64,000 nt of DNA from Slackia heliotrinireducens DSM 20476 (lineage in GTDB: Bacteria > Actinomycetota > Coriobacteriia > Coriobacteriales > Eggerthellaceae): the NCBI RefSeq assembly GCF_000023885.1, contig NC_013165.1, positions 1,178,001 through 1,242,000 of the forward strand, given 5' to 3'. Positions 1-64,000 of this stretch are shown here, piece by piece. Numbering within the stretch: position 1 is the stretch's first letter; every line of letters starts with the position of its first letter. The notes beneath the pieces were generated by a model. The model did no database searches, was not told the origin of the DNA, and was given only the letters and a program-made list of their open reading frames with translations. A program made the translations under genes and the position numbers.

Positions 1-878
1 ACATGGACCTTGACGACCTGTTCGGCATGGGGGATTTGTTCTCGAGCTTCTTCGGCGGCGCTGCAGCTGGCGGCCAGGCGTCTGTGCGACGCGAAGGCCG
101 CGACATGGGTGTTGGTCTGCGCCTTACGCTTGAGGAAGTCGCCACGGGCGCCAAGAAAGAGATTGTGTACGATCGTCTGGCACCCTGCGATACCTGCGGG
201 GGCTCCGGCATGGGCGAGGGCGGACACGAGGTCGAATGCCCCGACTGCCACGGCCGTGGCCGCGTGGTTACGGTCCAGCGCACGTTCCTGGGTGACATGC
301 AGACTGCATCCACCTGTACCACCTGTGGCGGCACCGGCCAGGTCATCGACCATCCTTGTGAGGAGTGTGAAGGCCAGGGCCGTATTCCCGACCGCCAGCA
401 TGTCACCGTGGAGGTGCCTGCCGGCATCCGCGAGGGCCAGCAGCTGCGCGTGGGCGGATTCGGCGAAGCGGGCATGCACGGCGCTCGCCCCGGCGACCTT
501 ATCGTCACGTGCCGCATCAAACCTCATGAGTTCTTCGAACGTGAAGGGGACAACCTGCACGCGCGTGCCAACATCAGCTTTATTCAGGCCATCCTGGGTG
601 CTGACATCGAAATCGACGGTATCATGCCTGATGAGAAGGTCAAGGTTCATATCCCTGAAGGCTGCCAGAACGACCAGGTCATCCGCGTGCGCAACATGGG
701 CATGCCTCGCTTGCGCAGTGATGCCCGCGGCGACATGCTGGTGCATGTGGGCGTGGTCATCCCCAAGAAGGTGTCCAAAAAGCAGCGCGAGATGCTTGAG
801 AACGTCGCCCGCGAGTTCGGCGAGGAAGTAGCCGCGCCGCGCTCGCCGTTGCAGAAGCTGCGCGATGCCTTCAACTAG
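1..878 (+). CDS. dnaJ: Chaperone DnaJ, C-terminal part (5' end outside window)
   Basis: Co-chaperone that stimulates the ATPase of DnaK and binds unfolded clients in the cytoplasm. The J domain lies outside the window. What is visible starts in the Gly/Phe-rich linker (GMGDLFSSFFGG), followed by the zinc-binding cysteine domain with four CxxCxGxG-type repeats (CDTCGGSG, CPDCHGRG, CTTCGGTG, CEECEGQG) and then the two beta-barrel substrate-binding domains. A methionine at base 3 is internal and is not the real start. The stop overlaps the start of the next gene by 14 bases, so the two are probably translationally coupled. Confidence 0.95.
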   Translation, partial: MDLDDLFGMGDLFSSFFGGAAAGGQASVRREGRDMGVGLRLTLEEVATGAKKEIVYDRLAPCDTCGGSGMGEGGHEVECPDCHGRGRVVTVQRTFLGDMQTASTCTTCGGTGQVIDHPCEECEGQGRIPDRQHVTVEVPAGIREGQQLRVGGFGEAGMHGARPGDLIVTCRIKPHEFFEREGDNLHARANISFIQAILGADIEIDGIMPDEKVKVHIPEGCQNDQVIRVRNMGMPRLRSDARGDMLVHVGVVIPKKVSKKQREMLENVAREFGEEVAAPRSPLQKLRDAFN

Positions 879-2094
879 GTTCCATGTCGTCAACCTGGGT
901 TGCAGGGTCAACCGGGTTGAAAGCGATTCTTTCGCGGCATCGCTCGTCGCCCATGGCGGCGAATCGGTCCCCGTGGAAGACGCCGACCTCGTCATCGTCA
1001 ATACCTGCACTGTCACAGGCGAAGCGGAAAAGAAGACCCGCAAGGCCGTGCGTCGCGTGCTGCGTGAAAACGCATCGGGCACCGTGGTGGTTACCGGGTG
1101 CGCCGCCGCCATCGACCCGGATACTTACGGCAACATGGACAGCCGCGTAGTCGTGGTTCCCAAGGGGTCTATGGCTGCGTACGTGTCTCATGCCGTGTCG
1201 GGCGAAAGCCCCGTCGCCGTGGCCGAAGGCGGAGCGGTGGGGTCGCTGTTCGGCGACGAGTTCCGCATGGGGGAGGATTTCCCGACCCGCGTGGGCATCA
1301 AGGTCCAAGACGGCTGCAACAACGCCTGCACGTTCTGCATCGTGCATGTGGCCCGAGGCCGTGCGTGGTCTCGTCCTTATAAAGATGTGGTTGCCGAAGC
1401 CGGCGAATATGCGCGCCGAGGTGTGCGGGAAATCGTTCTGACCGGCATCAATCTGGGAGCTTACCGGACGGAGGATGCCGATCTGGTCCGTCTGCTGGAC
1501 GGCCTGCTCGAAGCGGCGCCGAATACGCGGTTCCGCTTGTCCTCGGTCGAGCCGCATACCCTCTCGGATGACTTCATCGGATTGATGGCCGCCTCCGACG
1601 GACGCATCTGCCGACATCTGCACCTGCCTCTCCAGTCGGGTTCGACGAAGGTTCTCAAGGAGATGGCGCGGCCCTATACGGCTCAGGATTTCATGGGGTT
1701 GGTGGACCGTATGTATGAAGCGGTGCCGAGCCTGTCGCTGTCCACGGACGTCATCGTGGGTTTTCCCGGCGAGACGGAACGGGACTTCCAAGACACCTGC
1801 GATGTAGCGCGGGCCTGCCGGTTTTCCAAGATGCACATCTTCAGGTACTCCATGCGTGCGGGTACCCCTGCCGCATTGAGGTCAGACCAGATATCGCCCG
1901 AGGTGAAAGCCGAGCGGGCTGCAAAGCTGGATGCGATCGAACATGAACTGTGCGCACAGGATCTGGCCCGTCGCAAAGGGACGTGCGAGTTGGCGTTGGT
2001 GGAGACCGACGGAATTGCCACAACCGAGAGCTATCATTCGGTTGCAGCGCCTGTACAATCGCAGGTAGGCGATTTGGTTCCCTATATCTTCTAG
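865..2094 (+). CDS. mtaB: tRNA t6A37 methylthiotransferase MtaB
   Basis: Radical-SAM methylthiotransferase that converts t6A37 to ms2t6A37 in tRNA. The N-terminal domain carries the three cysteines for the second iron-sulfur cluster (C13 in LGCRVN, C48 in NTCTV, C79 in TGC). The radical-SAM CX3CX2C motif is CNNACTFC at residues 151-158. The 409-aa length is usual, although the C-terminal TRAM region looks short. The LGCRVN start is typical of MtaB rather than MiaB (YGCQMN) or RimO (LGCAKN). The start overlaps dnaJ, an arrangement also known in Firmicutes. This is one of three methylthiotransferases in the window. Confidence 0.9.
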   Translation: MPSTRFHVVNLGCRVNRVESDSFAASLVAHGGESVPVEDADLVIVNTCTVTGEAEKKTRKAVRRVLRENASGTVVVTGCAAAIDPDTYGNMDSRVVVVPKGSMAAYVSHAVSGESPVAVAEGGAVGSLFGDEFRMGEDFPTRVGIKVQDGCNNACTFCIVHVARGRAWSRPYKDVVAEAGEYARRGVREIVLTGINLGAYRTEDADLVRLLDGLLEAAPNTRFRLSSVEPHTLSDDFIGLMAASDGRICRHLHLPLQSGSTKVLKEMARPYTAQDFMGLVDRMYEAVPSLSLSTDVIVGFPGETERDFQDTCDVARACRFSKMHIFRYSMRAGTPAALRSDQISPEVKAERAAKLDAIEHELCAQDLARRKGTCELALVETDGIATTESYHSVAAPVQSQVGDLVPYIF

Positions 2095-2102
2095 GAGGCA
2101 AG

Positions 2103-2504
2103 ATGGTCGACCAGGTTGAACATGAGGGCCGGCAGCTCAAGAGCAACAACAACCTGCTGAAGTCGTTCGGCTATGCTTTTGCGGGGCTGAAGGTTGCCGC
2201 CCAGGAGCGCAATTTCAAGATCGACCTGGCATTCGCTGTGTTCGCCCTGGTCGTGTGCGGAGTGTTGCGGGTCGATGCGCACGGCTGGCTCGCGGTCATC
2301 CTGTGCATCGGGGCGGTGCTTTCCCTCGAATGCGTCAACACGGCCATCGAGGCAGCCGTCGACCTGGCCAGCCCCGACATCCATCCTCTGGCCAAACGCG
2401 CCAAGGACTGCGGAGCTGCAGCACCCCTGATAGCCGCCATGATATCGGTCGTCGTAGGCCTGTTCGTTTGGATTCCCGCGCTTATCGAGCTGCTGCAAGG
2501 TTAG
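2103..2504 (+). CDS. dgkA: Diacylglycerol/undecaprenol kinase family protein
   Basis: Small integral membrane kinase (133 aa) of the DgkA/UndPK family, which phosphorylates diacylglycerol or undecaprenol and recycles lipid carriers. The family signature runs from ECVNTAIEAAVDL through HPLAKRAKDCGAAAPLI. Three hydrophobic segments are visible, at about residues 33-52, 58-75 and 108-128. The ATG is preceded by an AGGAGG-like site (taggaggcaag) immediately after the mtaB stop. Gram-positive members are usually undecaprenol kinases; the substrate cannot be told here. It sits next to ybeY, as in many bacteria, but era is absent. Confidence 0.87.
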   Translation: MVDQVEHEGRQLKSNNNLLKSFGYAFAGLKVAAQERNFKIDLAFAVFALVVCGVLRVDAHGWLAVILCIGAVLSLECVNTAIEAAVDLASPDIHPLAKRAKDCGAAAPLIAAMISVVVGLFVWIPALIELLQG

Positions 2505-2513
2505 GGCTTATAT

Positions 2514-3005
2514 ATGAATATCATCGTTGATGTGCTGCATGGCGAAGACCTGGTCTCGCAGGTCGATGTGGAACGTCTGGCCGAATACGTGCTGACCCAG
2601 GAGGGGTGTCCCGAAAACACCGAGGTCAGCATCACCTTCGTGGATGACGAGGAGATTCAGCGGCTGAACCTCGAGTACCGGGGCATAGACAAGCCCACTG
2701 ACGTGCTGTCCTTCGAATGCGACGGTTACGACGACGAGTTTGACGATGGCGATGCCTACGAGGATGCGGGCGTGCCTGATGACGAGCCGTTTTTGCTGGG
2801 GGATATCATCATCGCCACCGATGTGGCCAACGCCCAGACGGCGCAGTTCCACACCACGCCTTCCGAGGAGCTCCATGTGTTGCTGGTGCACGGGCTTCTG
2901 CACCTCAACGGCTGGGACCATGTCCATAGTGACGAGGAGGCCGAAGAGATGGAGGCCCGCGAACGCGAGCTGCTGGCGGGCTACGGGCTGCCAGGCATCC
3001 GATGA
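2514..3005 (+). CDS. ybeY: Endoribonuclease YbeY (rRNA maturation)
   Basis: Metal-dependent single-strand endoribonuclease involved in 16S rRNA 3'-end maturation and ribosome quality control. The zinc motif HGLLHLNGWDH (three histidines) sits near residues 124-134, and the conserved TDVLSFEC strand is at about residue 63. The 163-aa protein carries an acidic insert (DGYDDEFDDGDAYEDAG) between the fold's beta strands, longer than in Bacillus. The start is 9 bases after the dgkA stop, behind a GGTTAGGG stretch, so it is in the same operon. Confidence 0.9.
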   Translation: MNIIVDVLHGEDLVSQVDVERLAEYVLTQEGCPENTEVSITFVDDEEIQRLNLEYRGIDKPTDVLSFECDGYDDEFDDGDAYEDAGVPDDEPFLLGDIIIATDVANAQTAQFHTTPSEELHVLLVHGLLHLNGWDHVHSDEEAEEMEARERELLAGYGLPGIR

Positions 3006-3173
3006 TGCCGCGAATGTGAAACCGTCGCGGTTTTTAAGGATGCTGCGTTTCATCAGGGCTTGAAGGTCCGTATAATGAGCGGGCTTCGTAAAACGGCGGC
3101 TTCTGTAGAGGATTGTCGGCTGATGGGGCAGGACGTCGATTCCGTCACAAGGGCTACACACATCGAAAAAATG

Positions 3174-3203
3174 TTGCACCTGCTTGCCGGTTTAGGGTAT
3201 ACT
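3174..3203 (+). promoter_or_regulatory. Sigma-70-type promoter for rplS
   Basis: TTGCAC at 3174-3179, an 18-base spacer, then TATACT at 3198-3203. Predicted transcription start is about 3210, leaving a leader of about 57 bases before rplS. A second TATAAT at 3071-3076 lacks a good -35. The 260-base gap between ybeY and rplS otherwise shows no gene. Confidence 0.65.
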
Positions 3204-3266
3204 ATCAAATCGCGTCTTTAGCAGTTTACTTGCAGTATGCAAATGAGGTTATAGAAGGAAACGAAC

Positions 3267-3611
3267 ATGGATATCATCCGCGCACTCGAGCAGCAGCAGA
3301 TCAAAGAAGTCACCGACTTCAACGTCGGCGACACGGTCAAGGTTCACTATCGCATCGTCGAAGGCAAGAACGAGCGTATCCAGGTCTTCCAGGGTGTGGT
3401 CATCAGCAAGAAGGGTGAATCCAGCCGCAAGACCTTTACCGTTCGTAAGATCAGCTTCGGCATCGGTGTCGAGCGCGTCTTCCCCCTGTATTCTCCCAAG
3501 ATCGACAAGATCGAGGTTGTGCGTCAGGGTTCCGTCCGTCGTGCAAAGCTCTACTACCTGCGCAACAAGGTGGGCAAGGCTGCCAAGATCAAGGAGAAGC
3601 GTTCCAACTAA
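3267..3611 (+). CDS. rplS: 50S ribosomal protein L19
   Basis: Ribosomal large-subunit protein at the 30S-50S interface. The 114-aa length is normal, and the family core is present ([54 protein letters not shown]). The ATG follows a GAAGGAAAC Shine-Dalgarno. It has its own promoter and is followed by a strong hairpin, so it is mostly transcribed as a single gene, with read-through to rnhB possible. Confidence 0.97.
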
Positions 3612-3633
3612 ATCGCTTCCGCGTGTATGTTCG

Positions 3634-3658
3634 AAAGACCGCTTCGGCGGTCTTTCTT
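3634..3658 (+). terminator. Rho-independent terminator after rplS
   Basis: Nine-base perfect stem aaagaccgc (3634-3642) and gcggtcttt (3647-3655) around a TTCG tetraloop, followed by a short T-rich tail. Confidence 0.85.
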
Positions 3659-3700
3659 CGTATGGGGCCTCAAGGGTCCGTCCAGATGAAAGGTGGGGCC

Positions 3701-4477
3701 ATGCGTACCGTGGCCGAGATTCGCAAGGCGTTGCAGAACGCCGATGAAGAGCAGTACGAGGTGCTGTCGCGCGCTTTGGTGGCCGATGAGCGCAAAGGGG
3801 TGAAGTCGGCGCTGGCTGCAGCCCGAAAGCGTCTCGATGCTCAAGCCGCAGAGGCTCTGCGGCTTGAAAGCATGTATGCGACGGCGTCTGCTCTGGCCGG
3901 GGGCGGATTGGCCATGGGTCTTGACGAAGTGGGGCGGGGACCTGTCGCCGGCCCCTTGACGGTCGCCGCTGTCGTTCTGCCAGACGCACCCCGGATCGAA
4001 GGGCTGAACGATTCCAAGCAGGTGGCGCCTGCTGCCCGCACCCGCATGGCTGAAAGCATCAAGGCCTGCGCATTGGCCTGGGATATCGAATTCATCGAAC
4101 CTCACGACATAGACGCTTACGGCATGTCCGCCTGCTTGAGGACTGCGTTTGGGCAGGCCATCGCCGCGATAGACGAGCAGTTGTCTGGCGTGGCCGCCGT
4201 GCTTCTGGACGGCAACCCGTTGCATATCGATCCCCGAGAGCGAAACATCATCAAAGGCGATGCGAAGTGCGCCCCGATTGCTGCGGCATCCATTATCGCG
4301 AAGGTCGAGCGGGATGCGCTCATGTGCGAATATGCCAAGGAGTACCCGCAGTACGGGTTCGACTCCAACAAGGGGTACGGCTCGGCCGACCATATCGAAG
4401 CCATCCGCACGTACGGCCTCACCCCTGTCCATAGGGCGAGTTTCTGCCATGCGTGGGCTCAGGAATCGTTGTTCTGA
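3701..4477 (+). CDS. rnhB: Ribonuclease HII
   Basis: Cytoplasmic RNase that nicks RNA-DNA hybrids and single ribonucleotides in DNA. The catalytic motif GLDEVGRGPVAGPL is at about residues 73-86, with further acidic residues in NDSKQVAP and in the DAKCAPIAAASIIAKVERD block. The 258-aa length matches Bacillus-type RNase HII, including an N-terminal helical extension of about 70 residues. The start at 3701 was chosen over earlier in-frame codons because AAAGGTGG sits just upstream. rnhB next to rplS is a conserved Gram-positive arrangement. Confidence 0.93.
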   Translation: MRTVAEIRKALQNADEEQYEVLSRALVADERKGVKSALAAARKRLDAQAAEALRLESMYATASALAGGGLAMGLDEVGRGPVAGPLTVAAVVLPDAPRIEGLNDSKQVAPAARTRMAESIKACALAWDIEFIEPHDIDAYGMSACLRTAFGQAIAAIDEQLSGVAAVLLDGNPLHIDPRERNIIKGDAKCAPIAAASIIAKVERDALMCEYAKEYPQYGFDSNKGYGSADHIEAIRTYGLTPVHRASFCHAWAQESLF

Positions 4478-4508
4478 TACGTTCCTATTTGAAATACGAT
4501 CACCAGGG

Positions 4509-4547
4509 AATCAGGCTCGAATAGAGTTTTCGGGCCTGATTTCTGTT
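4509..4547 (+). terminator. Probable terminator after rnhB
   Basis: AATCAGGC (4509-4516) pairs with GCCTGATT (4534-4541). The stem extends inward through CGAA/TTCG with one mismatch, and TTCTGTTGT follows. It separates rnhB from the regulatory region of yraN. Confidence 0.65.
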
Positions 4548-4572
4548 GTGAAGGGAGGAATCAAGGCTGGGT

Positions 4573-4691
4573 TCAGACCGAGGCAAGGCTTGCGTCAGAC
4601 TTGGTTAGAACGTCAGTTCAGACGCAGCTCAGATTCGGTTCAGGTTTTACATAATCCCAGCTCAGGTTTTACATACAGTTTGGCAAGGTTT
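4573..4691 (+). promoter_or_regulatory. Phased TCAG repeat array and conserved block upstream of yraN-comM-dprA
   Basis: TCAG begins at 4573, 4595, 4618, 4629, 4640 and 4662. From 4618 on the spacing is 11, 11 and 22 bases, so the repeats lie on one face of the helix. The 14-mer TCAGGTTTTACATA occurs twice, 22 bases apart (4640 and 4662). The array runs into TTTACATAC (4668-4676) and TTTGGCAAGGTTT (4679-4691). A matching array with the same downstream block lies before recA. Eleven-base direct repeats are typical of OmpR/PhoB-type or SARP-type activators (known of those families); the actual binding protein is unknown. No standard -10 is evident. Confidence 0.6.
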
Positions 4692-4750
4692 CTTCGGTAC
4701 CGTGGTGTGCACGCTCTGCAAACGCAATGTTTAGAAATGGAGGATGCATA

Positions 4751-5254
4751 ATGGACAACATGGTATACGGGAAGAACCCGGACGAGCCTGCAGAGGTCGA
4801 GCCGCGCCATGTGGTGACCGAAGAGGTTGATGAGGAGTCGTTCGGAAACGACGAACCCTTCGGTCCCTATCGGCTTTCGCGCGAGATGGATCCCAAAGAG
4901 CTGGGACGCAGGGGAGAGGCCTGCGCTTGCATGCTGCTGGATTACAAGGGCTACGAGATTCTTGAGCGGAATTGGAAATGCCCGGCGGGAGAAGCGGACA
5001 TCATCGCGATCGATGAGAACGGGACGCTGGTGTTCGTCGAGGTCAAAACCAGACGAGGGGTGGAAAACGGCCTTCCTGAAGAGGCAATCGGTCGTGCCAA
5101 GCGGGCGCGGTACGAGAAGATTGCGGCGTACTACCTGTCCCAGTACACGGGTCCCGATACCGCATTGAGGTTCGACACGATAGCCTTGTTGGTGATGGAC
5201 AACTACCGAGCCCTGGTCAGACATATCGTCAACGCGTTCGGGCAGGGGGATTAG
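4751..5254 (+). CDS. yraN: YraN/UPF0102 family endonuclease-like protein
   Basis: Protein of the YraN family, with a restriction-endonuclease-like fold. The family core is present: GRRGEACACMLLDYKGYEIL, then GEADIIA and VFVEVKTRRG (the D...ExK nuclease motif). A family protein is about 120 aa; this one is 167 aa because of an acidic N-terminal extension of about 45 residues. The start was chosen because GGAGG (4739-4743) lies 7 bases upstream. The biological role is not established; it is often found near comM and dprA. One base separates it from comM, and it is the first gene of the run downstream of the repeat array. Confidence 0.85.
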   Translation: MDNMVYGKNPDEPAEVEPRHVVTEEVDEESFGNDEPFGPYRLSREMDPKELGRRGEACACMLLDYKGYEILERNWKCPAGEADIIAIDENGTLVFVEVKTRRGVENGLPEEAIGRAKRARYEKIAAYYLSQYTGPDTALRFDTIALLVMDNYRALVRHIVNAFGQGD

Positions 5255-5255
5255 C

Positions 5256-6749
5256 ATGCAGCGCCGCTGTTCGGTGCAGTCCGCCGCGCTGGTGGGCGTC
5301 GAGGCCATTCCTGTGCACGTGGAGGTTGTGGTCATGAGCGGCCTGCCGGGCATCTCCATAGTCGGAATGCCCGACGCCGCTGTACGCGAATCGCAGGAAC
5401 GGGTGAAATCCGCAATCAAGGCAAGCGGCTTCACCATGCCTGGAGACAAGATCGTCATCAACCTGGCACCCGGATCCATCCGAAAAACCGGGGCAGGGTT
5501 CGACCTGCCCATCGCATGTGCGATTCTCGGAGCCACAGGGCAGGTGGATCCGCGGGTCATGAGCTCGTTTCTCCTGGTGGGTGAGCTGTCTTTGGGAGGG
5601 AAGGTCCGTCCTGTGCCCGGCACGCTGCCCTGTGCGCTGCTGGCCCGTCATCTGGGGCTGAAATTCGCGGTGCCGGCAGATGCCGAAGACGCCGTGCCCC
5701 TGGAGGGCTTGGACCAGCGCCAGATAAAATCCTTGGGCGAGATGCGCTTATGCGATTTGCTGCCCGCTCATTTCAAGGAGCCTGGTCAGGCGCCTCCACT
5801 CTTGGACTTCTCGGAGATCCACGGTCATGCGGCAGCCAAGCGCGCGATGCAGATCGCATCGGCAGGAGAGCACGGCATTCTGCTCATGGGCCCTCCCGGC
5901 TCAGGCAAGACCATGCTGGCCCGCGCCATGCCTTCCATCCTTCCACCTCTAAGCGAGTCGGAAGCCTTGGAGGCGGCCGCCATCCACTCGGTGGCCGGGG
6001 AGCCGGTCGACGGGATTCTTGCCGGTATGAGGCCCTTCAGAAAACCGCATCACTCGACGAGCATGGCGGGACTTGTGGGAGGGGGAAGTCCTGTGCGGCC
6101 TGGCGAGATATCGCTTGCCCACAAAGGGGTACTCTTTCTGGATGAGATCGCCGAATTCAAGCCGGCGTCGTTGCAGGCGCTGCGCCAACCCATGGAGGCC
6201 GGGTCCATCTCGGTCACGCGCGTCCATGGCAATGTGGATATGCCTGCAGAGTTCATGCTGGTGGCGGCTTCGAACCCGTGTCCGTGCGGCTATTACGGCG
6301 ACCCTGAGAAGCCCTGTTCCTGCAGTGAGCAGGCAGTCAGACGATATCAAAACAGGATAGGCGGACCTTTGCTGGACCGCATAGATATGCATGTGGATGT
6401 GTGGCGCACCGATCCTGGAACCATTCTCAGCAGCAGCTCGGAGGAGCTGACGTCCGCCCGTCTGCGGGAGGGCGTGATGACCGCCCGATCGTTTTCGTCA
6501 TGGCGCCACGAGCATTTAGGGGATGCAGAACGCACCCGCAACGTGCAAGAGCTGGTTGCGTCGTGCCGTATGACACCTGCCTGCCGGTCGCTGTTGGAGC
6601 TGTCGGCCAAGACCCACCACATGTCAGGGCGTGGCATCTCCCGTGTGCTTGCCGTGGCGCGCACCATAGCCGATTTGGAGGAAAGCGAAACGGTGTCCGA
6701 CGAGCATATCCTGGAAGCTTTGGGGTTCCGCATGAGAAAGGGGGCGTGA
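5256..6749 (+). CDS. comM: ComM/YifB family Mg-chelatase-like AAA+ helicase
   Basis: AAA+ ATPase related to ComM, a hexameric helicase that promotes branch migration during natural transformation in Gram-negative species. The N-terminal Lon-like S5 domain covers residues 1-165. Walker A GPPGSGKT is at about residues 211-218, Walker B is in GVLFLDEIAEF, and a cysteine finger CPCGYYGDPEKPCSC is near residue 348. The sensor region GGPLLDRIDMHV follows. The 497-aa length is normal. It is co-transcribed with yraN and dprA by spacing. Confidence 0.92.
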   Translation: MQRRCSVQSAALVGVEAIPVHVEVVVMSGLPGISIVGMPDAAVRESQERVKSAIKASGFTMPGDKIVINLAPGSIRKTGAGFDLPIACAILGATGQVDPRVMSSFLLVGELSLGGKVRPVPGTLPCALLARHLGLKFAVPADAEDAVPLEGLDQRQIKSLGEMRLCDLLPAHFKEPGQAPPLLDFSEIHGHAAAKRAMQIASAGEHGILLMGPPGSGKTMLARAMPSILPPLSESEALEAAAIHSVAGEPVDGILAGMRPFRKPHHSTSMAGLVGGGSPVRPGEISLAHKGVLFLDEIAEFKPASLQALRQPMEAGSISVTRVHGNVDMPAEFMLVAASNPCPCGYYGDPEKPCSCSEQAVRRYQNRIGGPLLDRIDMHVDVWRTDPGTILSSSSEELTSARLREGVMTARSFSSWRHEHLGDAERTRNVQELVASCRMTPACRSLLELSAKTHHMSGRGISRVLAVARTIADLEESETVSDEHILEALGFRMRKGA

Positions 6750-6751
6750 CT

Positions 6752-7711
6752 ATGGCGTCGGCAGTTGTTCAGGTTCGACGGCTTACGGGCCCGCGAAGCA
6801 AGCTGTCTTTGGGCGAAGAGGGGTTTCCTGCCGCTTTGCAGAGTATCCCGCATCCGCCTAAAGAGCTGTACGTGGTGGGTGATCCAGGCGCTTTGCGTGA
6901 AGGATTGGCGGTGGTCGGCGCCCGAAAGGCCACGCCTTATGGAAAAAACGCGGCTTCGCTGTTCGCCGGCATGGCCGCCCGCCATGGCGTGGTGGTCGTC
7001 TCCGGAGGAGCCAAGGGGTGTGACGCTGCGGCGCATCGGGCGGCCCTCGAGGCGGGCGGAACCACCGTCTGCTTTCTGGGCGGAGGCTGCGACATGCCCT
7101 ATCCGGTTGAGAACTTCGACCTGTTCCAGCAGGTGGTCGATGCCGGAGGGGCGGTCGTGTCCGAACATCCTTGGACGTTTCATCCCAAACCCTACACCTT
7201 CAGAACGCGCAATCGGCTCATTGCAGGGTTGGCGAAGGCTACCTTGATTGTGGAGGCGGGGCTTCCCAGCGGTACGTTCTCTACGGCCGATGAGGCGTTG
7301 TCGGCGAACAAGGATGTCCTGGTGGTTCCCGGGTCCATCTTCTCGGCCACATCCAAGGGGGCCAACCGCCTGCTGCATCAGGGTGCGACCCCTGTGGTGG
7401 ACGAGGAGACCTTCGACATGCTGCTGCAGTCGCTGTTTCCGCATTATCTTCCGGATGTGGGGCAGCAGGCCCATCTGCCGCTGTTCGGCAACGTGTCGGC
7501 AGCGAGCTCGGTTGCGACGCGCAAGCTCGAAGGCCTGTCGCTGGAGGTGTTCAGGTCCTTGGAGGCGAACCCCATGCGTATGGATGAAATCATCGAGAAG
7601 TGTTCGGAAGGCGTCGGGCAAGGTCCTCAAGGTATCGTGAAAGCCATCGCTGAACTCGAGGCCAGAGGGGTGGTCGAACGGTATCCTGATGGACGTTTCG
7701 GGCCGCGTTGA
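6752..7711 (+). CDS. dprA: DNA processing protein DprA (Smf)
   Basis: Binds incoming single-stranded DNA and loads RecA during transformation. The Rossmann-like DprA core is clear: VVGARKATPYG, VVSGGAKGCDAAAHRAAL, TVCFLGGGCDMPYP, LIVEAGLPSGTFSTADEAL and VVPGSIFSATSKGANRLL. A C-terminal winged-helix domain covers about residues 260-319. The start at 6752 is 2 bases after the comM stop, behind AAAGGGGG. The 319-aa length is slightly shorter than Gram-negative DprA because there is no N-terminal SAM domain. In Bacillus topA sits between dprA and trmFO; here it is absent. Confidence 0.93.
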   Translation: MASAVVQVRRLTGPRSKLSLGEEGFPAALQSIPHPPKELYVVGDPGALREGLAVVGARKATPYGKNAASLFAGMAARHGVVVVSGGAKGCDAAAHRAALEAGGTTVCFLGGGCDMPYPVENFDLFQQVVDAGGAVVSEHPWTFHPKPYTFRTRNRLIAGLAKATLIVEAGLPSGTFSTADEALSANKDVLVVPGSIFSATSKGANRLLHQGATPVVDEETFDMLLQSLFPHYLPDVGQQAHLPLFGNVSAASSVATRKLEGLSLEVFRSLEANPMRMDEIIEKCSEGVGQGPQGIVKAIAELEARGVVERYPDGRFGPR

Positions 7712-7720
7712 CAGGCGGGG

Positions 7721-7749
7721 TCAATCAGGGCACGGTGCTGTGGTATGCT
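7721..7749 (+). promoter_or_regulatory. Candidate promoter placing transcription start at the trmFO ATG
   Basis: TATGCT at 7744-7749 is followed by 6 bases and then ATG, so the predicted start of transcription coincides with the start codon. The -35 is weak (TCAATC, 7721-7726, 17-base spacer). No Shine-Dalgarno is visible before trmFO. A leaderless transcript is possible, in addition to read-through from dprA. Confidence 0.4.
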
Positions 7750-7755
7750 CGTGAC

Positions 7756-9114
7756 ATGAATAAAACAGTTGACATCATCGGCGCCGGTCTTGCCGGCAGC
7801 GAAGCCGCCCTCCAATTGGCGCAGCGCGGCGTGCATGTGCGTCTTTTCGAGATGCGCCCCCAGGTCAAAACGCCTGTCCATAAGACGGATGGGTGTGCCG
7901 AGCTCGTGTGCTCGAACTCGTTGAAAAGCATGAAACCGCAAAGCGCCGCCGGCATGCTGAAGTCGGAGCTGAAGGCTCTTGGAAGCAATCTGATAGGGTT
8001 CGCCTACGATTCCAAAGTCGATGCTGGCGGGGCTTTGGCGGTCGACAGGGATGAGTTCTCCCGTTTGACGACCGAGGCCGTGCGCAACCATCCGCTTATC
8101 GAATACGTGGTGGGGGAGGTCGCCGAACCTGATTTTACCGACGGCGCAGACGCTGTGGTGCTGGCCAGCGGTCCTTTGACTTCCGATGCGTTGGCTGCGT
8201 GGGTCTCTGAGAAAACGGGCAGCGAGAACATGGCGTTCTACGATGCAGCCGCTCCCATAGTGATGGCGGATTCCTTGAATATGGACGTCCTGTTCAGGCA
8301 GTCCCGGTACGAGGATGAAGCCCCTGGCGACTATCTGAACGCACCGTTCACTCGAGAACAGTACGATGCGTTCATCGACGAGCTGGTGGCGGCCGACCGT
8401 GTCATCCGACGTGATTTCGAGACGAAAGACCTATTCCAAGCATGCCAGCCCATCGAGGAGATCGCCCGCAAAGGGCATGACGCTCCGCGTTTCGGAACAT
8501 GCAAACCTGTGGGTCTTACTGACCCCGCAACGGGTCGTCGTCCTTGGGCCGCCGTGCAGCTTCGTGCAGAAAACGCGCAGAACACCGCGTACAACCTGGT
8601 AGGATTCCAGACGAATCTGACGTTTCCCGAGCAGAAGCGCGTTTTCAGCATGATTCCGGGTCTCGAGAACGCCGAGTTCGTGCGATACGGCGTCATGCAT
8701 CGCAACACGTTCATCCAGGCGCCGGGCCTGGTGGAGCGATCCCTTCGTTTGAAGGTGGAAACGCCAGCGCCTGTGTTCGTGGCGGGCCAGCTTTCGGGCA
8801 CCGAGGGGTATTGCGAGGCCATCATGTCGGGCCTGATGTGCGCTTTGAACGTATATGCGCTGCTGAACGGCATCGAGATGCCCGCCATGCCTGAGACGAC
8901 CGCTTTCGGGTCGCTGCTTGCCTACGCAACAGATCCTCAGACCGAGGATTACCAGCCCATGCACGTGAACTTCGGCATCCTGCCGCCTCTCGAGCACCAT
9001 GAGCGGAATAAGAAGCTTCGTTACGAGCAGTATGCCCAGCGAGGCGGCCAGGCCATGGAGGCGTACGTCGAGAAGCTTCGTGAATCGGGGCTGATGGAGC
9101 GCGTCCATGTCTGA
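7756..9114 (+). CDS. trmFO: Folate-dependent tRNA (uracil-54-C5)-methyltransferase TrmFO
   Basis: FAD enzyme that methylates U54 in the T-loop of tRNA using methylenetetrahydrofolate. The FAD-binding GAGLAGSEAALQLAQRG is at residues 7-23. Other family blocks follow: TDGCAELVCSNSLKSM, the QLRAENAQNTAYNLVGFQTNL stretch, MHRNTFIQAP, GQLSGTEGYCEAIMSGL and HVNFGILPPLEHH. The 452-aa length is normal. TrmFO replaces TrmA in most Gram-positives. The ATG at 7756 was chosen because the FAD motif must be near the N-terminus. The gene overlaps xerC by 8 bases. Confidence 0.95.
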   Translation: MNKTVDIIGAGLAGSEAALQLAQRGVHVRLFEMRPQVKTPVHKTDGCAELVCSNSLKSMKPQSAAGMLKSELKALGSNLIGFAYDSKVDAGGALAVDRDEFSRLTTEAVRNHPLIEYVVGEVAEPDFTDGADAVVLASGPLTSDALAAWVSEKTGSENMAFYDAAAPIVMADSLNMDVLFRQSRYEDEAPGDYLNAPFTREQYDAFIDELVAADRVIRRDFETKDLFQACQPIEEIARKGHDAPRFGTCKPVGLTDPATGRRPWAAVQLRAENAQNTAYNLVGFQTNLTFPEQKRVFSMIPGLENAEFVRYGVMHRNTFIQAPGLVERSLRLKVETPAPVFVAGQLSGTEGYCEAIMSGLMCALNVYALLNGIEMPAMPETTAFGSLLAYATDPQTEDYQPMHVNFGILPPLEHHERNKKLRYEQYAQRGGQAMEAYVEKLRESGLMERVHV

Positions 9115-10048
9115 TGTCGATGCTGCCCGGAGCGAAGCCGACCTCGCCATTGACGACGTATATCTCAAACATGTCGATGATTATTGTCTCGAGATGGCCC
9201 AGGTCAAGAATGCATCGGCCCATACTGTGCGAAATTACCGGATCGACCTGCTTGATTTCGGCAGGTGGGCTGTGCGCTGCCATGTGGATCCCATGCGTAT
9301 CACCTATAGGCAGGTGCGCCGCTACCTCGGCGAGCTGACGCAGGCGCAGTATTCCCGCAAAACCATCAACAGAAGGCTTTCAGCCATAAAAGGGCTGTTC
9401 AGATGGATGAATCTGACGGGTGTCATCGATTCTGACCCCGTAAGCGTTATCCAAGGCCCGAAGTCCGCCAAAGGACTCCCCAGAATGATTCCCGCATCCG
9501 ATATGGGCAGGATTCTCACGGTATACAAAGACAGCGACGACCCGGCCGACATGCGCAATCAGGCTATCCTCGAGTTCCTGTACGCCTGCGGAGCCCGTAT
9601 ATCCGAGGCCTCGGGGCTCATGCTTGCTGATGTGGATTTCGACGCTAAGCAGGTGAAGGTATTCGGCAAGGGGAGCAAGGAGAGGATTATTCCCCTGCAC
9701 GACATGGCGGTTAAAACCATGAAATCCTATGCGTGGCGCGCCCGCCCTGTTCTGTTGAAGGGAAAGCCCAACGAGTTCTTTTTCGTGTCGACCCGGGGAA
9801 ATCGCATGGGTCCGGACGCTATGCGCAAAATGTTCAAGAACACCCTGATCATGGCAGGGGTCGACACATCGTATACGCCCCACGACATGCGGCATACTTT
9901 CGCCACCGACCTGGTCGAAGGGGGAGCGGACTTGAAAAGCGTCCAGGAGATGCTTGGTCACGAGAGCCTTTCGACGACGCAGATCTACACGCATCTGTCG
10001 GTCGACCATTTGAAGCAGGCCGTCCATCAGGCTCATCCCCGCGGATAA
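9107..10048 (+). CDS. xerC: Tyrosine recombinase XerC
   Basis: Site-specific recombinase that resolves chromosome dimers at dif together with XerD. An N-terminal SAM-like DNA-binding domain (to about residue 110) precedes the catalytic domain. The catalytic residues are all present: Arg in CGARISEAS, Lys in GKGSKER, His and Arg in HDMRHTFAT, His in GHESLSTTQ and Tyr in QIYTHL. The 313-aa length is usual. The position after trmFO matches the Bacillus codV locus, so XerC is preferred to XerD or an integrase; no phage-like context is seen. Confidence 0.9.
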   Translation: MSDVDAARSEADLAIDDVYLKHVDDYCLEMAQVKNASAHTVRNYRIDLLDFGRWAVRCHVDPMRITYRQVRRYLGELTQAQYSRKTINRRLSAIKGLFRWMNLTGVIDSDPVSVIQGPKSAKGLPRMIPASDMGRILTVYKDSDDPADMRNQAILEFLYACGARISEASGLMLADVDFDAKQVKVFGKGSKERIIPLHDMAVKTMKSYAWRARPVLLKGKPNEFFFVSTRGNRMGPDAMRKMFKNTLIMAGVDTSYTPHDMRHTFATDLVEGGADLKSVQEMLGHESLSTTQIYTHLSVDHLKQAVHQAHPRG

Positions 10049-10063
10049 AATTGCCATCTCGGC

Positions 10064-10106
10064 TTGATTTTGCGAACATATGTACTATAATACGAACAGA
10101 CGTTCT
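10064..10106 (+). promoter_or_regulatory. SOS promoter with two LexA boxes
   Basis: TTGATT (10064-10069), a 16-base spacer, and TATAAT (10086-10091). A good LexA box, CGAAC-agac-GTTCT, lies at 10093-10106, directly at the expected transcription start. A half-matching box, CGAAC-atat-GTACT, lies at 10073-10086 between -35 and -10. The same box type is found at lexA and recA in this window. Confidence 0.8.
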
Positions 10107-10178
10107 TAAACCTTGGCTGGATTCGTCCTAACCGTGCATCTGCGGGACACCCATTTCGAAGTCAAGGAGGCTTGCATC

Positions 10179-11075
10179 ATGTTCAAGAATCAAGACCACA
10201 CGTATTTCCACCATCTTCCTACAGTTCGGGAAGAACTGTCCTTTGCTGAGATGGAATACCTTGTCAGAGCGGTAAAATCTCCACTTGTCGCTGACGACAG
10301 CTGGGTTTCGTGCGTCCCTGAAAGCCCGCTGCCCGACCTGTCAGAGGATGACATCGCTGATTTCATCCGGAAGGTGCGTTTGCTGCATCTCGATTGGGGG
10401 TCCCATGTTTCTGAGCATGAGGCCTGTGGATTGCCTACGGTCATGAGCTCTGACGGGCAGCATGCATATCCGTGTATGGTTTTTGTGCCTGTCGAGCGGT
10501 TCGGTTACACCGAAAGCGGCATGCGTTGCGGTTTCGGGTCGGCATACGTCGGCTTCGACGAGGTGTTCGGTTCTGCCCGTGTGAGTGCTCTCTTGCGGTT
10601 GGCGTCCCAGACGAGCGATCTTGACGATGCGGGAGGTGAATGCCTGAAGAGCCTGCGGGATTGCTGCTCTGTGCCTGTTGGTGGGGTGACGTCTGCGGAG
10701 GTTCCGTGGCATCTCATTCTGGAATCGCGAATCTGGTACGGCGTACGCAGCAGCAGGTTCGAAAGGGCGGCTCTGCTTGCGTCCGTCTTGCGGAACATGA
10801 CGGCGTTCGGAATTGATGAGACGTCGGCCTCATCTGCAGCTGAACGGTGGGTCGAAGATTCCTCGGCCGAATGCGATGTTTCCGATGACGTTGTCGTCAG
10901 GGATTACCGATTCGATGACGACAGCGATCGGGCCGTGTTGGAATTAAGCGGCATAATGGAGCGCGTCTTTGATGTGAGGCGGTTCGAAAACCAGGCCGAT
11001 TTGGCAAGCGCCCTTGCCTGGGTGAACGCTGATCCGGATGCATTCGATGTGGTCTGCTCGGCCCTTGCCGGATAA
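10179..11075 (+). CDS. Unknown protein, probably SOS-inducible
   Basis: A 298-aa soluble, acidic protein that I do not recognise. No transmembrane segment, signal peptide or known catalytic motif is visible. It contains several Trp/Asp/Glu-rich helices and scattered cysteines without a clear metal motif. The start was chosen because AAGGAGG (10164-10170) lies 8 bases upstream of the ATG; an upstream TTG in frame has no ribosome site. Expression should depend on LexA because of the boxes at its promoter. It lies between xerC and uvrA, which fits a role in DNA damage, but this is inference from position and regulation only. Confidence 0.7.
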   Translation: MFKNQDHTYFHHLPTVREELSFAEMEYLVRAVKSPLVADDSWVSCVPESPLPDLSEDDIADFIRKVRLLHLDWGSHVSEHEACGLPTVMSSDGQHAYPCMVFVPVERFGYTESGMRCGFGSAYVGFDEVFGSARVSALLRLASQTSDLDDAGGECLKSLRDCCSVPVGGVTSAEVPWHLILESRIWYGVRSSRFERAALLASVLRNMTAFGIDETSASSAAERWVEDSSAECDVSDDVVVRDYRFDDDSDRAVLELSGIMERVFDVRRFENQADLASALAWVNADPDAFDVVCSALAG

Positions 11076-11168
11076 TGGTGCTTCCATCGGCATGGGGTGC
11101 ATCTTCCTAGATGTGAGTTCTGGTGGGGTACAATGCTCATTTGCTGAATAGGTTTGAATTGGAGTGTG

Positions 11169-14051
11169 ATGGTTTTGGCAAGCGAGAACATCGTTATTCG
11201 CGGAGCCCGTGAACATAATCTAAAAAACGTCGATGTGGACATTCCTCGTGACAAGCTTGTGGTCATCACTGGCTTGTCCGGAAGCGGAAAGTCCAGCCTT
11301 GCGTTCGATACCATCTTTGCTGAGGGACAACGCCGATACGTGGAAAGCCTTTCTTCGTATGCACGCCAATTCTTGGGCCAGATGGACAAGCCCGATTTGG
11401 ATCGTATTGACGGGCTGTCGCCCGCTGTCGCCATCGACCAGAAAACCACTTCTCGAAATCCCAGGTCGACGGTGGGCACGACGACGGAGATCTACGACTA
11501 CCTGCGTCTTCTGTACGCCCGCATCGGCATTCCGCATTGTCCTGAGTGCGGTCGAGAGATTCGTAAGCGCACCACTGATCAGGTTGCCGACGAGGTTTTG
11601 GAGCTGGGTGAGGGCAAGCGCGTCCTCATCCTTGCTCCTGTTGTCGTGGGTCGTAAGGGCGAGCACACGAAAGTTTTCGAGGACCTTCAGAAAGAGGGAT
11701 TCTCGCGTGTACGCATCGACGGAGAGGTCCAGCGACTTGACGGCACGCCTATAAAGCTCGACAAAAAGTTCAAGCACACCATCGATGTCGTCGTCGACCG
11801 CATCGTGCTGAAGGATTCTGCCATCGGACGTATCGCCGAGTCGATTGAAACAGCAACCAAGCTTGCGGATGGCCGAGTCGTCGTGCATGTCATCGACGAA
11901 GAGGATGCTGCTGCCGATGCACAGAAGAGCACCCCTGGTTTTTCGACCATGTCTGCCGCCGATCATTTCTACTCTCTGGCGTTGGCGTGCCCTGAGCACG
12001 GTCACTCCATGGATGAGCTTCAACCTCGTGATTTCAGCTTCAATGCTCCTTACGGTGCTTGTCCGGACTGCTCTGGCCTCGGCAGCAGGGAAGAGGTCGA
12101 CCCCAGCCTGATGATTCCCGACCCCTCGCTGTCTTTGAGCCAGGGCGCCATCGCGCCTTTCGTGTCGGGCAACTACTACCCCCAGGTCTTGGCGGCGGTG
12201 TGCAAACATATGGGACAAGACGTGGACACTCCTTGGGAGGATCTGCCCAAAAAGACGCAGAACGCTCTGCTGTTCGGTCTCAAAGGCGAAAAGGTCCGCG
12301 TCGATTACCGTACCGTGGATGGCAGGGAGACATATTGGTTCATCGATTGGACGGGCGCCATCGATGCGGTCATGCAAAGGTACCGCGATGCCCAGTCCGA
12401 CGCCCAGCGCGAGAAATACGGAAAGTACTTTGCCACCATTCCTTGTGCGACCTGCGGTGGAAAGCGCCTGAAACCCGAGATTCTCGCGGTTACCGTCGGC
12501 GGCAAGAGCATCGACCAGGTTTGTGAGATGAGCGCCGTCGAATGCCTTGACTTCTTCAACGGAATCGCGCTTTCCGAGCGAGAGGCCGTCATCGCCACGG
12601 CCATCGTCAAAGAGATTCGAGCTCGTCTGCGGTTCTTGGTGGATGTGGGGTTGGACTACCTCACCCTTGAGCGCGCAACGGCCAGCCTATCGGGTGGCGA
12701 GGCCCAACGCATCCGTCTTGCTACGCAGATCGGGGCAGGCCTCATGGGGGTTCTCTACATCCTGGACGAACCCTCCATCGGACTGCATCAACGTGACAAC
12801 GAGCGGCTTATCGCCACGTTGGAGCGCCTACGTGATTTGGGCAACACGGTTATCGTCGTCGAGCATGACGAGGACACCATCCGTTCTGCGGATTACGTCA
12901 TCGACATGGGCCCTGGCGCAGGCGAGAAAGGCGGTTATCTGGTTTCGGCGGGAACGCCCGAGGAGGTTGCCGCATGTGAGAAGAGCATTACAGGTGCATA
13001 TTTGCGTCGTGACAGCGTTATTGAAGTGCCGAAAAAGCGCCGCAATCCGAAACGCGGCTCCATCAAACTGGCGGGCGCCAAGGAGAACAACCTCAAGAAT
13101 GTGACGATCGATATCGAAATCGGAACGTTCACCGTGGTCACGGGCGTGTCTGGAAGCGGCAAGAGCTCGCTTATCACCGATACGCTGGCCCCTGCCTTGG
13201 CAAACCGTCTTAATCATGCCCATAAGCGCACGGGCGCGTACCGCAAGCTCAGCGGCTATGAGGAGCTGGACAAGATTATCGATATCGACCAGAGTCCCAT
13301 CGGGCGTACGCCCAGGTCGAATCCGGCGACGTACATCGGTCTTTGGGATGACATCCGCGCGTTGTTCGCCTCGACGCCCGAGGCGAAGGCCCGCGGCTAT
13401 GCCCCTGGCCGGTTCAGCTTCAACGTGAGCGGCGGCCGGTGCGAGGCATGCAAGGGTGATGGCCAGCTTAAGATAGAAATGCATTTCCTGCCTGATGTAT
13501 ACGTGCCATGCGAAGTATGCGGTGGTAAACGCTACAACCGCGAAACGCTTCAGGTGACGTATCGCGGCAAGAACGTTTACGACGTGCTCGATATGACGGT
13601 GGATGAGGCCTTGGAATTCTTCAAGAACATTCCCGGCCTGTCCCGTAAGCTGCAGACGCTGCATGATGTGGGTCTCGGCTACATTCGCCTCGGACAGCCT
13701 GCCACCACGCTTTCGGGCGGCGAGGCGCAACGCGTGAAGCTCGCAAGCGAACTTCAGCGCCGTCAGTCGGGCAAGACTATCTACGTGCTGGACGAGCCCA
13801 CGACCGGTTTGCACATGGAAGATGTTAAACAGTTGCTCGAGGTGCTTCAACGCCTGGTCGACTGCGGCAACACCATGCTGGTAATCGAGCACAACCTCGA
13901 TGTGATCAAGTCTGCCGACCGAGTTATCGACTTGGGTCCCGAAGGCGGCGACCGCGGCGGTACTGTGGTGGCCAAGGGCACGCCTGAAAAGGTCGCCAAC
14001 AACGAAAACAGTCATACAGGCAGGTTCTTGAGGTCTGTGCTTGGAATGTAA
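11169..14051 (+). CDS. uvrA: Excinuclease ABC subunit UvrA
   Basis: Damage-recognition ATPase of nucleotide excision repair. It has two ABC modules: the first Walker A is [10 protein letters not shown] (about residue 34) and the second is [10 protein letters not shown] (about residue 660). There are two LSGGEAQR signature motifs, and zinc modules CPECGRE...CPEHG / CPDCSG and CEACKGDGQ...[10 protein letters not shown]. The 960-aa length is normal. The start at 11169 gives the usual N-terminus ([15 protein letters not shown]) behind GGAG with short spacing. A TACAAT at 11129-11134 may be the -10. No LexA box is seen upstream, unlike uvrA in many bacteria. Confidence 0.96.
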
Positions 14052-14141
14052 GAGGATTGACGGTTTCGGCGCGTGCAAACGCTGCCGTCAGTATGCGGTG
14101 ATTTCCCTTTGGCGGGGGCTTCCGCGGAAAGCGATGGTTGC

Positions 14142-14624
14142 ATGATTGAGGTTCGGGCTTATACGCAAGAAGATGTGGCCGGGATGGTCGAAGTGTGGAA
14201 CGAAGTCGTGGATGCAGGCATTTCGTTTCCTCAGGAAAAAGGCCTGACGGTAGAAGAAGGGGCCGCTTTCTTCGGCGAGCAGACGCATTGCGCCGTTGCC
14301 GTGGAAGACGGGGTTGTTCTCGGGCTCTACATTCTGCATCCCAACAACGTCGGACGCTGCGGTCATATCGCCAATTCAAGCTATGCTGTACGTGCGAATC
14401 GGCGTGGAAAAGGCATCGGGCGAATGCTCGTGTCTGACTCTTTGAGGATGGGGCGCGAATGCGGATTCCGTATTTTGCAGTTCAACGCCGTGGTAGCCAC
14501 GAATGCGGGCGCCCGTCATCTGTATGAGAGTCTGGGCTTCAAGCAACTGGGCACGATTCCGGGAGGCTTCCACATGCCGGACGGTAGCTACGAGGACATC
14601 TGCCCGTACTATCACGAGTTGTAA
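14142..14624 (+). CDS. GNAT family N-acetyltransferase
   Basis: Acetyl-CoA-dependent acyltransferase of the GNAT fold, 160 aa. The acetyl-CoA loop RANRRGKGIGRMLVSDSL (R/Q-x-x-G-x-G/A type) is at about residues 85-102, and the C-terminal motif NAGARHLYESLGF at about 130-142. The PNNVGRCGHIANSSYAV block resembles phosphinothricin/yeast MPR1-like acetyltransferases. The substrate is unknown. The start at 14142 gives a normal GNAT N-terminus (IEVRAYTQEDVAGM); a GGAAAGCG lies about 10 bases upstream. An earlier in-frame start at 14073 is less likely. Confidence 0.85.
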   Translation: MIEVRAYTQEDVAGMVEVWNEVVDAGISFPQEKGLTVEEGAAFFGEQTHCAVAVEDGVVLGLYILHPNNVGRCGHIANSSYAVRANRRGKGIGRMLVSDSLRMGRECGFRILQFNAVVATNAGARHLYESLGFKQLGTIPGGFHMPDGSYEDICPYYHEL

Positions 14625-14667
14625 AAGACCCGTTGTGGGCGGAGGATTCGGAAAACGGCTCTTAGAC

Positions 14668-14682
14668 CCGCATGATATGCGG
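14668..14682. promoter_or_regulatory. Small palindrome before the VOC gene
   Basis: CCGCAT-gat-ATGCGG, a perfect 6-3-6 inverted repeat 40 bases before the next start codon. It may be an operator; no matching repressor was identified. Confidence 0.25.
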
Positions 14683-14721
14683 CATAAGGCTGTTTCCAAG
14701 AGAATCTGACAGGAGTTGTTC

Positions 14722-15090
14722 ATGAAAGCAAGGTTCGTGCATCGTTGCACCCATGTGCTCGACAAAGAGGCAACGATAGCGTTTTACGAGAAGGCGCTCG
14801 GATTTCGTGTCGTGCGTGAAAAGGGGCCAGAAGACGGGTCGTGGACCAATACCTTCATGGTGAATGACGAGTCCCCGTTTGAGCTCGAACTCACGTGGAA
14901 CCGCGGTTATACGGAGCCATACGAGAACGGCGGCAAAGACACGCATATTGCATTCCGTGTGGATGACTATGACGTATACCATGCGTTGCATGATGAAATG
15001 GGCTGCATCGTTCGCGAGAACCCTCGCATGGGTCTGTATTTCATTACCGACCCGGACGGTCAGTGGATTGAGATTCTGCCCGAGCAATAG
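14722..15090 (+). CDS. gloA: VOC-fold protein, glyoxalase I-like
   Basis: A 122-aa single-module glyoxalase/VOC protein. It resembles lactoylglutathione lyase, with FVHRCTHVLDKEATIAFYEK, FELELTWNRGYTEPY, THIAFRVDDYD and ITDPDGQWIEILPEQ. Likely metal ligands are a His in the first strand, Glu in the ELELT strand, His in DTHIAF and Glu in WIEI. The Gram-positive thiol used is unknown, so glutathione specificity is not implied. The ATG at 14722 follows CAGGAGTTGTT. The reading frame of the downstream MATE gene is open through this gene by chance. Confidence 0.82.
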   Translation: MKARFVHRCTHVLDKEATIAFYEKALGFRVVREKGPEDGSWTNTFMVNDESPFELELTWNRGYTEPYENGGKDTHIAFRVDDYDVYHALHDEMGCIVRENPRMGLYFITDPDGQWIEILPEQ

Positions 15091-15337
15091 ATGCTGCCGA
15101 TTGCGGGCTGCCACGAGTTCGCAGGGTTGCTGCAGGGTCTGTTGCCACGTATGGGGGTGTGCTTCGGCGCCTCCAAAGAGGCTTGCGGTCCAAGGCGGTT
15201 TGGCAAGTCGGACGGCTCTGTCGCGTCTTACCCATGATTTACGGTGCGCCAATGCGGCATCGGCTGGCGACGTTGACGTGCTGGGCTTCATAAATAGGAT
15301 GGCACGAGGGATGCTCTGGTCGCAGATGGAGGAATCA

Positions 15338-16723
15338 ATGCCTGTTGACATGTCTCGGCATTTCACGTTGCCGCAGCTCATACGATTTACTCTTCCCACC
15401 ATCGGCATGATGCTGTTCATGTCGCTCTATGTGATGGTGGACGGGTTCTTCGTCTCGAACTGGTGCGGCCAGACGGCACTTGCGGCCGTGAACTTCGCGT
15501 ATCCCATTCCCATGATTCTGGGCACGTTGGGGTTCATGTTCGGCACAGGCGGCAGCGCCATCGTCGCAAAGACGCGAGGCGAGGGGGACGACGCCCGCGC
15601 GAATCGGCAGTTTTCCTTGCTGGTGTACGCTGCCATCGTTGCTGGTGCGGCATTCGCTGCGCTGGGTGTGTTGTTGCTACGTCCCTTGCTTGTGGCGCTG
15701 GGTGCGCAAGGGGAAATGCTCGATCTATGCATGGTTTACGCCATGCCTCTCGTGATGGGCGTGCCTGCAACGGTTCTGCAATACCTCTTCCAGGAGCTAT
15801 TGGTGACGGCCGGTAAGCCTGAGCTGGGGTTCGGCGTAACGGTTGCCGCCGGATTAACGAACATCGTGGTCGATGCCGTTCTTATCGCACTGCTTGATTT
15901 TGGTGTGGTCGGTGCTGCAATCGGCACCATTGCCGGCGAGGCTGTGGGTGGCATCATCCCGCTCGTCTACTTCGCACGACCCAACAAGAGTTTCTTGCGG
16001 CTGGGTCGCACGAACATGGACTGGAGGATGTTGGGGCATGCGTGTGTGAATGGGTCGTCTGAGATGGTCTCAAACATCGCTATGTCGTTGGTTTCCATGG
16101 CCTACAACGTGCAGCTTCTCGTGTATCTGGGGGAGTCGGGGGTGGCGGCCTATGGCGTCATCATGTACGTGGGCATGGCGTTCGTCGCCGTGTTCATGGG
16201 CTACGTTTTCGGGTCGTCTCCTTTGATGAGCTTCCAATACGGCGCCAACAACAGAATAGAGATGCGCAGTCTCTTCCGTAAGAGCCTGCTGTTCGTCTCG
16301 ATCTGCGGTGTGGCCATGTTCATAGCCACCCGAGTGTTCGCACGCCCGTTGGCGCTCGTGTTCGTGGGCTACAGCGAAGGCCTTGCCGAGCTTACCGTGC
16401 ACGCGATGCTTCTGTATTCGGCGTCGTTGCTGATTGTCGGCTTCAACATGTATGGATCGGCGTTGTTCACAGCGCTTGGAAACGGCCTGGTGAGCGCCAT
16501 CATTTCGTTTGTTCGGACGTTGATTTTCGAAATCGGCGCCGTGTTTTTGCTGCCGACGCTTTTCGGAGCTGACGGCATATGGGTGTCGGTAGTGGTGGCG
16601 GAGGCTGCGGCACTTGTGCTCACCACGACATGCATCCTGGTTCTCGAACCCCGGTACGGTTACATCCGCACAGACGCGGATGTCTCTAAAAGAAGCGGCA
16701 ACAGCTCTGATGGACATGTTTAG
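15338..16723 (+). CDS. MATE family efflux transporter
   Basis: Multidrug/toxin extrusion transporter in the cytoplasmic membrane, 461 aa with about 12 hydrophobic segments. Typical MATE elements are the first helix (PTIGMMLFMSLYVMVDGFFV), AVNFAYPIPMI, the loop GTGGSAIVAKTRGEGD, and the repeated half starting near MLGHACVNGSSEMVSNIAMS. The substrate is unknown. The start at 15338 was chosen because GGAGG (15328-15332) lies 5 bases upstream. The 247 bases before it show no gene. A bidirectional hairpin follows. Confidence 0.9.
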   Translation: MPVDMSRHFTLPQLIRFTLPTIGMMLFMSLYVMVDGFFVSNWCGQTALAAVNFAYPIPMILGTLGFMFGTGGSAIVAKTRGEGDDARANRQFSLLVYAAIVAGAAFAALGVLLLRPLLVALGAQGEMLDLCMVYAMPLVMGVPATVLQYLFQELLVTAGKPELGFGVTVAAGLTNIVVDAVLIALLDFGVVGAAIGTIAGEAVGGIIPLVYFARPNKSFLRLGRTNMDWRMLGHACVNGSSEMVSNIAMSLVSMAYNVQLLVYLGESGVAAYGVIMYVGMAFVAVFMGYVFGSSPLMSFQYGANNRIEMRSLFRKSLLFVSICGVAMFIATRVFARPLALVFVGYSEGLAELTVHAMLLYSASLLIVGFNMYGSALFTALGNGLVSAIISFVRTLIFEIGAVFLLPTLFGADGIWVSVVVAEAAALVLTTTCILVLEPRYGYIRTDADVSKRSGNSSDGHV

Positions 16724-16755
16724 AGGCTGTGCCAACTCTGACGTGCGCATAAAGA

Positions 16756-16782
16756 AAGGGCCGGGGAAGAACCCCGGCCCTT
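16756..16782. terminator. Bidirectional terminator between MATE gene and gdhA
   Basis: Eleven-base perfect stem AAGGGCCGGGG (16756-16766) and CCCCGGCCCTT (16772-16782) with a 5-base loop. On the minus strand it is followed by a T-rich run, so it serves gdhA best. Confidence 0.85.
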
Positions 16783-16804
16783 GAAACGATCTATGGGTCT
16801 GGGC

Positions 16805-18193
<1,389 letters not shown>

Positions 18194-18341
18194 CTATTCA
18201 ATCGTCGGTTCGACCGTGAATGAATCTGGCGTTAGACCAACATAGAGTTGTTTTGTTTCAGACGTGTTACGGAATTCCCTTAAAGGCGAAAAAACGGAAA
18301 ATTACGGTTATTCGCCAGCTTGGTTACCGTTCAGAAGCCGC

Positions 18342-18350
18342 TGGTATGAT
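18342..18350 (+). promoter_or_regulatory. Extended -10 promoter for the zinc-ribbon gene
   Basis: TGGTATGAT, a TGn extended -10 (TATGAT at 18345-18350). The -35 is weak. The 256-base gap between gdhA and this gene must also hold the gdhA promoter, which I could not place. Confidence 0.45.
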
Positions 18351-18417
18351 GGGGCTGCAGAAAGCAAACGCCATCGCGACGTCGAGCATAGCTGCCGACG
18401 AGAAAAGGGGGATGACA

Positions 18418-18900
18418 ATGGGATTCTTTGAAGACTTGAGCGCAACCGTCAACCGCGGACTGGACGATGCCAGCCGCATGGCCGACAATGCCGGCGCGAA
18501 ATTCAAGCTGGCAGAGGCAAAGCGCCGTCGCCGCGAAGCCATGGCCGACTACGGCGAGAGCATGTTCGAGGCCTACTCGCAGGAGCCGACGTTCGCGCAG
18601 GGTAGGGAAGAGCTCATCGCGGCCGTTGCCAAGATCGATGAGGAAATCGCCGCCATTCAGGCGAAGATCGACGAGAACGAACGCCGCACTGCCGAGAAGA
18701 AAACGGTGCTCAGCTGCCCGACCTGCGGTGCCACGTTGGCCGAAGGTGTCAACTTCTGCTCGAACTGCGGAACCGCCATCGCCTACGAGCCGCCGGCGGA
18801 GCCCGCGCAGCCTGTGGAGCCCCAGCAGCCCGCCCAGCCCCAGCAGCCTGCGGCAACCGTTGATTTCGAGGTTGTGGACAATCCCGAAACGCAGGCATAG
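18418..18900 (+). CDS. Zinc-ribbon protein with coiled-coil N-terminus, unknown function
   Basis: A 160-aa protein. Residues 1-95 are charged helices, likely a coiled coil. Then comes a zinc ribbon CPTCGATLAEGVNFCSNCG (about residues 99-117), and last a Pro/Gln-rich, low-complexity tail (EPAQPVEPQQPAQPQQP). The fold type is often named zinc-ribbon or DUF-type hypothetical; no function can be assigned. The start at 18418 was chosen because AAAAGGGGG (18403-18411) is 6 bases upstream. There is no membrane segment. Confidence 0.75.
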   Translation: MGFFEDLSATVNRGLDDASRMADNAGAKFKLAEAKRRRREAMADYGESMFEAYSQEPTFAQGREELIAAVAKIDEEIAAIQAKIDENERRTAEKKTVLSCPTCGATLAEGVNFCSNCGTAIAYEPPAEPAQPVEPQQPAQPQQPAATVDFEVVDNPETQA

Positions 18901-18933
18901 TCGATTTGGTACACTCCTGATTCTGAACGTAGC

Positions 18934-18957
18934 GCGGCATGGCTTCGGCCATGCCGC
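18934..18957 (+). terminator. Hairpin between zinc-ribbon gene and rnhA
   Basis: Ten-base perfect stem GCGGCATGGC / GCCATGCCGC with a TTCG loop. The T tail is poor (TTCAG), so it may be a weak terminator or an RNA-stabilising hairpin. Confidence 0.55.
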
Positions 18958-18977
18958 TTCAGTAGAGGGGTTTTCAC

Positions 18978-19463
18978 ATGCATGTTGAGATTTATAGCGA
19001 CGGGTCGTCGCGCGGCAATCCAGGTCCCGGCGGGTACGGGTCGGTTCTGCACTACACGGACGCCCAGGGCCAGCTGCATGTGAAGGAGCTTTCGCAGGGG
19101 TTCGTGACCACGACCAACAACCGCATGGAGCTTTTGGGCGTCATCGTGGCCCTTGAGGCGCTGAAGCGGCCCTGCTCTGTGGATGTGTATTCTGACTCGC
19201 AATACGTGGTGAAGGCTTTCAACGACCACTGGATCGACGGCTGGTTGAAGCGCGGATGGAAGAACTCAAAAAAGGAACGCGTGAAGAACCAGGACCTTTG
19301 GCGGCGTTTGCTGGCTGCCAAAGCGCCGCATCAGGTGTCTTTCCATTGGGTGAAGGGCCATGCGGGGCATCCTGAGAACGAACGGTGCGACCAGCTTGCC
19401 ACCGAGGCCGCCGACGGTTCGGGTCTGATTCTCGACGAGGGCTTCACCTCCGAAGACGTTTAG
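18978..19463 (+). CDS. rnhA: Ribonuclease HI
   Basis: Cleaves the RNA strand of RNA-DNA hybrids. The catalytic acidic residues are visible: Asp in [16 protein letters not shown] (near residue 7), Glu in [10 protein letters not shown] (near 51), Asp in [12 protein letters not shown] (near 75) and the late Asp in [11 protein letters not shown]. The conserved handle [18 protein letters not shown] is present. The 161-aa length is normal. AGAGGGG precedes the ATG. The window thus encodes both RNase HI and RNase HII. Confidence 0.95.
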
Positions 19464-19698
19464 AGCCTTTTGAAACGGCCTTTCGGCCTCTGATTCTGCA
19501 TATGACTACCACTTCCGATTTGTTTTGACCCTTTACGGTTCAAAAGCCGTTTTCGTCTGCGTTGAGTATCATTTGGCGGTAGGATTTCCATGTCTGATGA
19601 TCAAGCGTTTTCTGGGAACGTTTTCTAAAGCAAGGTATTTTCGAAGCGATGCGTTTCCGCAGCGCCATGCCTTGCCTGTATTGAAAAGGAGGTGCTTT

Positions 19699-19875
19699 GT
19701 GACCGAGGCCGACACAGCGAGTCCGTCAGAGACGAGCGATGTAACCGAGAAGGTCCTTTCAGAAGAAGAAGCAGACTTCCTTGTAAACTACCTGGCCGGT
19801 CTCGTCGAAGAAATCGGCGATTCAGAGCCGACAAACACCGCAGGTCGTTTCGCCACGGCGGTTTCAGAGGAATAG
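19699..19875 (+). CDS. Small acidic protein, unknown
   Basis: A 58-aa ORF starting with GTG. It is supported by a near-perfect Shine-Dalgarno, AAAAGGAGGTG (19684-19694), 4-5 bases before the start, and by a terminator downstream. The product is strongly acidic with one amphipathic/hydrophobic stretch (ADFLVNYLAGLVEEIG). I do not recognise it. The 235 bases between rnhA and this start show no other gene. Confidence 0.55.
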   Translation: MTEADTASPSETSDVTEKVLSEEEADFLVNYLAGLVEEIGDSEPTNTAGRFATAVSEE

Positions 19876-19901
19876 TTGCAAATCCATTCATCCATTCGCA
19901 G

Positions 19902-19938
19902 AACGCATACGCCACTCAGACGTGTGCGTTTTCGTTTT
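19902..19938 (+). terminator. Terminator after the small acidic ORF
   Basis: AACGCATACG (19902-19911) pairs with CGTGTGCGTT (19921-19930), with one G-T pair and a 9-base loop. TTCGTTTT follows. Confidence 0.75.
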
Positions 19939-20016
19939 GGCACCAATACCGCATCTTCCGTCCGGATGCCCATATAATAGACACGACAAACGACCGAATT
20001 AACGAAAGTGCAGACT

Positions 20017-22728
20017 ATGAATCCAGCCGATTACCCCTATAAGCTTCCGTTCCTCACGAGGTTCGAGTACGTGGACGGCGCGCCGCTCGCTCCTGACGGC
20101 GGCCAGTGGGGGACCCTGTACGGCGGCAACTGCCCTCTGCCTCAGAACGGATACCGCTATATCGCCATCCGCAACCCTCAGAATCAGAAGCAGGTCCGCA
20201 TCGTCGGATATGCCGACATGAACGGTCGCGCCTTCGACTGCGACGAGCCTACGACCATGCCGCCGGCGAAAGAGGCCCGCATCACGCTGACCCATTACAC
20301 CGATAAGCCTGGCATGGGTGCCGTCATAGCGCTTCTGCCGGACAACAAGAAGACCATTCTGGCCCATTTCATCATCACGGGGTCGTCCAAGGCCATGTTC
20401 AATTTCGAAAACGGCCTGTACGGATCGAATGCGCCGCGCCCGATGACTTACACAGAGGCGGTGGTGGCGTCGTTCGTCAAGCTGAAAACCGAGCCGATTT
20501 CTGTCGCTCAGGAAGCCTCGTCGACACCTCCTGCCGCCCACCGTGGCCCGTTCGACCCGGACCTGTTCGACAGGATGATCATGAAAGGCGGCTTGTTCGA
20601 AGGCGTGCGCGGTTACGTTGAATCGCTCCGTCAGAAAGCTGTCGGCCCGGAGGCCCTGACCGGATTCGAAGCCTGGGCTTTGCAGGTGCTGACCGAAGAA
20701 GGCGTCGCGGACGCCAGCGAAATCGACTTCATTGGAACGACGAAGGACGGCAAGCCCGCAATGTTGGAAGGCGGCATCATCCGGACCTCCCGCCACGCCG
20801 ACTTGTTCTATCTTGACTATGTGTTCAAGACGGAGGACGGGGAAGTGACAGAGAACGGCACGTGGCTCGCCGATCCGTCGCTGCGCCATTACCGCGAACA
20901 GATGTGGGGCATCGAAGGTGCGCTCAACCGCATCCTGATCCTGAAGGACTACAGCGCCACCGAAGAGTTCAAGACCACCTATGGCAGCCTGGAATCGTTG
21001 ACGGTGGGGCAGTGCTCCCAAATGGACAAGTGGCTGATCGACCGAATAGCGCTCAATGCTGCCGACCCCACAAAGCCGGACCTGAAGCTGAGCCGGTGGG
21101 CAGGGCGGCTGTCGTTCGCCGAGCTGTCCGAGAACGTGCGCATGCCGTACCGCGCATACTACGACTTCCGAACCACCAAAGACGGCTCGAGCATCGTCGT
21201 GAACGCCCAATCGCCCTCGATCGGCTCGCTACCCAAGTCGCGTTGGGACGAGGCCGACGGTCGGTTTGTCAAAACGTCTTTTGAGGAACAGGTCGCGGCC
21301 GAAGCCCGGTATGCGGCACATCTGGCCATCGTGCACGGATGCAATGCGTTCGCCAGTTCGCCCACGTTCGATATCGCCGTGGTCAACATCTTCCGCTGCG
21401 GCACCGATGACGTGGTGACAAGTGTGGTCTTCGACAGGCCTACCTTCACAAAGGCATACGCCGAACAGGCGAAGGGCGGCTTTGCGAACCCCTTCGGATT
21501 CTTGAAGCTGTTCGGCCATGCCTATGCCTTCGATTCCGAGGATCGTCTTGCGAAGGTCGAGCCGTATGCCACGTTCGCCGACGCTCGCTTCGCCAACGAT
21601 TACGACGCTCCCGCCGAAGACCTGTCCACCGAGCTGCCCGCAAGGCTGCAGTCGTTGCTGCATGCGCGCACTCTGGGAGACATCTGCATCGACGAGAAGC
21701 TTCAGCGTGCCGATGTGGCGGAAGAGCTTCTGCGACTTCTGGATTGCGATTCCGATGCTGCGGCCCGTTATGCACGCGACGTCATCGAGACGAGCACGGA
21801 CCCCCTGACGCGCTCCCTTTGCAGCCAGGTTGCCGAGCAGATCGACACGGGACTTCTGGGCCCCGAATCCTACCTGGAAGTCAAAACGGCTTTTGACGAT
21901 CCTTTCTCATTCGAATCCGATGCCACACGGGCGCGGGCCATGGCACGTGCCGGTGACATCAAGGCCGTCAACACCATGGAGGATATCGTCGCTCGGGAGC
22001 GTTCGCTCGACGCATACAAGGATACGGACACGGAGTGCTACCGTGCGTTCACGGACCATGCCGACCGATGCCTGTACGAGCTGCGCTGCGCCGACGACGC
22101 CAAAGGCAGGAAGGTCAAGCCGTACCCTGCCGACCTCATGTACGTGCACGACAACCTCGCCCATATGCTGATGGAGTCGGCGGGGGCGAGCGACGAATCC
22201 ATCGTCCACGCTCTGATCACCATCGACGAGGCACCTTCGTCAACCCTCGGCTACAAGACGGCATCGCGCATCTATGCTGCGGAGAACGATTTCGAGAACG
22301 CGCGCTACATGTGCTGCAAAGCGTTGTCGATGACGTGCAGCCTGGAGGACTATCAGCTCTGCCTGTACTGGCTTGCCTTCGCGTTCTTGCAGACCGAGCA
22401 TTATGAGGAAGCCGCTGCCTGCTACCGCAAGGCGATTCAGATCGGAGGACCGTTTACGGCCTACGCGGAAAAGGAATACGGCGACCTGGTCGAGAAGGTC
22501 AAGGGAATCAGGCGCCGCTCCTTCGAAGAGAACGACGAGCTGCTCCGTGCGGCAGGCGTTCCCATCGACCAGGTGGAGGAGAACATCGACTTTCTGTTCG
22601 ACTGCGCGGTGGAATTCATCAACCACGGACATGACGAACAGGGGCGCGTCCTGCTGGCGCATGTCAGCTCCATAAGACGCGACGATGCTTTCTCCATGGC
22701 GGTTCGGTCATTCTGCATCCAGCCCTAA
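20017..22728 (+). CDS. Large protein of unknown function with C-terminal TPR-like region
   Basis: A 903-aa soluble protein with no recognisable catalytic motif. The N-terminal third looks mixed alpha/beta. The last quarter (about residues 690-860) is helical with a TPR-like pattern, such as YKTASRIYAAENDFENARYMC followed by HYEEAAACYRKAIQIGG. A TATAAT at 19973-19978 lies about 38 bases before the start. The ATG at 20017 is preferred; a GTG 9 bases upstream is the alternative. The next gene starts 46 bases downstream, so the two probably form a unit. Function unknown; a scaffold or sensor role would be a guess. Confidence 0.8.
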   Translation: MNPADYPYKLPFLTRFEYVDGAPLAPDGGQWGTLYGGNCPLPQNGYRYIAIRNPQNQKQVRIVGYADMNGRAFDCDEPTTMPPAKEARITLTHYTDKPGMGAVIALLPDNKKTILAHFIITGSSKAMFNFENGLYGSNAPRPMTYTEAVVASFVKLKTEPISVAQEASSTPPAAHRGPFDPDLFDRMIMKGGLFEGVRGYVESLRQKAVGPEALTGFEAWALQVLTEEGVADASEIDFIGTTKDGKPAMLEGGIIRTSRHADLFYLDYVFKTEDGEVTENGTWLADPSLRHYREQMWGIEGALNRILILKDYSATEEFKTTYGSLESLTVGQCSQMDKWLIDRIALNAADPTKPDLKLSRWAGRLSFAELSENVRMPYRAYYDFRTTKDGSSIVVNAQSPSIGSLPKSRWDEADGRFVKTSFEEQVAAEARYAAHLAIVHGCNAFASSPTFDIAVVNIFRCGTDDVVTSVVFDRPTFTKAYAEQAKGGFANPFGFLKLFGHAYAFDSEDRLAKVEPYATFADARFANDYDAPAEDLSTELPARLQSLLHARTLGDICIDEKLQRADVAEELLRLLDCDSDAAARYARDVIETSTDPLTRSLCSQVAEQIDTGLLGPESYLEVKTAFDDPFSFESDATRARAMARAGDIKAVNTMEDIVARERSLDAYKDTDTECYRAFTDHADRCLYELRCADDAKGRKVKPYPADLMYVHDNLAHMLMESAGASDESIVHALITIDEAPSSTLGYKTASRIYAAENDFENARYMCCKALSMTCSLEDYQLCLYWLAFAFLQTEHYEEAAACYRKAIQIGGPFTAYAEKEYGDLVEKVKGIRRRSFEENDELLRAAGVPIDQVEENIDFLFDCAVEFINHGHDEQGRVLLAHVSSIRRDDAFSMAVRSFCIQP

Positions 22729-22774
22729 TCATGATTTGATACCATAGGGTCATCCGATTCAGAGAGGTGATCGT

Positions 22775-24304
22775 ATGGCTTTTATCGGTCGTGTTCAAGA
22801 TCTTGAGTATCTGGAGACCTTCTACGAAGCGGACGGCCCTCAGTTGGTCGCCGTCTACGGTCCGCGCCATATCGGCGTGAGCGAAATGCTGAAGCGGTTC
22901 TCCTACGGCAAGAAGTGCGTGTACTACGCCGCCCAGGAGCAGGTGGCCCAGCGCCAGGCACGGGATTTCGCGAAACGTTTCAATTCGCAAATTGATAACG
23001 TCGAAACCTGGAAGGACGCCCTTGCACAGTGCATCGGCCAATACGATGGTGAGCAGAAGCTGGTCGTTCTCATCGACGGTCTGGGGGCCGTCGTCGCATC
23101 CGACCCCTCCTTCTTGGACGGGTTGGCGGACCTGCTTACGGTGCAGCTGTCGCAGGCCGACGTGCTTATCGTTTTGGCAGGGCACAGCATCGAGCTTTTC
23201 GAGAGGCATGTGCTTGCCGAAGACGGTCCGTTGGGAGAGTTGGTCGGCGGGTCGGTTCGCCTTGGTCCTTTGAGCCATTGGGAATCCGAGTCGTTCTTCC
23301 CGAAATACGAAGCCGCCGACAAGGCGCTCATGCATGCGGTTCTGAACGGCTCGCCCCATTACCTCGCCATGGTCGATCCGTCGGTTGATGCGTCCGAGAA
23401 TATCAAACGTCTGGTGCTCGAGCGCGGTTGCCTGCTTGAAAACGAGACTGAGCTCATCCTGCATCAGGACTTCCGAGAGGTGGCGACGTACAATGCGATT
23501 CTTGAGGCTTTGGCTTCGGACGCCACCCAGTTTTCCGGGCTTTCCGAACAGACGGGTGTGGAGAAACGCAAGCTGAGCGTGTACGTGAAGAACCTCGTGG
23601 ACGCCGGCCTGGTGGAGCGCGTCTCGCCGGTGCGCAAGCCCGATGCATCCGGTAAGCGCCAGGGTGATGCCTCCCGCAACTCCCGGAGCGAATACCGCCT
23701 GGCATCCACGTTCCTTCGTTTCTGGTACGCCAATGTGGTGCCATCCAAGAGCGATCTGTCTTTCGGCGACATCGAGAACGTGTACCGGACGAGCATCGTG
23801 CCGCGCATGAACGCATATCTCAAGGACCCGTTGACCACCATGGTCAAAGCGTGGATTGAACGGGCGAACGCCCTGGGCCTTCTGTCCAAAGAGGTGGGGG
23901 AGGTAGGTCCCGCGTGGAAGACCGACGCCAATGTCGATCTGGTGGGATACTCCGAAGACGGGTCGTATGCCGTGGCGGCAATCGTTCAGGTACAGGACGG
24001 AAAGACCGGAAGCGCCGACATCCCGTCGGTCGACGAGGTGCGCGATGCGCTGCAGGTGGAAACCGTCAGCCTGTTCGTGTTCGCCATGGACGGTTTCACC
24101 GGGGAGCTTAAGGCGCATGTCGAAGACACCGGCGAGCTGACACTGCTTACCGTCGACGACCTGTATGCCGAAGCGAAGGAGCCTACGGTGGTCGTGAAGG
24201 AGCGCCGTCCGGCGCCTGCGGCCAAGCCGAAGAAGGCGCTGCCGTTCGTGGTGGAGGATGATCAGCCACGCAACATTCGCGGCTACTATGCCGAGCGGCG
24301 TTAG
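22775..24304 (+). CDS. AAA/DUF234-like protein with degenerate ATPase motifs
   Basis: A 509-aa protein resembling the archaeal-type ATPases joined to a DUF234 nuclease-like domain (FIGRVQDLEYLE start; winged helix at about 240-290; SEYRLASTFLRFWYANV; later WIERANALG and DANVDLVGYSED). The normal P-loop G-x-R-R-x-G-K-T/S reads GPRHIGVS at residues 29-36, so the lysine is lost, and the Walker B acidic pair is DG (D101-G102) rather than DE. ATP hydrolysis is therefore doubtful. AGAGGTGATC precedes the ATG. The last 45 residues are a Pro/Lys-rich tail. The role is unknown; the partner is probably the upstream gene. Confidence 0.78.
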   Translation: MAFIGRVQDLEYLETFYEADGPQLVAVYGPRHIGVSEMLKRFSYGKKCVYYAAQEQVAQRQARDFAKRFNSQIDNVETWKDALAQCIGQYDGEQKLVVLIDGLGAVVASDPSFLDGLADLLTVQLSQADVLIVLAGHSIELFERHVLAEDGPLGELVGGSVRLGPLSHWESESFFPKYEAADKALMHAVLNGSPHYLAMVDPSVDASENIKRLVLERGCLLENETELILHQDFREVATYNAILEALASDATQFSGLSEQTGVEKRKLSVYVKNLVDAGLVERVSPVRKPDASGKRQGDASRNSRSEYRLASTFLRFWYANVVPSKSDLSFGDIENVYRTSIVPRMNAYLKDPLTTMVKAWIERANALGLLSKEVGEVGPAWKTDANVDLVGYSEDGSYAVAAIVQVQDGKTGSADIPSVDEVRDALQVETVSLFVFAMDGFTGELKAHVEDTGELTLLTVDDLYAEAKEPTVVVKERRPAPAAKPKKALPFVVEDDQPRNIRGYYAERR

Positions 24305-24330
24305 GTGCTGCATCAAACCATGATACGAAA

Positions 24331-24360
24331 GAAGGGACCCTTCATACGAAGGGCCCCTTC
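24331..24360. terminator. Bidirectional terminator between convergent genes
   Basis: Thirteen-base stem GAAGGGACCCTTC (24331-24343) and GAAGGGCCCCTTC (24348-24360) with one mismatch and an ATAC loop. Confidence 0.8.
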
Positions 24361-24383
24361 TCAGTCGGTTCACGGGTGTGCGT

Positions 24384-24800
24384 CTATGCCATGAGGGCTG
24401 CGGCGCGGGCGATTTCGGCCTCGGCGGAGGCGTCGGGGTAATCCTTGGCGATGACGGTTTCAAGGACGTTCAGGCCGGCGTCTTCGGCGCGCTTGCCCCA
24501 GATTTCCATCCATTCGCCGTCGTTCCAGTCGTAAGAGCCGAACAGGATGACCTTCTCGCCTTCCAGCAGCGGCTCGACTTCGTCGTACATGGGGGCGAAT
24601 TCGGAATCCTCCAGCTCCTCGTTACCCATGGCAGGGCATCCGAAGGCGAAGCCGTCGAAGTCGGGGATGCGGGTGAGGTCGAAATCCGAGCACTGGATGA
24701 CCTCGACGTCGTTGCCGTTGCCTTGGAAGGCCTTGGCGAACAAAGACGCCATGGCTTCGGTGTTGCCGGTGCCGGACCAGTAGACTACAGCGATTTTCAT
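24384..24800 (-). CDS. Flavodoxin (short-chain)
   Basis: FMN electron carrier, 138 aa. The phosphate-binding loop SGTGNTEAM is at residues 9-17, with flavin-contact loops FGCPAMGNEELED and FGSYDWNDGEWM. The length is typical of Clostridium-type short-chain flavodoxins. A Shine-Dalgarno AAAGGAGAACC precedes the ATG on the minus strand. Transcription comes from a strong promoter about 205 bases upstream, through a leader that contains an intrinsic terminator, so expression is likely controlled by attenuation. Confidence 0.93.
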   Translation of the reverse strand: MKIAVVYWSGTGNTEAMASLFAKAFQGNGNDVEVIQCSDFDLTRIPDFDGFAFGCPAMGNEELEDSEFAPMYDEVEPLLEGEKVILFGSYDWNDGEWMEIWGKRAEDAGLNVLETVIAKDYPDASAEAEIARAAALMA

Positions 24801-25004
24801 ATTGGTTCTCCTTTACGAGTTTGGACACAAAAAAGGGCGGGCCGGCATCGTCTGCGCCAAGGGGGTGAGCGCTCAGCATGCCGCCCGCCTCGCGGGTGGG
24901 TTACATCAGGGGGCATGGCACCGGGAAAGAGTTCCACAGGACTGACGCGGAAAAGAAGGAAGAGACATCGGTCCTGTGGTGCTTCCCAGTGGATGTTAGC
25001 CACG
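24801..25004 (-). promoter_or_regulatory. Structured leader with intrinsic terminator: putative riboswitch/attenuator
   Basis: About 205 bases between promoter and flavodoxin. The distal half can form a nested stem: CATC/GATG, GGGAA (24923-24927) with TTCCC (24983-24987), and a perfect 9-bp stem CCACAGGAC (24934-24942) with GTCCTGTGG (24971-24979). The proximal half is a terminator: arms 24836-24848 and 24878-24889, one bulge, then six U residues (24829-24834). A short alternative hairpin CCCGC-GAG-GCGGG shares the terminator's arm. No known riboswitch class, T-box or FMN element was recognised. Confidence 0.6.
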
Positions 25005-25010
25005 AGCAAC

Positions 25011-25039
25011 TTTATAACGGCATCAAGCCGTCAGGTCAA
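25011..25039 (-). promoter_or_regulatory. Strong sigma-70-type promoter for flavodoxin
   Basis: On the minus strand TTGACC (25034-25039), 17-base spacer, TATAAA (25011-25016). Predicted transcription start is near 25004. Confidence 0.8.
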
Positions 25040-25096
25040 GGGCATTTTCAAAAAATGTTGCAAACGGTTAACAATGTGTGCGAATGATGGGGAAAG

Positions 25097-25124
25097 AAAA
25101 GGCGCCGCGGATGCGACGCCTTTT
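25097..25124 (-). terminator. Terminator after sstT
   Basis: AAAAGGCG (25097-25104) pairs with CGCCTTTT (25117-25124). On the minus strand a TTTTCTTT run follows. It isolates the flavodoxin promoter from sstT. Confidence 0.85.
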
Positions 25125-25153
25125 GCAAGTTGGGATGTGAACGGTGGGGGAAG

Positions 25154-26404
25154 CTACTTCTCCCAAGCGCTGAAGTCGACCTTGCGGCCTTCCTGCTTCC
25201 AGGTGCGGTATTCGGCGGTTGCCGTGAACACCACGTCGGAGGAGGAGTTCAGTGCGGTCTCGCAGGAGTCCTGGATAACGCCGACGATGAAGCCGACGGC
25301 GACGACTTGCATGGCGATGTCGTTGCCGATGCCGAACAGCGAGCAAGCCAGCGGGATGAGCATCAGCGAACCGCCGGGAACGCCCGAGGCGCCGGCTGCC
25401 GAGATGGCTGCCAGGGCGGACATGATGACCGCGGTAGGGATGTCGGGCAGGGTGCCAGTAACGGTGTAGTGGGCTGCCATGGCCATCACGGTAATGGTGA
25501 CGGCAGCGCCTGCCATGTTGATGGTGGCGCCCAGCGGGATGGACACGGAGTAGTTGTTCTCATCCAGATGCATCTTGCGGCACAGCTCCAGGTTGACCGG
25601 GATGTTCGCAGCGGAGCTACGGGTGAAGAACGCCGTGATGCCGGAGTCGCGCAGAGCGCGCAGCACCAGCGGATAGGGGTTGATGCGGGCGGCGATGAAC
25701 ACGATCAGCGGGTTGGTGACCAGCGCGATGAAGATCATGCACAGGACCAGCACCGCGACCAGGTGTCCGTACTCGGTGAAGATTTCGGGGCCCGAAGTGG
25801 CGACGGCGTTGTAGACCAGGCCGAGGATGCCGAAGGGCGCGAAGTTGATGATCCACTTGACCACGGTGGTGATGGCGGTGGCGATGTCCCCGAAGACGCT
25901 GCGGGTGTTTTCAGAAGCGGCGCGCAGGGCGATGCCGATGATGACGGCCCACACGAGGATGCCGATGTAGTTGGCGTTGACCAGGGAGCTGACCGGGTTG
26001 GCGACCATGTTGGTGACCAGGGTGGTCAGAACCTCGCCGATGCCGGAGGCCGCGGTCTGTTCGACGCCTTCAGCACCCTGCAGGGTGAGGCTGGTGGGGA
26101 ACAGGTAGCTGGCGAGCACGGCGACCAGGGAGGCCACGAACGTGCTGACCAGGTACAGGACGATGACGGTCTTCATGCCGCCTGCGGTCTTGGCGTTGGC
26201 CAGGGCGCCGATGACGAGGAAGAAGACCAGGATGGGCGCGACGGCCTTCAAAGCGCCGACGAACAGGTTGCCCAGCAGAACGAGGACCGGCGTGACCACA
26301 GGCACATCGGGGATGATCAGGGCCAGGATAAGGCCCACGACCATGAAGATGAGGATACGCACGATCAGACTCGTGCCGATCCATTTGGACCATAGTTCTT
26401 TCAT
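25154..26404 (-). CDS. sstT: Sodium:serine/threonine (dicarboxylate family) symporter SstT
   Basis: Membrane transporter of the DAACS/glutamate-transporter family, 416 aa. It begins with two hydrophobic helices and carries the family's helical hairpin with the serine-rich stretch ([17 protein letters not shown]), the sodium-binding [13 protein letters not shown] helix, and the [21 protein letters not shown] hairpin. Length and sequence style fit SstT (Ser/Thr uptake) better than GltP or DctA, but the substrate is inferred. The start at 26404 follows AGGAAGGTACGTT; an in-frame codon 33 bases earlier is less likely. An IS element sits 107 bases upstream. Confidence 0.88.
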
Positions 26405-26503
26405 AACGTACCTTCCTAAACAGGACGGGCTCGACATGACGAAGGAACATCCCGGTCTTTCGCCATATCGGCCGTTTTATAGATTTCACCATTGTACCCG
26501 TTT

Positions 26504-26511
26504 TTCATATT
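26504..26511. repeat. Left target-site duplication of the IS1595 element
   Basis: TTCATATT, repeated exactly at the right end of the element (27690-27697). Confidence 0.85.
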
Positions 26512-26592
26512 TCCTACAGTCAACCAACGTAGGCATGCTAGGCACTCCCGAGCAGTCGGCCGCCGTGCTGTGCAAAAGGCTATAATGGCGGA

Positions 26593-26666
26593 GCCAAACA
26601 ATGATCAGCCCAGGTGCCCATCCGGTCCATTGTTTGGCGACGATCCCGATCGGATGGGCGCCTGGG
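26593..26666 (+). promoter_or_regulatory. Interleaved long stems in the transposase leader
   Basis: Arm A, GCCAAACAATG (26593-26603), pairs perfectly with 26628-26638. Arm B (26609-26624, beginning CCCAGGTG) pairs over 16 positions with 26651-26666, with one G-U pair. The order A-B-A'-B' makes the stems mutually exclusive hairpins or an H-type pseudoknot. The second stem ends 16 bases before the transposase ATG. A TATAAT at 26581-26586 may start the transcript. Confidence 0.6.
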
Positions 26667-26682
26667 CGGATGGGATACCGCC

Positions 26683-27681
26683 ATGTCCACCCGTACGAAC
26701 CCGTTCGCGAAGCGGGTCAACGCCCTCGATGAGGGCGATTTCGCGCTCTTGCAAGAGGCCGTCGAGACGAGAAGGTGCCGCGAGTCCGTCGGCGTCGGAG
26801 ATTACGACGAGGCTGCCGACGAGTGGAGGCCCCGGCCCCCGTGCCCGAGATGCGGTTCCGGCGAGACCGTCGGCCGAGGCCGCACGGGTGCCGGCCGCAG
26901 GTTCTGGGAATGCCGCGACTGCGGTCGCAAGTACACGTCGTTGGCCGGCACGATATTCGAATCCTCGAAGAAGCCCCTGTCCGCATGGGTCCTCTTCATC
27001 CGCCTCATGTGCTACAACGTGCAGCTCGACGCTGCGGCGGAGCTCTGCGGGATGTCGCACCAGACGGCCTGGGAGTGGCGCCACCGGGTCATGAGCACGA
27101 TAGACGGCTACCAGGACCGCATCGTCCTGCGGGACAAGGTCTGGATAGACGAGATGTACGTCACGGACTCCGACCTGAAGGGAGGCCCGGGCTGGAGGCC
27201 GAAGAGGGGCCTGAGCAAGGACAAGGTCTGCATAGCGGTCGCGATCGACGTCCACAAGAACGTGGTCGCCGTGCGCTGCGGCCACGGCAAGCCCTCGGCC
27301 AGGCGCATCAAGGACGCGCTGCAGGCCAGCATCGCCGAGGGCTCCGAGATCTTCCACGACATGGAGAAGTCCCACAAGTCGCTGGTGAAGGCCGTGAAGG
27401 GCGTCGACCGGCCCTACAAGGCCGACACGAAGGACCCGGAGTACCTCGAGAAGATGGCGATGGTGAACAACCTGTGCTCCTGGATCAGGCGCTACCTGCA
27501 CGGCTACGTCGGCATGGACGTCAAGAACCTGCAGTCATATCTGAACTGGTACGCGTACCTGTTCAGGGTCAAGCGGGCCGAGGAGAAATGGCCCAAAGTG
27601 GAAAGGGTGCTCCGCCATTTGTTCATGGCCGACGCCACTTTCCGCAGCTCGCGCAAGCGCGGTCACGCCTACGTTGGTTGA
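26683..27681 (+). CDS. IS1595-family transposase
   Basis: A 332-aa DDE-type transposase of the ISXO2-like group. An N-terminal zinc ribbon CPRCGSGETV...CRDCGRKYTS (about residues 50-77) is followed by a helical DNA-binding region (LIRLMCYNVQLDAAAELCGMS). Catalytic positions: Asp in VWIDEMYV, Asp in FHDMEKSHKSL, and an Asn in MVNNLCSWIRR (DDN-type). The intact frame suggests it may be active. The ATG at 26683 was chosen as the first with a normal N-terminus; no good Shine-Dalgarno is seen, which fits translational control by the leader stems. Confidence 0.9.
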   Translation: MSTRTNPFAKRVNALDEGDFALLQEAVETRRCRESVGVGDYDEAADEWRPRPPCPRCGSGETVGRGRTGAGRRFWECRDCGRKYTSLAGTIFESSKKPLSAWVLFIRLMCYNVQLDAAAELCGMSHQTAWEWRHRVMSTIDGYQDRIVLRDKVWIDEMYVTDSDLKGGPGWRPKRGLSKDKVCIAVAIDVHKNVVAVRCGHGKPSARRIKDALQASIAEGSEIFHDMEKSHKSLVKAVKGVDRPYKADTKDPEYLEKMAMVNNLCSWIRRYLHGYVGMDVKNLQSYLNWYAYLFRVKRAEEKWPKVERVLRHLFMADATFRSSRKRGHAYVG

Positions 27682-27689
27682 CTGTAGGG

Positions 27690-27697
27690 TTCATATT
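27690..27697. repeat. Right target-site duplication of the IS1595 element
   Basis: TTCATATT, identical to 26504-26511. The 100 bases from here to the sbcC stop contain no gene. Confidence 0.85.
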
Positions 27698-27800
27698 TAT
27701 ATGTCGAAACGTTGGCAAAACCCCTCGGCTGGAGCCTAGAAAGCCGTGCCGAGTGGCGGAAAGGTGCCGAGCATGCAGTTGGGCCAGCCCGATTTGCGGT

Positions 27801-30800
27801 TTAGGTTTCGACGTGGATGGATGACCCGTCTCGGCCGCGCTCCACGACGATCTTCCGGTCGATGTTGTCCTTGAGCTCGCTGATGTGGCTGATGATGCCG
27901 ATGTGCTTGTCGCTTCCAGAAAGCTCCGTCAGCACCTTGAGCGCCAGCCGCAGCGACTCGTCGTCCAACGATCCGAAGCCCTCGTCTATGAACATGGTAT
28001 CGAGCTGGATGCCGCCGGCGTGGGCCTGCACGGTGTCGGACAGGCCAAGTGCCAAGGCCAACGACGCCTTGAAGGCCTCGCCGCCCGACAGCGACGAGGC
28101 GTCGCGGGTCTTGCCGGTGTAGTGGTCCTTCACGTCAAGATCCAGTCCCACCTGGCGGTTGCTGAATCCCTTCTCGCGTCTCACCAGTTCGTAGCGGCCG
28201 TCGGACAGGGTGTCGAGCCGTCGGTTGGCGGCGGAGATCATCTGCTCGAAGTACCGGCTCTGCACGTAGGTTTCGAAAGCGTAGTGGCTTGCCTTGACCA
28301 TCCGCCCGTTCGCCACGTCGGACACGATGGCGACCTCTTTGTACTGCGCCTCGATGTCGGCCGAGCGTTTCAGCTCGTGTTCGATGCGTTTGAGCAGCGA
28401 GGTGTTCGTGTGGATGCGCCGCTCGATGGCGTTCGCGGCGTCCTGCGCCTCCTGCAGCTGCTGCTCGGCTTCGGCCAGGTCCTGTTCGAGTTGGGAAACG
28501 TCCTGACGACGGGCGTCGTCTCCCGCCTGGCGGACCAGCTCCTCGGCCCGTGCGGCGGCTTCGGCTGCGGCGATGGAAGCCTGGTCGAAAGCGTCTTTCT
28601 GCTTCTGACGGGTTTCGAAGGAGGCGTCGGCCTGTGCGGCTGCTTCGTCGATGGCCGCTTCGAGCTCCTGCTTCGTGGGGAAGGGGAGCTTGGCTGCTGC
28701 GGCCTGTGCTGCGGCTTTCGCCGTGATCGACGCGGTGGTGGCCTCTTGCTGGGCGGCAGTCGCCTGTTCCAGCTCAGCCTCGAGGTCGTCAAGGGCCTGC
28801 GCAGCGGAACCAGCCTGCTTGACCAGCTCGGATAGTCGGTCAAGGAGATCGACGGCCTCGTCGAAGGCGCCTTGGGTCAGAAGGAACTGCTCGTGGGCCT
28901 GCTGAGCCTGGCTGCGGATGGTCTTTTCATCTGTCGTCTCCAGGCCATCTTGCAGGGTCGCCCGGGTGGCCTCGGCCGCAGACAGTTGGGATTTGAGGGC
29001 TGCCAGGTCGTCAAGCGCGTTCTGCAGGTCGGCACGTTTGGCCTCGACGACTGCGCGCTTTTCCTGTGCGGTTTTCGCCTGCTGCTCGCAGCGGGCTTTG
29101 GCCTGCTCGGACCGATCGATGCGCGCTTCGGCTTCGGCCAGGGCTTTTTCGGCAGCAGCACGCAGCGCTGCGAGTTCTTCGGCGCGGCCGTGCTCCTGGA
29201 TGTGGGCGTCGAGCCGCGCGCGCTTCCCGTCGGCGTCGGACTTGAGCGCACCTGAGTTCTGGGACGCTTCGTTAGCTACGGCCAGAGTCTCGTTGTAATG
29301 CTCTTGCAGCTCATCCAGGTCGGCGCTGCTCGGAATGTCGGTACGGGCCTGCGCCGGGGCGGGGTGGTCCGTCGATCCGCAGACCGGGCAGGGGCTGCCC
29401 GGCTCAAGCCCGGCAGCGATGATCCCGGCCTGTTCGTCTAGATAAGCCTTGCGTGCCTCGGCAAGCTTCGTCTGGCACTCTAAGAACGTGCTCTGTGCCT
29501 GAAGGTAGGCCTCCTGTGCGGCGGCGGCGTCTTTCGCGGCCGCCGCGGAGGCATCGGCGAGCTCCGTGCGTTCGGCGGAGCATGCGTCCAGACGCGCGAT
29601 GTCGGCTTGGGCTGCCCGTTTGTCGTTTTCGGCGTCGAACAGGTCCTCGGTCGCCGCGCCCAGACCGCTTGCCTCGGCTGCGGCCTGTTCGATGTCCGAA
29701 ACGCCTTGCTCGATGGCTGCGTTGATAGCGGCCTGGGCGGACTTCGCCTCTTCGACCTGCTGCTTGAGCTTGCCTATGAGTTTGTCGGCATCCAATATGT
29801 TGTCGTAGGTCTTGGCCTGGGCAGCGCAACGCTCGTCGTTGGCCCGGTCGATTTTGAGCCTTTCGGCCAGCATGTCACGATTGTGCTGGGCTTTCGCCTG
29901 CTCGTCGGCGGCCTGCTCGGCTTCGTCGCGACGCTTTCTGGCCTGTGTCAGCTCGGTTTCCACCTGCGTTTTCGCCTGACGTGCCGACTCCAGTACGCGA
30001 GCGGCCTCGTCGAAGGCGGATTGCAGCCGCCCATACTCGTCGTAGGAAGGAAGGTTCGAACGCAGGTCGCGTTCGCGGGCCCGAAGCGCAGCTATCTCAT
30101 CATCCAGATGTGCATCCGCATCCAGGGCCGCCTTCGCCTGGGTTTTGGCACCCAGCGCCTGTTCGGAGACTTGCAGGGCCGCATCCCTCCGGTCGATGAG
30201 CCCGTTGTTGGTTTGGGCCGACTCCAAAGCCGCCTTCGCCTCGTCGCGAATGGCCTGAAGCTTGGCCGCTCTCTGTTTGGCGGCATCCGCGGCCGACGTG
30301 TCGGCCTCGACGAGCCGCTCGGCCTCACGCAGGGCGGTTTCCGGCTGCACGCCGCCTGACAGTTCCTCTTTCAGGCTGCGGGCGTGCTCGTCCGTTTCGT
30401 CCACGGCGATCATGTCCGCGTAGTTCTGCACGCTTGCCATGACCCGGTCGTGGTCCGCCTCCAAGGCGTTCTTGCGCTCGGCCATGCGTTTCTGGAAGCC
30501 CAGCAAAGGCTCGGTGGCGAAGATCCGGCGGAAGATGGGCGCACGTGTCTGGGTGTCGGCGGACAGCAGCTTGCGGAAGTCGCCCTGGGCGATCATCACG
30601 ATCTGCATGAACTGGAGCCTCTCGATGCCCAGGATGCCGACCACGGTTTCGTCCACGTGCTGCTTGCCGGCGATCGTCGAGCCGTCGGGCAGGGTTATCT
30701 CGGCCCGTTCGTTTTCGGTAGTGAACCCCTCGCCCCGTTTCTTCGGGCGCTGGTAGACGGGGTTTCGCCTGATGCGGTAGGTGCTGCCGCGGTAGCTGAA

Positions 30801-31046
30801 ATCCAGCTCCACGAAGGTGGGCGTGTCCGGGTCGGCGAAGTCGCTTCGCAGCATGCTTGACGTGCGGTTCTCGCCCGACGGTGTGCCGTACAGAGCGAAG
30901 GCGATGGCGTCGAAGATGATGGTTTTGCCTGCACCGGTGTCGCCGCAGATCAGGTACAGTCCGCTGTCGCCGAAGGTCGTGAAGTCGATGGAGACTTCGT
31001 CGGCGTAGGGGCCGAAGGCCGACATGGTGAGATGCAAAGGTTTCAT
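27801..31046 (-). CDS. sbcC: Exonuclease subunit SbcC
   Basis: SMC/Rad50-like ATPase subunit of the SbcCD nuclease, which cuts hairpins and processes double-strand ends. Walker A GDTGAGKT is at about residues 35-42. Two very long coiled coils flank the zinc hook CPVCG near residue 550. The signature LSGGEAFKASLALALGLSD and Walker B DTMFIDEGFGSLDD lie near the C-terminus. At 1081 aa it is normal in length; the coiled coils are rich in Ala, Gln and Glu. It is encoded one base downstream of sbcD. Confidence 0.94.
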   Translation of the reverse strand: MKPLHLTMSAFGPYADEVSIDFTTFGDSGLYLICGDTGAGKTIIFDAIAFALYGTPSGENRTSSMLRSDFADPDTPTFVELDFSYRGSTYRIRRNPVYQRPKKRGEGFTTENERAEITLPDGSTIAGKQHVDETVVGILGIERLQFMQIVMIAQGDFRKLLSADTQTRAPIFRRIFATEPLLGFQKRMAERKNALEADHDRVMASVQNYADMIAVDETDEHARSLKEELSGGVQPETALREAERLVEADTSAADAAKQRAAKLQAIRDEAKAALESAQTNNGLIDRRDAALQVSEQALGAKTQAKAALDADAHLDDEIAALRARERDLRSNLPSYDEYGRLQSAFDEAARVLESARQAKTQVETELTQARKRRDEAEQAADEQAKAQHNRDMLAERLKIDRANDERCAAQAKTYDNILDADKLIGKLKQQVEEAKSAQAAINAAIEQGVSDIEQAAAEASGLGAATEDLFDAENDKRAAQADIARLDACSAERTELADASAAAAKDAAAAQEAYLQAQSTFLECQTKLAEARKAYLDEQAGIIAAGLEPGSPCPVCGSTDHPAPAQARTDIPSSADLDELQEHYNETLAVANEASQNSGALKSDADGKRARLDAHIQEHGRAEELAALRAAAEKALAEAEARIDRSEQAKARCEQQAKTAQEKRAVVEAKRADLQNALDDLAALKSQLSAAEATRATLQDGLETTDEKTIRSQAQQAHEQFLLTQGAFDEAVDLLDRLSELVKQAGSAAQALDDLEAELEQATAAQQEATTASITAKAAAQAAAAKLPFPTKQELEAAIDEAAAQADASFETRQKQKDAFDQASIAAAEAAARAEELVRQAGDDARRQDVSQLEQDLAEAEQQLQEAQDAANAIERRIHTNTSLLKRIEHELKRSADIEAQYKEVAIVSDVANGRMVKASHYAFETYVQSRYFEQMISAANRRLDTLSDGRYELVRREKGFSNRQVGLDLDVKDHYTGKTRDASSLSGGEAFKASLALALGLSDTVQAHAGGIQLDTMFIDEGFGSLDDESLRLALKVLTELSGSDKHIGIISHISELKDNIDRKIVVERGRDGSSIHVET

Positions 31047-31047
31047 G

Positions 31048-32193
31048 CTACTTCGCCCCGCATTCGGTCAAGACGGCATGCACCAGGTCTGTCTGGGCTT
31101 GCGTCAAAGGGATGCCCGTCCGCATCTCGAAGAACTCGGCGAACAGGTCCTCGGACGACATCGATTCCAGTTCGCCGGGAGCGCTAACGGCCGCCTGCGA
31201 CGCGGAGCGGGTGGCGGCGTTGTCGTAGTCCAGCCGCATGACGTTGGGGTAGTGCTCGCGGAGCCTGCTCATGGCGTCGATCCAAGGCTCCTCGTCGGTC
31301 AGCGTCACATGCAGGTAGTCTTCGGCGTCGGCGGCGCCCACCACGTCCGGGGACGTGAGGTCTGCAAGCGGCCCGCGAATCTCGCGCAGGTCGTGCAAAG
31401 GCTTAAAGGGGACGAGCTCGAAGTCAACCGAGCCTTTCTTCCCAAGGGTGACCAGCGGCATGCTCTTGGGCCACGGGGCCTCCGAAATCGAGTATTTGAG
31501 GGGCGAGCCGCTGTATCGGACGGTGTCGCGGCCGATACGCTGCGGCCGGTGGATGTGGCCCAGCGCCACATAGTCGAACACGTCGAAGGCGCGGGCGTCG
31601 ATGTTGTCCACGCCGCCGATGTTGCCGATTTCCGAATCCGAGCGTTCGGGCTGCACCGACTGCCAGGTGACGAACTGGTGGGCCAGCGCGACGTTGCGTT
31701 CTTCGGGGTTCACGCCGCTTTGCCCGATCAGCTTCGCCATGGCGTCGGTGTAGTCGCCGTCGAACTCGTCAAAACAGGATTTGATTTCCGAGAACCGCAG
31801 GTACGGGATGAGCCAGAACGTCACGGGGCCGTGCTCGTCATGCAGCGTGACATGGTCGATGGCGCCGTCGAACACGGGGGACAGGTACACGTTGCGGCTC
31901 GCCAGAAGACGGGAGGCGTAGGCGATGCGCTCCTGCGAGTCGTGGTTGCCGGCGACGGCCAGGCACGGCACGTTCAGGTCGGCCACGGCGCACAGGAAAT
32001 CGTCGAATAGTGCCACGGCCTCGGCGCTGGGGGAGGACTTGTCGTAGATGTCGCCCGCGATGAGCAGCGCGTCCACGTCCCGTTCCCGAATCGTGTCGAC
32101 GATCTGGGCCAGGATGTGGCGCTGATCCTCGATCATCGGGAACTCGTGGACGCGTTTGCCTATGTGCAGGTCGGATACATGCAGCAGCTTCAT
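31048..32193 (-). CDS. sbcD: Exonuclease subunit SbcD
   Basis: Mre11-like metallophosphatase nuclease partner of SbcC. The phosphoesterase motifs are LHVSDLHIGK (residues 3-12), AGDIYDKSSP, VAGNHDS and GHIHRPQ. The 381-aa length is normal. On the minus strand AAGGAG lies 9 bases before the ATG. sbcD and sbcC are one operon. The 146 bases upstream are shared with the divergent uvrC. Confidence 0.94.
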   Translation of the reverse strand: MKLLHVSDLHIGKRVHEFPMIEDQRHILAQIVDTIRERDVDALLIAGDIYDKSSPSAEAVALFDDFLCAVADLNVPCLAVAGNHDSQERIAYASRLLASRNVYLSPVFDGAIDHVTLHDEHGPVTFWLIPYLRFSEIKSCFDEFDGDYTDAMAKLIGQSGVNPEERNVALAHQFVTWQSVQPERSDSEIGNIGGVDNIDARAFDVFDYVALGHIHRPQRIGRDTVRYSGSPLKYSISEAPWPKSMPLVTLGKKGSVDFELVPFKPLHDLREIRGPLADLTSPDVVGAADAEDYLHVTLTDEEPWIDAMSRLREHYPNVMRLDYDNAATRSASQAAVSAPGELESMSSEDLFAEFFEMRTGIPLTQAQTDLVHAVLTECGAK

Positions 32194-32327
32194 GAAACGG
32201 AAGGCTCCTTACGGAAACGGTGTGTTCGGTCCTCTATGGTACCGCACGGAAGGCTTTGCGGGGGCGGGCATCCGCGGACTTTTGGAGAGTGCGGGCAAGC
32301 ACGCGTCGGTCGCTGCAGCAATGGTTG

Positions 32328-32333
32328 TATACT
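32328..32333 (+). promoter_or_regulatory. -10 element placing transcription start at the uvrC ATG
   Basis: TATACT ends 6 bases before the ATG of uvrC, so the predicted first transcribed base is the start codon. No Shine-Dalgarno is present. The -35 is not obvious. Confidence 0.55.
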
Positions 32334-32339
32334 TGCCCC

Positions 32340-34340
32340 ATGGCTAACGAATCACGCATACAGGACATCAAACATCAGCTGGCAAGCGTTCCCACGCTGC
32401 CGGGCGTATACCTATGGAAGAACAAGGACGGCGAGGTCATCTACGTAGGCAAGGCCAAGCAGCTGCGGGCCCGCATGCGCCAGTACGTGAATTTCCAGGA
32501 CGACCGCGCCAAGATCCCGCTGCTCGTGGACCAGATCGATTCCTTTGAATACATCGTCGTCGAAAACGAGCACGAGGCGCTGGTGTTGGAGAAGAACCTC
32601 ATCAACCAGTACGCTCCGTTCTTCAACGCGGACTTCAAAGACAACAAGAGCTATCCGTTCATCGCGCTGACCAAAGGCGACGTGTTCCCGGCCATCAAAT
32701 ACACCCGTGAGAAGCATGTGGCTTCCACCCGGTATTTCGGGCCGTACACGGACGGACGTGCGGCGCGCCAGCTGGTGGACATCGTCCGCAAGGTCGTGCC
32801 GCTGTGCTCGAGCTCCTGTGCGGAGTGGCGCCGTCTGAAGAAGAAGCTCGATAATGACGATTTGACGGCGTTCCTGTCGGAGACCGGCACCCGGCCCTGC
32901 TTCGACGCCCATGTGGGATTAGGCCCCGGCGCCTGCTGCGGGCAGATCACGCCCGAGGACTACCGCAGGCACGTCGAGCGCGTGGAGAAGTTTCTGTCAG
33001 GCAGGCGCACCGAGTTCATCGAGGAGCTGACCCAGGAGATGATGGAGGCGGCCGCGGATTTGGATTTCGAACGCGCCGCACGTCTCAAATCAAGGATTGA
33101 CACCATCAACTCGCTTACGGACCGCCAGCATGCGGTGTCGTCGCGCAATCTGAACGCCGATGTGGTGGGCATCCACCGCGAGGAGACCATCGCGGGCGTC
33201 CACGTGTTCATGATACGTGAAGGCCGCATCATCAACAGCAACGAGTTCGTGCTGGACCGCGGCAGCGACGTGCCCGACGAGGACCTGCTGCATACGTTCC
33301 TGCTGCGCTACTACGACGCCACCACGTCCATTCCCCACGAGGTTATCGTGGAGCGCGAGCTGGAGGACTCCGATGCCATGGAGGAGTGGCTGACGGGAAA
33401 GCTGGCCAGCAAGTTCGGCGCGAAGGTGCACCTTACGGTGCCTGCCCGCGGCGAGAAGGCGGAGCTGCTGGAAATGGCCCGCAAGAACGCCTCCCACACG
33501 CTGAACCGCTACAAGGTCCGTACCAACTACGAGGACAAACGGGTGAACGCCGCCCTGCTGCAGCTGGAAAGCGCGCTGGCGCTGGATGAGCCGCCCATGC
33601 GCATCGAGTGCTTCGACATCTCCACCATCCACGGCTCCTACACGGTGGCCTCCATGGTGGTGTTCACCGACGGGCGTCCCGACAAGGGACAGTACCGCCG
33701 CTTCAAAATCAAGACGCCTTTGGACGAGGCCGACGACTTCCTGAGCATGCGCGAGGTCATCGGGCGGCGCTACGCCCCCGAGCGCATGGCGGATACGCGG
33801 TTCGGCAAGAAGCCCGACCTGCTCATCCTGGACGGCGGTCTGCCTCAGCTCAATGCGGTGCTCGACCAGTTCGAGGAGATGGGCATTAACGACATTCCCG
33901 TGTGCGGCCTGGCCAAACGCGACGAGGAGCTGTTCGTCCCCTGGCAGCAGACAGGTCCTGTGGTGCTGCCGGGCGGCTCGGCCTCGCTGTATCTGGTCAA
34001 GCACGTCCGCGACGAGAGCCACCGCTTCGCCATCACCTTCCACCGGGAGCTTCGCGGCAAGGGCATGACCAAATCCATCCTCGACGACGTGGTGGGGCTC
34101 GGTCCCGTTCGCAAGAAGGCCCTGCTCAAATCCATGGGCGGTTTCAAGAAGCTTCGCGCTGCCAGCCTGGAGGAGATCAAGGCCACCAAGTCGGTCCCCG
34201 CTGAGGTGGCCGAAGAGGTCTACGCGGTCCTAAGGCAGTATAATGAGAAACGAACGACCGATATTTCAGAAGGGCTCGGGGAAGATCCTGTTCTGCAGGG
34301 CGAATCCGACGGGTCCGGCACTGACGACGTGCTTGAATAG
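32340..34340 (+). CDS. uvrC: Excinuclease ABC subunit UvrC
   Basis: Dual-incision nuclease of nucleotide excision repair. It contains an N-terminal GIY-YIG domain (PGVYLWKNKDGEVIYVGKAKQLRARM), the UvrB-interacting UVR motif (EMMEAAADLDFERAARLKSRID, about residues 230-250), an RNase H-like EndoV domain (IECFDISTIHG), and C-terminal helix-hairpin-helix motifs (LDDVVGLGPVRKKALLKSMGG). At 666 aa it is slightly longer than usual, with an acidic tail. The start at 32340 gives the expected N-terminus and is probably leaderless. It heads a conserved cluster with rapZ-yvcK-whiA. Confidence 0.95.
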   Translation: MANESRIQDIKHQLASVPTLPGVYLWKNKDGEVIYVGKAKQLRARMRQYVNFQDDRAKIPLLVDQIDSFEYIVVENEHEALVLEKNLINQYAPFFNADFKDNKSYPFIALTKGDVFPAIKYTREKHVASTRYFGPYTDGRAARQLVDIVRKVVPLCSSSCAEWRRLKKKLDNDDLTAFLSETGTRPCFDAHVGLGPGACCGQITPEDYRRHVERVEKFLSGRRTEFIEELTQEMMEAAADLDFERAARLKSRIDTINSLTDRQHAVSSRNLNADVVGIHREETIAGVHVFMIREGRIINSNEFVLDRGSDVPDEDLLHTFLLRYYDATTSIPHEVIVERELEDSDAMEEWLTGKLASKFGAKVHLTVPARGEKAELLEMARKNASHTLNRYKVRTNYEDKRVNAALLQLESALALDEPPMRIECFDISTIHGSYTVASMVVFTDGRPDKGQYRRFKIKTPLDEADDFLSMREVIGRRYAPERMADTRFGKKPDLLILDGGLPQLNAVLDQFEEMGINDIPVCGLAKRDEELFVPWQQTGPVVLPGGSASLYLVKHVRDESHRFAITFHRELRGKGMTKSILDDVVGLGPVRKKALLKSMGGFKKLRAASLEEIKATKSVPAEVAEEVYAVLRQYNEKRTTDISEGLGEDPVLQGESDGSGTDDVLE

Positions 34341-34348
34341 GAGGCACC

Positions 34349-35335
34349 ATGGTCCAGGAATTCAGCGACGACATCCAGAAGAGCCCTGATGCCAGCAATC
34401 TGGTCATCATCACCGGCATGAGCGGGGCGGGCCGCACCGAGGCCATGCATGTTTTCGAGGACATGGGCTACTACTGCATCGACAACCTGCCCGCCGGCCT
34501 GATCAAGAACCTTTTGGACATGGCGCACGCCTCCAACCTGCAGAAGAAGATAGCCGTCGTCTGCGACGCGCGCAACCAGTCGTATTTCGCGAATCTCCAG
34601 GGCGAGCTCGAGAACCTGCAGGGCCGTAACATTCCGTTCCGCGTGCTGTTTCTGGATGCGGACGACGAGAAACTGGTGGCGCGCTACAAGGCGAGCCGCC
34701 GCCGCCATCCCATGTGCGCCGAGGGCATGACCCTGGCCCAGGGCATCGCCGCCGAGCGGGCCCTGCTGTACGGCATCCGCATGATGGCCCGCGACGTGGT
34801 CAACACCTCCGACATGATGCCCCGACAGCTGCGCTCCCACATCCAGAGACTCTATTCCGACGAATCCGTGCGCGGCGGCCTTGCGGTCACCGTGTACTCC
34901 TTCGGGTTCAAGCACGGCGCGCCCACCGATGCCGACATCGTCATCGATGTGCGCTTCCTTCCCAATCCCTACTACGATTCCACGCTGCGCCCGCTGACGG
35001 GCTTGGATGCGCCCGTGCGCGACTTCGTCATGGCGCGCGACGAGACCGTGAACTTCCTCGCGTCGTGGAACAGCCTGCTCGACACGGTCATGCCTGGATA
35101 CGTTCAGGAAGGCAAGCAGCAGCTGGCCATCGCCGTGGGCTGCACGGGCGGCCAGCACCGCAGCGTCGCCATCGCCGTGGCCACGGGCGAGCACCTGAGC
35201 ACCCAAGGTTATCGCGTCAGCGTTACCCACCGCGACCTGCATCTGGCCGAATCGGTTCGTCGGTCCATCTACGAGGAACCTCCCGCGGATGAGGTCGGAA
35301 CGCTGCCCTCCGCCGACGAACCCGACTGGGCATAA
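34349..35335 (+). CDS. rapZ: RapZ/YvcJ family P-loop nucleotide-binding protein
   Basis: GTP/ATP-binding protein. In Escherichia coli it is an adapter for small-RNA decay by RNase E; in Bacillus the YvcJ homologue affects competence and phosphate handling. Walker A GMSGAGRT is at about residues 24-31, followed by the family block FEDMGYYCIDNLP. The C-terminal DVRFLPNPYY, then VAIGCTGGQHRSV-type (here VGCTGGQHRSVAIA) motif is intact. The 328-aa length includes an acidic tail. The RBS is TAGGAGGCACC. It starts 8 bases after the uvrC stop. Confidence 0.92.
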   Translation: MVQEFSDDIQKSPDASNLVIITGMSGAGRTEAMHVFEDMGYYCIDNLPAGLIKNLLDMAHASNLQKKIAVVCDARNQSYFANLQGELENLQGRNIPFRVLFLDADDEKLVARYKASRRRHPMCAEGMTLAQGIAAERALLYGIRMMARDVVNTSDMMPRQLRSHIQRLYSDESVRGGLAVTVYSFGFKHGAPTDADIVIDVRFLPNPYYDSTLRPLTGLDAPVRDFVMARDETVNFLASWNSLLDTVMPGYVQEGKQQLAIAVGCTGGQHRSVAIAVATGEHLSTQGYRVSVTHRDLHLAESVRRSIYEEPPADEVGTLPSADEPDWA

Positions 35336-35353
35336 GAGGGAAGGTCTGCGAAC

Positions 35354-36508
35354 ATGACCCATTCCATATCACAGGATCCTTCGAACACAGCCTCGTTCGC
35401 ACGCCTCCAGCTTTCCGCTGACGAGGCCCGCCAAGACCCGACAGCCCCCATCCGGGCGGTGGTCATCGGCGGCGGCACCGGAGCCCCCATGTCCATCCGA
35501 ACGCTTTTGAGCCTGGATGCCCGGGTGTCGGCCGTGGTCGCCATGGCCGACGACGGCGGATCGACCGGCAAGCTCCGCTACGAGGCGGGGTCCCTTCCGC
35601 CGGGCGACATCCGCAAATGCATCCTGGCCATGGCATCCGACCCGGGCGACCCGGTGACCCGTGCCTTGAAGTGCCGCTTCGAGTTCGCGGGCAACCATTC
35701 GCTGGGAAACCTTCTGCTCGCGGCCCTCGAGGATGTGACCGGATCGTTCCCCGAAGCCATCGCGACCTGCGAAAACCTTGTGAACGCCCGGGGCAAGGTG
35801 TATCCGTCCACGTTGGACAAGGTGATGATCACGGCCACGACCAAGTCCGGCAACGTGATCCGCGGCCAGGCTCGCGCCTGCCATTCCCAGGAGACCCTTT
35901 CCCATGTGCAGTTGGAATCCGAAGAGCCGGTCAAGGCCTACGGGCCTGCGCTTGAGGCCATCAAGCAGGCCGACCTCATCGTTTTGGGGCCGGGTTCGCT
36001 GTTCACGTCCATCATCCCGAACTTGCTGGTGCCCGGCATAATCGACGCCATCCGGCAGTCCCATGCGCTCACGGTGTTCGTCTGTCCGCTGGCCGACCAG
36101 CAGGGCGAGACCCGCGGCATGACGGCGATCGAGCATTACCAAGCGCTGGTCGACCACGGCATGGGCGGCCTGATCCATTACATGGTGGTGCATAGCGCCG
36201 AACCGTTGAAGCCCGAAACGCCGATGGAGAGGGCAAGCCGGCCTCTGGGGGAGGGCGCCGACGACGGAAGGCGCGTCCCGAATGCGGGCGGGGATGCCCC
36301 CGTGGCCGTGCCGGTGAAGATCTCCTACGAGGACGCTGTCGCCATCCAGCAGCAGGGTGTTGTGGTCATCGTGCGCAACCTGGTGGACCCCAACCTTCCC
36401 ACCTGGCACGATCCCATCGAGCTGAGGTCGGCGTTCAAGTCGATCATCGAGCTCAGCCGCTCGCAGGCCTCCCGCATGTGGAATCCTTCCGTCTTGAAAG
36501 GCCGGTAG
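35354..36508 (+). CDS. yvcK: YvcK/CofD-like gluconeogenesis factor
   Basis: UDP-sugar-binding protein of the YvcK family, needed for growth and cell shape on gluconeogenic carbon sources in Bacillus and Listeria. The core is typical: VVIGGGTGAPMSIRTLL, VVAMADDGGSTGKLR, LPPGDIRKCILAMA, HSLGNLLLAALED and LGPGSLFTSIIPNLLVPGI. At 384 aa it is longer than Bacillus YvcK because of an extension of about 35 residues at the N-terminus and an insert near residue 290. It sits between rapZ and whiA, the standard yvcJKL order. Confidence 0.92.
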   Translation: MTHSISQDPSNTASFARLQLSADEARQDPTAPIRAVVIGGGTGAPMSIRTLLSLDARVSAVVAMADDGGSTGKLRYEAGSLPPGDIRKCILAMASDPGDPVTRALKCRFEFAGNHSLGNLLLAALEDVTGSFPEAIATCENLVNARGKVYPSTLDKVMITATTKSGNVIRGQARACHSQETLSHVQLESEEPVKAYGPALEAIKQADLIVLGPGSLFTSIIPNLLVPGIIDAIRQSHALTVFVCPLADQQGETRGMTAIEHYQALVDHGMGGLIHYMVVHSAEPLKPETPMERASRPLGEGADDGRRVPNAGGDAPVAVPVKISYEDAVAIQQQGVVVIVRNLVDPNLPTWHDPIELRSAFKSIIELSRSQASRMWNPSVLKGR

Positions 36509-36511
36509 GGC

Positions 36512-37435
36512 ATGTCGTTCACCAACGATGTAAAAGACGAGCTGACACGCGTCATTCCGTCCTGCCGCCATTGCGACCGGTCGGTGCTGGCTGCGCTGGT
36601 GCGCATCGAGGGCACGCTGACGTTTTCGGGGCCGGGCAAGTACAAGCTCGAGATTTCCACGGAGCTTGGCTCGGTGGCCCGGTTGGTCATCCGGTCGCTG
36701 CACGGCATCTACCAGCTGGCGACCGAGCTCACCGTGCGCCGCAGCGTTCTGCATAAGACGCCGAACTACCTGATCACCGTGCCGAACCAGCCCAAGCTGG
36801 AACAGGCCCTCCACGACCTGGGCGTGCTTGGCCCCCAGGGTCTGCAGATGGGCATCGACGAGCATTTGGTGAAGAAGAACTGCTGCGCCGCCGGTTATGT
36901 GCGCGGGGCGTTTCTGGGCAGCGGGTTCATAGCCGACCCTCGCGGCGACTTCCATTTCGAAATCACCGTGGAGAACGCCGAGCTGGCCCGCGACCTGGCC
37001 GCCGTCATGAACGACCACGACATGAACGCGCATGTGCTGCAGCGCCGCAACTCCTATATCGTCTATATGAAAAGCGGCGAGTCGGTATCCGCGTTCCTCG
37101 CGTTCACGGGCGCCCACCAGTGCGCGTTGACCATGGAGAGCGAACGTGTGCGCAAAAGCGTACGCAACGACGTCAACCGCAAACTCAACGCCGAGCTGGC
37201 GAACCAGGCCAAGACCGCAAACGCTGCGGTGGACCAGATCGTCAGCATCCGCAAGATCGTCGAAAGCGGCAAGGTGAACACGCTGTCGCCGGGGCTGCAG
37301 GAGTTCGTCTACCTGCGCCTTCACAACCCTGAGCTATCCTTGAAAGAGCTGGGGGAGAAGGCGGACCCGCCCCTGTCGAAATCGGCGGTCTACCACCGCG
37401 TCCGCCGTCTTGAGGAGATCGCCAGCAAGCTGTAG
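36512..37435 (+). CDS. whiA: DNA-binding protein WhiA
   Basis: LAGLIDADG-like domain plus helix-turn-helix protein; a sporulation regulator in Streptomyces and a cell-division/chromosome-segregation factor in Bacillus. The N-terminal part begins FTNDVKDELTRV with a CRHCDRS segment. The homing-nuclease-like region contains CCAAGYVRGAFLGSGFI. The C-terminal HTH covers SLKELGEKADPPLSKSAVYHRVRRL. The 307-aa length is normal. Three bases separate it from yvcK. It converges on the patB-like gene with an 11-base gap and no clear terminator. Confidence 0.94.
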   Translation: MSFTNDVKDELTRVIPSCRHCDRSVLAALVRIEGTLTFSGPGKYKLEISTELGSVARLVIRSLHGIYQLATELTVRRSVLHKTPNYLITVPNQPKLEQALHDLGVLGPQGLQMGIDEHLVKKNCCAAGYVRGAFLGSGFIADPRGDFHFEITVENAELARDLAAVMNDHDMNAHVLQRRNSYIVYMKSGESVSAFLAFTGAHQCALTMESERVRKSVRNDVNRKLNAELANQAKTANAAVDQIVSIRKIVESGKVNTLSPGLQEFVYLRLHNPELSLKELGEKADPPLSKSAVYHRVRRLEEIASKL

Positions 37436-37446
37436 CCGGAATTCGC

Positions 37447-38631
37447 CTACGCGTCCATACGGGTGCGGACGGCCTTGGCCAGCTGCTCGAATGCCACTTC
37501 GAGAATGGCCCGCGGACAAGCGATGTTGATGCGGATGAAACCGGAGCCCTCAAGTCCGAACATGGTGCCTTCGTCCACCCAAAGCTTGGCGTCGTGTTCC
37601 ACCATGCGGTAGAGCTCGCCTGCGGTCAACCCCAGGTCGTTGCAGTCTATCCAGATCAGATAGGTGCTTTCGGGCTCGACGACGCGCAGTTCGGGCACGA
37701 AGTCCGCCAGATATCCCTTCACGTACTCCAGGTTGCCTTCCAGATAATCCTTCACCTGGCGCAGCCAGTCGTCGCCGTGCTCGTAGGCGGCTTGGGCGGC
37801 CGTAAGACCCAGGACGTTCACGCCGGACTGGCCGGTGGCCTTGATCGCGGTCTTGAAACGGGCCCGCATGTCCGGGTCGGCTATGAACACGTTCGACGCC
37901 TGCAGGCCTGCCAGGTTGAAGGTCTTGCTGGGCGCCGTGCAGGTCACGCAGCGCTTTTCGAACCGGGGGCTCAGCGAGGCGAACACCGTGTGGGTGTGGC
38001 CGGGTCGTGCGAAATCGGCGTGGATCTCGTCCGACACCACGATGACGTCATGGTCCAGGCAGATTTCGCCCAGGCGGCGAAGCTCGTCGGGGGTCCAGAC
38101 GCGCCCGACGGGGTTGTGGGGGTTGCACAGCAGGAACAGCTTCACGTCGTTGTCTTCGATGCATGCTTCGAAATCGTCGAAATCGATGGCGTACTTCTCG
38201 CCGTCGAACACCAGAGGCGACCTGACCAGGGTGCGCCCGCCGTCTTCCACCACCTCTCTGAAGGGATAGTACACGGGTGGCTGGATGAGCACGCCGTCAC
38301 CCGGCTCGGTGAACGCCGCCACCGCGGTGGCCAGGGCGTATACAACGCCGGGGGAGAGGACGATCCAGCTGCGGGACGGGGCGTAGCCGTGATGGCGTTC
38401 GAACCACGAGCGCACGGCATCGTAGTAGGGGGCCGACGGGTCGGTGTAGCCGAATATGCCGTGGCGCACACGTTCTGTCAGGGCGTCGAGGACCTCCTGC
38501 GGCGCGGGGAAGTCCATGTCCGCCACCCACAAGGGGATGAGATCCGCCGATTTGCCCCTCTCTTCGGCGTTGTCGTACTTGACGCTGTCGGTGCCGTACC
38601 GGTCGATGATGCGGTCGAAATCGTAGATCAT
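37447..38631 (-). CDS. PatB/MalY family PLP aminotransferase (cystathionine beta-lyase-like)
   Basis: Fold-type I PLP enzyme, 394 aa, of the MalY/PatB group (C-S lyase on cystathionine or related thioethers). Family blocks: LIPLWVADMDFPAPQEVLDAL, VLSPGVVYALATAV, LCNPHNPVGRVWTPDEL, VVSDEIHADFA and the PLP lysine in TCTAPSKTFNLAGLQ. The exact substrate is unknown; a regulatory role like MalY cannot be excluded. ATGGAGCAAGC precedes the ATG on the minus strand. It is divergent from rnj. Confidence 0.9.
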   Translation of the reverse strand: MIYDFDRIIDRYGTDSVKYDNAEERGKSADLIPLWVADMDFPAPQEVLDALTERVRHGIFGYTDPSAPYYDAVRSWFERHHGYAPSRSWIVLSPGVVYALATAVAAFTEPGDGVLIQPPVYYPFREVVEDGGRTLVRSPLVFDGEKYAIDFDDFEACIEDNDVKLFLLCNPHNPVGRVWTPDELRRLGEICLDHDVIVVSDEIHADFARPGHTHTVFASLSPRFEKRCVTCTAPSKTFNLAGLQASNVFIADPDMRARFKTAIKATGQSGVNVLGLTAAQAAYEHGDDWLRQVKDYLEGNLEYVKGYLADFVPELRVVEPESTYLIWIDCNDLGLTAGELYRMVEHDAKLWVDEGTMFGLEGSGFIRINIACPRAILEVAFEQLAKAVRTRMDA

Positions 38632-38944
38632 GCTTGCTCCATTTCGCTCGTGTACGGAGCCATTCTATATCTAATTGAAGGACACGGTACGCACAACGCG
38701 TGGCGGTTCGGCACTTTCGCCCGCTGGAATTGTGGGACTCATGTGGCGTAAGATGGCCTCTGCGTTTGGAAAAATCGTATGAATGCAGTACTATATAGCG
38801 TCATACGCTCAGGCTGCGTGCTCCGGTTAACGGCTGTCGAGCTGCAAATCGCCTGATTAAAACGAATGTTACGTCGGACAGGCCCCCTTCTGGACCGACG
38901 TTGTGTACAACATGAATACCACCAATTCGAAGGAGTTTATCGAT
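38632..38944. other. Divergent intergenic region between patB-like gene and rnj
   Basis: 313 bases without a convincing gene. The plus strand has a promoter (next entry). The minus strand has an AT-rich stretch near 38672-38690 that may hold the patB-like gene's promoter, without a clean hexamer pair. GTG (38903) and ATG (38912) codons in frame with rnj lie at the right edge. Confidence 0.5.
38766..38794 (+). promoter_or_regulatory. Candidate promoter for rnj
   Basis: TTGGAA (38766-38771), 17-base spacer, TACTAT (38789-38794). It would give a leader of about 145 bases before rnj. Confidence 0.5.
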
Positions 38945-40837
38945 TTGAGCAATGGAAAACCTAGCGGCAAGGCCGCACAGTCCAAGGACGCTTCCAACGG
39001 CGTCCAGCCTTCGGCTGCGTCGGGCAACAAGAAGACCCGCCGCACGCGCCATGTGACTCTCGAACACGAGCGTCCCCACATCACCCGCGAGGTGGATTCT
39101 GCCAAGAAGGAATCCTTCGCCAAAGCGCGCACCCGCAATTCCCGCAAGTCCTCGGTGAACAAAGGCGGGGCCGTCAAGCACAAGAGCGACGCTCTCATGC
39201 GCATCATCCCCTTGGGCGGTTTGGACGGCATCGGCAAGAACATGACCGCGTTCGAATGCGGCGACGACATGGTGCTCATCGACGCAGGCCTCATGTTCCC
39301 CGACGACGGGCATCCCGGCGTCGACCTCATCCTGCCCGACTACACCTACGTGCTCGAAAACGAGCACAAGCTGCGGGGCATCCTGGTCACCCACGGCCAC
39401 GAGGACCACACGGGTTCGCTTCCGTACCTGATGAAGGATCTGTCCTCCAAGGTGCCCATCTACGCCACCAAGCTCACGTTGGGCCTGATAGAGGGCAAGT
39501 TCCAGGAGCATCGCGTCAAGGCGCGCCTGCAGGAGATCCACGCCGGCGACGAAATCAAGCTGGGCAGCTTCGTCATCGACTTCTTCGCCGTGAACCATTC
39601 CATCCCGGGCGCGGTGGGCGTGTTTTTGCAATCGCCCGCGGGCAACATCCTGCACACCGGCGACTTCAAGCTAGACCAGACGCCCATCGACGGCATCCAC
39701 ACCGACTTCGGGGCCATGGCGCGCTTCAGCAAGATCGGCGTCGACCTCATGCTGTCCGACTCCACCAACGCCATGAAGACCACCTTCACGCCCTCCGAAG
39801 CCGAGGTGGGCAAGGCCCTGCGCAGCATCATCGAGAACGCCAAGGGCCGCGTGATCATCGCCAGCTTCGCAAGCCATATCCACCGTTTGCAGCAGATCGC
39901 CGACGCTGCGGTGGCCAACGGCCGCAAGGTCGTGGTCACGGGTCGTTCCATGATCCAGAACACCGACATCGCCCGCCGTCTGGGCTACCTTCACATCCAG
40001 GACATCGACCTGATCGACGCCTACGATCTGAAGGACATGCCGGCCGACAAAGTCGTCATCATGTGCACCGGCAGCCAGGGAGAGCCCCTGTCGGCGCTGT
40101 CCCGCATCGCCAACGGAGAGCACCGCACCATCGATATCGACCCTGGCGACACGGTCATCATCTCCGCCACGCCGGTCCCCGGCAACGAGAAGGCCGTCAC
40201 CCGCGTGGTGAATTCCCTGTCCAAGATCGGCTGCGAGGTGTACGACAAGTCCCGCGCCATGGTGCACGTGTCCGGCCACGCCGGTTCCGAAGAGCTGAAG
40301 ATCGTCATGTCCATCGCGAAGCCCAAGGCCTTCATGCCGGTCCACGGCGAAGCCGCCCACCTGCGCGCCCATGCGCGTTTGGCCGAAGCGGTGGGCATTC
40401 CCCACGACAACATCTTCGTCTGCGACAACGGCGACACGCTGGAGCTTTCTCCGTCGGGCGTCAGGCGCGGAGAGCCGGTCGAGAGCGGCATCGTGTACGT
40501 CGACGGTCTGTCGGTGGGCGATACCACCCGCGACGTGCTGTCCGAGCGCACGCAGCTGTCCAACTCGGGTTTGGCCTCCATCAGCGTGGCCATCGACCCA
40601 GCTCACGGCCGTTCCTGCGGCGACGTGATTATCGAGATGAAGGGCATCACCGGCGGCGACGTGTCCGAGCTGCGGGCCGAGGCCCACGACCGCATTGCCA
40701 GCGCCCTGCAGCGCGGCATGGACAAGAACGAGCGCGGCAAATCCTTGGAGAAGCACCTTCGCGACACCATGTACTCGCTTCTTTGGGAGAAGACCAAGCA
40801 GCGGCCCATCGTCATCGTCTCCATCATCGAGGTGTAG
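38945..40837 (+). CDS. rnj: Ribonuclease J
   Basis: Metallo-beta-lactamase/beta-CASP ribonuclease with endo- and 5'-exonuclease activity in mRNA decay and rRNA maturation. The zinc motif HGHEDH is at about residues 157-162. The beta-CASP part includes MLSDSTNAMKTTFTPSE and the later motif MVHVSGHAGSEEL. About 80 N-terminal residues are a basic, low-complexity extension (KKTRRTRHVTLEHERP...) before the core begins at about residue 85. A TTG start at 38945 was chosen because AAGGAG (38930-38935) is 9 bases upstream; ATG at 38912 is the alternative. RNase J and RNase Y both occur in this window. Confidence 0.88.
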   Translation: MSNGKPSGKAAQSKDASNGVQPSAASGNKKTRRTRHVTLEHERPHITREVDSAKKESFAKARTRNSRKSSVNKGGAVKHKSDALMRIIPLGGLDGIGKNMTAFECGDDMVLIDAGLMFPDDGHPGVDLILPDYTYVLENEHKLRGILVTHGHEDHTGSLPYLMKDLSSKVPIYATKLTLGLIEGKFQEHRVKARLQEIHAGDEIKLGSFVIDFFAVNHSIPGAVGVFLQSPAGNILHTGDFKLDQTPIDGIHTDFGAMARFSKIGVDLMLSDSTNAMKTTFTPSEAEVGKALRSIIENAKGRVIIASFASHIHRLQQIADAAVANGRKVVVTGRSMIQNTDIARRLGYLHIQDIDLIDAYDLKDMPADKVVIMCTGSQGEPLSALSRIANGEHRTIDIDPGDTVIISATPVPGNEKAVTRVVNSLSKIGCEVYDKSRAMVHVSGHAGSEELKIVMSIAKPKAFMPVHGEAAHLRAHARLAEAVGIPHDNIFVCDNGDTLELSPSGVRRGEPVESGIVYVDGLSVGDTTRDVLSERTQLSNSGLASISVAIDPAHGRSCGDVIIEMKGITGGDVSELRAEAHDRIASALQRGMDKNERGKSLEKHLRDTMYSLLWEKTKQRPIVIVSIIEV

Positions 40838-40875
40838 AAACCGCGCGTCGTTTTCGATTGTTTGACGGGTTCATC

Positions 40876-40905
40876 GGAGGGTTCGCATGTCGGGCCCTCC
40901 GTTTG
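40876..40905 (+). terminator. Weak terminator after rnj
   Basis: GGAGGG (40876-40881) pairs with CCCTCC (40895-40900), followed by GTTTGC. The ftsK promoter starts directly after. Confidence 0.45.
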
Positions 40906-40912
40906 CTATAAT
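40904..40912 (+). promoter_or_regulatory. Extended -10 promoter for ftsK operon
   Basis: TGCTATAAT: TATAAT at 40907-40912 with a TGn extension and no good -35. The leader is about 57 bases. Confidence 0.6.
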
Positions 40913-40928
40913 CAATCAATTACAACTA

Positions 40929-40962
40929 TAAACACAGCAGTAAACGCAGCATAAACGCAGTA
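40929..40962 (+). repeat. Three short tandem repeats in the ftsK leader
   Basis: TAAACACAGCAG, TAAACGCAGCA and TAAACGCAGTA follow one another directly, ending at the Shine-Dalgarno AAGGAGA. The meaning is unknown. Confidence 0.6.
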
Positions 40963-40976
40963 TAAGGAGAGCATAC

Positions 40977-43900
40977 GTGGCAAGAGGATCCAATTCTGCC
41001 GCCAAATCCAAATCGAATGCGTCCAAATCGAGCAGGGCGAAGGCGAACGGCTCCGCTGCCAAGGAGCCGGAAAGCCGCGTGCCTCTGAAGAAGGCCCAGA
41101 AGGGTTCCGGCGCGAAGGCCTCGAAGGCGTCCGAACAGAAGGTCGTGGCCACTGAGTCGCCTTTGCTGGACGAGCGCACCAAGCGCGACATCCTGGGCGT
41201 GGTGCTGGGCGTCTTCGCAGTGGCGCTGCTCGTTACCATGGTGGTGAAGCCCCAGGGCATCGTCACGTCGTTTTTGGCGAATACCATCCACGTCGGCCTG
41301 GGTGTCGGCGCCTACATCCTTCCCATCATCCTGATCGTCGTGTGCGTAAGCCTGTTCGTGCGCACCGAGCGCAGGTATTTCGCGCTGCGCATGGCCATCG
41401 GCCTGTTCCTGATACTCATCTGCATCATGTCGCTGTTCGCGCTGTACACCTCGGGCGGCGAGGCGGACTCCATCCTGTTCGCGCCCGAGAACCTGGCCAC
41501 CCACGGGGGATACGTGGGCGCGGGCATCGCCTGGGTGCTGCTCAACCTGTTCGGCCGCGCGGTGGGAACCGTGTTCCTGCTGGGCTTGGGCATCGGCGCC
41601 GCCATCATCATCGGCTTCAGCGTGTCGGGTGTCATCAGCCTGGTGCAGGAGAAGGCCGAAGAGCAGCGGCAGCGCCGATTGGACCGCAAGGCCGAGGAGT
41701 ACGCGCTGTACGACAACCAGCCCTATGACGTGGAACCCGACCCCGTCCAGCACGAGCCCCGCATCGTGCAGGCCCCGGCACCTGCGGAAAACCGCGTTGC
41801 CTCCGGCCTGCGCACCCGCATTCTGGGCGGCGGCTCCGGCACGGCGCACAGCGTTTCGGCAAGCGCGGGTGCAGGCGCCTACGCCGATGACTACGAATAC
41901 GAGGAGCCCGCAAGCTCCGCCCAGACCCGCACGTTCGTGAGCCCCTTCAGCCAGGTCCGCGAGGTGGCGGGATTCAGCGCCAAGAACAACGCGTCACCGG
42001 ATGTGCAGCGCCTGCCGTCCACGAGCCATGTGCCCCGCGACCTGTCCAAACCTCGCCGCGCCACCATGACCCTGCGTGAGCAGGCGTCGGCCGGGCTGGG
42101 GGACTACGGTCCCGGAGCCGACAACATGGACATGTACTGGCCGGGCGAATACGCCTACGAGGACGCAGGCTACATGGATGCCGTGTCGGACCGCGACGAG
42201 GGCGACCCCTACGGAACCGCCGTCAACGACTCCGACGCGTACTCTTCTGCAAACACCCAGGTCCTGGGTGCGGGTGCGCCTCCGCAGTCTGCCGCGCCGA
42301 CGACCTATGTGCCCCCTGAGTTCACCCCTGCCACCCGCACGGGCCAGAAGGCCATGACCCGCCGCCTCAACCGCATAAGCGACGAGCCCGCCGCACCCCA
42401 GCCCGAGCAGCAGGAAGAACCCGCCGCCACGAAGAAGGCTCCCAAGACCCGGGCTTTGAACAAGAAGCCGGCATCCAAGAAGAAGGCCGACACCGCCGCC
42501 GAGGTCCGCGACGGATTTGTGCTGCCTTCGCCCGACCTGGTGAAGAGCAGCGGACGCGCCGCCAAGGCAAACGACGCCGAGCTGCGCTCCACCGCCGCCG
42601 AGCTGCAAACCACTCTGGAGGACTTCGGCATCATGGCCACGGTGGTGGACTGGGTGGCGGGCCCTACGGTCACACTGTTCAAGGTCGACCTTCCCAGCGG
42701 CGTGCGCGTGAACCGCATCATGAACCTGACCAACGACATCGCCCTGGCCCTGGCTTCGCCGGGCGTGCGCATCTTCGCCCCTGTTCCCGGCACGAATTAC
42801 GTGGGCATCGAGGTTCCCAACAAGACCCGTCAGTCGGTGCTTCTGGGCGACGTGCTCAAGCATGTCAAGGGCGGCCCTCTGATGGTGGCCATCGGCAAGG
42901 ACGTTGAGGGGCATCCCATCACGGCCGACCTGGCCAAAATGCCCCACCTGCTGGTGGCAGGCACCACCGGCTCCGGCAAATCCGTGGCCATCAACTCCAT
43001 GATCATGACCATCCTCATGCGGGCCACCCCCGACGAGGTGCGCCTGATCATGGTTGACCCCAAGCGCGTCGAATTCACGCCCTACAATGGCATCCCGCAC
43101 CTGTACGTGCCCGTGGTCAACGACAATAAGGAAGCAGCCAGCGCTTTGGCCTGGGGCGTTGCGGAAATGGAACGCCGTTTGAAGGTGCTTTCCAAACACG
43201 GCGTCCGCAACATCTCTCAGTACAACGCAAAGGTCGACGCCGGCGAGATCGACGAGCCCGATCTGACAGAGGACGGCGCCCAGGTGCGCAAGCTTCCCTA
43301 TATCGTTATCGTCATCGACGAGCTGGCCGACCTGATGATGAACGTGGGTAAGGAAGTGGAGCTGTCCATCAGCCGCATCGCGCAGCTGGCGCGCGCGGCG
43401 GGCATCCACCTGATTCTGGCAACCCAGCGTCCGTCCACCAACGTTGTGACGGGCCTGATCAAGGCGAACATCACCAACCGCATGGCGCTCACGGTGGCTT
43501 CCGGCATCGACAGCCGCGTCATTCTGGATGAGACCGGCGCCGAGAACCTCATCGGCCAGGGCGACATGCTTTACGGCAAGCCGGAATATCCCAAGCCGGT
43601 GCGCATCCAGAGCTGCTTTGTGGACGAGGACGAGATCGAAGCGGTGGTCGAGCACCTGAAGACCCAGGGCGAGCCCGAATACCACAACGAGATCCTCAAC
43701 GTGAACGTCATCGGCCTGGGTTCGTCCATGCCCGACGGGTCCGGAGGAAGCTCCACATCCCTCGATCCGCTCATTTGGGAAGCCGCAGATATAGTGGTTT
43801 CAAGCGGATTGGGCTCAACATCCAACATCCAACGCAGACTGAGTGTAGGCTATTCCCGAGCTGGACGTATAATGGACATGCTCGAAGAAAAAGGGATCGT

Positions 43901-44012
43901 AGGTCCCCCCAATGGAAGCAAGCCCCGTGAGGTGCTTGTCGATGAGCTCGAATTGGAAACGCTGAAGAGTTTTGAGCTGCACGACGAGCAAAAGGGTTCT
44001 ATCGGATTTTAA
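40977..44012 (+). CDS. ftsK: DNA translocase FtsK/SpoIIIE
   Basis: Septal, ATP-driven DNA pump that clears the chromosome from the division site. A basic N-terminal tail (to about residue 70) is followed by four membrane helices (about 75-225), a long disordered linker rich in Pro, Ala and Glu (about 230-520), and the motor. Walker A GTTGSGKS is near residues 662-669 and Walker B is in YIVIVIDELADLM. The C-terminal gamma domain (SNIQRRLSVGYSRAGRIMDMLE) reads orienting sequences. The GTG start follows AAGGAGA. At 1011 aa it is longer than Bacillus SpoIIIE because of the linker. It heads the operon with rodZ. Confidence 0.95.
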   Translation: MARGSNSAAKSKSNASKSSRAKANGSAAKEPESRVPLKKAQKGSGAKASKASEQKVVATESPLLDERTKRDILGVVLGVFAVALLVTMVVKPQGIVTSFLANTIHVGLGVGAYILPIILIVVCVSLFVRTERRYFALRMAIGLFLILICIMSLFALYTSGGEADSILFAPENLATHGGYVGAGIAWVLLNLFGRAVGTVFLLGLGIGAAIIIGFSVSGVISLVQEKAEEQRQRRLDRKAEEYALYDNQPYDVEPDPVQHEPRIVQAPAPAENRVASGLRTRILGGGSGTAHSVSASAGAGAYADDYEYEEPASSAQTRTFVSPFSQVREVAGFSAKNNASPDVQRLPSTSHVPRDLSKPRRATMTLREQASAGLGDYGPGADNMDMYWPGEYAYEDAGYMDAVSDRDEGDPYGTAVNDSDAYSSANTQVLGAGAPPQSAAPTTYVPPEFTPATRTGQKAMTRRLNRISDEPAAPQPEQQEEPAATKKAPKTRALNKKPASKKKADTAAEVRDGFVLPSPDLVKSSGRAAKANDAELRSTAAELQTTLEDFGIMATVVDWVAGPTVTLFKVDLPSGVRVNRIMNLTNDIALALASPGVRIFAPVPGTNYVGIEVPNKTRQSVLLGDVLKHVKGGPLMVAIGKDVEGHPITADLAKMPHLLVAGTTGSGKSVAINSMIMTILMRATPDEVRLIMVDPKRVEFTPYNGIPHLYVPVVNDNKEAASALAWGVAEMERRLKVLSKHGVRNISQYNAKVDAGEIDEPDLTEDGAQVRKLPYIVIVIDELADLMMNVGKEVELSISRIAQLARAAGIHLILATQRPSTNVVTGLIKANITNRMALTVASGIDSRVILDETGAENLIGQGDMLYGKPEYPKPVRIQSCFVDEDEIEAVVEHLKTQGEPEYHNEILNVNVIGLGSSMPDGSGGSSTSLDPLIWEAADIVVSSGLGSTSNIQRRLSVGYSRAGRIMDMLEEKGIVGPPNGSKPREVLVDELELETLKSFELHDEQKGSIGF

Positions 44013-44025
44013 GGAGTGATCTGCT

Positions 44026-45435
44026 GTGGCTGAAGCACCGCAGTTCGGAGCCATCCTGCGCCAGGCGCGCGAAGACTCCGGTGAAGATCTGAACACCGTT
44101 GCACGGCGTATCCGCATCCGTCCGGACATCCTCGAACGCATCGAGGAGTCCGACCTGGACGGCATGCCGCCCCGCGGGTATTCCCGCAATATGATCAACG
44201 CATACGCCCGCTACCTGGGTTTGAATCCCACGGAGCTGGTTAAGATGTATCTGGACGCGCAGTATGCGCACCAGATCGACAAGGCCCGCGCGAACATCCG
44301 TCCCTCGGGCTTCAACATGGACACGGGGCGCACCATGCGCGAGCGCCACGAGCTGTCTAACCAAGTGGGGGTGGGAGCGCCCGCGTCCCATTCCTCCTCG
44401 CACGTGCGCCGCAACGAGTCCTTCGAGGACCTGTTCCCGAGCTATGGCGAAACCGGCGGACGCCTGTCATCCTCCGGTGCCGGCGCCTATTCCGGAAGCT
44501 CCGCTTCGACCCGCTCGCTGGACAGCGCCATCACGTCCCGCGGCGCCTCCAGCGGCCTGGGCTCGGTGCATGTGGGCTCCTGCAACGGGTACGGCGACGG
44601 CCTTTCCCGCCGCCGTTCGCAGTCCGAAAGCAGCCTGACCCGCACCATGGAGCGCGTGCCGCAGAACGGTCGCCGTTCCCGTCGCGACAACGACCTGGGC
44701 GAACAGCCTTATTCCAACACGACGTGGTATGCCAACCAGCAAAACGGGTTCGACCTGCGCAGCAAGCTTCCCTTCATTCTGGCGGCCATCATCATCCTGC
44801 TGCTGGTAGTGGTCATCGCCGTGGTGGTCCAGTCCAGCAAGGCGCCGGCGGAAACCGACGACCAGACCACCATGAACATCTCCGGCATGCCTTCCTCATC
44901 CACCAGCACGTCGGACGACAAGGAAGCCGACAGCGAGAAGGATGCGGCGGCCGAGGAGGAGAAGGCCGAAGAGCCCGCCGAGGTCGCACCCACCGAAACG
45001 GTCATCAAGCTGTCCATTCCTGAGGAGGAGACCGCCTACGTCGAGGTGTACGAGGGTCAGACCTACAGCGAATCCAACGGGGAATCCCGCACGGCTGCGG
45101 AAACCTTCACGGGTCCCTACGAGCAGACGTTCAACGTGAACACCACGTTGCAGATCGTGACCACCAATCCCGACGGCGTGTACGTGACGCAGGATGACGA
45201 ACAGGTGAGCTGGGAGGATTACGGCAGCGGCGTGTACGGCGTCACCTTCCGCTTCGAGGACGTGCTCAAGGCCTGGAACGAGGCCCACGGCATAACCACG
45301 GCGGCGGCCGAGACGACGGATGCGCAGTCTGCCGAATCGGGCGAGGCCGCAGAAGGCGAGGCGGAGCAGCCCGTCGAGACCACGGCGGAGGAGACCGCCG
45401 AAGCGTCTGCGGACGAATCCGCAGAGGTCGCATAG
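44026..45435 (+). CDS. rodZ: RodZ-like cytoskeletal/HTH membrane protein
   Basis: Single-pass membrane protein of the RodZ type, 469 aa. The N-terminal Xre-like HTH (FGAILRQAREDSGEDLNTVARRI...RGYSRNMINAYARYLGL) covers residues 7-75. A Ser/Arg-rich linker runs to about 245, one transmembrane helix (PFILAAIIILLLVVVIAVVV) is at about 248-268, then an acidic stretch, an extracellular beta domain (about 320-425) and an acidic Ala/Glu tail. RodZ links the MreB cytoskeleton to cell-wall synthesis in rods; in this position Bacillus has YmfM. GTG start with AAGGAGTG upstream. Confidence 0.85.
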   Translation: MAEAPQFGAILRQAREDSGEDLNTVARRIRIRPDILERIEESDLDGMPPRGYSRNMINAYARYLGLNPTELVKMYLDAQYAHQIDKARANIRPSGFNMDTGRTMRERHELSNQVGVGAPASHSSSHVRRNESFEDLFPSYGETGGRLSSSGAGAYSGSSASTRSLDSAITSRGASSGLGSVHVGSCNGYGDGLSRRRSQSESSLTRTMERVPQNGRRSRRDNDLGEQPYSNTTWYANQQNGFDLRSKLPFILAAIIILLLVVVIAVVVQSSKAPAETDDQTTMNISGMPSSSTSTSDDKEADSEKDAAAEEEKAEEPAEVAPTETVIKLSIPEEETAYVEVYEGQTYSESNGESRTAAETFTGPYEQTFNVNTTLQIVTTNPDGVYVTQDDEQVSWEDYGSGVYGVTFRFEDVLKAWNEAHGITTAAAETTDAQSAESGEAAEGEAEQPVETTAEETAEASADESAEVA

Positions 45436-45463
45436 TAAAACGAAGACAAAGGGGGAGAGCCCT

Positions 45464-45961
45464 ATGGCAAAAGAATCCAGCTTCGACGTCGTGTCCACCG
45501 TGGACATGCAGGAGATTGACAACGCATACCAGCAGGCGTGTCGCGAGATTGCGACCCGCTACGATTTGAAGGGGTCCGGCGCCAAGATCGACCTGGACAA
45601 GCAGGCCCGCAAGATTACCGTGTCCGCACCTGCCGATTTCGTGGCTAAACAGGTCATCGACGTCATCGGAACCAAGGTTGTCCGCCGCGGCATCGACCTG
45701 GGCGCCGTCAAGTGGGGCGACCCGCAGCCGGCCGCCGGCCAGAGCGTGCGCGTCGTGGCCGACATCGTCGAGGGCATCGACAAGGAAACCGCGAAGAAGA
45801 TCTCTAAGGACATCCGCGACACCAAGCTCAAGGTGAAGGCCACGGTCGAAGGCGACAAGCTGCGCGTCAGCTCCGCCTCCAGGGATGCGCTGCAGGAAGT
45901 CATCCAGTTCCTCAAGGGACAGGACTACGGTCAGCCGCTGCAGTACGTCAACTATCGCTAA
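45464..45961 (+). CDS. yajQ: YajQ/UPF0234 family nucleotide-binding protein
   Basis: A 165-aa YajQ-family protein with two ferredoxin-like domains; some members bind cyclic di-GMP (known for a Xanthomonas homologue), others nucleic acids. The sequence is typical: SFDVVSTVDMQEIDNAYQQA, a TRYDLKGS motif, and the C-terminal VSSASRDALQEVIQFLK followed by QDYGQPLQYVNYR. GGGGGAGAG lies 6 bases before the ATG. It sits within the ftsK-rodZ-rimO operon. The role here is unknown. Confidence 0.92.
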   Translation: MAKESSFDVVSTVDMQEIDNAYQQACREIATRYDLKGSGAKIDLDKQARKITVSAPADFVAKQVIDVIGTKVVRRGIDLGAVKWGDPQPAAGQSVRVVADIVEGIDKETAKKISKDIRDTKLKVKATVEGDKLRVSSASRDALQEVIQFLKGQDYGQPLQYVNYR

Positions 45962-45970
45962 GGATCATAC

Positions 45971-47311
45971 GTGTCGAATATCGATGTAACGTCCGTCCTG
46001 CTGAACGAGCAGGACGGACGTATTCCGTCTGTTAACTTCATCACCCTGGGCTGCGCCAAGAACGAAGTGGACTCGGCCGACATGCAGCGCCGACTGGTGT
46101 CGGCGGGTTTCGCGATCGTCGACGACGCCGAAGACGCCGACGCCGTCATCGTGAACACCTGCTCGTTCATCCAAGCCGCCATCGAGGAGAGCATCGACGT
46201 CATCTTGGAGGTGGCCGGGCTCGCCAACATCGCCGACGGCTCGTCCAAGCTCATCGTCGCAGGCTGCATGCCCGCCCGTTTCGGGGACGATCTGGAATCC
46301 GAGCTGAACGAGGCCAGTGCTTTCGTTCCCTGCAGCAAGGAGGACGACATCGTCGAGGTCGTCCAGCGTACACTGGGCGTGAATCCCGCACCCTTCGCCC
46401 GCGTGGACGTGGAAAGCGGCCCTGCGGCGGCCTATGTCAAGATCAGCGACGGCTGCAACCGCTTCTGCTCGTTCTGTTCCATTCCCTATATCCGCGGACG
46501 TTACCACAGCTTCCCTTACGAGCGCATCCGCGCCTCGGTGGAGCAGTGCATCGCCGAAGGCTCCGTGGAAATCACCCTCATCGGCCAGGATACGGGCTGC
46601 TGGGGCTCGGATTTCGAGGAGAAGTCCACCACGGCGCAGCTTCTGTCGAACCTGGCCGAAGAGTTCCCGGATACGTGGTTCCGTATCATGTACGTCGAGC
46701 CCGACGGCATAACCGACGAGCTGCTGGACGCCATCGCCGCGCATGACAACGTCTGCGACTACCTGGACATGCCGCTGCAGCATGCCAATCCCGAGCTGCT
46801 GAAATCCATGCGCCGCAAGGGCAGCGCCCCTGAGTTCCTGAAGCTTCTGGAACGCATTCGAACCCGCGTGCCGGGCATCACGCTGCGCACCACGCTCATC
46901 ACGGGCTTCCCAGGCGAAACCGAGGAGGCCTTCGACGAGCTCATGGAGTTTCTGGAGGAGGCCGACTTCGATTACGTGGGCGTGTTCCCGTATTCGAGGG
47001 AGGAAGGCACCCGCGCCTACGACCTTCCCGACCAGGTAGAAGAGGAGCTGAAGGTGGCCCGGGCCCAGGAGGTCCGCGACCTGTGCGACGCGGTGGGGTC
47101 GGTTCATACCGCCGATCGCATCGGGAAAGAGCTGGACGTGCTGGTGTTGGGTGCCGAAGAGGACGGCCAGCTGTTCGGACGCGCCATGTGCCAGGCGCCT
47201 GATGTTGATGGCGTGGTATACGTCGACGGAGGCGAAGTGGGCGAAATTGTCCGCGTTACAATTGTGGACACGCTTGCATACGATATGGAAGGCGAAATCA
47301 TTCATGGCTGA
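45971..47311 (+). CDS. rimO: Ribosomal protein S12 methylthiotransferase RimO
   Basis: Radical-SAM enzyme that methylthiolates an aspartate of ribosomal protein S12. The first cluster motif is LGCAKNEVDSADMQ, followed by NTCSFI and AGCMPARF. The radical-SAM motif is CNRFCSFCSIPYIRG (about residues 160-174). A C-terminal TRAM domain is present (about 380-445). The LGCAKN motif and 446-aa length fit RimO. GTG start with weak GGAT upstream. It overlaps the next gene by 8 bases. Confidence 0.93.
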   Translation: MSNIDVTSVLLNEQDGRIPSVNFITLGCAKNEVDSADMQRRLVSAGFAIVDDAEDADAVIVNTCSFIQAAIEESIDVILEVAGLANIADGSSKLIVAGCMPARFGDDLESELNEASAFVPCSKEDDIVEVVQRTLGVNPAPFARVDVESGPAAAYVKISDGCNRFCSFCSIPYIRGRYHSFPYERIRASVEQCIAEGSVEITLIGQDTGCWGSDFEEKSTTAQLLSNLAEEFPDTWFRIMYVEPDGITDELLDAIAAHDNVCDYLDMPLQHANPELLKSMRRKGSAPEFLKLLERIRTRVPGITLRTTLITGFPGETEEAFDELMEFLEEADFDYVGVFPYSREEGTRAYDLPDQVEEELKVARAQEVRDLCDAVGSVHTADRIGKELDVLVLGAEEDGQLFGRAMCQAPDVDGVVYVDGGEVGEIVRVTIVDTLAYDMEGEIIHG

Positions 47312-48419
47312 AACGAATGCTCAGACGATAAAGACCCCTTCGAACGTCATCACGATCATCCGTATCCTTTTGGTCCCTGTATTCGTCGTCGCCATTCTGA
47401 GCCCTTGGCCTGAGTGGCTTCACATCGGCGGGGCACAGGCCTGGCAGCCGTGGGCCGCAGCAGGCATCTTCATCCTCATTTCGGGAACGGACTGGCTGGA
47501 CGGTTACCTCGCCCGCAAGCGCAACGAGGTTACCGACTTCGGCAAGTTCATCGACCCGATTGCCGACAAGATTCTGGTCACGGCCGCGTTGCTGGTGCTC
47601 GTCGAGCTGGGTTCGCTGCCCAGCTGGATCGTGCTCATCATTCTGGCACGCGAGCTCATCGTTTCCGGCGTGCGCATGATCGCCGCATCCCGCGGAGAGG
47701 TCATCGCTGCTTCTTATCTGGGCAAATTCAAGACGGTATTCCAAATGATCGCCATCGTGCTGTTCGTGGTGAAGGACAGCACCATCTTCCAGGGTCAGGC
47801 ATCCGTGTGGCTTATCGTGCTGGCCTGGGTCGTTATGCTGATCGCCTTGGCGCTCACCGTCATCTCCATGGTTGACTACTTGTCCAAGGCCCGCCACCTG
47901 ATCGGCTTCAAGCCTAAGGGCGGCATCCAGATTCCCGAGGAAGAGGAGACCATCGCCGAGCAGGTGCTGGGCGCCGCCAAGGCCAAGGGCGTCATGGTGG
48001 GCACTGCGGAAAGCTGCACCGGCGGCCTGATTGCCGGCACGTTGACCAGCATCCCCGGTTCTTCCGACAGCGTCGCGGGCGGCATCGTCAGTTATTCCAA
48101 CGACGTGAAGATGGCCCGTTTGGGAGTCTTGGCGGAAACCCTCGACACTCACGGCGCCGTCAGCGAGCAGACGGCCTGCCAGATGGCCGAAGGCGCGCGC
48201 AAGCAGCTTGCGGTCGATGTCGCGGTGTCCGTAACGGGCATCGCCGGACCCGGCGGGGAAGTTCCCGGCAAGCCAGTGGGCACGGTCTGGATCGGCGTAT
48301 CCAGCAAGCGCGGCACCCGCGCCGAGCTCCATCATTTCGACGGCGACCGCGATGCGGTCCGTTCCCAAACGGTGGATGCGGCCCTCCGCATGATGCTGGA
48401 AGAAATCAACGCCTTCTGA
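47304..48419 (+). CDS. pgsA: PgsA-CinA fusion: phosphatidylglycerophosphate synthase plus NMN deamidase domain
   Basis: One 371-aa reading frame holds two enzymes. Residues 1-200 are a membrane CDP-alcohol phosphotransferase (PgsA) with the motif DWLDGYLARKRNEVTDFGKF then IDPIAD (about 63-88) and several membrane helices. After a linker (IPEEEET, about 208-214), residues 215-371 are a CinA C-terminal/PncC domain, nicotinamide-nucleotide amidohydrolase: GTAESCTGGLIAGTLTSIPGSS, SYSNDVKMARLGV and SVTGIAGPGG. In Bacillus pgsA and cinA are separate neighbours. No stop or frameshift separates them here. The N-terminal CinA (COG1058) domain is missing. The start at 47304 overlaps rimO. Confidence 0.9.
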   Translation: MAETNAQTIKTPSNVITIIRILLVPVFVVAILSPWPEWLHIGGAQAWQPWAAAGIFILISGTDWLDGYLARKRNEVTDFGKFIDPIADKILVTAALLVLVELGSLPSWIVLIILARELIVSGVRMIAASRGEVIAASYLGKFKTVFQMIAIVLFVVKDSTIFQGQASVWLIVLAWVVMLIALALTVISMVDYLSKARHLIGFKPKGGIQIPEEEETIAEQVLGAAKAKGVMVGTAESCTGGLIAGTLTSIPGSSDSVAGGIVSYSNDVKMARLGVLAETLDTHGAVSEQTACQMAEGARKQLAVDVAVSVTGIAGPGGEVPGKPVGTVWIGVSSKRGTRAELHHFDGDRDAVRSQTVDAALRMMLEEINAF

Positions 48420-48426
48420 TCTGGGC

Positions 48427-48514
48427 ATTCAGGCTCAGCTCAGGTTCAGTTCAAAACCGGTTCAGGTTTTGGCCGTGTTTTGATGCAAAGTTTACATACG
48501 ATTTGGCAAGGTTT
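48427..48514 (+). promoter_or_regulatory. Phased TCAG repeat array and conserved block upstream of recA
   Basis: Four consecutive 11-base units begin at 48427, 48438, 48449 and 48460 (ATTCAGGCTCA, GCTCAGGTTCA, GTTCAAAACCG, GTTCAGGTTTT). After a 20-base gap follow TTTACATAC (48491-48499) and TTTGGCAAGGTTT (48502-48514). Over the 24-base block, 22 positions match the copy before yraN (4668-4691). It lies 59 bases upstream of the SOS promoter, so recA seems to have a second control region. Confidence 0.6.
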
Positions 48515-48572
48515 GTGCTGTTAAATGGTCGTGTCGGAGGATAAAACTTCAATGGCCATTTTGAACATCTTC

Positions 48573-48601
48573 TTGACTTGAGAACATATGTTCGTAATAA
48601 T
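48573..48601 (+). promoter_or_regulatory. SOS promoter of recA with LexA box
   Basis: TTGACT (48573-48578), 17-base spacer, AATAAT (48596-48601). The LexA box AGAAC-atat-GTTCG (48581-48594) fills the spacer, so repressor and RNA polymerase would compete. Confidence 0.85.
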
Positions 48602-48650
48602 GTAGCTAACGAGAATCAATCTGCCAAAAAGCAGTAGGCAAGGAGCATCC

Positions 48651-49736
48651 ATGGCACGTAACTCACAACCGAAAAACATTTCGGACATCGACAACAAGGA
48701 CGTGGCGTTGAAAAACGCTACGGAGCAGATCAATAAGAAGTTCGGCAAAGGTGCCATCATGAAGCTTGGCGAAGATGCCGAAAAGCTGGAGGTCGGCGTC
48801 ATTCCCACAGGTGCGCTTTCGCTGGATGCTGCATTGGGTATCGGCGGCGTGCCACGTGGCCGAATCATCGAGGTCTACGGCCCCGAGGCAAGCGGCAAAA
48901 CCACGCTGGCTCTGCAGATTCTTGCAGAGGCCCAGGCCGCAGGCGGCATCGCTGCGTTCATCGATGCGGAGCACGCCCTCGATCCAACCTATGCGGCCCG
49001 CTTGGGCGTAGACATAGATGAGTTGCTCATTGCCCAGCCGAGCACCGGCGAAGAGGCGCTTGAGGTCTGCGACATGCTGGTGCGTTCCAACGCCATCGAC
49101 TGCATCGTTATCGACTCCGTCGCGGCTCTGGTGCCACGTGCAGAAATCGAAGGCGAAATCGGCGACGCAAGCGTCGGCCTGCAGGCACGTCTCATGTCCC
49201 AGGCATTGCGCAAGCTTGCCGGCTCGCTGTCTAAATCGAATACCACGTGCATCTTCATCAACCAGCTGCGTGAGAAGATCGGCGTCATGTTCGGCAATCC
49301 CGAAACCACTACGGGCGGCCGTGCCCTGAAGTTCTTCGCCAGCGTTCGTATCGACGTGCGCCGTATCGAAACGTTGAAGAACAAGAGCAACGAGCCCTGC
49401 GGCAACCGCGTGCGTGCCAAGGTCGTCAAGAACAAAGTGGCTCCGCCGTTCCGTCAGGCCGAGTTCGACCTCATGTACGGAACCGGCATTTCTCGCGAAG
49501 GCTGCATTCTCGACATGGGCGTCGAAGCGGACGTCGTCACCAAGAGCGGCTCGTGGTACACCTATGGCGAAGAGCGCCTGGGCCAGGGTCGCGATGCCGC
49601 TAAGGAGATGCTGCGCACCAATCCCGACCTGCGCGACGAGATCGAAGCCAAGGTGCGGGAATACTTCGACATTCCGATGCCCGGCCAATCGGTGACCGTT
49701 GATGTGGCCGAAGAGAACGCTGGCGGCTTGGAATAG
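48651..49736 (+). CDS. recA: Recombinase RecA
   Basis: Strand-exchange protein of homologous recombination and the co-protease that triggers LexA cleavage. Walker [11 protein letters not shown] is at about residues 77-86, followed by [22 protein letters not shown] and the L2 loop region [24 protein letters not shown]. The 361-aa length is normal, with a short acidic C-terminus. AAGGAG lies 6 bases before the ATG. It is followed by recX and is controlled by LexA and perhaps by the repeat array. Confidence 0.98.
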
Positions 49737-49754
49737 CCTGGGCGGGTGCGACCG

Positions 49755-50288
49755 ATGGTTCAAATCGACATTGCGTCGCTGGTCGAGTCCGGTATGGAGC
49801 ATCGAGCCATCGATGCTCCTCCTTCGGATGAGCAGCAGCAGGCATTCGACAAAATCGTACGGTGGCTTAATGTGCGCGACCGATCCCAGAAAGAGGTCCG
49901 CAATCGGCTCCTGAAGAACGACTGCAGTCCGGATGTGGCCGATGACGCCATACGCCGGGCTGTCAGATGCGGTCTTCTGGACGACCTGCGTTTCGCCGAT
50001 GTGCTCATCCGCACCAGGATCACGCAGGGGAAGGGTCGCAAGGGCATCGAGCATGAGCTCGCGAAGCAAAACATCTGCGTCGGGGATGTGCCCGATTGGC
50101 CGGAGCGGTATTTTCCTGAGGGAGGTCCCACAGAATTTGACCGTGCCATGGCTTTGCTGGAGAGAAAGCCCACCCGTTCGAAGAATCCCAGGGCGGCTGC
50201 ATACCGTAAGCTGTACGTCAATGGGTACAGCTCGTCAGTGGCCGAATCGGCATCGCGTGCTTTTGTTGCACAACGGTTTGATTTTTAG
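49755..50288 (+). CDS. recX: Regulatory protein RecX
   Basis: Small helical modulator of RecA filaments, 177 aa. The triple three-helix repeats are visible: AFDKIVRWLNVRDRSQKEV, then DDAIRRAVRCGLLDDLRFADVLI and GIEHELAKQNI, with a last repeat (AAAYRKLYVNGYSSSVAESA). It starts 18 bases after recA; a GTG 9 bases earlier in frame is an alternative start. Co-transcription with recA would make it SOS-induced. Confidence 0.85.
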   Translation: MVQIDIASLVESGMEHRAIDAPPSDEQQQAFDKIVRWLNVRDRSQKEVRNRLLKNDCSPDVADDAIRRAVRCGLLDDLRFADVLIRTRITQGKGRKGIEHELAKQNICVGDVPDWPERYFPEGGPTEFDRAMALLERKPTRSKNPRAAAYRKLYVNGYSSSVAESASRAFVAQRFDF

Positions 50289-50495
50289 TGATTGGCGCCT
50301 GTTTCGACGCATTTAGGTGTATTATTAATGAGCTTGAGTGTTCGCGTCGGATGCCCGGCGCTATTACGATATTGATTTTCAACATCTGAATATCTTTTTC
50401 GATGCCCCTTTCAGGCGCGATGCGCTCATGGAGTGCCATGCGGATGTCCTGCATGGCATGGCTGTTATGTATACGTTAACGAAAGGGAATAACCG

Positions 50496-52037
50496 ATGGA
50501 CTACGTTATCGTTATCCTCGTGCTCATCGTCGGCATCGCCGCCGGTGTGGCTATCGGTTTGATCGTCTCCCGCAACATGGCAAACTCTTCCACCCGTCGC
50601 GCTGCCGATGAGGCCAAACGCCTGATCGACGATGCGGAACGACAGGCCGACACGCTGCGCCGCGAGGCAGTCGTCGAAGCCAAGGATGAAGTTCTGAAAA
50701 TGAAGCAGGAGGCCCAGGCCGAAAACAAGGAGCGCATGCGCGAAGTGCGCGCTGCCGAGAACCGCATCAACCAGCGTGAGGAATCCCTCGACCGCCGCGT
50801 GGAGAGCCTGGATGCCCGTGAGCATCAGCTGTCCTCTATGCAGGGTCAAGTTGAACGCCGCGAACGCGACGTCGCCAAGGCTATGGAAGAGGTCAACGTC
50901 CGCCTGGAGGAGGTTGCCGGCATGTCTCCGCAGGAAGCCAAGGAAGAGCTTCTCGACTCCCTGCGCGACGAGGTCACCCATGAAAGCGCCGCCATCATCC
51001 GCGATGCCGAGCAGCGCACCAAGGCCGAGGCCGACCGCAATGCCCGCGAGATCCTGAGTCTGGCCATCCAGCGTGTCGCTGCCGACCACACGGCTGAAAC
51101 CACGGTCAAGACCATCCACATCCCCAGCGATGATCTGAAGGGTCGCATCATCGGTCGCGAAGGCCGCAACATTCGCTCTTTTGAGCAGCTGACGGGCGTG
51201 AACCTGCTTATCGACGACACGCCGGAGTGCGTCACCATCTCGTGCTTCGACCCGGTTCGTCGCGAGATTGGCCGCATCACCATGGAGAACCTCATCGCCG
51301 ACGGCCGTATCCATCCGGCCCGCATCGAGGAAATGTTCTCCAAGGCTGAGCGTCTGGTGAACCAACAGGTGCAGGAGGCCGGCGAGCAGGCCACCTTCGA
51401 TTGCGGCATCCATGATCTGCATCCGGAGCTGGTCCGCACCTTGGGCCGTCTGCGCTACCGCACCTCCTACGGCCAAAGCGTCCTCAACCACTCGCTGGAA
51501 GTCGCGTACCTGTGCGGCGTCATGGCTTCCGAGCTCGGTCTGGACCCTGCTCCCGCCAAGCGCGCAGGTTTGCTGCACGACATCGGCAAAGCCATCGACC
51601 ATGAGGTCGAAGGCCCCCACGCTCTCATCGGCGGCGATCTTGCCCGTCGTTTTGGGGAACGTCCCGAAATCGTGCACGCCATCGAGGCGCATCACAACGA
51701 CATCGAAACCAACAGCGTCATCGACGTTCTGGTTCAGGCCGCCGACGCCGTTTCTGCGGCACGTCCCGGCGCCCGCAAGGAAAGCCTCGAGAGCTACATC
51801 AAGCGTCTCGAGAAGTTCGAGGAGATTGCAAACGCCCATCCCGGCGTCGAGCGCACCTATGCCATGCAGGCCGGTCGTGAGATCCGCGTCATGGTTGCTC
51901 CCGAACAGGTCGACGAGGCCGCTTCCGTGGTGCTTGCGCACGACATCGCCAAACAGATCGAAGACGAAATGCAGTACCCCGGCCAGGTGAAGGTCGTGGT
52001 TATCCGTGAAAGCCGCGCCATCGACTACGCCAAGTAA
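50496..52037 (+). CDS. rny: Ribonuclease Y
   Basis: Membrane-anchored endoribonuclease that starts mRNA decay. The N-terminal membrane helix ([22 protein letters not shown]) is at residues 3-24. A long coiled coil to about residue 200, a KH domain ([20 protein letters not shown]) and an HD domain ([11 protein letters not shown], then [10 protein letters not shown]) follow. The 513-aa length is normal. AAAGGGAATAACCG precedes the ATG. The 207-base gap after recX holds a 7-bp inverted repeat (50435-50441 and 50451-50457) but no clear promoter. The recA-rny order matches Bacillus. Confidence 0.96.
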
Positions 52038-52052
52038 ACGACGGAGTTCGAC

Positions 52053-53135
52053 GTGGCCGATCAGAATCTGCATGAGTTCATAGATTCGGTATCTACGCAG
52101 GACCGCCTCCGGGTCGAAAACGACCTGGGAGGCGGTTTTGTTCGTCTTCGCGTGTCCGAGGCGGAACGCCGCCAGGCCCAGCAGGACATCCGCTCGGTCG
52201 AAGATGCCGTAATCGAAATGCTCCGCAACGCACGCGACGCGGGTGCCCGCACGGTTTTCGTGGCATCTGCGAAATCAGGCGCCGAACGCACCGTCGTCAT
52301 GGTGGACGACGCCTGCGGCGTGCCCTTAAACATGTGGGACACCATCTTCGAACCCCGCGTCACCTCGAAACTCGACAGCATGCTCTTCGACGACTGGGGC
52401 GTGCATGGTCGCGGCATGGCCCTGTATTCCATCAAGCAGAACGCAACCCTGGCTCAGGTCGAATCCTCCGTCGAAGGAGGCGGTTCAGCGTTTAGAGTGG
52501 TGTTCGACACATCCAAGCTTACCGAGCGCGCCGACCAGAGCACGTGCCCGGAGCTGCAGCGCTCCGAGACAGGGGAGTGGGTGCTGGGGGCGAGCCCCCA
52601 CAACATCAACCGGTCGGTGGCGGAGTTCGCTTTGGCCAACCGAAAAGAATGCACGGTGTACATGGGCAGCATGGTGGAGATCGTCGCGACTCTTTATGCT
52701 TTCGGGCGCCAAGCGTTGCGGACATATTCCATCATGCCCGACGATTCGGCAGACGATGTGGCGCCCAGCAAGCGGCTGGCGATGGCCCGCAACGCCGACG
52801 AGCTGGTTGACCTCGCTGCCACACTGGGCATATCCATTTCATCCCGTAGCGCGTACCGCGTCATCAACCGCAACGTCGATCCATGCGACCCGTTCCTCAC
52901 CACGCTGCCTCGGGCTGTTGCGACCCCCGTCACGAAGAAGGGCCGCGCGAAGGACGTTCTTAAGGATTTCCGCGGTCTGAAGATAGCTGTCGAAGACATC
53001 CAGGATTTTTCGGACGATCTGAAGAAGCCTTTCGCTCGTCTGGCTGCACGCTACTATCTTGAGCCTGACGTCGAGCCGAAGATCCGCGTCGATTCCGACG
53101 GGGTGCACGTGACGTTTCCCGTGCGTAAGATGTGA
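52053..53135 (+). CDS. GHKL-fold (HSP90-like) ATPase-like protein of unknown role
   Basis: A 360-aa soluble protein with the nucleotide-binding motifs of the GHKL superfamily (histidine kinases, MutL, gyrase B, HSP90). The N-box is AVIEMLRNARDAG (E55, N59), G1 is MVDDACGVP (D85-G89) and G2 is GVHGRGMALY (G116-G121). No histidine-phosphorylation domain, membrane helix or response-regulator part is present. The C-terminal half is unassigned. GTG start 15 bases after rny, with ACGGAG upstream, so it is in the rny operon. In Bacillus this position holds the phosphodiesterase gene ymdB. Function unknown. Confidence 0.75.
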   Translation: MADQNLHEFIDSVSTQDRLRVENDLGGGFVRLRVSEAERRQAQQDIRSVEDAVIEMLRNARDAGARTVFVASAKSGAERTVVMVDDACGVPLNMWDTIFEPRVTSKLDSMLFDDWGVHGRGMALYSIKQNATLAQVESSVEGGGSAFRVVFDTSKLTERADQSTCPELQRSETGEWVLGASPHNINRSVAEFALANRKECTVYMGSMVEIVATLYAFGRQALRTYSIMPDDSADDVAPSKRLAMARNADELVDLAATLGISISSRSAYRVINRNVDPCDPFLTTLPRAVATPVTKKGRAKDVLKDFRGLKIAVEDIQDFSDDLKKPFARLAARYYLEPDVEPKIRVDSDGVHVTFPVRKM

Positions 53136-53162
53136 TGGACACTGGAGAATTGCCTGAATGCA

Positions 53163-53192
53163 TTGCGAATTTGCGAATGGTTCGGGTACAAT
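53163..53192 (+). promoter_or_regulatory. Candidate promoter for spoVS
   Basis: TTGCGA (53163-53168), 18-base spacer, TACAAT (53187-53192). A small CGAAtggTTCG palindrome lies in the spacer; it lacks the spacing of a LexA box. Confidence 0.5.
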
Positions 53193-53254
53193 CACAAGGC
53201 TAAACAGAATATGCACTAAATAACAGAGCTCAAATGCAACAAGGATCGACCCAC

Positions 53255-53584
53255 ATGCCTGAAAGCATCTCAGAAAAGCCTTCGGTAGGCTGCCTTAAAG
53301 TATCATCCAAGTCGTCGCCGGCTTCCGTCGCCGGTGCCATCGCTGGCATGATCAAAGACGGTGTCGCGGTTGAACTGCAATCTGTCGGCGCCGGCGCTGT
53401 GAACCAGGCCGTCAAGGCTATCGCCATTTCGCGTGGGTTCCTCTCTCCGGTCGGCATCGAAATCGTGTGCGTCCCGTCTTTTGCGGACATCGTCATCGAT
53501 GGCGAGTATCGCACGGCCATCCGATTCGACGTGGAACCGCGTAAGCAGGTCGAGCATTTGGGCGACGAAGGCTTCGAAGGCTAG
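53255..53584 (+). CDS. spoVS: Stage V sporulation protein S homologue
   Basis: Small Alba-like-fold protein, 109 aa. The core (CLKVSSKSSPASVAGAIAGM, QSVGAGAVNQAVKAIAISRGF, VCVPSFADIVIDGEYRTAIRF) matches SpoVS, which in Bacillus affects coat formation, septation and motility. It has about 13 extra residues at the N-terminus and about 12 at the C-terminus. The start at 53255 follows AAGGATC; an in-frame ATG at 53234 is the alternative. No other sporulation-specific gene is seen here, so a general cell-cycle or nucleic-acid role is more likely (inference). Confidence 0.9.
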   Translation: MPESISEKPSVGCLKVSSKSSPASVAGAIAGMIKDGVAVELQSVGAGAVNQAVKAIAISRGFLSPVGIEIVCVPSFADIVIDGEYRTAIRFDVEPRKQVEHLGDEGFEG

Positions 53585-53630
53585 GTACGCTTATCTCGGC
53601 CGTTTCCGTCTCCCTTGTCCAGAGGATATG

Positions 53631-54986
53631 ATGAATCAATTCTTAACAGGCCGTTCGTTCTACGTGTTCACGTACGGCTGCCAGATGAACGAACACGACT
53701 CCGAACGCATCGTCGGCATGCTGGAGGCCTGCGGCGCACATCGAACCGACGTGTTCGAGGATTCGGAAATCGTCATTTTCATGACCTGCTGCGTGCGCGA
53801 AGCCGCCGATGTGCGGTTGCGCGGCCAGGTCAACAGCATCAAGAACGTCCCGTTGCCGCGCACATCTGAACTGAAGAAGCGCGTCGTGTGCATCGGCGGC
53901 TGCATCGGTCAGCGCGACGGGCAGCAGCTCATCGACGATATGCACCACGTGGACGTGGTCTTCGGCACCCAGAACATCGAACGTCTTCCGTACCTCATCA
54001 ACGGAGTGTTGTCCCGCGGCGGCCACATCGCCGAGGTGCAGGAGGAGTCCGACACCTTCTCGACAGATTTGCCGTCCAAGCGCGAGCATGACTGGGCCGC
54101 CTGGCTGCCCATCACCGTGGGCTGCAACAATTTCTGCACCTATTGCATCGTGCCCTATGTCCGCGGCCGCGAGCGCTCCCGTGCCATCGAGTCCGTGGTG
54201 GCCGACGCCCAAGCTCTGGTTGCCGAGGGCGTGCAGGAGATTACCCTGCTGGGCCAGAACGTCAATTCCTACGGGCGTGACCTGTACGGCGAGCCCCGTT
54301 TTGCGGACGTGCTCAAAGGCGTGGCCGCAACCGGCGTGCCCCGTCTGCGTTTCGCCACATCCCACCCGAAGGACCTGACCGACGAGGTAATCGAGGCCTT
54401 CGGCACGTTGGGCAACCTGATGCCCGCGCTCCATCTGCCGGTGCAGTCGGGTTCCGACGCCATCCTCAAGCGCATGCATCGTTCCTATACGGTGGAACAT
54501 TACCTGGGGCTCATCGACAAGCTGCGTGCGGCATGCCCCGACATCTCCCTGTCCACCGACATCATCGTCGGGTTCCCTGGCGAAACGGAGGAGGATTTCC
54601 AGGCAACCTACGACCTGGTGGAGAAGGTGGGCTACTCCCAAGTGTTCACGTTCATCTATTCGCCCCGCGAAGGCACCCCTGCCGCCAAGATGAAAGACGA
54701 CACGCCTCGTTCCGTCATCCAGGAGCGTTTCGAACGTCTGGTGCAGATGGTGCAGGACAAGGCCTACGAACAGAACCAACGATTCGCCGACCGCACGCTG
54801 GATGTGCTGGTGGAGGGCGTTTCGCAGCGCAACGATTCCATCATTGCGGGCCGTTCGCCCCACAATGCCATGGTGCACGCGCCCATTCCCGAAGGCAAGA
54901 CCATCGAGCAGCTGAAGGGCACCATCATCCCCGTGCATGTGGACGAGGCGAAGACCTGGTACCTTTCCGGCACGGTCGTCGAATAG
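53631..54986 (+). CDS. miaB: tRNA (ms2i6A37) methylthiotransferase MiaB
   Basis: Radical-SAM enzyme that converts i6A37 to ms2i6A37. First-cluster cysteines occur in YGCQMNEHDSER, MTCCVREAAD and GGCIGQRDG. The radical-SAM motif is CNNFCTYCIVPYVRGRERSR. A C-terminal TRAM domain is present. The 451-aa length is normal. It is directly followed by miaA, which makes its substrate i6A37. AGAGGAT lies just upstream of tandem ATG codons; the second (53631) has the better spacing. Confidence 0.94.
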   Translation: MNQFLTGRSFYVFTYGCQMNEHDSERIVGMLEACGAHRTDVFEDSEIVIFMTCCVREAADVRLRGQVNSIKNVPLPRTSELKKRVVCIGGCIGQRDGQQLIDDMHHVDVVFGTQNIERLPYLINGVLSRGGHIAEVQEESDTFSTDLPSKREHDWAAWLPITVGCNNFCTYCIVPYVRGRERSRAIESVVADAQALVAEGVQEITLLGQNVNSYGRDLYGEPRFADVLKGVAATGVPRLRFATSHPKDLTDEVIEAFGTLGNLMPALHLPVQSGSDAILKRMHRSYTVEHYLGLIDKLRAACPDISLSTDIIVGFPGETEEDFQATYDLVEKVGYSQVFTFIYSPREGTPAAKMKDDTPRSVIQERFERLVQMVQDKAYEQNQRFADRTLDVLVEGVSQRNDSIIAGRSPHNAMVHAPIPEGKTIEQLKGTIIPVHVDEAKTWYLSGTVVE

Positions 54987-54993
54987 CCGGCCT

Positions 54994-55971
54994 TTGGCGC
55001 TTGATCTCACATACCCCGTCATCGTCGTCGTAGGTCCTACGGCCTCCGGCAAATCCGGCGTGGCCGCAGAGTTCGCCCGGCGGGTGCATGGCGAAGTGGT
55101 TTCGGCCGATTCGATGCAGGTCTACCGCGGCATGGATATCGGTACGGGCAAGATAACCCCTGATGAGCAGCTTGTAACCCACCACGGGCTCGACATCTGC
55201 AATCCTGGCGAGGCTTATTCGGCATCCCGTTTCCAGGAGTACGCCAGGGCATGCTTCGCAGACATCGACGCGCGTGGTTCGCTGTCGGTGCTTGCGGGCG
55301 GGACCGGGTTCTACGTGCGCGCGGCCATTGACGATTACGATTTCGCATCGGGCGAGCAGGTGGGAAACCCCGTGCGCGACAAGTGGCAGGCCTATTACGA
55401 CGAGAACGGCGCCGATGCGCTGTGGAACAGGCTTCACGAGGTGGATCCGAAAAGCGCGGACATCATCCATCCCAACAACGTGAAGCGCGTCATTCGTGCT
55501 TTCGAGATGCTTGAGCTGGACGGTAAAGGCTATGCCCAGGTGCATGCGGGATTGGCAAGCATCGGGCAGTTCGTCCCGGCGGTGTTCTTCGGTCTGGCCG
55601 TGACGCCCGACCTTCTGGTGCAGCGCATCGAACGCCGCGTGGACGCCATGTTCGACGCGGGATTGGTCGCCGAGGTGGAGGGCCTGCTCGAGCAGGGGTT
55701 CGAAAGCGCCTGCACGGCTCGGGACGCCATAGGCTATAAGGAAGTGGTTGCGGCGCTTCGGGGTGAAATCACCATGGACGAGGCCCGCGAACAGATCAAG
55801 ACCGCCACAAGGCGCTATGCCAAGCGGCAGCGCAGCTGGTGGCGTAAGGATTCGCGTATCATATGGCTGGATGCGGACGATCCTAATCCGCAGAAGCTTG
55901 CCGACGAGATACTTAAAACGCTTTCAGACAAGGGGTATACGGATGTCGTTTGCCGATATGGACGCCAATAG
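54994..55971 (+). CDS. miaA: tRNA dimethylallyltransferase MiaA
   Basis: Adds dimethylallyl to A37 of tRNA, the step before MiaB. The P-loop VGPTASGKSGVAAEFARR is at about residues 12-29, followed by VSADSMQVYRGMDIGTGK, VLAGGTGFYVRA, and the C-terminal TRRYAKRQRSWWRKD. The 325-aa length is near normal. A TTG start at 54994, seven bases after the miaB stop, gives the normal N-terminus; no ATG is available nearby. It overlaps hflX by 29 bases. Confidence 0.92.
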   Translation: MALDLTYPVIVVVGPTASGKSGVAAEFARRVHGEVVSADSMQVYRGMDIGTGKITPDEQLVTHHGLDICNPGEAYSASRFQEYARACFADIDARGSLSVLAGGTGFYVRAAIDDYDFASGEQVGNPVRDKWQAYYDENGADALWNRLHEVDPKSADIIHPNNVKRVIRAFEMLELDGKGYAQVHAGLASIGQFVPAVFFGLAVTPDLLVQRIERRVDAMFDAGLVAEVEGLLEQGFESACTARDAIGYKEVVAALRGEITMDEAREQIKTATRRYAKRQRSWWRKDSRIIWLDADDPNPQKLADEILKTLSDKGYTDVVCRYGRQ

Positions 55972-57244
55972 CGTGATGGAGGACCGCGAGCGGGCTATCC
56001 TCGTGGGCATCGATTATCGCGACAATGCGAGTGAGTACTCGCTGGAGTCGTCTTTGGACGAACTGGCTCGTCTGACCGATACGGCCGGGGCCGATGTTGT
56101 GGCTACCACCTCCCAACGTTTGGACTCGCCGAACCCACGCACGTTCATCGGATCGGGCAAGGCAGAGGAAATCGCCTCGATGTGCCGGTCCCTTTCGGCG
56201 GACGTGGTCATCTTCGACGACGAGCTTACGCCTTCGCAGCAGAGCAACCTTGAGAAGGTCCTGCCCAAGGACGTGAAGGTCATCGACCGCACCGCTCTTA
56301 TTCTGGACATATTCGCCCTGCACGCCACCACCAAGGAAGGCCGCCTGCAGGTCAGGCTCGCTCAGAACCAGTACCTGCTGCCGCGTCTGCGCGGCATGTG
56401 GGCGCATCTTGCCAGCAACCGCATGGGCGGCGGCGTAGGTTCCCGCTTCGGCGAAGGCGAAAGCCAGCTCGAGGTGGACCGCCGCATGGTCCGCAAGCGC
56501 ATCACGTCCATTCGCCGGGAGCTGGAGCAGGTTGCGCAGATGCGCACGATCCAACGTGCCGCGCGATACGACTCGGGTATATTCAAGGTGGCAGAGGCGG
56601 GGTATACCAATGCAGGAAAATCAAGCCTGCTCAACCGTCTGACCAATGCCGAAGTGCTGAGCTATGACAAGCTGTTCGCCACGTTGGATTCCACCACGCG
56701 CAAGCTGGTGCTGCCTGAAGGCCGCGAGGTGACCATCACCGATACGGTCGGATTCATCCAGAAGCTGCCGACGACGCTGGTCGAAGCGTTCAACAGCACG
56801 CTGGATGAGATTCGCGGAGCCGATTTGATCATGCATGTGGTGGACGCGTCTTCGAACGAACGGGACCTGCAGATGAACGCCGTAGGTGACACGCTGGAGC
56901 AGATCGGCGCCCAGGACATTCCGCGGCTCGTCGTGTTCAACAAGATCGACCTGGTGGACGAAGGGGACCGCGCTATCCTGGCCTCCCGCTATCCGATGGC
57001 CATTCTGGTGTCCGCTGAAACCGGCGAGGGCATCGACGGTTTGATAGACGCATTGGCCCGCGCCGTCGCCGCGCAGGAGGAGCTCATGGATGTGCTGGTG
57101 CCCTATTCGAAAGGCAGCGTGGTGTCTTTGGTGCACGAGCGTTGCACGGTGCTTGCGGAAAGCTACGGGGAGGACGGTACGCGTCTGACGCTGCGAGCAC
57201 CACGGGATCTGATAGCTCTGCTGGGCCAGTATTCGGTCCAATAG
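55943..57244 (+). CDS. hflX: GTPase HflX
   Basis: Ribosome-binding GTPase that rescues or splits stalled ribosomes. The N-terminal HflX domain holds NPRTFIGSGKAEEI, VIFDDELTPSQQSNLE and VIDRTALILDIFALHA. The G domain has the P-loop GYTNAGKSSLLNRLT, DTVGFIQKLP and NKIDL. The family helix GGGVGSRFGEGESQLEVDRR is present. The 433-aa length is normal. The start at 55943 lies inside miaA, and the order miaB-miaA-hflX-lexA matches Bacillus and clostridial loci. A terminator follows. Confidence 0.93.
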   Translation: MSFADMDANSVMEDRERAILVGIDYRDNASEYSLESSLDELARLTDTAGADVVATTSQRLDSPNPRTFIGSGKAEEIASMCRSLSADVVIFDDELTPSQQSNLEKVLPKDVKVIDRTALILDIFALHATTKEGRLQVRLAQNQYLLPRLRGMWAHLASNRMGGGVGSRFGEGESQLEVDRRMVRKRITSIRRELEQVAQMRTIQRAARYDSGIFKVAEAGYTNAGKSSLLNRLTNAEVLSYDKLFATLDSTTRKLVLPEGREVTITDTVGFIQKLPTTLVEAFNSTLDEIRGADLIMHVVDASSNERDLQMNAVGDTLEQIGAQDIPRLVVFNKIDLVDEGDRAILASRYPMAILVSAETGEGIDGLIDALARAVAAQEELMDVLVPYSKGSVVSLVHERCTVLAESYGEDGTRLTLRAPRDLIALLGQYSVQ

Positions 57245-57270
57245 CAACCCGATGCTGATTCCTATATGAA

Positions 57271-57300
57271 AACGGCTCCTGTAAGGAGCCGTTGTTTGTT
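57271..57300. terminator. Bidirectional terminator between hflX and lexA
   Basis: Nine-base perfect stem AACGGCTCC (57271-57279) and GGAGCCGTT (57285-57293), followed by GTTTGTTT. On the minus strand TTTTC follows. Confidence 0.85.
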
Positions 57301-57321
57301 TATGCGCAGTCCGTTTGTACG

Positions 57322-58014
57322 TTACAGACGGCGGAACACGGCAACGACCTTTCCTGCAATGGAGACGTTCTCGCGAACGATGATAGGTTCCATGGTGGAG
57401 TTTTCTGGCTGCAGGCGGATGTGATCGCGCTCTTTGAAGAAGCGCTTGACCGTTGCGCCGTCTTCGACGAGGGCCACGACGATATCGCCGTTGTTGGCAT
57501 TCGGCTGTTCCTTCACCACGACGAAGTCGCCGTCGTTGATGCCGATTTCGATCATGGAGTCACCGCGTACCTTCAGCAAAAACGAACTGGAATCGCCGAC
57601 GATTTCGGTGGGCAGGGGGATGGTCTCCTGGATGTTCTGCTCGGCAAGAATGGGCACGCCAGCAGCGACGTTGCCGACGACCGGCAGGTTGACCACGTTG
57701 GAGAATTCACCCTGACCGACGAAATCGTTGTGGGCTGGTTGGCCCTTTGGTGCGGTGCCTCCATAGGTTTCGCCGTCGGAGGTACGCAGCACGGTGATGC
57801 AGCGCGACTTCAGGGGGTCGCGATGGATATAGCCCTTCTCCTCAAGATTGTTCAGGTGCACATGCACGGTGGAGGGGGACGAAAGCCCGATGCTGTCGCA
57901 GATGTCGCGAACGGTGGGGGCGATGCCGGTTTCTTCGATGGTGGCGATGATGCAATCGAGCACAGCCGTCTGCTTCTTGGTGAGCTTGGTGGAGTCTTTT
58001 TTACGAACAGTCAT
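57322..58014 (-). CDS. lexA: SOS repressor LexA
   Basis: Repressor of the DNA-damage response that self-cleaves when RecA is activated. The winged helix covers residues 1-75 (TVRDICDSIGLSSPSTVHVHLNNL). The scissile Ala118-Gly119 lies in NVAAGVPI, and the catalytic dyad is Ser153 (GDSMIE) and Lys190 (GATVKRF). The 230-aa length is normal. The start at 58014 follows AGGAAGGCC. Its promoter contains three LexA boxes, so it is autoregulated. Confidence 0.96.
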   Translation of the reverse strand: MTVRKKDSTKLTKKQTAVLDCIIATIEETGIAPTVRDICDSIGLSSPSTVHVHLNNLEEKGYIHRDPLKSRCITVLRTSDGETYGGTAPKGQPAHNDFVGQGEFSNVVNLPVVGNVAAGVPILAEQNIQETIPLPTEIVGDSSSFLLKVRGDSMIEIGINDGDFVVVKEQPNANNGDIVVALVEDGATVKRFFKERDHIRLQPENSTMEPIIVRENVSIAGKVVAVFRRL

Positions 58015-58030
58015 GGTGGCCTTCCTAATA

Positions 58031-58106
58031 CGAACATTTGTATTAAAAATCTGTTGACATGAACCTTTGTTCGCTTTATTATATACCCGAACAAAGGTTC
58101 GTGCAA
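58031..58106. promoter_or_regulatory. Overlapping divergent SOS promoters with three LexA boxes
   Basis: Boxes: CGAAC-attt-GTATT (58031-58044, half match), TGAAC-cttt-GTTCG (58060-58073), CGAAC-aaag-GTTCG (58088-58101, perfect). Plus promoter: TTGACA (58054-58059), 17 bases, TATTAT (58077-58082), with box 2 in the spacer. Minus promoter for lexA: TTGCAC (58101-58106), 17 bases, TATAAT (58078-58083), with box 3 in the spacer. The two -10 elements overlap. Confidence 0.92.
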
Positions 58107-58123
58107 GTAAGGAGTTAAGAAAC

Positions 58124-58411
58124 ATGACACGCCAGGACATGCATACATATACGAACGGCTCCTCGGCCCTCAAGTACAACAGCAAGCGTCCCGTCTTGGA
58201 GGTTATTCCTGGCGGCGCAGTTTCTGACCAGCCACAATCTTTTCTTGACGACCTGAAATTCGCTGCCAAGGCAACCGGTTTCGCAAATATGCGCGACGAT
58301 TTGAAATACGGTTCCATCGCAGGTCGTCCACTGGACCTGTCCAAAGCGCACCAGTATGTGCTGTTCGGCGCACTTATGTTCGCTTTTGGTTTGGCCCTTA
58401 TCCTTCTCTAA
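58124..58411 (+). CDS. Small SOS-controlled protein with C-terminal membrane helix
   Basis: A 95-aa protein: a soluble N-terminal part of about 75 residues and one hydrophobic helix at residues 77-95 ending at the C-terminus (YVLFGALMFAFGLALILL), so probably tail-anchored. AAGGAG (58109-58114) lies 9 bases before the ATG. It is divergent from lexA and shares its operators. Small membrane proteins divergent from lexA often block cell division during SOS (Bacillus YneA, Corynebacterium DivS, mycobacterial Rv2719c); this one has no LysM domain and no clear sequence likeness to them. The division-inhibitor role is inference from position. Confidence 0.8.
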   Translation: MTRQDMHTYTNGSSALKYNSKRPVLEVIPGGAVSDQPQSFLDDLKFAAKATGFANMRDDLKYGSIAGRPLDLSKAHQYVLFGALMFAFGLALILL

Positions 58412-58484
58412 TCGGGAAGGACCGTTAGTCCGACAATTCTCGTCTCCAGCGGTTTGCTGCGTTTCCTGCTGCGAGACATCCGTG

Positions 58485-58517
58485 AAAACTCCGTCGCTTC
58501 AGATCGGCGGAGTTTTT
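58485..58517 (+). terminator. Terminator after the small SOS gene
   Basis: AAAACTCCG (58485-58493) pairs with CGGAGTTTT (58508-58516), and the T run continues. Confidence 0.85.
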
Positions 58518-58664
58518 CGTCTCGTTGGCCGGTCTTGTATGTATGGCGCGGCGTCAGAGTTGGAGTGCATGAAAGGGGGAACAATATCTGGGTATCGATT
58601 AACATGCAGCATATTTCACTATATATGGGAATTCAGCGACGTTGCAGGTAGATTGGAAATTCTG
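58518..58664. other. Intergenic stretch before the nrdR promoter
   Basis: About 150 AT-richer bases with no gene I can support. A 34-codon frame at 58569-58673 has GGAG only 3 bases from its ATG and no other support. Confidence 0.5.
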
Positions 58665-58693
58665 TTGTCATAATCGATATGACGGGGTATGAT
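58665..58693 (+). promoter_or_regulatory. Promoter of nrdR
   Basis: TTGTCA (58665-58670), 17-base spacer, TATGAT (58688-58693). Confidence 0.75.
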
Positions 58694-58713
58694 GACCACA
58701 ACATTTTGTGGTC
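58694..58713 (+). promoter_or_regulatory. Palindrome at the nrdR transcription start, NrdR-box-like
   Basis: GACCACAA-catt-TTGTGGTC, a perfect 8-4-8 palindrome immediately after the -10. Its core CACAA-N4..6-TTGTG resembles the known NrdR box (ACAC-AT-rich-GTGT), suggesting autoregulation. Confidence 0.6.
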
Positions 58714-58743
58714 ATGGTGACTATGTCCCGAATGGAGGATTGC

Positions 58744-59193
58744 ATGCGTTGCCCATCTTGTGGTCATCCCGAATCGAAAGTCGTCGACTCTCGTCCGTCG
58801 GAAGAATACAATTCCATCCGCCGTCGGCGTGAATGCTTGAAGTGCGGAACCCGCTTCACGACGTACGAACGTTTGGGAGACAGCCCGCTTATCGTCATCA
58901 AGGCCGACGGGACCAGCCAGGTGTTCAGTCGCGAGAAGCTCTACCGCGGCATCTCTATCGCCTGCGCGAAACGCCCGAATATTCCCAATGAGAAGAAAAC
59001 CGAGATCATCGATAGCATCGAAGCTCAGTTGCGCAACACCGGCAAGAACGAAATCCGCTCCAAGGAGCTCGGCGACATGGTTCTTGAGCGTTTGCGTGGT
59101 TTGGACGACGTGGCATATATTCGTTTCGCCAGCGTTTACAAGGACTTTCAGAGCATCGAGGAATTCGAGGATGCTCTGAAAGGACTGGAGTAA
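58744..59193 (+). CDS. nrdR: Transcriptional repressor NrdR
   Basis: Zinc-ribbon plus ATP-cone repressor of ribonucleotide reductase genes; it senses ATP/dATP. The N-terminal ribbon is CPSCGHPESKVVDSRP...CLKCGTRFTTYER (first cysteines at 3 and 6), and the ATP-cone covers about residues 49-139. The 149-aa length is normal. GGAGG (58734-58738) lies 5 bases before the ATG, so an upstream GTG or ATG is rejected as the start. dut follows after 2 bases; both serve dNTP pool control. Confidence 0.96.
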   Translation: MRCPSCGHPESKVVDSRPSEEYNSIRRRRECLKCGTRFTTYERLGDSPLIVIKADGTSQVFSREKLYRGISIACAKRPNIPNEKKTEIIDSIEAQLRNTGKNEIRSKELGDMVLERLRGLDDVAYIRFASVYKDFQSIEEFEDALKGLE

Positions 59194-59195
59194 AC

Positions 59196-59642
59196 ATGTC
59201 TCAGAAACTGCGCGTTCCCATTAAGAAACTTGCCGAAGATGCGGTTGTGCCGTCCTACGCCTATGATGGCGATGCCGGCGTAGACCTGCGTGCCACTGAA
59301 AACCTGGTGCTTAAGCCTTTCGAGCGCGCTTTGGTCGCAACCAGCCTGGCCGTGGCCATACCCGAGGGCTATGCCGGTCTGGTCATGCCCCGCAGCGGGC
59401 TCGCCATTAAGCACGGCATCTCCGTCGTCAATGCCCCAGGCCTTATCGATAGCCACTATCGCGGAGAACTCAAGGTCATCCTCATCAACTTGGATTCGAA
59501 AGAGGATTTCGAAATCAACGTGGGCGACCGCATCGCCCAGCTGGTTATCGCCAAGGTCGAAAACGTGGACTGGCAGCCAGTGGACGAACTCGATGCTACC
59601 GATCGCGGTGCAGGCGGGTTCGGCTCCAGCGGCATCGAATAG
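59196..59642 (+). CDS. dut: dUTP pyrophosphatase
   Basis: Hydrolyses dUTP to dUMP, keeping uracil out of DNA and supplying thymidylate synthesis. All five trimeric dUTPase motifs are present: AGVDLRATEN-type start (DAGVDLRA), MPRSGLAIKHGISVVNAPGL, DSHYRGELKV, RIAQLVI and the C-terminal RGAGGFGSSG. The 148-aa length is normal. It is in an operon with nrdR; the Shine-Dalgarno GGACTGGAG is inside the nrdR end. 225 bases follow with only a terminator. Confidence 0.96.
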   Translation: MSQKLRVPIKKLAEDAVVPSYAYDGDAGVDLRATENLVLKPFERALVATSLAVAIPEGYAGLVMPRSGLAIKHGISVVNAPGLIDSHYRGELKVILINLDSKEDFEINVGDRIAQLVIAKVENVDWQPVDELDATDRGAGGFGSSGIE

Positions 59643-59819
59643 GTTTTGCCTCGCAACCGCCTAACGAAACAGCAACCGTGAATGCTTGGCAGCCGTCTGG
59701 CTAGCATGCTCATTCGGGCGTGCAGCCGAAGGCGAGCTTCTGGCGTTGGCTCAGGATAGAAGGGTGAAAACTGTTTCCTGAACGGGGCAGGGGTTCCAAC
59801 GACGTTTCAGGGCATGAAA

Positions 59820-59844
59820 AAGGCCTGGCGCGGTGCCAGGCCTT
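59820..59844. terminator. Terminator after degV (bidirectional)
   Basis: AAGGCCTGGC (59820-59829) pairs with GCCAGGCCTT (59835-59844), loop of 5. On the minus strand TTTTTC follows, so it mainly ends degV transcripts; it may also end dut transcripts. Confidence 0.85.
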
Positions 59845-59867
59845 CGGGTTCTTCAAGTCGGAATCGG

Positions 59868-60743
59868 CTAGTTCTTGCTGGATGCCAGGAAGAACAACGC
59901 CAATGTGCCCGGGCCGGAATGGGCGCCGATCACGGGGTCCACGTAGTTGATGCGGATGTCCTTGGTGCCGAATTCCTTACGGATGAGGTCGGCCAGATAC
60001 TCGGCATCCTCCAGGCAGTCGCCATGGGTGATGAACACGGTCTGCTCGCTGACGGGCTCGTCGGCGGTCTGCTTCATGTGGTTGAGCAGTCCCTGGATGG
60101 ATTTCTTGCGGCCGCGCACCTTCTCCATGGGGATAAGGTGTCCCTCGTCATCCACATGCAGGACCGGCTTGATGTTGAGCAACGTGCCTGCCCAGGCGCT
60201 CGAACGGCTTACACGTCCGCCGCGGAACAGGAACATGAGGTCGTCGACAGTGAACCAGTGGGCCAGCTTGGACTTGTTGACCTCGACCCAGTCGCGCACC
60301 TCTTCGATGGTGGCGCCTTCCTTCTTCTTTTGGGCGGCGTACCACACCAGAAGTCCTTGGCCGCCGGACGCGGCAAGCGTGTCCACGGAAAGGATCGTGC
60401 GGTCGGGGTAGCTTTTCGACAGCTCTTTCAGCAGCAGATCGGTGGCTTCGTACGTGCCCGACAGTCCGCTGGAGAAACCCAGGTACAGCACGTCGTTTCC
60501 TGCATCTAAAATGCCACGGAACACTTTTTCGGATTCCGTCAGAATGGGGAGCGAGGTGGTGACCACCTTGCCGTCGCGCATCATGGTGTAGAACTGCTTC
60601 AGGTCGGTTTTCTCGCCCTTGAGATAGCTTTGATACTGTTCGCCGTCCACAAAGAAGATCAGCGGCAGGATTTCCAGCTCGCACTCGTCGATGGTTGCTT
60701 CCGTCAGGTTGCAGCTGGAATCGGTAACAATGGTGTAAGGCAT
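59868..60743 (-). CDS. DegV family fatty-acid-binding protein
   Basis: A 291-aa DegV/FakB-type protein that binds a fatty acid; FakB members present it to the kinase FakA. Typical features: start YTIVTDSSCNLTEATI, LPLIFFVDGEQY, TSLPILTESEKVFRGIL, LGFSSGLSGTYEATDLL, SVDTLAASGGQGLLVW, FLFRGGRVSRSSAWAG and a C-terminal PVIGAHSGPGTLALFFL. No fakA gene is in the window. The gene stands alone between a terminator and an AT-rich region of about 190 bases next to the IS110-type element. Confidence 0.92.
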   Translation of the reverse strand: MPYTIVTDSSCNLTEATIDECELEILPLIFFVDGEQYQSYLKGEKTDLKQFYTMMRDGKVVTTSLPILTESEKVFRGILDAGNDVLYLGFSSGLSGTYEATDLLLKELSKSYPDRTILSVDTLAASGGQGLLVWYAAQKKKEGATIEEVRDWVEVNKSKLAHWFTVDDLMFLFRGGRVSRSSAWAGTLLNIKPVLHVDDEGHLIPMEKVRGRKKSIQGLLNHMKQTADEPVSEQTVFITHGDCLEDAEYLADLIRKEFGTKDIRINYVDPVIGAHSGPGTLALFFLASSKN

Positions 60744-61034
60744 AGGGGCTCCTTCGGTTTATTCGTGGAACAGTATATCTCTCTTGTTTAGGAACGGACC
60801 AATTCCATATTTTCAGCCACTAATCGTTACCTAATCCAGGCTTAGGATACAATGCCTGCTTATATGAAAAGAAAGACCAGCTAAATAAAGTCAAGGGGTT
60901 TTCTTGGGCTTTGTTAGATAGGACTTTGACAGGTGAATATGGGATAAAGAATGCGCGTTCTCGCGTCTCGCGGCATGACGACGCGGGGCCGGCCGAAAGC
61001 GGGCCCATGTGAATTCGGGGTCTCGTCGAGAAAC

Positions 61035-62252
61035 TCAGTCTTCCCCGAGCCGCTCCCGCTGCGATTGGACCGACGGCCTCGGCTCGTACGGACGCCGCTC
61101 CCGCAGCACGGCGAGGATCACCCCGCACAGCTTCCGGGCCACGGCGGACACCGCGACGTAGTGGTGCTTCCCCCGGGCCCTGAGCGAGTCGTAGTAGTCG
61201 CCGAAGTACGGGTCGTGGATGCGCGCCTTGTCGGCCGCCGTCATCAGCGCGCAGCGCAGGTACGACGAGCCGCGCTTCGACATGTGCTGCCCGTCGCCGT
61301 CGAACTTTCCCGACTGGTGCTTCGACGCGTCTATCCCGGCGTAGGCAACGAGCTTCTTGGGGTCGTCGAAGCGGTCCGGGTCGCCGATCTCGGCGGCTAT
61401 GACGGCGGAGTTGACCGGGCCGACGCCCGGTATCGACTCCAGCAGCTCCCCGGTCTCGGCGTCGAGCAGCTCGCCGATCTTCTCGTCGAGCCTGGCTATC
61501 TCGGAGTCGAGGTGGTCCACCAGCTCCAGCGCGTGCGAGAGCTCGAAGGCCAGCGCGTCGGCGGCGTACGCCGAGCCGACGGATGACTTCGCGGCGGCCT
61601 TGACCTCCTCGGCCTTGGCGCGCCCGAGCCTGCCGCGGCTCGCCTTCGCGACGGTCTTCGTGAGCGTGCGGATATCGGTGGCGGCCACTTTGGCAGGCGT
61701 GCCGTAGTCGCGGAGGATCGCCCTGCTCGTCGCCGAGTGCCTGTCGCTGAACAGGCGCTCCAGCTCGGGGAAGATCCTGTCGGCCACCGCGGTCGAGCGG
61801 TTCTTGAGCGCGGTGCGCTCCTTGACCAGGTGCGCCCGGTAGCGCGTCAGCTGCTTGAGCCCGTCGGCGGCCTCGGGCGACACGCGCGAGGGGCCGAGCC
61901 GCTTGAAGCGGGCGTACTCGGCGATGAGGAACGCGTCCACCAGGTCGGTCTTGGTCTTGCGGACCGTGTCGGCCCTGCGGAACGCGTCGGTTTGGACCGG
62001 GTTGACCACCGCGACGTCGAAGCCGCGGTCGTCCAGGAACGACCAGAGCGCCATCCAGTAGTGCCCCGTCGACTCCATGACGACCAGGCAGTTGCCCTGG
62101 TCTGCGCCGAGCTCGCGGAACCTCCCGAGCAGGGACTCGAAGCCGCCCTCGTCGTTGGCGAACCCGAAGGCCCTCCCGTGCGGCGTGCCGTCCTCGAGCC
62201 TGGCGGCCGCCACGTGCGCGTGCTTGGCTATGTCGATCCCGATGTACTGCAA
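61035..62252 (-). CDS. IS110-family DEDD transposase
   Basis: A 405-aa transposase with an N-terminal RuvC-like DEDD domain (YIGIDIAKHAHVAA, then VVMESTGHYW and KTKTDLVDAFLIAEYA) and the C-terminal Tnp_20 domain with its catalytic serine region (SIPGVGPVNSAVIAAEIGD, then AYAGIDASKHQSG and MSKRGSSYLRCAL). A TTG start at 62252 was chosen because AAAGGGG lies 5 bases upstream and the DEDD domain should start near the N-terminus; an ATG at 62345 would add 31 residues. The frame is intact. Codon use is more GC-rich than in neighbours, a sign of transfer. Confidence 0.88.
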   Translation of the reverse strand: MQYIGIDIAKHAHVAAARLEDGTPHGRAFGFANDEGGFESLLGRFRELGADQGNCLVVMESTGHYWMALWSFLDDRGFDVAVVNPVQTDAFRRADTVRKTKTDLVDAFLIAEYARFKRLGPSRVSPEAADGLKQLTRYRAHLVKERTALKNRSTAVADRIFPELERLFSDRHSATSRAILRDYGTPAKVAATDIRTLTKTVAKASRGRLGRAKAEEVKAAAKSSVGSAYAADALAFELSHALELVDHLDSEIARLDEKIGELLDAETGELLESIPGVGPVNSAVIAAEIGDPDRFDDPKKLVAYAGIDASKHQSGKFDGDGQHMSKRGSSYLRCALMTAADKARIHDPYFGDYYDSLRARGKHHYVAVSAVARKLCGVILAVLRERRPYEPRPSVQSQRERLGED

Positions 62253-62444
62253 GGCTGCCCCTTTCCGTCGCGCCGTCGTCGGGCGAAGGTCCTCCTTCGG
62301 GATCCGCGACACGCAGCCTCGTTGGATATGCGGCACCGAAGCCATCCAGCCTTATTCGCGTCCTGTCGCGGGCCGGAGGCGCAATCCTTTCTCGCGAGGC
62401 TGATCCCCAGGACCTGATGGTGCGCCCTCCGCCCATTGCGCGTC
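62253..62444 (-). ncRNA. Candidate bridge-RNA region of the IS110-type element
   Basis: About 190 noncoding bases between the element's end and the transposase start. In IS110-subgroup elements this region encodes the structured bridge RNA that pairs with donor and target DNA (established for IS621). Several GC-rich inverted segments are visible by eye. Loops and guides were not resolved. Confidence 0.35.
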
Positions 62445-62552
62445 CTTTATCCCATATTCGCTGACGAAGGTAAAGAACGCGGCCACTGCGTTGGAAGTGG
62501 CGGGTGCCACGCCCAGAGAAAAAGTGGCAGAAAGAATATACGAGGAGCTGTC

Positions 62553-63038
62553 ATGCGCGACGTCAATCCTGAATATGTCGAACGCCTGATGGAGTTCATA
62601 AATGCGAGTCCGTTCGCCATGGAGCACAACTTCAAAGTGGAGGAGATGCGTCCTGGCTACGCCCGAGTGGTGGCGGAGCCTGACGGGCGGTTCCTCAATC
62701 CCACGGGCGGCCTGCACGGCGGCTATTACTCCTCGCTGGTCGATACCGCCACGGGTTACGCCACGTTCCTGCTGCATACCGAGGATGTGGGCACCATCAC
62801 GCTGGATGTGAACGTGACCTACGCGAAGCCTTTCAAAACAGGCAAGATCATCGCGGAGGGCAACGTCATCAAAGTAGGCACCAAGGTAGACATGTCGGAA
62901 TGCGTCGTTCGTGACGAGGAGGGGAGGCTTCTGGCCAGCGGATCTTCGAACCTGATGATCATTCCCGGTGTGCAGATCATGGAGGACTGCGTCGTCGAAT
63001 CGGGTCGTCCGCCCATGCCCCCGAAGTTCCTAGATTAA
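62553..63038 (+). CDS. PaaI-type hotdog thioesterase
   Basis: A 161-aa acyl-CoA thioesterase of the PaaI/YbgC hotdog fold. The catalytic block is GRFLNPTGGLHGGYYSSLVDTATGYA (HGG with Asp downstream), followed by TLDVNVTYAKPFKTGKIIAEGNV. The substrate is unknown. CGAGGAGC lies 4 bases before the ATG. The IS110-type element ends about 93 bases upstream, so the original promoter or an upstream gene may have been displaced. Confidence 0.87.
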   Translation: MRDVNPEYVERLMEFINASPFAMEHNFKVEEMRPGYARVVAEPDGRFLNPTGGLHGGYYSSLVDTATGYATFLLHTEDVGTITLDVNVTYAKPFKTGKIIAEGNVIKVGTKVDMSECVVRDEEGRLLASGSSNLMIIPGVQIMEDCVVESGRPPMPPKFLD

Positions 63039-63094
63039 CCTTTTGTTGTAAGTTACCACGACGCAACTTTTACTAATTAATCCCGTGGATTCCA

Positions 63095-63123
63095 TTGCAT
63101 CGCACGCCTTTCGAGACTAATGT
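63095..63123 (+). promoter_or_regulatory. Promoter of map
   Basis: TTGCAT (63095-63100), 17-base spacer, TAATGT (63118-63123). Confidence 0.6.
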
Positions 63124-63157
63124 TTCCACGAACGAAAAAAAGAGAAAGGATGCGTAC

Positions 63158-64000
63158 ATGTACGACGGTCTGCCTACGCCCGACCGCAACGATAAATGCT
63201 GGTGCGGAAGCGGTAAGAAATACAAGAAATGTCATCTGAACAACGATGAGCGCCTGCAGCGCCTCTACGACGAGGGCTTCGAGGTGCCGTCCCGCGATAT
63301 GCTGAAGACCCCCGAGGTCATCGAAGGCATCAAGCGCAGCGCCGAAGTGAACATCGGCGTGCTGGATTACGTGGCGGAGCACATTCGCGCCGGCATCACC
63401 ACCGAAGAGATCGACCAGTGGGTCTACAACTACACGGTGGAACACGGCGCAATCCCCGCGCCCCTCAACTACGAAGGCTATCCCAAGAGCGTCTGCACCT
63501 CGGTCAACGAGGTGGTCTGCCACGGTATCCCCAGTCCCGACGAAGTCCTTAAAGACGGCGACATCATCAACGTCGACTGCTCAACCATCAAGGACGGATA
63601 CTTTTCGGATTCGTCCCGCATGTTCATGATCGGCGAGGTTGACCCCGAGGTCAAGCGCCTGGTCGAGGTCACGAAGGCATCTGTCGAGGCGGGCATTGCC
63701 GCGGTCAAGCCGTGGTGCCAGCTGGGCGACGTGTCCGCGGCCGTCAACAAAGTGGCCACCGACGCGGGCTTCACGGTGGTCCGCGAGTTCGGCGGCCATG
63801 GCATCGGCCTGGAGTTCCACGAGGACCCCTTCGTCAGCTTCGTCGAACCCGCCAACACGGGCATCATCCTGGCGCCGGGCATGTGCTTCACCATCGAGCC
63901 CATGGTCAACCTGGGTGCCCAGCCCATCGACATGTCCGACCCCAACGGCTGGACCGTCCGCACCAAGGACGGCAAGCCCACCGCCCAGTGGGAGGTTCAG
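63158..64000 (+). CDS. map: Methionine aminopeptidase type I with SEC-C zinc motif (3' end outside window)
   Basis: Removes the N-terminal methionine from new proteins. Residues 14-26 form a SEC-C-type zinc motif, CWCGSGKKYKKCH, as in longer Gram-positive MetAPs. The catalytic domain shows VCHGIPSPDEV, the metal-binding Asp residues in NVDCSTIKDGYFSDSSRMF, GGHGIGLEFHEDP and FTIEPMVNLG. 281 codons are visible and the frame is still open at the window edge, just after KPTAQWEVQ, where a few residues should remain. AGAAAGGA lies 8 bases before the ATG. Confidence 0.94.
   Translation, partial: MYDGLPTPDRNDKCWCGSGKKYKKCHLNNDERLQRLYDEGFEVPSRDMLKTPEVIEGIKRSAEVNIGVLDYVAEHIRAGITTEEIDQWVYNYTVEHGAIPAPLNYEGYPKSVCTSVNEVVCHGIPSPDEVLKDGDIINVDCSTIKDGYFSDSSRMFMIGEVDPEVKRLVEVTKASVEAGIAAVKPWCQLGDVSAAVNKVATDAGFTVVREFGGHGIGLEFHEDPFVSFVEPANTGIILAPGMCFTIEPMVNLGAQPIDMSDPNGWTVRTKDGKPTAQWEVQ

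Follow-up and report, generated by a model that had tools for sequence, protein, structure and literature searches.

One factor, ComK in Bacillus and ComX/SigX in Streptococcus, switches on the genes for DNA uptake, processing and recombination. The promoter arrays of Slackia heliotrinireducens described here would be alike in such single-factor control, whereas their regulator and promoter are unrelated to those of either system. Natural transformation in Micrococcus luteus depends on the Tad/Flp pilus and needs the tad genes, with comEA/comEC (PMC4322843), and the part of that account available to us names no common operator or master regulator. S. heliotrinireducens has the same actinobacterial gene set of tad and comEA/comEC, known here from the genes. 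In a partial search of the openly licensed literature, no report of a competence regulon or of natural transformation in Coriobacteriia was found, and none of SARP-controlled competence.

SARP sites are described as direct repeats 11 or 22 bp apart, the last one 8 bp from the -10 element, and the afs box as two 11-bp repeats, 22 bp in all, centred at -29.5 (PMC10936776), while PimR binds CGGCAAG heptamers with 4-bp spacers (PMC5930380). As far as the cited sections describe them, the afs box and the PimR, SanG and PolR operators of Streptomyces resemble the arrays reported here in having 11-bp direct repeats just upstream of the -10 element and a poor -35 element. The Streptomyces operators, in the same sections, control antibiotic genes and contain two to three repeats (PMC10936776, PMC5930380), whereas the arrays reported here contain up to 8-9 in-phase units, have DNA-uptake targets and differ in unit sequence from species to species. 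The best explanation, to which we assign a probability of about three in four, is that these arrays are SARP-type operator-promoters that would drive a competence regulon; its computed basis comprises the conserved sites, the genes that they precede, promoter geometry, and the domain and predicted fold of the candidate regulator.

The TCAG array upstream of yraN-comM-dprA

The genome of S. heliotrinireducens (G000) is a single contig of 3,165,038 bp, and the window is the whole stretch of 64,000 bp that was analysed (genome positions 1178001-1242000). Unless given as genome positions or with a locus handle, coordinates are those of the window, and all window features listed are on the plus strand. 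Sequence reading and a phase count placed a TCAG array at 4573-4665, upstream of an operon identified by Pfam as yraN (UPF0102; 4751-5254, with a further in-frame ATG at 4727), comM (Mg-chelatase family; 5256-6749) and dprA (6752-7711). TCAG occurs at 4573, 4595, 4613, 4618, 4629, 4640 and 4662; the positions given in a first-pass annotation of this DNA were all correct, and the copy at 4613 is an addition to them. The perfect 14-base repeat that it had reported, TCAGGTTTTACATA, was likewise found as exact copies at 4640 and 4662, 22 bases apart. The units at 4618, 4629, 4640 and 4662 lie 66, 55, 44 and 22 bp from the CAAG of the proximal unit described below, in an 11-bp register.

Window statistics by themselves make a weak case for the array. 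With two mismatches allowed at most, the pattern of three TCAGs in 11-bp phase matched six times in the window versus 4.7 times in shuffled sequences (37 of 100 shuffles reached six), and the 14-base repeat, with up to three mismatches, matched three times versus 1.0 (10 of 100 shuffles reached three). Tandem Repeats Finder reported no repeat over 4400-4800. Over the whole genome, the triple-TCAG pattern with at most one mismatch matched 24 times versus 4 for the reversed control. By our own count these 24 matches represent 13 places, five of which contain the core TTACATACNNNTYGGCAAGGTT described below. Isolated matches at genome positions 943973, 2121934 and 2147701 look like chance, and arrays without the core stand before other genes at 76649, 557477, 1037221, 2167760 and 2594722-2594824. 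The 11-bp-phased TCAG array is real and part of a genome-wide promoter class, with a genome-wide frequency well above chance.

Core-less TCAG arrays precede tRNA-Gln/Glu-like, topA-like and other genes (L059:2722-2810; L055, L056, L060 and L062).

A promoter core and the genes behind its eleven copies

Side-by-side reading of the triple-TCAG places led to the recognition of a shared block 3' of the arrays. At yraN this block, TTACATACAGTTTGGCAAGGTT, lies directly 3' of the array at 4669-4690, is better conserved than the array and is missing from the first-pass annotation. A search of the whole genome with the core TTACATACNNNTYGGCAAGGTT at up to three mismatches gave 11 matches, the yraN copy among them, versus one for the control; eight were perfect, two had one mismatch and one had two. 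Alignment of the 11 core promoters yielded about 93 bits across 105 columns, which is an overestimate because the promoters were selected on the core. Among the TCAGs within 150 bp of a core, 32 of 42 fall in two adjacent 11-bp phases (binomial P 4e-16, both phases having been picked after the data were seen), compared with 7 of 26 in a control stretch. Counted relative to the proximal unit, 22 of the 42 are at phase 1 and 10 at phase 0; array units in this genome are mostly TCAG, not CAAG, and most are offset by one base from the register of the proximal unit.

The genes behind the cores were taken from ORFs of our own gene caller, inspection of translations and Pfam scans. Single copies precede comEA-comEC-holA, with ComEA named by Pfam and the other two by eye; yraN-comM-dprA, named by Pfam; recA; rpsF-ssb-rplI, named by eye; a Tad pilus operon in which cpaB was recognised by Pfam (RcpC and SAF) and cpaE by eye, together with a fragment of tadA; the gene for a prepilin peptidase of family A24 (Pfam); and the gene for a surface protein of 1209 aa (by eye), whose partner is sortase-like, with a Sortase score of 21.9 bits that is under the cut-off of 26.6. 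Three further copies precede three DUF559-like paralogues, two of which were scanned, one passing the DUF559 cut-off and the other giving only a sub-cut-off MTES_1575 match, and one copy precedes a gene whose 279-aa product matches DUF6557 below the cut-off.

Six of the 11 core sites thus head competence, recombination or pilus operons, namely those of comEA-comEC, comM-dprA, recA, ssb, the Tad pilus and the prepilin peptidase, which is the kind of outcome that the first-pass annotation had named as support from a genome scan. The chance of six in 11 is below 2e-9 if 10-15 such operons among 1000-2000 transcription units are assumed, with operon classes that were defined after the list was seen. 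A single operator precedes uptake-channel, processing and recombination genes.

A multi-copy family starting with a SALxYWR/TALDYYR-like motif recurs in the regulon (L057, L074, L077, L220 and L235), and the copies scanned have a DUF559-like C-terminus.

The recA gene itself lies in the window (48651-49736, ORF call). Upstream of it are a second array (48429-48465, with TCAG at 48429, 48435, 48440, 48446 and 48462) and the window's second core copy (48492-48513), followed by TTAAAT at the -10 position (48521-48526). By eye, an SOS-box-like palindrome, GAACATATGTTC (48582-48593), a putative SOS box, lies in a separate promoter nearer to recA. Such a nearer promoter with an SOS-box-like palindrome (48573-48601 in the window), distinct from the array promoter, is present in most relatives compared.

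Promoter geometry and comparison with SARP operators

At yraN, the proximal 11-bp SARP-like unit, TGGCAAGGTTT (4681-4691), consists of a heptamer (4681-4687) and four further bases, comparable with the PimR heptamer CGGCAAG and its 4-bp spacer. Six bp past this unit (4692-4697) stands a -10-like hexamer, TACCGT (4698-4703), a putative promoter element that the first-pass annotation does not contain. In S. heliotrinireducens, TA...T was found exactly 6 bp past the unit in 8 of 12 CGGCAAGGTTT-like units. At the same 6-bp gap it was found in 13 of 57 units and 13 of 26 regions in G005 and G009, and, for a degenerate unit that was defined once the regions had been inspected, with duplicates removed, in 14 of 209 units and 14 of 24 regions in G014 and G018. 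Every other gap from 0 to 25 bp gave at most four cases in all three genome sets. This unit-based scan replaced an automatic one for TA...T at positions in register with the main array, which was successful at only 4 of 17 G014 loci.

Both features that mark SARP promoters were found, direct repeats at 11 or 22 bp and a last repeat at a fixed short distance from the -10 element, which begins 6 bp past the unit. A -10 element starts at -12. Being 22 bp long and centred at -29.5, the afs box, as given in the cited section, ends at -19, which is 6 bp before that start. From the heptamer to the -10 element the gap is 10 bp versus the 8 bp stated for SARPs, with agreement only when whole 11-bp units are taken, and the exact 8-bp figure depends on how the repeat is bounded. 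The units of G005 and G009 equal the PimR pattern of CGGCAAG plus a 4-bp spacer; upstream of G009 recA, the sequence reads CGGCAAG-GTTT-CGGCAAG-ATTC-GGGCAAG-GTTT-CTGCAAG-GGTT-CGGCAAG-GTTT, then six bases, then TTATAT. The first-pass annotation had left the choice between OmpR/PhoB- and SARP-type activators; the 11-bp spacing on which it relied holds, and the unit, spacing, regulator domain and fold favour the SARP type.

Conservation of the arrays in related genomes

The exact core, at up to two mismatches, was absent from all 11 other genomes of the genus searched, and orthologous upstream regions were therefore compared instead. In many relatives these contain 11-bp-phased arrays whose units have drifted (GGCAAGGTTTC, CGCTKGATTCC). 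For each gene, self-similarity at lag 11 across 30 genomes, S. heliotrinireducens included, gave combined Z values of 6.9 for yraN, 5.4 for comEA and 8.0 for recA, which are inflated because the genomes are related. Further peaks were present at lags 22, 33 and 44, that of recA at lag 33 (8.4) being slightly above lag 11. With regions taken at fixed offsets, some coding sequence is included, and individual genomes were not all positive. Six control sets (coding downstream and far upstream) had only multiples of three among their eight strongest lags, and their lag-11 Z lay between -4.4 and 0.2. The loss of phasing in relatives that the first-pass annotation had named as evidence against its proposal was not seen; the phasing is kept while the letters have changed.

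Searches with unit patterns written after inspection of the relatives' upstream regions gave 49 matches in G005 and 25 in G009, both congeners, versus 0 and 1 for the reversed controls, and 86 in G014 and 6 in G018, of other genera, versus 0 in both controls. Array regions were retrieved for a subset of these matches (12 in G009, 8 in G005, 18 in G014 and 2 in G018). Arrays in these four genomes stand before comEA-comEC, recA, yraN and Tad genes. Those of G009 and G005 stand also at cpaB-cpaE-tadA, at a prepilin peptidase gene and at rpsF-ssb-rpsR-rplI, as well as at ComF-like, RadC-like and surface protein genes, at toxin-antitoxin-like pairs and at SALxYWR-type genes. Of 19 array places in G014, 17 were assigned to genes; four head comEA-comEC-holA, recA, yraN and the Tad operon, and others head Gp49-type toxin-like genes, BrnT, AbiEi, DUF559, a RadC-like gene, a surface protein, the gene that precedes ligA, divergent SALEYWR-type genes and small unnamed genes. 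Gene names in relatives were assigned by eye where Pfam gave no support; a Pfam scan covered eight G014 proteins, one G009 protein and one S. heliotrinireducens protein, three of which had no match and one of which matched Gp49 just under the cut-off. A RecA search of the genome contigs returned few close relatives.

Two further observations were made in these genomes. In G005 and G009, a distal array and a proximal core recur 141-155 bp apart at several places (e.g., G005:C93:10150/10006 and G009:C5:5557/5698), with one pair at 175 bp, which suggests looping or a second binding block. Many toxin-antitoxin-like genes (Gp49, BrnT and AbiEi) in G014 and G005/G009 carry the same arrays as the competence genes (L200-L239).

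A candidate SARP regulator

A protein of 907 aa (genome positions 1039167-1041890), with an N-terminal P-loop region and a C-terminal SARP domain (winged helix plus BTAD, residues about 655-905), is likely the regulator of the arrays, as judged from domain and model comparisons. Attention was first drawn to such C-terminal SARP regulators by a weak match to PF00486 among long frames. Pfam BTAD scores were 42-57 bits in three species versus a cut-off of 22.1, while Trans_reg_C, by sequence alone, was below the cut-off or unlisted, and a comparison of the domain with the PDB by sequence alone gave weak matches (E 0.1). An AlphaFold2 model of the domain (28 sequences) had a pLDDT of 95.2, and Foldseek matched this predicted structure to AfsR in a transcription complex (8k60; TM 0.77, E 4.6e-8) and to EmbR (2fez; TM 0.80), with an overall TM range of 0.75-0.80. 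The predicted structure is thus an OmpR-type winged helix joined to BTAD in an AfsR/EmbR fold. The protein resembles the large SARPs AfsR and PimR in combining winged helix and BTAD with a P-loop region, but differs from the AfsR-like arrangement, in which, according to the cited descriptions, the SARP domain is N-terminal.

A search with the SARP domain of G010 gave matches in 38 of 41 genomes, S. heliotrinireducens included, and none in G013 (which also lacks comEA and yraN), G032 or G040. Some matches are weak (e.g., G034, E 2e-8), and weak matches among the 38 may not be orthologues. An 11-bp TCAG array stands upstream of comEA in G040, although the search found nothing there, and G024, G035 and G039 have a SARP match while comEA was not found. 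S. heliotrinireducens has three additional, weaker SARP-like matches. The next gene after the regulator is secA-like in five of six genomes read; in G014 (L411), a BrnT-like pair lies between the two. The SARP gene of both G005 and G009 is preceded, about 160-260 bp ahead of its likely start, by three GGCAAG units spaced at 11-bp steps, on the opposite strand and directed away from the gene, and in S. heliotrinireducens an array lies 1.9 kb upstream of the SARP gene, with tRNA genes and another gene between. Recognition helix and unit sequence, compared by eye, do not correspond cleanly; G023 and G005 share GCAAG units while their helices differ.

Alternative explanations

PhoB-family factors use 11-bp tandem repeats near -35, a layout that the arrays resemble, and S. 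heliotrinireducens has 14 PF00486 matches, so an OmpR/PhoB-type response regulator might bind the arrays in place of a SARP. OmpR-type groups were compared in G000, G008, G010 and G018 (9 of 14 G018 PF00486 genes), then in G013, G019, G022 and G024. One group, L339, is present in all comEA-bearing genomes compared (G000, G008, G010, G018, G019 and G022) and not in G013. This group is PhoB itself, by eye from phoU-, pstB- and phoR-like neighbours, and its distribution therefore says little; moreover, it occurs also in G024, which lacks comEA. As the only group common to all comEA-bearing genomes is PhoB, the OmpR-type candidates offered no better choice, and a GlnR-like group (L341) is missing from G022. 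None of the array places assigned, a subset of the matches, is a pho/pst gene, and the recognition helices of three conserved OmpR-type groups are near-identical across four genomes whose repeat units have drifted. The GGCAAG heptamer and the unit spacing fit the SARP literature in the sections cited (PMC10936776, PMC5930380), and a response regulator of this type seems quite unlikely.

Arrays at recA, ssb, RadC-like and ligA-linked genes and at many toxin-antitoxin-like genes would also suit a general DNA-damage or stress regulon in which competence genes are passengers, but in the absence of uptake no role in repair is evident for comEA-comEC, comM-dprA, the Tad pilus or the prepilin peptidase, and recA has its own separate SOS-box-like promoter; we regard such a regulon as improbable. 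That the arrays have no regulatory role, being either intergenic repeats that spread or a product of local base composition, could be argued from the S. heliotrinireducens arrays that lack the core and precede tRNA, topA-like or unknown genes. This is very hard to reconcile with the fixed -10 distance, the gene selectivity, the near-zero reversed-pattern controls and a phasing that outlasts sequence change.

Discussion

The repeated motif is a genuine control site, and its operator class is solid; it stands ahead of most DNA-uptake genes of S. heliotrinireducens and recurs, in altered form, among the relatives. From the genes that it precedes, we infer that the regulon serves natural transformation; core gene content and kept phasing thus support the proposal in the first-pass annotation of a control site of a natural-transformation regulon, with transformation as the putative function. 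In the proposed SARP mechanism, an activator operator would be fused to the promoter, with activator monomers binding the 11-bp direct repeats head-to-tail along a single DNA face. The last repeat would span about -29 to -19, in place of a good -35 element, and the activator bound there would hold RNA polymerase on a plain -10 box. The 907-aa SARP protein would bind the operator sites, and its binding would presumably activate. One regulator would switch on the DNA-uptake and recombination programme because the same operator heads all these operons, and that programme would amount to natural competence via the Tad pilus, with putative uptake of DNA by the cells.

Prophages are known to disrupt comK, and the tadA gene of S. 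heliotrinireducens is reminiscent of this, being split near the Walker A codons with its halves about 24.6 kb apart (L415-L418, genome positions 2265125-2289774). By eye, the insertion contains a DprA-like gene and is bounded on one side by a large gene of serine-recombinase type. Transformation in S. heliotrinireducens may be blocked by the split tadA.

It is conceivable, at slightly less than even odds, that a class-wide competence programme of Coriobacteriia is under one P-loop regulator with a C-terminal SARP domain. Such a programme would couple Tad-pilus uptake to DUF559-type nucleases, a cell-wall surface protein and a set of toxin-antitoxin-like genes, and its operator units and regulator would drift together between species.

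Coriobacteriia (Slackia, Eggerthella and their kin) are common in the gut and difficult to manipulate genetically. A defined regulon and a candidate master regulator make natural transformation in Coriobacteriia directly testable, and the regulon could offer a genetic handle on them. SARP activators would, moreover, extend from antibiotic control to gene transfer.
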